NCBI GenBank assembly: GCA_002699725.1
Contig: PACE01000018.1
Coordinates: forward strand, 1 to 12,050
DNA length: 12,050 nt
Direction: 5' to 3'
Source: Acidimicrobiaceae bacterium
Lineage (GTDB): Bacteria; Actinomycetota; Acidimicrobiia; Acidimicrobiales; MedAcidi-G1
Shown: one piece after another, positions 1 through 12,050 of the stretch
Layout: every line of letters starts with the position of its first letter
Numbering within the stretch: the first letter of the stretch is position 1
The notes under the pieces: model-generated
Database searches by the model: none
What the model was told of the DNA's origin: nothing
What the model saw: only the letters and a program-made list of their open reading frames with translations
Translations under genes and position numbers: made by a program

Positions 1-1
1 G

Positions 2-190
2 GGCTACGCCGTCACCGACCTCCAGTGCGCCGACGGTTGCACGACGCTGGCCGGGTCACTCGGGGTGCTCGGTGCAGTTGGAGCGGCGGTTGGTGTCGGC
101 ATCGTGGCGACACTCACGCTGCGGGCGATGGCCGAATGGCGGACCAACGAGCTCCAGCAGGCGGCTCGGGACCACCACCCCATCGCCTAA
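2..190 (+). CDS. C-terminal fragment of a small membrane protein, function unknown
   Basis: The reading frame is open from the left edge to a TAA at 188-190, so the 5' part of the gene lies outside the window. The visible 62 residues contain a Cys pair (LQCADGC, about residues 8-13). A Gly/Ala/Val-rich hydrophobic stretch of about 20 residues follows (around residues 19-40), which looks like one transmembrane helix. The tail is charged and Gln/Arg/His-rich and ends HHPIA, consistent with a short cytoplasmic end. The phosphatase gene starts six bases after the stop, so the two are probably co-transcribed. I do not recognise the family, and the missing N-terminus prevents assignment. That this is a real gene rests on the uninterrupted frame, the plausible membrane segment and the tight spacing. 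Confidence 0.55.
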   Translation, partial: GYAVTDLQCADGCTTLAGSLGVLGAVGAAVGVGIVATLTLRAMAEWRTNELQQAARDHHPIA

Positions 191-196
191 CACCCC

Positions 197-988
197 ATGG
201 CCGATCCGACGACGCTACGAGACCTCGCCCTCGAGGTGGCCCGCGCCGTGGCCCCCGAACTTCGACGACTTGCCGGCAGGACACCGGTGGAACGCACCAA
301 GAGTTCCGCCACCGACCTGGTCACCAGCGCCGACCGCTGGTCCGAGTTGGAGATCGTCTCCCGGCTACTCGACGCTCGGCCCGACGACGGAATCCTCGGC
401 GAAGAGCAGACCTCGCTGCCCGGAACCAGTGGGGTTCGCTGGATCATCGACCCGATCGACGCCACCACGAACTTCGTCTACGGCCTCGCCGGCTATTCGA
501 TCTCCATCGGGGCAGAGGTCGACGGAGAGCCCACCGCCGGCGTCATCGTCGACCCGGCCCTCGGCCACGAGTTCGCCGCCGCAAGGGGCGCCGGCACCAC
601 CTGCAACGGTGAGCCGATCCGGGTGAGCGACCAGGTGGAGCTCTCACATGCGCTCGTGGCGACCGGATTCGGCTACCACCCGGACCGTCGGCGCAGGCAG
701 GCGGCTGGCCTCGTCCAGGTAATTCCCCGGATCCGCGACATCCGGCGTGGAGGCGGTGCCGCCATGGACCTGGCCAATGTGGCCGCCGGGCGCGTCGACG
801 CCTTCTATGAGCGCGGTCTCAATCCGTGGGATATCGCCGCGGGAACGGTCCTGGTCCGCGAGGCCGGGGGCACGGTCGGCGACCTCGACGGCAATCCGAC
901 CGACGGCGACTTCGTCCTGGCAGCCCCCCCGGGGCTTCGTGACGCACTCGCCGAACTACTCCGATCTGTGGAGGCCGACCGAGCCTGA
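197..988 (+). CDS. Inositol monophosphatase-family phosphatase (SuhB/HisN-like)
   Basis: This 263-residue protein has the usual length and order of motifs of the Mg2+-dependent, Li+-sensitive phosphatase superfamily, which acts on inositol-1-phosphate, histidinol phosphate or related small phosphate esters in the cytoplasm. Visible motifs are the early D-L-V-T-x-x-D segment (residues 40-46), the metal-binding GEE (68-70), WIIDPIDATTNF (82-93, ligands D85 and D88) and the C-terminal NPWDIAAG (209-216, D212). The canonical DGTTNF is here DATTNF, a conservative Gly-to-Ala change beside a metal ligand. Members with different substrates cannot be separated from sequence alone; histidinol-phosphatase (HisN) and myo-inositol monophosphatase are both plausible. 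In an actinobacterium with PimB (also in this window), a role in inositol supply for phosphatidylinositol is attractive but is inference. The ATG at 197 is six bases after the upstream stop, suggesting co-transcription. Confidence 0.9.
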   Translation: MADPTTLRDLALEVARAVAPELRRLAGRTPVERTKSSATDLVTSADRWSELEIVSRLLDARPDDGILGEEQTSLPGTSGVRWIIDPIDATTNFVYGLAGYSISIGAEVDGEPTAGVIVDPALGHEFAAARGAGTTCNGEPIRVSDQVELSHALVATGFGYHPDRRRRQAAGLVQVIPRIRDIRRGGGAAMDLANVAAGRVDAFYERGLNPWDIAAGTVLVREAGGTVGDLDGNPTDGDFVLAAPPGLRDALAELLRSVEADRA

Positions 989-1059
989 CCGGCGCGCACT
1001 CTCGCCGTTTTCCACCGATTTCGAGCGCTGGTCAGCATTCGCATCACAAATCGGGCACG

Positions 1060-1749
1060 ATGATGCACGTGGGAACACGGATCCTGACCGTCGAGGACGA
1101 CGAACGCATCCGCACCGCCGTCCGACTCGCCCTCGAGGACGAGGGCTGGGAGGTGGAGGAGACGGCCAATGGCGAGGAAGCACTGGCGGCCTTCACCCGG
1201 GAACCTAGCGACGTCGTCCTCATCGACATCATGCTTCCGGGCGTTGACGGCTTCGAGGTCTGCCGCAGCATCCGACGGACGAGCGCCGTGCCGATCGTCA
1301 TGGTCACAGCACGCTCCGACACCCACGATGTCGTCGCCGGCCTCGAGGCGGGTGCCGACGACTACCTCACCAAGCCGTTCGCCCCGAAGGAACTCTCGGC
1401 GCGGATCCGTGCCCTACTCCGCCGGTACCGCTCCTCCGAGACGATGCCGGCGACCATGCACTTCGACCAGTTGGAGATAGCCCCCGAGGAGGGAGTGGTC
1501 CGCCTGGCCGGAATCGAGGTCCACCTGACCAGGACCGAGTTCCAACTCCTGGTAGAACTCGGGCAGCATGCCGGCAAGATCCTTAGCCGTGAGGACCTCC
1601 TCGAGCGGGTATGGGGGTACGACTACTTCGGCGACGGTCGCCTGGTGGACGTCCACGTCCGCCGCCTACGGACCAAGATCGAGCCCGATGCCGCCAGCCC
1701 TCGCTTCGTCGTGACCGTTCGCGGCATGGGGTACAAGCTCCAGCCCTGA
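1060..1749 (+). CDS. mtrA: OmpR/PhoB-family response regulator, MtrA-like
   Basis: This 229-residue DNA-binding response regulator receives phosphate from the sensor kinase encoded next. The receiver domain (about residues 7-121) shows the acidic pair D13/D14, phospho-acceptor D56 in LIDIMLPGVDGFEVC, switch T83 and K105 in LTKPF. A PhoB-type winged helix follows (about 133-228), with the typical LLERVWGYDYF, LVDVHVRRLRTKIE and TVRGMGYKL segments. The fragments VPIVMVTARSDTHDVVAGLEAGADDY and APKELSARIRA run close to mycobacterial MtrA as I remember it, which together with the kinase and lipoprotein downstream supports the MtrA call over a generic PhoP/RegX3-type regulator. The start is ambiguous: ATG 1060, ATG 1063 and GTG 1069 are in frame and no strong Shine-Dalgarno decides. 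In the 71-base gap upstream I see no convincing promoter. The stop is one base before the kinase start. Confidence 0.88.
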   Translation: MMHVGTRILTVEDDERIRTAVRLALEDEGWEVEETANGEEALAAFTREPSDVVLIDIMLPGVDGFEVCRSIRRTSAVPIVMVTARSDTHDVVAGLEAGADDYLTKPFAPKELSARIRALLRRYRSSETMPATMHFDQLEIAPEEGVVRLAGIEVHLTRTEFQLLVELGQHAGKILSREDLLERVWGYDYFGDGRLVDVHVRRLRTKIEPDAASPRFVVTVRGMGYKLQP

Positions 1750-1750
1750 C

Positions 1751-3178
1751 ATGACCACCGTCACCGAGGAGAGGCGCTCCATCAGGCCGGTCGGGCTTCG
1801 GACGCGCATCTCGATGGCCTTCGCCATCAGCGGCCTCATACTCTCGGTGGTGCTCGCCGGCGTCACCATGGTGTTGTCTCGCGAACAGTTCATCGAGGCA
1901 CGCGAGGAGAGCGCTGCCGCCATCGCCGTCAACAACGCCGTCCGCCTCAACAACCAACTCACCCCGGATGCCACGGTCGAGGACCTTCCCTCCATGCTGG
2001 ACTCGCTGACGAGCCTCGAAGGCAGCCAACCCCTGGTGCGCCTCAGGGCCGACTGGCTCCTCGCTCCCGAGTTCGGTCGCGGAGACATCCCCGGCGTGCT
2101 CACGGCACTCGTCGATGACGGCCAGCCCGGACAGATCCGAGCAATCGTCGCCGGCCGGCCCCAGTTGGTGATCGGAATCCCGTTGCCCTCGTTCGACGCC
2201 GCCTACTACGTCGTCGTCGACCTCGACGGCGTCGCCGACACGCTCGGAAGCATCAGGATCATCCTGCTCTCGGCGGGGGCCGCGACAACCCTGCTCGGTG
2301 CGGTGATCGGCTGGTGGGCGAGCCGCCGCACCCTGCGTCCCCTGCGACGGGTCAGCGAAGCCGCCCGGGCCATCGCCGGGGGCCGCCTCGACACACGGCT
2401 CGAACGACAGGCCGACCCCGACCTCGACAACTTGGCCGATTCGTTCAACGGCATGGTCGAGGCCCTCGAGACGAGGATTCGTCGCGACGCCCGCTTCGCC
2501 TCCGAGGTCAGTCACGAACTTCGGAGCCCCCTGATGACCCTCACCACCACCGTCGGCGTCCTGGAGGCCCGTCGCGACCAGTTCTCCGAGCGTTCCCGGA
2601 CCGCCCTCGACCTCCTCTCCCAGGACCTGGCCCGATTCAGCCGGATGGTCGAGGACCTGCTCGAGATCTCGCGCTTCGACGCAGGCGCCGCTTCCCTGGA
2701 GTTGACCGAGATCAACGTCAGCAACTTCGTCCACGCCTCGCTGCGCGCCGCCCACCTCGACCATGTCGACGTGACAGACGGCTTCGGCGGAAGGCCGGTC
2801 ATGATCGATGCTGACAAGCGGCGCCTGGCCCGGGTGATGGCCAACCTCCTGGGCAACGCAACACACCACGGCGGTGGCCTCACGGGGGTCTTCATGGAGC
2901 GGGACTCCGAGGTCGTCCGGATTGGAATCGATGATGACGGACCGGGCGTACCGGCCTCCGAACGAGAACAGATCTTCGACCGCTTCTCCCGTGGATCCTC
3001 GGCCGGTCGTCGCGGCGGGACATCCGGGGCCGGCCTGGGCCTCAGCCTCGTCTGGGAGGACATCCGCCTCCACGCTGGGAGGGTCTGGGTCGAGGATCGC
3101 TACGACGGCGGTTCCGGCGCCCGATTCGTCATCGAGTTGCCGCTCCCTCTGGACGACCCCACGGCGGCGATCACATGA
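1751..3178 (+). CDS. mtrB: HAMP-containing sensor histidine kinase, MtrB-like
   Basis: This is a 475-residue class I membrane histidine kinase. A short cytoplasmic N-terminus leads to TM1 (about 20-42). An extracytoplasmic sensor region of about 125 residues follows, then TM2 (about 168-190) and a HAMP linker (about 190-242). The dimerisation/phosphotransfer domain carries H255 in FASEVSHELRSPL. The ATPase domain shows the N box (N365/N369 in MANLLGNATHHG), the G1 box DDDGPG (394-399), an F box (IFDRFSR, 408-414) and the G2 box SGAGLGLSL (425-433). The LLEISRFDAG and EDIRLHAGRVW stretches resemble MtrB of mycobacteria, as I recall it. The gene sits one base after the regulator gene and overlaps the lipoprotein gene by 4 bases (ATGA), so all three are likely translated from one mRNA. 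In characterised actinobacteria MtrB phosphorylates MtrA to control cell-wall remodelling, division and osmotic response; the same role here is inferred. Confidence 0.9.
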   Translation: MTTVTEERRSIRPVGLRTRISMAFAISGLILSVVLAGVTMVLSREQFIEAREESAAAIAVNNAVRLNNQLTPDATVEDLPSMLDSLTSLEGSQPLVRLRADWLLAPEFGRGDIPGVLTALVDDGQPGQIRAIVAGRPQLVIGIPLPSFDAAYYVVVDLDGVADTLGSIRIILLSAGAATTLLGAVIGWWASRRTLRPLRRVSEAARAIAGGRLDTRLERQADPDLDNLADSFNGMVEALETRIRRDARFASEVSHELRSPLMTLTTTVGVLEARRDQFSERSRTALDLLSQDLARFSRMVEDLLEISRFDAGAASLELTEINVSNFVHASLRAAHLDHVDVTDGFGGRPVMIDADKRRLARVMANLLGNATHHGGGLTGVFMERDSEVVRIGIDDDGPGVPASEREQIFDRFSRGSSAGRRGGTSGAGLGLSLVWEDIRLHAGRVWVEDRYDGGSGARFVIELPLPLDDPTAAIT

Positions 3179-3816
3179 GCCGCACAAGGACCCCCGTAGC
3201 CGCGGCAGCACTCCTCGGACTGTCGCTGCTAGCGACTGCCTGCGGCATCACCGTGGAGAGCCAGCCGCGGTCGGTCTCGGCGCCCATTCCCGATGCTCTG
3301 CAACCGGACGTCACGACGACGATCCCCTCCCCGGACACCGAGGAGGTCGAGATCTTCCTCGCACGAAGCTTCGAGGATCGCATGCAGTTGGCCAAGGTCA
3401 CACGCGACATCGACCCGGACGGCACGGTCAACACGATCCTCGAGCAGGTGCTGGCCGGCCCGAACCTCGAGGAGCAGGAGGAGGAGTACATCTCCCCCTT
3501 CATCGAGGGCAGCGCGATCATCGGCACAGCGCTGAACGGAACCCTGCTCGAGATCTACCTGGACAGCCTCGACGGCTTCCCGCAGGACGACTCGACGAGC
3601 AACCGCCTCGCCTACGCCATGCTCGTCTGCACGGCTACCGAACTGATCGTCGGGGCCGAGATCCAACTGGTGAAGATCCTCGTCGAGCGCGACGGAAATC
3701 TGATTCCGGTCAACATCCCAGTGAGCGACGGCGAACTGACCGAGGAGGGTGCCCCCGTCTACTGCGCCAACTACGCCACCTTCGACCCGAAATACCAGGC
3801 GCCCGAGGAAGGTTGA
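3175..3816 (+). CDS. GerMN-domain lipoprotein, short LpqB-like partner of MtrAB
   Basis: This 213-residue protein begins with a lipoprotein signal peptide: a basic start, a hydrophobic run (about 9-20) and the lipobox LLATAC, with C23 as the predicted lipidated residue. A Pro/Ser/Thr-rich linker (about 30-55) should tether the domain to the outer face of the membrane. Residues 57-165 look like a GerMN domain: VEIFLAR, an acidic/Gly turn, TVNTILEQVLAGPN, a beta-rich stretch with LEIYLDSLDGF, and a conserved-looking LAYAMLVCTATEL helix. Two further Cys (C152, C197) could form a disulfide outside the cell. Full-length LpqB from mycobacteria is several hundred residues, with a GerMN region plus a C-terminal beta-propeller-like domain; this protein stops after GerMN. 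Its position directly after the kinase gene, overlapping by 4 bases, matches lpqB in mtrA-mtrB-lpqB. The inference is that it modulates the MtrB sensor. Confidence 0.82.
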   Translation: MSRTRTPVAAAALLGLSLLATACGITVESQPRSVSAPIPDALQPDVTTTIPSPDTEEVEIFLARSFEDRMQLAKVTRDIDPDGTVNTILEQVLAGPNLEEQEEEYISPFIEGSAIIGTALNGTLLEIYLDSLDGFPQDDSTSNRLAYAMLVCTATELIVGAEIQLVKILVERDGNLIPVNIPVSDGELTEEGAPVYCANYATFDPKYQAPEEG

Positions 3817-3857
3817 TCCCGGACTCTGAGAACCTGGAGGGGGCGAAACCGGTCGGG

Positions 3858-4886
3858 TCAGGCGAAGAAGACGCGGGCGGTCCCCCACAGGTCGGCGTCC
3901 AGGACCTTGAGGTGGCCGACCGCCTCCTCGAGTGGAATCTGCACGATGTCGCCCCCGTGTAGTGCGGACATGGTCCCGAAGTCGCCCTCCACGGCAGCGT
4001 CGGCTGCTGCTACGCCGAATCGGGTGGCCAGAACCCGATCAAACGCCGTCGGCGTGCCGCCCCGTTGCACGTGGCCGAGGATCGTGACGCGGGTCTCAAA
4101 GGACGTCCGGGACCGGATCTCGGCAGCGATCCGGTGGGCGATGCCCCCGAGCCTTGCATGGCCGAAGCGATCGAGTTCGGGTTCGGGAAGATCGATCGTC
4201 CCCGCCGCCGGGACGGCGCCCTCGGCGACCACGACGATCGATGCGTAGCGGCCACGGCTGTGGCGGCGCCGGACCCGCTCGCAGACCTCGTCGATGTCGA
4301 AGGGCTCCTCCGGAACCAGCGTGACCGTCGCACCGCCCGCCAGGCCCGCCCAGGCGGCGATGTGCCCGACGTGTCGGCCCATCACCTCGACGACCATGAC
4401 CCGGTCGTGTGATTCGGCTGTCGTGTGGAGTCGGTCGATGGCTTCGGTGGCGATCTCCACGGCGGTTGCGAAGCCAAAGGTGAAGTCGGTCCCCGCAATG
4501 TCGTTGTCGATCGTCTTGGGCACCCCCACGACGGGGAACCCGGCATCGTGCATCTCACGTGCACAGGAGAGGGTTCCTTCGCCGCCCACGACAACCAGTG
4601 CGTCGACGTCGCGAGCTTCGAGCGTGGAGCGGCACGCCTCGACTCCCCCCTCGACGCCGAACGGCTGGATCCGCGAGGTGCCGAGGACGGTTCCGCCACG
4701 TGGGAGGAGTCCCCGGCAGGCCTCCACGTCCAGATCAATGGCATCGTCCTCGATGACCCCGTTCCAGCCGTCGCGAAAGCCGAGGACGGTTCCGTCGTGG
4801 TCTCGTTCCACCCGCCGGACGACGGCTCGGATGACGGCGTTGAGGCCGGGGCAGTCTCCTCCGCCCGTCAGGATGCCGATGCGCAT
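3858..4886 (-). CDS. pfkA: 6-phosphofructokinase, predicted ATP-dependent actinobacterial type
   Basis: This 342-residue cytoplasmic enzyme should phosphorylate fructose 6-phosphate to fructose 1,6-bisphosphate, the committed step of glycolysis. The N-terminal nucleotide/phosphate loop is TGGGDCPGLNAVIR (7-20). GGEGT lies at 101-105, PKTIDND at 123-129 with catalytic-base equivalent D127, MGR at 169-171 and LGHVQRGGTPTAFDR at 270-284. Numbering happens to match E. coli PfkA through most of the active site. Position 104 is Gly, the residue found in ATP-dependent enzymes; PPi-dependent enzymes carry Asp there. Position 124 is Lys, which is usual in PPi enzymes but also occurs in ATP-dependent actinobacterial PFKs, so ATP is the predicted donor. 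A strong purine-rich ribosome binding site precedes the ATG. The gene is 12 bases downstream of the aminotransferase and converges with the lipoprotein gene across 41 bases. Confidence 0.95.
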   Translation of the reverse strand: MRIGILTGGGDCPGLNAVIRAVVRRVERDHDGTVLGFRDGWNGVIEDDAIDLDVEACRGLLPRGGTVLGTSRIQPFGVEGGVEACRSTLEARDVDALVVVGGEGTLSCAREMHDAGFPVVGVPKTIDNDIAGTDFTFGFATAVEIATEAIDRLHTTAESHDRVMVVEVMGRHVGHIAAWAGLAGGATVTLVPEEPFDIDEVCERVRRRHSRGRYASIVVVAEGAVPAAGTIDLPEPELDRFGHARLGGIAHRIAAEIRSRTSFETRVTILGHVQRGGTPTAFDRVLATRFGVAAADAAVEGDFGTMSALHGGDIVQIPLEEAVGHLKVLDADLWGTARVFFA

Positions 4887-4890
4887 GTCT

Positions 4891-4900
4891 CCCCCTCCTC
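4891..4900 (-). promoter_or_regulatory. Strong Shine-Dalgarno of pfkA overlapping the upstream stop codon
   Basis: Read on the minus strand, GAGGAGGGGG ends four bases before the ATG of pfkA. Its 5' end overlaps the TGA of the aminotransferase gene (4899-4901). It fixes the pfkA start at 4886 and suggests that ribosomes finishing the aminotransferase re-initiate on pfkA (translational coupling). It is the clearest ribosome binding site in the window. Confidence 0.8.
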
Positions 4901-6074
4901 AGGACAACCAATCCAGGCAGCCGCGTAGGGTGCGCACCGCCTGGGTGATCCGTTGCTCGTTCTCTATGAGGGCAAAGCGGACGTAGCCCTCCCCGCCCGG
5001 TCCAAAGCCGACGCCCGGCGAGACGGCGACATCGGCCTCCCGCACCAGGTGGCTGGCGAACTCGACGGAGCCCATCCCCAGGTAGGGCTCGGGGATTGGC
5101 GCCCACACGAACATGCTTCCCCTTGGCGGCTCGACGGACCAGCCGATGCGCTCGAGTCCCGAACACAGCGCATTGCGCCTGGCCTCATAGATGGCGCATA
5201 CCTCCCGTGGATGCTCCGGCGCCTCGTTGAGCGCGACCGTTGCTGCAATCTGGATCGGCTGGAAGGTCCCGTAGTCGAGGTATGACTTGAGCTTCGCCAG
5301 GGCTGCGATGGTCGGCGCATGACCGACCATGAACGCCACGCGCCAGCCCGCCATCGAGTAACTCTTCGTCATCGAATACAACTCGACCGCTACCTCGTCC
5401 GCCCCGGGCACCTCGAGGATCGACGGGGGCTGATAACCGTCGAAGCCGAGGTCGGCATAGGCGAAGTCGTGGACCAGGAGCACGTCTCGTTCCCGGGCGA
5501 ACTCGACGACCTCGGTCATGAAGTCGAGGTCCACGCACGCCGTCGTCGGATTGTGGGGAAACGACAGAACGACCACCCGGGGCTTCGGCCAGGAGTACTC
5601 CCACCCGTCCCGCAGCGCACCGATGAAGTCGCCGTCGGTCGTGAACGGCATCTCACGGACGTCGGCGCCGGCGAGCAGCGGCGAATAGCGGTGGATGGGG
5701 TACGACGGTGACGGCACCAGTGCCGCATCGCCGGGCTGGAGCATCACCCACATGAGGTGGGAAAAGCCTTCCTTTGCACCGATCGTCTGAATGACCTGCG
5801 TCTCGGGATCGAGGGTCACGCCGAACCGCCGTTCGTAGAGGTCGGCGGCGGCCTGCCGGAGTTTCGGGATGCCGCGGCTGGACGAATAGCGGTGGTTCCG
5901 CGGGTTGCGGGCGGCCTCGGCCAACTTGTCGACCGCCACGTCCGGGGAGGGCAGGTCGGGGTTGCCGAATCCGAGGTCGACGACATCCCTGCCGGCCCGT
6001 CGTGCCTCGACCTTCAGCGTGTCAATGACCGTAAAGACGTAGGGCGGAAGTGCAGTGATGCGCCGGTACTCCAT
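4899..6074 (-). CDS. alaC: PLP-dependent class I aminotransferase, AlaC-like
   Basis: This 391-residue fold-type I aminotransferase resembles E. coli AlaC (glutamate-pyruvate transaminase), as I recall it, over nearly the whole length. Examples are LPPYVFTVIDTLK near the N-terminus, HRYSSSRGIPKLR (61-73), PSPSYPIHRY (121-130), the YGTFQPIQIAA segment (268-278) and VSPGVGFG...VRFALIEN (351-372). PLP-site residues are visible: N175 in FPHNPT, D203 and Y206 in VHDFAYAD, the Schiff-base lysine K237 in SMTKSYSMAGWR, and the carboxylate-binding R366. The expected reaction is alanine plus 2-oxoglutarate to pyruvate plus glutamate, linking nitrogen to glycolysis; relatives include LL-diaminopimelate aminotransferases, so substrate is not certain. 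The ATG at 6074 matches the usual N-terminus of the family, though no obvious Shine-Dalgarno precedes it. It lies 47 bases after the SRPBCC gene and 12 bases before pfkA. Confidence 0.92.
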   Translation of the reverse strand: MEYRRITALPPYVFTVIDTLKVEARRAGRDVVDLGFGNPDLPSPDVAVDKLAEAARNPRNHRYSSSRGIPKLRQAAADLYERRFGVTLDPETQVIQTIGAKEGFSHLMWVMLQPGDAALVPSPSYPIHRYSPLLAGADVREMPFTTDGDFIGALRDGWEYSWPKPRVVVLSFPHNPTTACVDLDFMTEVVEFARERDVLLVHDFAYADLGFDGYQPPSILEVPGADEVAVELYSMTKSYSMAGWRVAFMVGHAPTIAALAKLKSYLDYGTFQPIQIAATVALNEAPEHPREVCAIYEARRNALCSGLERIGWSVEPPRGSMFVWAPIPEPYLGMGSVEFASHLVREADVAVSPGVGFGPGGEGYVRFALIENEQRITQAVRTLRGCLDWLS

Positions 6075-6121
6075 CGGCGACGAGCGTAGCGGGACTCCTG
6101 CGTTGCCTTTAGGAGAAGTCC

Positions 6122-6613
6122 CTACCCACGGGTGATCGGGGAAATAGGGGGGGCTGCCAGACTCTCGATGTGACCCTTGAGGTCGTCGATCGCTGCGTGG
6201 ACGATCTTGGCCTCGAGGCGTCGCTTCACGAAGCCTGGCAGGCGGACGATAAGGTCGACGTCGAGGTCGTAGTGGACCTGCGTAGCGTTGGGATCACCGT
6301 CGACGGCGACGAACTCGTATTCGCCGCTCATGCGACGCATCACGTCGCCCTCGATCAGGCGCCAGGAGATGCGCAGCGGGTTGGATCCATAGGTGTAGCG
6401 CAGCGTGTAACTACTGCTGCGGCCCATCGCCGCCGCCCGAAACTGCACGTCGCCAACCCTGCCCTCGTCATCGCGGGCGAGGACGCTGGCCTCCTTGATG
6501 TCGACCGCCCATTCGGGGTACCGCTCGACATCGCTCACCGTGGCGAAGCACAGGTCGGGCGGTGCCTGGATGTGCGTGTGTTGACTGGCGTGGTCGCTCA
6601 TCGCCTCCGACAC
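6122..6613 (-). CDS. SRPBCC/START-like (polyketide cyclase/COQ10-type) lipid-binding-fold protein
   Basis: This 163-residue soluble protein has the pattern of the SRPBCC superfamily. The opening is HTHIQAPPDLCFATVSDVERYPEW (about 13-36). Alternating beta strands follow, with the recognisable FRAAAMGRSSSYTLRYTY and ISWRLIEGDVMRRMSGEYEF segments. A long C-terminal helix closes the cup (about 128-153). Such folds bind hydrophobic ligands, but no catalytic residue can be named and the ligand is unknown. M. tuberculosis Rv2185c, near pimB, belongs to the same superfamily, supporting conserved context. The start is uncertain: GTG at 6613, or ATG at 6601 (giving 159 residues) with GGAGG only two bases upstream of that ATG. 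A 123-base gap separates it from pimB; I see no clear promoter or terminator in that gap. Confidence 0.82.
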   Translation of the reverse strand: MSEAMSDHASQHTHIQAPPDLCFATVSDVERYPEWAVDIKEASVLARDDEGRVGDVQFRAAAMGRSSSYTLRYTYGSNPLRISWRLIEGDVMRRMSGEYEFVAVDGDPNATQVHYDLDVDLIVRLPGFVKRRLEAKIVHAAIDDLKGHIESLAAPPISPITRG

Positions 6614-6736
6614 TACCCGAACCCGACCTCCGGGGCGTGGGCATGGCGGGGTTCATCGACAGGGCTCATGGAGCGGGCACCGAAGTGGTCGCCGTTCCCG
6701 CACGACGGTTACGGGTGGGGAGTCGTCCGGCCACCC

Positions 6737-7876
6737 TCACCGTCCGGTGCGGAGTTCGGCGGCGTCGATGCCGACTCGCAACCGGTCGGCCAACACCTCG
6801 TAGGAGAACTCGCGCTCGACCCGCTGCCGCCCGGCCCTCGCCATGGACCTGCGTGCTTCCTCATCGCCCAGCAGGTCACCGATCGCCTCGGCGACGACCT
6901 CCACGTCGGTCGGGTCGTCAACGACGAGCCCGGTCTCTCCGTGCTCGACGGCTTCTGCCGCTCCCCCGCTGCGCCCGGCCACCTGGGGGACGCCCGCCGC
7001 AGCCGCCTCGAGGAAGACGATCCCGAAGCCCTCCTGTTCGAGGCCGGCGAGGCGTGTCCGGCAGAGCATGCCGAAGACGTCGCCGGCCCCGTACAAGCCG
7101 GGCAGGAGGCGCTCCTCGACCCGTCCAAGCAGGATGGCAGGGGCGCCCGTCCTCTCGATGAGCGACTCGAGGCGGGCGTGCTCGCGGCCCGCTCCGGCGA
7201 TCGCCAGGACCACGTCAGGCTCCTTCTCGGCTAGGCGGGTCACGGCCCTGACCAACGTGTCCATTCCCTTCCGGGGGACGAGTCGACTGACGCTGACCAC
7301 CAGGGGGGCGTCGACCGGAAGGCCGAGTTCCCTACGCACCGATGCACGTTCACCGTCGTCGAGGGGAACGAATCGGTCGGTGTCGACGCCCGGCGGAACG
7401 ACGAGGGTCGGGAGCCCGCCCCCTGCCGCCCGCTCAGCCTCGGCTGCCGGATAGCCACCTGCACTGATCACGAGCGATGCACCACGCAACACCCGGCCCA
7501 GCAGTGGGCGCAGGATGGGCAACCTGCCCGGAATCGTGACCTCGGCGCCGTGGAGGACGACGGCGTAGGGCACATCGACCCGTGGAGCGGCCAGGCCGAC
7601 GGGAATCGCCGGGTCCCAGACCACCAGTTCGGCATCCTGTTCCCGGGCGAGGCGGCCGACGCGTCGGGGCAGCCATGGATGGGGAAGCAACCAGGGTTCA
7701 CGAGACCGGGTGACCGCGAATCGCTGCTCGGCGTCGAATGCTGTCGAACCTTTGTGGGGCGTGGTGTGGACCGCCACGTCCTCGGGGGGGAGCCGCCGCC
7801 ACAACTCCCAGAGGTAGGACTGGATGCCCCCCACCTTGGGTGGGAAGTCGTTCGTGACCAGCAGGTGCGACCTCAT
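6737..7876 (-). CDS. pimB: GT4 glycosyltransferase, PimB'-type phosphatidylinositol monomannoside mannosyltransferase
   Basis: This 379-residue GT-B glycosyltransferase has the N-terminal signature LLVTNDFPPKVGGIQSYL (5-22) and VVPPGVDTDRF (159-169). The donor-site segment is VSRLVPRKGMDTL (196-208), with R198 and K203 placed to hold the GDP-mannose phosphates. The E-x7-E motif spans E282-E290 (EGFGIVFLE) and is followed by AGVPQVAGRSGGAAEAV. These segments follow the mycobacterial PimB' (Rv2188c) pattern closely as I remember it. PimB' adds the second mannose to PIM1 using GDP-mannose at the cytoplasmic face of the membrane, making PIM2 for envelope glycolipids and lipoglycans. Length is normal and no membrane helix is seen, consistent with a peripheral enzyme. 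Its ATG overlaps the queG stop by 4 bases, so the two are translationally coupled. A different mannosyl acceptor cannot be excluded. Confidence 0.87.
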   Translation of the reverse strand: MRSHLLVTNDFPPKVGGIQSYLWELWRRLPPEDVAVHTTPHKGSTAFDAEQRFAVTRSREPWLLPHPWLPRRVGRLAREQDAELVVWDPAIPVGLAAPRVDVPYAVVLHGAEVTIPGRLPILRPLLGRVLRGASLVISAGGYPAAEAERAAGGGLPTLVVPPGVDTDRFVPLDDGERASVRRELGLPVDAPLVVSVSRLVPRKGMDTLVRAVTRLAEKEPDVVLAIAGAGREHARLESLIERTGAPAILLGRVEERLLPGLYGAGDVFGMLCRTRLAGLEQEGFGIVFLEAAAAGVPQVAGRSGGAAEAVEHGETGLVVDDPTDVEVVAEAIGDLLGDEEARRSMARAGRQRVEREFSYEVLADRLRVGIDAAELRTGR

Positions 7877-8940
7877 GGCGCTACAAGTTTTCCGGTCGCA
7901 CGTCGGGCCAGCGCCCAGGCTGCGTGCTCGCCAAGCATCGGGTCCGGGGACCCGGCGAAACGCTGAAGGAGGGCGTCGACCAGAGGGTCCTCGTCCGTCG
8001 CGTTGCCGAGGACGACGAGTGCGTTGCGTCGGAGGTAGCGGGGGTCGCGGTCGGCGATGTACCAGCGTCCGAAGCGGTCAAGGAGGTCGGAGTCGGAGGC
8101 CTCCAGTACCCAGATGGCCGGCACGTCGGCTCCGGATGGTGATTCGTGGCCTGCCTCGGAGCGCTCGCCGTGGCCGATCGGGCAGACCTCCTGGCAGTCA
8201 TCGCAGCCGTACAGGCGATCACCGACCGCCTGCCGGAACTCGACCGGAATCGACCCCGGGGCCTGCACCAGCCAGGCCAGGCAGCGGCGCGCATCGACGA
8301 CGCCGGGCTCGACGATGGCACCCGTCGGACAGGCCGACATGCACCGGTCGCAGGTCCCGCAGCCGTCCCGGACCGGCTCGGTGGATGGCGGAAGCGGGGC
8401 GTCGGTGACGACGGAGCCGAGGACGAACCAACTGCCCCTCCCCGGGAGCAGGACGTTGGCGTTCTTGCCATACCAGCCGATCCCGGCCCGGACGGCGGCC
8501 TCGCGGTCGACGAGGGCGTTGTCGTCGGCGACGACCCGGGCCTGCCACCCCTGATCCACCAGAAGCTCCGCCATCTCACGAAGTGCCGCCCGGAGTTCCC
8601 CGTAGTGGTCGTCCCGTGCGTAGGCGGCAACCCTCGCCTCGGACGGTGCCGTGGGCTGGAGCCGGGGCGCCGGGGTATAGAGCGCCCCGACGACCAGGGA
8701 TCGTGCGCCGGACAGCGTGCGTTGGGGGTCGGTGGACCGCTCTGGGTTGCGGTAGGTGAACTGCATGTCGGCAGCGAGCCCCCGGGAACGGCGCTCTTCG
8801 AGGTGGCGACGGGTGGCGAGGAATGGAGAGGCATCGGCGATGCCTACGGCATCGAGTCCTGCCCGACGGCCGAGCGCGCAGACTTCGTCTGCCAGCACCT
8901 CGCAAGCGTCGTTCGATCCCGGCTCCCTGCCCTGCTCCAC
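7873..8940 (-). CDS. queG: Epoxyqueuosine reductase
   Basis: This 355-residue cobalamin/[4Fe-4S] enzyme should convert epoxyqueuosine to queuosine at the wobble base of GUN-anticodon tRNAs, the last step of the pathway. Two ferredoxin-like clusters are visible: C194-x2-C197-x2-C200-x3-C204 (CGTCDRCMSACP) and C246-x2-C249-x3-C253 (CDDCQEVCP), with C220 completing the second set. The RAGIGWYGKN motif (151-160) is typical of the family. The preceding segment is ADDNALVDR, where many QueG proteins have a DTGPxLER-like sequence; the key Asp appears kept (D139) but neighbours differ. A short HEAT-like tail (about 298-350) is present. The start is a GTG at 8940 with no good Shine-Dalgarno; a downstream GTG (residue 15) is an alternative. 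It overlaps pimB by 4 bases, an unexpected partner for tRNA modification. Confidence 0.9.
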   Translation of the reverse strand: MEQGREPGSNDACEVLADEVCALGRRAGLDAVGIADASPFLATRRHLEERRSRGLAADMQFTYRNPERSTDPQRTLSGARSLVVGALYTPAPRLQPTAPSEARVAAYARDDHYGELRAALREMAELLVDQGWQARVVADDNALVDREAAVRAGIGWYGKNANVLLPGRGSWFVLGSVVTDAPLPPSTEPVRDGCGTCDRCMSACPTGAIVEPGVVDARRCLAWLVQAPGSIPVEFRQAVGDRLYGCDDCQEVCPIGHGERSEAGHESPSGADVPAIWVLEASDSDLLDRFGRWYIADRDPRYLRRNALVVLGNATDEDPLVDALLQRFAGSPDPMLGEHAAWALARRATGKLVAP

Positions 8941-9008
8941 GGTGCCATCGTCGCAGGTCTCGTGGCGGACAACGCGCCCGAAGGCGCTCTGACATGGCCT
9001 CGTGGCCT

Positions 9009-9260
9009 TCAGCGGCCCTCGGGAGCGTGTCGTAGCGGTGGAGCCAGGCCGGCGTCGGCGAGTATCCGAAGGCTGCGGTGTTCATCAAGGTCGATCACGA
9101 CGGCCTCGCCGGGGCGACGGCCCAGTAGGAAGGTCACGACGCAATCGTCGCAGGTGGCGGTGTGGCGCTCGCTGCAGGTCTCGCAGTCGACTACCAGGGA
9201 GCCTTCGGAACCGGTCGGGCATGCAGGGGAATTTGGCTCATGGATCGGGGTGTTGGTCAT
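9009..9260 (-). CDS. Small Cys-pair (zinc-ribbon-like) protein, conserved actinobacterial type, function unknown
   Basis: This 83-residue protein has a tidy C-x2-C ... C-x2-C arrangement: C26 and C29 in DCETC, C37 and C40 in TCDDC, with seven residues between the pairs, suitable for one zinc ion. The next part, VVTFLLGRRPGEAVVIDLDE (41-60), and a Leu/Ala-rich helix RSLRILADAGLAPPL (62-76) resemble, from memory, short uncharacterised proteins found widely in actinobacteria with a CxxC...CxDCVVTxLL pattern and an ALRVLADAGL-type ending. An extra C14 lies in the variable N-terminus. The ATG at 9260 is favoured because residues upstream in the same frame are low-complexity antisense of the neighbouring gene; no Shine-Dalgarno is evident, so it may be leaderless. 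It is divergent from the SOS-box gene and sits 68 bases upstream of queG in the same direction. Confidence 0.68.
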   Translation of the reverse strand: MTNTPIHEPNSPACPTGSEGSLVVDCETCSERHTATCDDCVVTFLLGRRPGEAVVIDLDEHRSLRILADAGLAPPLRHAPEGR

Positions 9261-9311
9261 GGCGACATCTTCGCCAGAGGGTGTGACAGTCCCGCCTGCG
9301 AGGAGTGATTT

Positions 9312-9340
9312 CCGCAAGAAGTGCGGGTTTTCCGGACCCG
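9312..9340. repeat. Two overlapping short inverted repeats in the divergent control region
   Basis: CCGCA-AGAAG-TGCGG (9312-9326) and CGGGT-TTTCCGG-ACCCG (9324-9340) are each perfect 5-bp dyads and share three bases, so their hairpins would be mutually exclusive in RNA. They lie just upstream of the -35 of the exonuclease gene, and 52-80 bases upstream of the small Cys-pair gene on the other strand. They may be operator half-sites or leader structure for the minus-strand gene. Arms this short also arise by chance in GC-rich DNA. Confidence 0.35.
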
Positions 9341-9345
9341 AGTAC

Positions 9346-9381
9346 TTGACAGACGAACACCTGTTCGATTCACTGGTGTGC
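9346..9381 (+). promoter_or_regulatory. Predicted promoter of the exonuclease/GIY-YIG gene, possibly leaderless
   Basis: A perfect TTGACA lies at 9346-9351. Seventeen bases downstream is TTCACT (9369-9374), a weak -10 that matches the first, fourth and sixth bases of TATAAT. Initiation about seven bases further on would fall at or beside the ATG at 9382. No Shine-Dalgarno precedes that ATG, consistent with a leaderless transcript, which is common in actinobacteria. The SOS box fills the spacer. Confidence 0.55.
9354..9367. promoter_or_regulatory. SOS box (LexA operator)
   Basis: CGAAC-ACCT-GTTCG is a perfect 5+5 dyad with a 4-base spacer. It matches the Bacillus/actinobacterial LexA site consensus CGAAC-N4-GTTCG, and the wider mycobacterial form TCGAAC-N4-GTTCGA at all but the first base. 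It lies between the -35 and putative -10 of the exonuclease/GIY-YIG gene, the ideal place for repression. The small Cys-pair gene starts 94 bases away on the other strand and could also be affected. Confidence 0.82.
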
Positions 9382-11055
9382 ATGGCAGCCGCTCCACCGG
9401 ACGCACATCCCGCTCCGGTCCAGCGATCGCTCGACGATCTCGGCACGCCGCTGTCGGATGTCACCTTCTGCGTGATCGACCTCGAAACGACGGGGACCGC
9501 TGCCTCGACCTGTGCAATCACCGAGGTCGGGGCCGTCAAGCTCCGGGGAGGGGCCTCCCTTGGCACCTTCCAGACGCTGGTCGATCCGGGCTGCGGGATC
9601 CCACCCCGTATCACCGTGCTGACCGGCATCACGGAGATGATGGTGCACGACGCTCCCCCGATCGAAGCCGTGCTTCCTGCCTTGCTCGAATTCGTCGGCG
9701 ACTCCGTCATCGTCGGCCACAACGTTCGCTTCGACCTCTCCTTCCTCCGAGCGGCCCTCGAGCGATCCGAGCGCCCACCACTCGCCAACCGGTCGATCGA
9801 CACGTGCGCCCTGGCGCGTCGCCTGGTTCGCGACGAGGTCCCCGACTGCAAGCTCGGAACCCTCGCCCGACACTTCCGCCTCGACCATCCACCCAACCAC
9901 CGGGCCCTCGACGACGCTCTCGCCACGGGCGACCTGCTACACCTCCTCCTCGAGCGGGCGGCGACACTCGGGGTCACCGGACTCGACGACCTTCTGGTCC
10001 TGCCGACGATGGCCGGCCACCCCGATGCCGGGAAGTTGGCCCTCACCGACTCCCTCCCCCGGTCGCCGGGCGTCTACCTCTTCCGCGGCCATCGTGGCGA
10101 AGTCCTCTACGTCGGGAAGGCCACCAACCTCCGGGCCCGCGTCCGGAGCTACTTCTCGACCGACGGACGGCGCAAGGTCCGACGACTCCTCCGCGAAACC
10201 CAGCGGATCGAGCACCGGGTGTGCACGAGCCCGCTCGAGGCGGCGGTCTCCGAGATCCGACTCTTCCACCGGCACCAGCCCCGCTACAACAGACAGGGCA
10301 CCGGTGCCGGACGCTACGTCTATCTGAAGCTCACCCTCGGTGAACCATTTCCCCGACTGGCCGTTGCACGAGTGCTCACTGACGACGGTGGGCTCTACGT
10401 CGGGCCGGTTCGCTCCACCTCTTTCGCCCGGCAGGTCATCGCCGCGGTCGAGTCGGTCGTACCTCTGCGGCGCTGCACGGGACGCATTCCGAGGTCGCGT
10501 GCCGCTGCCCCGTGCACGGCGGCGCAACTGGGGGCGGCGGCATGTCCCTGTTCCGGATCGATCGACGAGGCGTCGTACGGCCGCATCGTGGACCTCGCCC
10601 GCCGGGGCCTGACCGACGAGCCCGACCTGCTGCTCCGACCCCTCGCCGAGCGCATGGACCGCCTGGCGGCCGCCGAGCGCTTCGAGGAGGCCGCCGCCGC
10701 CCGGAACAGCGCCGAGGCGCTCGCCACGACGCTGCAACGCCAGCGCAGGATCGGCCTTCTCCGCCGAGCCGGGAGGGTCCGGGTCCGGGTCATCGGCAGC
10801 GGGAGCGCCGAGATCACCCACGGCAGGTTACGACGGACCTGGAGGGACGTCGACCCGGTGCCACCTGATGAACTCGCCTTCGAGAGCGGCGCACCCGTCG
10901 GACCGGTCACCCGCGAGGAGGCGGACGAGTTGAACTGCGTGGCGACCTGGTTCGACCGCGAGGCGCACCGCCTCCAACTGCTCTCCGTCGAGGGCCTGAT
11001 GGCGGAGTCGGTCCGACCGGTCCCATGCTTCACGCCCAGGAGGCCGGCCGCCTGA
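9382..11055 (+). CDS. DEDDh (DnaQ-like) exonuclease fused to UvrC-like GIY-YIG nuclease half with UVR motif
   Basis: This 557-residue two-nuclease protein starts with a DnaQ-type 3'-5' exonuclease (about 26-192): Exo I DLETTG (33-38), Exo II GHNVRFDLSFL with D118, and Exo III H173-x4-D178 (HRALDD), all intact. A GIY-YIG domain like the N-terminal half of UvrC or Cho follows (about 226-305): PGVYLF (229-234), YVGKATNLRARVRSYF (243-258), the catalytic-Glu segment ending at E291, and PRYN with N303. Next come four Cys (C365, C378, C388, C390), then a UVR-like UvrB-binding motif, LAERMDRLAAAERFEEAA (421-438). The UvrC RNase H-like and helix-hairpin-helix domains are absent. The architecture matches M. 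tuberculosis Rv2191 as I recall it. Start choice: the open frame extends far upstream, but only as antisense of queG and the small gene; ATG 9382 fits the promoter and SOS box (GTG 9376 is alternative). A DNA-repair role under LexA is inferred. Confidence 0.9.
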   Translation: MAAAPPDAHPAPVQRSLDDLGTPLSDVTFCVIDLETTGTAASTCAITEVGAVKLRGGASLGTFQTLVDPGCGIPPRITVLTGITEMMVHDAPPIEAVLPALLEFVGDSVIVGHNVRFDLSFLRAALERSERPPLANRSIDTCALARRLVRDEVPDCKLGTLARHFRLDHPPNHRALDDALATGDLLHLLLERAATLGVTGLDDLLVLPTMAGHPDAGKLALTDSLPRSPGVYLFRGHRGEVLYVGKATNLRARVRSYFSTDGRRKVRRLLRETQRIEHRVCTSPLEAAVSEIRLFHRHQPRYNRQGTGAGRYVYLKLTLGEPFPRLAVARVLTDDGGLYVGPVRSTSFARQVIAAVESVVPLRRCTGRIPRSRAAAPCTAAQLGAAACPCSGSIDEASYGRIVDLARRGLTDEPDLLLRPLAERMDRLAAAERFEEAAAARNSAEALATTLQRQRRIGLLRRAGRVRVRVIGSGSAEITHGRLRRTWRDVDPVPPDELAFESGAPVGPVTREEADELNCVATWFDREAHRLQLLSVEGLMAESVRPVPCFTPRRPAA

Positions 11056-11086
11056 TACGTCGTCGCCGACCCCTCGGTACCGGGAT

Positions 11087-11110
11087 CACTGAGCCTTCAG
11101 GCGCTCAGTG
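11087..11110. terminator. Hairpin between convergent genes, candidate bidirectional terminator without T-tract
   Basis: CACTGAGC (11087-11094) pairs perfectly with GCTCAGTG (11103-11110) across an 8-base loop. An alternative fold pairs GCC with GGC around TTCA. It begins 32 bases after the exonuclease stop and overlaps the end of trpD, including its TGA (11097-11099). A separate palindrome, CGGTACCG, sits at 11075-11082. There is no T-run on either side, so it would act as a T-less terminator or merely as a 3'-end stabiliser. Confidence 0.45.
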
Positions 11111-12050
11111 CCTCCAGAACGGCCGCTGCCGCGCCGTCGTCGATCGACGCTCCAGCTGCCTCGATGCCGGCGTCGAGGTCTTCGGCAACACCCGCCACGA
11201 TGAGACCCGCTGCTGCGTTGAGCACGACGATGTCCCGGGCTGGGCCCCGTTCCTCTCCGGCGAACAGTGCAGCGGCGACCGCCGCATTCTCCGCCGGGTC
11301 GCCACCGGGAAGGTCATCGGGATCAACGATGGCGATCCCGTGTGCCGTGGGGTCGATCTCAAATTCGCGGACCTCGCCGTCACGGAGTTCGAGGACCCGG
11401 GTCGGGCCGGTCACGGCGATCTCGTCGAGGGCATCGTGGCCGGTGACGACCCAGGTGTGCACCGAGTCAGTGGCCCGGAAGACCTCCACCATGCGATCGC
11501 CGAGGGAGTAGTCGGCGCAGCCGATGACCTGCCGCCGGACGTCACCCGGATGCGAGAGCGGGCCGAGCACGTTGAAGACGGTGGGAATTCCGATGCCCGC
11601 CCGAACCGGCCCTGCGAAGCGCATGGCCGGATGGAAGGTGCGCGCAAAGGCGAATCCCAGGCCGTGTGTGGCCACCTGCTCGGCCACCTGAGCGGGCGTG
11701 ACATCGATGTCGAGCCCCAGCAGGTCGAGCAGGTCGAAGGCTCCGGAGGTCGAAGAAGCGCGTCTGTTGCCGTGCTTGCAGACGACGGCGCCCGCCCCTG
11801 CGGCGACGAAGCAGGCCATGGTCGAGACGTTGAGTGCCTTCTCGCGCCGTCGCCGGGAACCCCCGGTCCCGACGATGTCGATGGTCCCGTCCGGAAGGTC
11901 GAGCGGCTCGGCAGCCGCCACCATCGCCCGTACGAGTCCGATCGTCTCGTCGACGGTCTCGCCCTTGACCTTGAGGGCGACCAGGAAGGCTGCGATCTGC
12001 ACGGGTTCGGCCTCACCGGAGAGGATCTCGGTGAGGACCGACTCGGCCTC
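11097..12050 (-). CDS. trpD: Anthranilate phosphoribosyltransferase (5' end beyond window)
   Basis: The frame is open to the right edge, showing 317 C-terminal residues; the family is normally about 340-350, so roughly 25-35 residues are missing. The enzyme transfers phosphoribose from PRPP to anthranilate in tryptophan synthesis. Motifs (numbered from the first visible residue) are AFLVALKVKGET (21-32), the PRPP loop VGTGG (60-64), NVSTMA (74-79), KHGNRRASSTSGAFDLL (92-108), FHPAMR, GIPTVFNVLGPLSHP and the metal-binding GHDALDE. The PRPP loop is odd: canonical GTGGD-G..T-N is replaced by GTGGSRRRREKALN, about three residues longer, Arg-rich and lacking the usual Asp. The rest of the active site looks normal, so it may be a lineage variant or a TrpD-like paralog. 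It converges with the exonuclease gene across 41 bases; the internal GTG at 12002 is not the start. Confidence 0.88.
   Translation of the reverse strand, partial: EAESVLTEILSGEAEPVQIAAFLVALKVKGETVDETIGLVRAMVAAAEPLDLPDGTIDIVGTGGSRRRREKALNVSTMACFVAAGAGAVVCKHGNRRASSTSGAFDLLDLLGLDIDVTPAQVAEQVATHGLGFAFARTFHPAMRFAGPVRAGIGIPTVFNVLGPLSHPGDVRRQVIGCADYSLGDRMVEVFRATDSVHTWVVTGHDALDEIAVTGPTRVLELRDGEVREFEIDPTAHGIAIVDPDDLPGGDPAENAAVAAALFAGEERGPARDIVVLNAAAGLIVAGVAEDLDAGIEAAGASIDDGAAAAVLEALSA

What the first reader, a model, noticed from the sequence alone, without database searches (positions are those of the whole stretch)
9346..9384. Perfect SOS box inside the promoter of an exonuclease/GIY-YIG fusion gene
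CGAAC-ACCT-GTTCG sits three bases after a consensus TTGACA and 14 bases before the ATG. LexA binding here should block RNA polymerase. The encoded protein joins a proofreading-type exonuclease to a UvrC/Cho-like endonuclease. E. coli Cho, a UvrC-like protein lacking the C-terminal half, is SOS-induced, so an independent actinobacterial design with the same logic, plus an added exonuclease, is plausible. The site and spacing are seen directly; regulation is inferred.
Basis: partly seen in the sequence, partly recalled or inferred. Interest (0 to 1): 0.75.

Follow-up and report, generated by a model that had tools for sequence, protein, structure and literature searches.

The report
SOS-controlled exonuclease–UvrC-like repair nuclease
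The short mirror-image DNA sequence in front of this gene is very probably a real DNA-damage switch: it is kept in front of the same gene in most of the related bacteria examined, and the gene encodes a two-nuclease DNA-repair protein.

Summary
The dyad CGAACACCTGTTCG (9354-9367) is present as described: two bases after TTGACA, 14 bases before the ATG of a 557-aa DEDDh exonuclease–GIY-YIG fusion. From the letters alone it is weak evidence; relatives make it strong. The genome's lexA has two perfect boxes, one the identical 14-mer; the other promoter boxes precede recA, imuA' and dnaE2. Of 139 same-class fusion promoters, 125 carry the box with at most one mismatch (about 1.3 expected for the 137). 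uvrC promoters lack it (0 of 17), as in E. coli, where cho but not uvrC is LexA-controlled. It recurs in other families of the phylum and is missing from one clade of named Actinomycetia, suggesting loss there. The protein architecture is known ('Cho-like+Exo', PMC1564403); I found no report of its SOS control in the open papers searched. Both active sites are invariant in 64 aligned sequences. Best reading: a LexA-repressed, UvrB-linked 'nick and digest' excision nuclease. Binding, induction and activity are untested. Boldest reading: a built-in, SOS-inducible long-patch excision nuclease.

The parts
9346..9351 (+). -35-like hexamer TTGACA
   Evidence: in 6 genomes of the genus the block around TTGACA and the box is conserved while sequence upstream is not
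9354..9367 (+). LexA/SOS box CGAACACCTGTTCG (palindromic, so orientation is arbitrary)
   Evidence: identical 14-mer before lexA; conserved in 125 of 139 class promoters; inner bases follow R..Y in 117 unique class promoters
9369..9374 (+). candidate -10 TTCACT, spacer 17; start codon 7 nt further, so possibly leaderless mRNA
   Evidence: weak match; 45 of 117 class promoters have TTG before and TANNNT after the box, spacer 17 or 18 in 37 of those 45; first in-frame start 6-9 nt after the -10 in 42 of 65
9382..11055 (+). DEDDh exonuclease-GIY-YIG (Cho-like+Exo) fusion protein, 557 aa
   Evidence: NCBIfam NF005907 548 bits, cut-off 454; AlphaFold2 mean pLDDT 89.7, pTM 0.73
9472..9936 (+). DEDDh 3'-5' exonuclease domain (aa 31-185); D33, E35, D118, H173, D178 invariant
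10066..10290 (+). GIY-YIG nuclease domain (aa 229-303); Y232, Y243, G245, R251, E291, N303 invariant
   Evidence: PF01541 29.6 bits, cut-off 22.6; own-genome UvrC 31% identity over fusion aa 224-458
10474..10551 (+). four-cysteine region (C365, C378, C388, C390)
   Evidence: C365, C378, C390 in 98-99 of 100 sequences, C388 in 75 of 100
10630..10722 (+). UVR (UvrB-binding)-like motif (aa 417-447)
   Evidence: PF02151 17.4 bits, below its cut-off 21.5; R433, E435, A437 invariant in 64 sequences

Best explanation
The box is a LexA operator lying in the spacer of the promoter of a Cho-like+Exo excision nuclease. Without damage, LexA occupies the spacer next to the -35 element and blocks RNA polymerase; RecA-triggered LexA cleavage after damage releases it, together with recA, imuA' and dnaE2. 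The protein most likely joins a UvrA/UvrB-marked lesion through its UVR-like motif, nicks the damaged strand on the 3' side with the GIY-YIG domain, and then digests from the new 3' end with the DEDDh domain, removing the lesion without UvrC's second (5') incision. Shown by computation: box, conservation, LexA with the same site in its own promoter region, domains and intact catalytic residues. Inferred: LexA binding, repression and induction, UvrB binding, incision side, coupled digestion.
For: Identical 14-mer before lexA, and a perfect box within 250 nt upstream in 30 of 30 family lexA loci examined, of 47 genomes with a LexA hit. Box with at most 1 mismatch in 123 of 137 same-class promoters (117 perfect) against about 1.3 expected from first-order shuffles and 1 for the backward pattern, plus 2 of 2 added later. 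In 117 unique class promoters the unselected inner bases follow R..Y (A/G 99%, C/T 100%). uvrC control 0 of 17. Where the divergent neighbour lies over 1 kb away, 12 of 13 loci still have the box at the fusion gene. Both active sites invariant in 64 sequences. UvrA and UvrB found over their cut-offs and a long UvrC found, on one contig. The own UvrC has PF08459 and PF22920 (RNase H-type domains); the fusion has no match to them. 'Incision, then exonuclease through the lesion' was proposed by an earlier author, as reported in PMC1564403 (passage).
Against: No binding, expression or activity data. Weak -10 in the window. UVR motif below the Pfam cut-off. 14 of 139 same-class promoters lack the box within 150 nt, including G001 in the same family. 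The gene is dispensable: 24 genomes of three genera in the family (some incomplete) have LexA and no fusion hit. Exonucleases can be blocked by lesions (PMC5521853, passage), which would stall digestion through the lesion.
Confidence: 0.75

Rival explanations
1. Chance dyad: a 10-base palindrome that happens to sit in front of a gene and has no regulatory role.
For: Six of the 12 distinct perfect sites in the genome lie inside open frames, one of them in this window.
Against: Conserved in 125 of 139 class promoters, with about 1.3 expected for the 137; in the genus the TTGACA-box block is conserved while the flank diverges; the other promoter boxes precede lexA, recA, imuA' and dnaE2.
Confidence: 0.02
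2. The box is a LexA operator, but for the divergent 83-aa gene (9009-9260, minus strand) rather than for the fusion gene.
For: The two genes are divergent with about 120 nt between them; the small gene is found near 39 of 115 fusion loci, 38 of them divergent.
Against: In 13 of those 39 loci the small gene lies over 1 kb away, and 12 of the 13 still have the box just upstream of the fusion gene (L085 does not). In the other 76 of 115 loci no homologue was detected within the fetched flank. Dual control of both genes is not excluded.
Confidence: 0.05
3. The box is real, but the protein does not do UvrAB-dependent excision; it processes other DNA-damage intermediates (crosslinks, stalled forks, branched DNA), each nuclease domain acting on its own.
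For: UVR motif under its cut-off. The exonuclease fold is general: PolC, DinG, DnaQ, ExoX and TREX all match. A cited paper's title says E. coli Cho acts in interstrand crosslink repair (reference list seen; paper not read).
Against: GIY-YIG, Cys region and UVR-like helix align in order with UvrC over 240 columns; R433, E435 and A437 invariant.
Confidence: 0.2

Closest known systems
Cho-like+Exo subfamily of GIY-YIG nucleases (Actinobacteria; NCBIfam PRK07883 models, NF005907)
   Same: ExoIII/DEDDh N-terminus, GIY-YIG, Cys region, UVR-like motif, no EndoV-type domain found; it fits by architecture, with the UVR motif under its cut-off.
   Different: SOS control is not mentioned in the parts of PMC1564403 that I read; no box in the 12 more distant named relatives scored (0 of 12, one of them with only 29 nt upstream).
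E. coli Cho
   Same: UvrC N-terminal-half homologue; LexA control of cho and not of uvrC (PMC3820734, passages), mirrored here.
   Different: Cho has its own C-terminal domain in place of UvrBb and, in E. coli, no exonuclease (PMC1564403); the fusion has a DEDDh domain and a UVR-like motif.
UvrC of the same genome (G000 contig C47)
   Same: 31% identity over fusion aa 224-458.
   Different: UvrC has PF22920 and PF08459 and no exonuclease match; family uvrC promoters have no box (0 of 17).
PolC-type proofreading exonuclease
   Different: Here it is tethered to an incision-type nuclease, not to a polymerase.

Membership tests
LexA/SOS regulon | LexA encoded in the same genome | tested here: met
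   TIGR00498 213.9 bits, cut-off 110.95
LexA/SOS regulon | Operator matches the organism's own LexA site | tested here: met
   Identical 14-mer before lexA; 30 of 30 family lexA loci examined have a perfect box
LexA/SOS regulon | Operator conserved at orthologous promoters | tested here: met
   125 of 139 in the class with at most 1 mismatch; 14 lack it
LexA/SOS regulon | LexA binds and the gene is damage-induced | not testable with these tools
   Needs gel shift and RT-qPCR
Cho-like+Exo (PMC1564403) | N-terminal exonuclease domain with DEDDh residues | tested here: met
   PF00929 105.6 bits; D33, E35, D118, H173, D178 invariant
Cho-like+Exo (PMC1564403) | GIY-YIG domain with catalytic residues | tested here: met
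   PF01541 29.6 bits, cut-off 22.6; Y232, Y243, R251, E291, N303 invariant
Cho-like+Exo (PMC1564403) | Four-Cys region after GIY-YIG | tested here: met
   C365, C378, C390 98-99 of 100, C388 75 of 100
Cho-like+Exo (PMC1564403) | UvrBb (UVR) motif | tested here: inconclusive
   PF02151 17.4 bits, below cut-off 21.5, but core residues invariant
Cho-like+Exo (PMC1564403) | No EndoV/RNase H-type nuclease domain | tested here: met
   No PF08459 or PF22920 match with E up to 5 (HMMER's filters drop most above 0.1), while own UvrC gives 174 and 104 bits
Cho-like+Exo (PMC1564403) | No HhH domain | not tested
   Not searched for by itself; no HhH family appears in the Pfam list, for own UvrC either
E. 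coli-type (orthodox) Cho | Cho-specific C-terminal domain in place of UvrBb | tested here: inconclusive
   UVR-like motif present; the Cho C-terminal domain itself was not searched for

The most novel reading that the evidence does not exclude
This is an SOS-inducible long-patch nucleotide excision nuclease in one polypeptide: incision and gap-enlarging exonuclease are fused and switched on together with the error-prone polymerase system (imuA', dnaE2) that could fill the gap. In E. [quoted passage not shown] SOS control would be ancestral to the fusion in deep lineages of the phylum and lost in Actinomycetia, so homologues there would be de-wired versions.
Probability: 0.25. Interest if true: 0.75.

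Novelty: new variant of a known kind. Interest (0 to 1): 0.5.

Why it matters
It ties a little-studied actinobacterial nuclease fusion to the SOS response, gives it predicted co-induced partners (recA, imuA', dnaE2), and shows the E. coli division of labour (unboxed uvrC, LexA-controlled Cho-like enzyme) in a distant phylum with an added exonuclease. It offers a single protein with which to ask what enlarges excision gaps during SOS, a question described as open in E. coli (PMC5521853, passage).

Tried and rejected
Rejected: chance dyad; control of the divergent gene alone; membership of SOS by uvrA, uvrB and uvrC in this genome (no perfect box on their contig C47; two one-mismatch sites in each of the uvrA and uvrB loci, none of the extended form). 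A 16-base search with two mismatches gave 446 hits against 32 for the backward pattern; only the first were listed, and it was not followed up. Comparing the fusion C-terminus (aa 455-545) with UvrC profiles by hhalign gave nothing (probability 0.1, 11 UvrC sequences), so the predicted strand-strand-strand-helix-strand C-terminus is not shown to be an RNase H remnant; the structure comparison filled up with the exonuclease domain and hardly tested the rest.

Apparent one-mismatch boxes in 4 of 25 family-f64 genomes lie 5-20 nt upstream of the match start in frames open for 189-321 nt upstream, so they look like coding sequence and are not counted as operators. One search missed minus-strand loci and is superseded. 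Still dropped, their matches beginning at or near a contig start or without the N-terminus: G039 and G042 (family), G216 and G228 (class), G323 and G426 (phylum). In one search, 46 of the 76 loci were scored; L088, L092 and the loci that match UvrC or exonuclease only were left out (L092 shows 4 mismatches; L088 has 2 nt upstream).

Papers: searches without a hit were LexA + SOS box + Acidimicrob, LexA regulon + Actinobacteria + dnaE2 + imuB, DEDD exonuclease domain-containing, and LexA + uvrC + exonuclease + Streptomyces + ChIP-seq + mitomycin. Cho-like + exonuclease + UvrC + actinobacteria gave only PMC1564403; GIY-YIG + DnaQ + UvrC + Cho gave PMC8307549 (passages). Rv2191 gave three papers, of which I read passages of one, where it stands in a STRING neighbour list. 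Searches (2 papers; 14 papers on LexA comparative genomics) were seen as listings only; of the 8 I read passages of three. The M. tuberculosis LexA regulon and SOS-box papers and the Cho discovery paper are not held, so prior mention there is not excluded.

Full report
OBSERVATION. The window shows TTGACA at 9346-9351, CGAACACCTGTTCG at 9354-9367 and ATG at 9382. The 557-aa product matches NCBIfam NF005907 (548 bits, cut-off 454), PF00929 and PF01541. On sequence alone the site is only mildly unusual: three sites with at most one mismatch against 0.69 expected, and another perfect one at 5822 inside an open frame. The -10 is weak (TTCACT), and a sigma-70 scan finds nothing.

THE GENOME'S OWN SOS SYSTEM. 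The 2.1-Mb draft genome has one LexA hit (TIGR00498, 213.9 bits). Perfect 14-mers fall at 14 places, two of them duplicates on contig C23, against 1 for the pattern read backwards. Six of the 12 distinct places lie in promoter regions: two before lexA (one the identical 14-mer), and one each before recA, imuA', dnaE2 and this gene (names: RecA 558.7 bits; ImuA' 133.4 bits, over the cut-off of 65; error-prone polymerase 540.6 bits on a fragment, below its full-length cut-off of 939). The other six lie in long open frames. In the family, 30 of 30 lexA loci examined, of 47 genomes with a LexA hit, carry a perfect box within 250 nt upstream.

CONSERVATION. I took the 150 nt upstream of fusion-gene matches. 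Same family 14 of 15, same order 26 of 34, same class 83 of 88 have a box with at most one mismatch: 123 of 137, 117 of them perfect. First-order shuffles predict about 1.3 and the backward pattern gives 1. Two more, G197 and G223, both perfect, were added on checking: 125 of 139. These promoters come from the fusion hits (128 of 247 class genomes have a hit at E up to 1e-60); rows dropped are listed under Tried and rejected. Among named records, 32 of 34 loci (L046-L079; 24 perfect; many titled Acidimicrobiales or Acidimicrobiia, some only Actinomycetota) have the box, and 0 of 12 more distant loci (L080-L087, L089-L091, L096; L086 with only 29 nt upstream) do; some named records are the same genomes as G handles. 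In 117 unique class promoters the inner bases, which the search did not select, are A/G at 99% and C/T at 100% in the two positions where the Gram-positive SOS box (recalled) has R and Y. In the genus the TTGACA-box block is conserved while the sequence further upstream is not.

OTHER CLASSES. Of 99 promoters from other classes of the phylum, 49 have a box with at most one mismatch (about 1.2 expected, backward pattern 0); 4 of these (family f64) look like coding sequence, leaving 45. Three added genomes all have a perfect box: 48 of 102. With 400 nt one more family, f90, gains a perfect box. Families f54, f59, f60, f62, f63, f66, f77, f84, f89, f91 and f102 have it in most or all members examined (four of these families are one or two genomes); f64, f67, f70, f76, f78, f80, f83, f100 and f103 have no operator-like box. 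In a tree of 98 fusion proteins (82 with the box), 10 box-less rows, among them Actinomadura, Nocardioides, Actinomyces and Pseudokineococcus, form one clade (support 100) next to boxed rows; six changes suffice (0 of 500 shuffles as low), and the root is for drawing only. That these genera are Actinomycetia is recalled. The simplest reading is ancestral control lost in that clade, but a gain elsewhere is not excluded.

WHAT THE BOX CONTROLS. The box often sits between -35-like and -10-like elements: 45 of 117 class promoters have both, with a spacer of 17 or 18 in 37 of those 45. Where a -10 and an in-frame start were both found, the start is 6-9 nt downstream in 42 of 65, as in leaderless transcripts. 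It follows the fusion gene, not the divergent small gene, which is over 1 kb away in 13 of the 39 loci where it was found; 12 of those 13 keep the box. uvrC promoters in the family lack it (0 of 17 usable of 18), and the contig C47 that bears uvrA, uvrB and uvrC has no perfect box. This is the E. coli pattern, where cho but not uvrC is under LexA; there uvrA and uvrB are also under LexA, which is not seen here (PMC3820734, passages).

MECHANISM. LexA in the promoter spacer would exclude RNA polymerase; damage would release it. The product would nick 3' of a UvrAB-bound lesion and digest from the nick. That order of events was proposed earlier for the mycobacterial fusion, as reported in PMC1564403 (passage; the original was not read). 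Binding, induction and both activities are inferred.

KNOWN AND NEW. PMC1564403 (section 8 part 1 read; passages) already defines Cho-like+Exo as the actinobacterial variety with ExoIII, GIY-YIG, Cys region and UvrBb. I found no report of LexA control of it in the searches listed, in an open-licence library only; key LexA-regulon papers were not held. PMC5521853 (passages) says the enzymes that enlarge excision gaps in E. coli are unknown and cites a paper titled as long-patch repair under rec-lex control; this fusion is a candidate for such an activity in its own lineage, not evidence about E. coli.

LIMITS. The gene is not essential to having LexA: 24 genomes of genera g3, g4 and g5, some incomplete, have LexA and no fusion hit. 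G001, in the same family, lacks the box.

Noticed in passing
9009-9260 (minus strand): Divergent 83-aa Cys-rich ORF (CETC..CDDC) with no Pfam or NCBIfam hit, conserved near 39 of 115 fusion loci, 38 of them divergent.
   Followed up: partly
window 5822-9367 and G000 contig C23:28726-32271: The window's region recurs on contig C23 with two dyads at the same spacing and a near-identical fusion gene, probably redundant assembly.
   Followed up: no
L061, L063, L064, L070 upstream regions: Some relatives appear to carry two SOS-like dyads flanking or overlapping TTGACA, so LexA may bind twice at this promoter.
   Followed up: partly
L357, L363, L364, L369 lexA upstream regions: lexA promoter regions in part of the family carry up to four boxes with at most one mismatch, several spaced 15 nt apart.
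   Followed up: no
G249 contigs C50 and C53: One same-class genome has two fusion genes, both with a perfect box upstream (L207, L220).
   Followed up: no
aa 465-536 of the fusion protein: Predicted C-terminal strand-strand-strand-helix-strand unit of unknown relation; no match to UvrC by profile comparison.
   Followed up: partly
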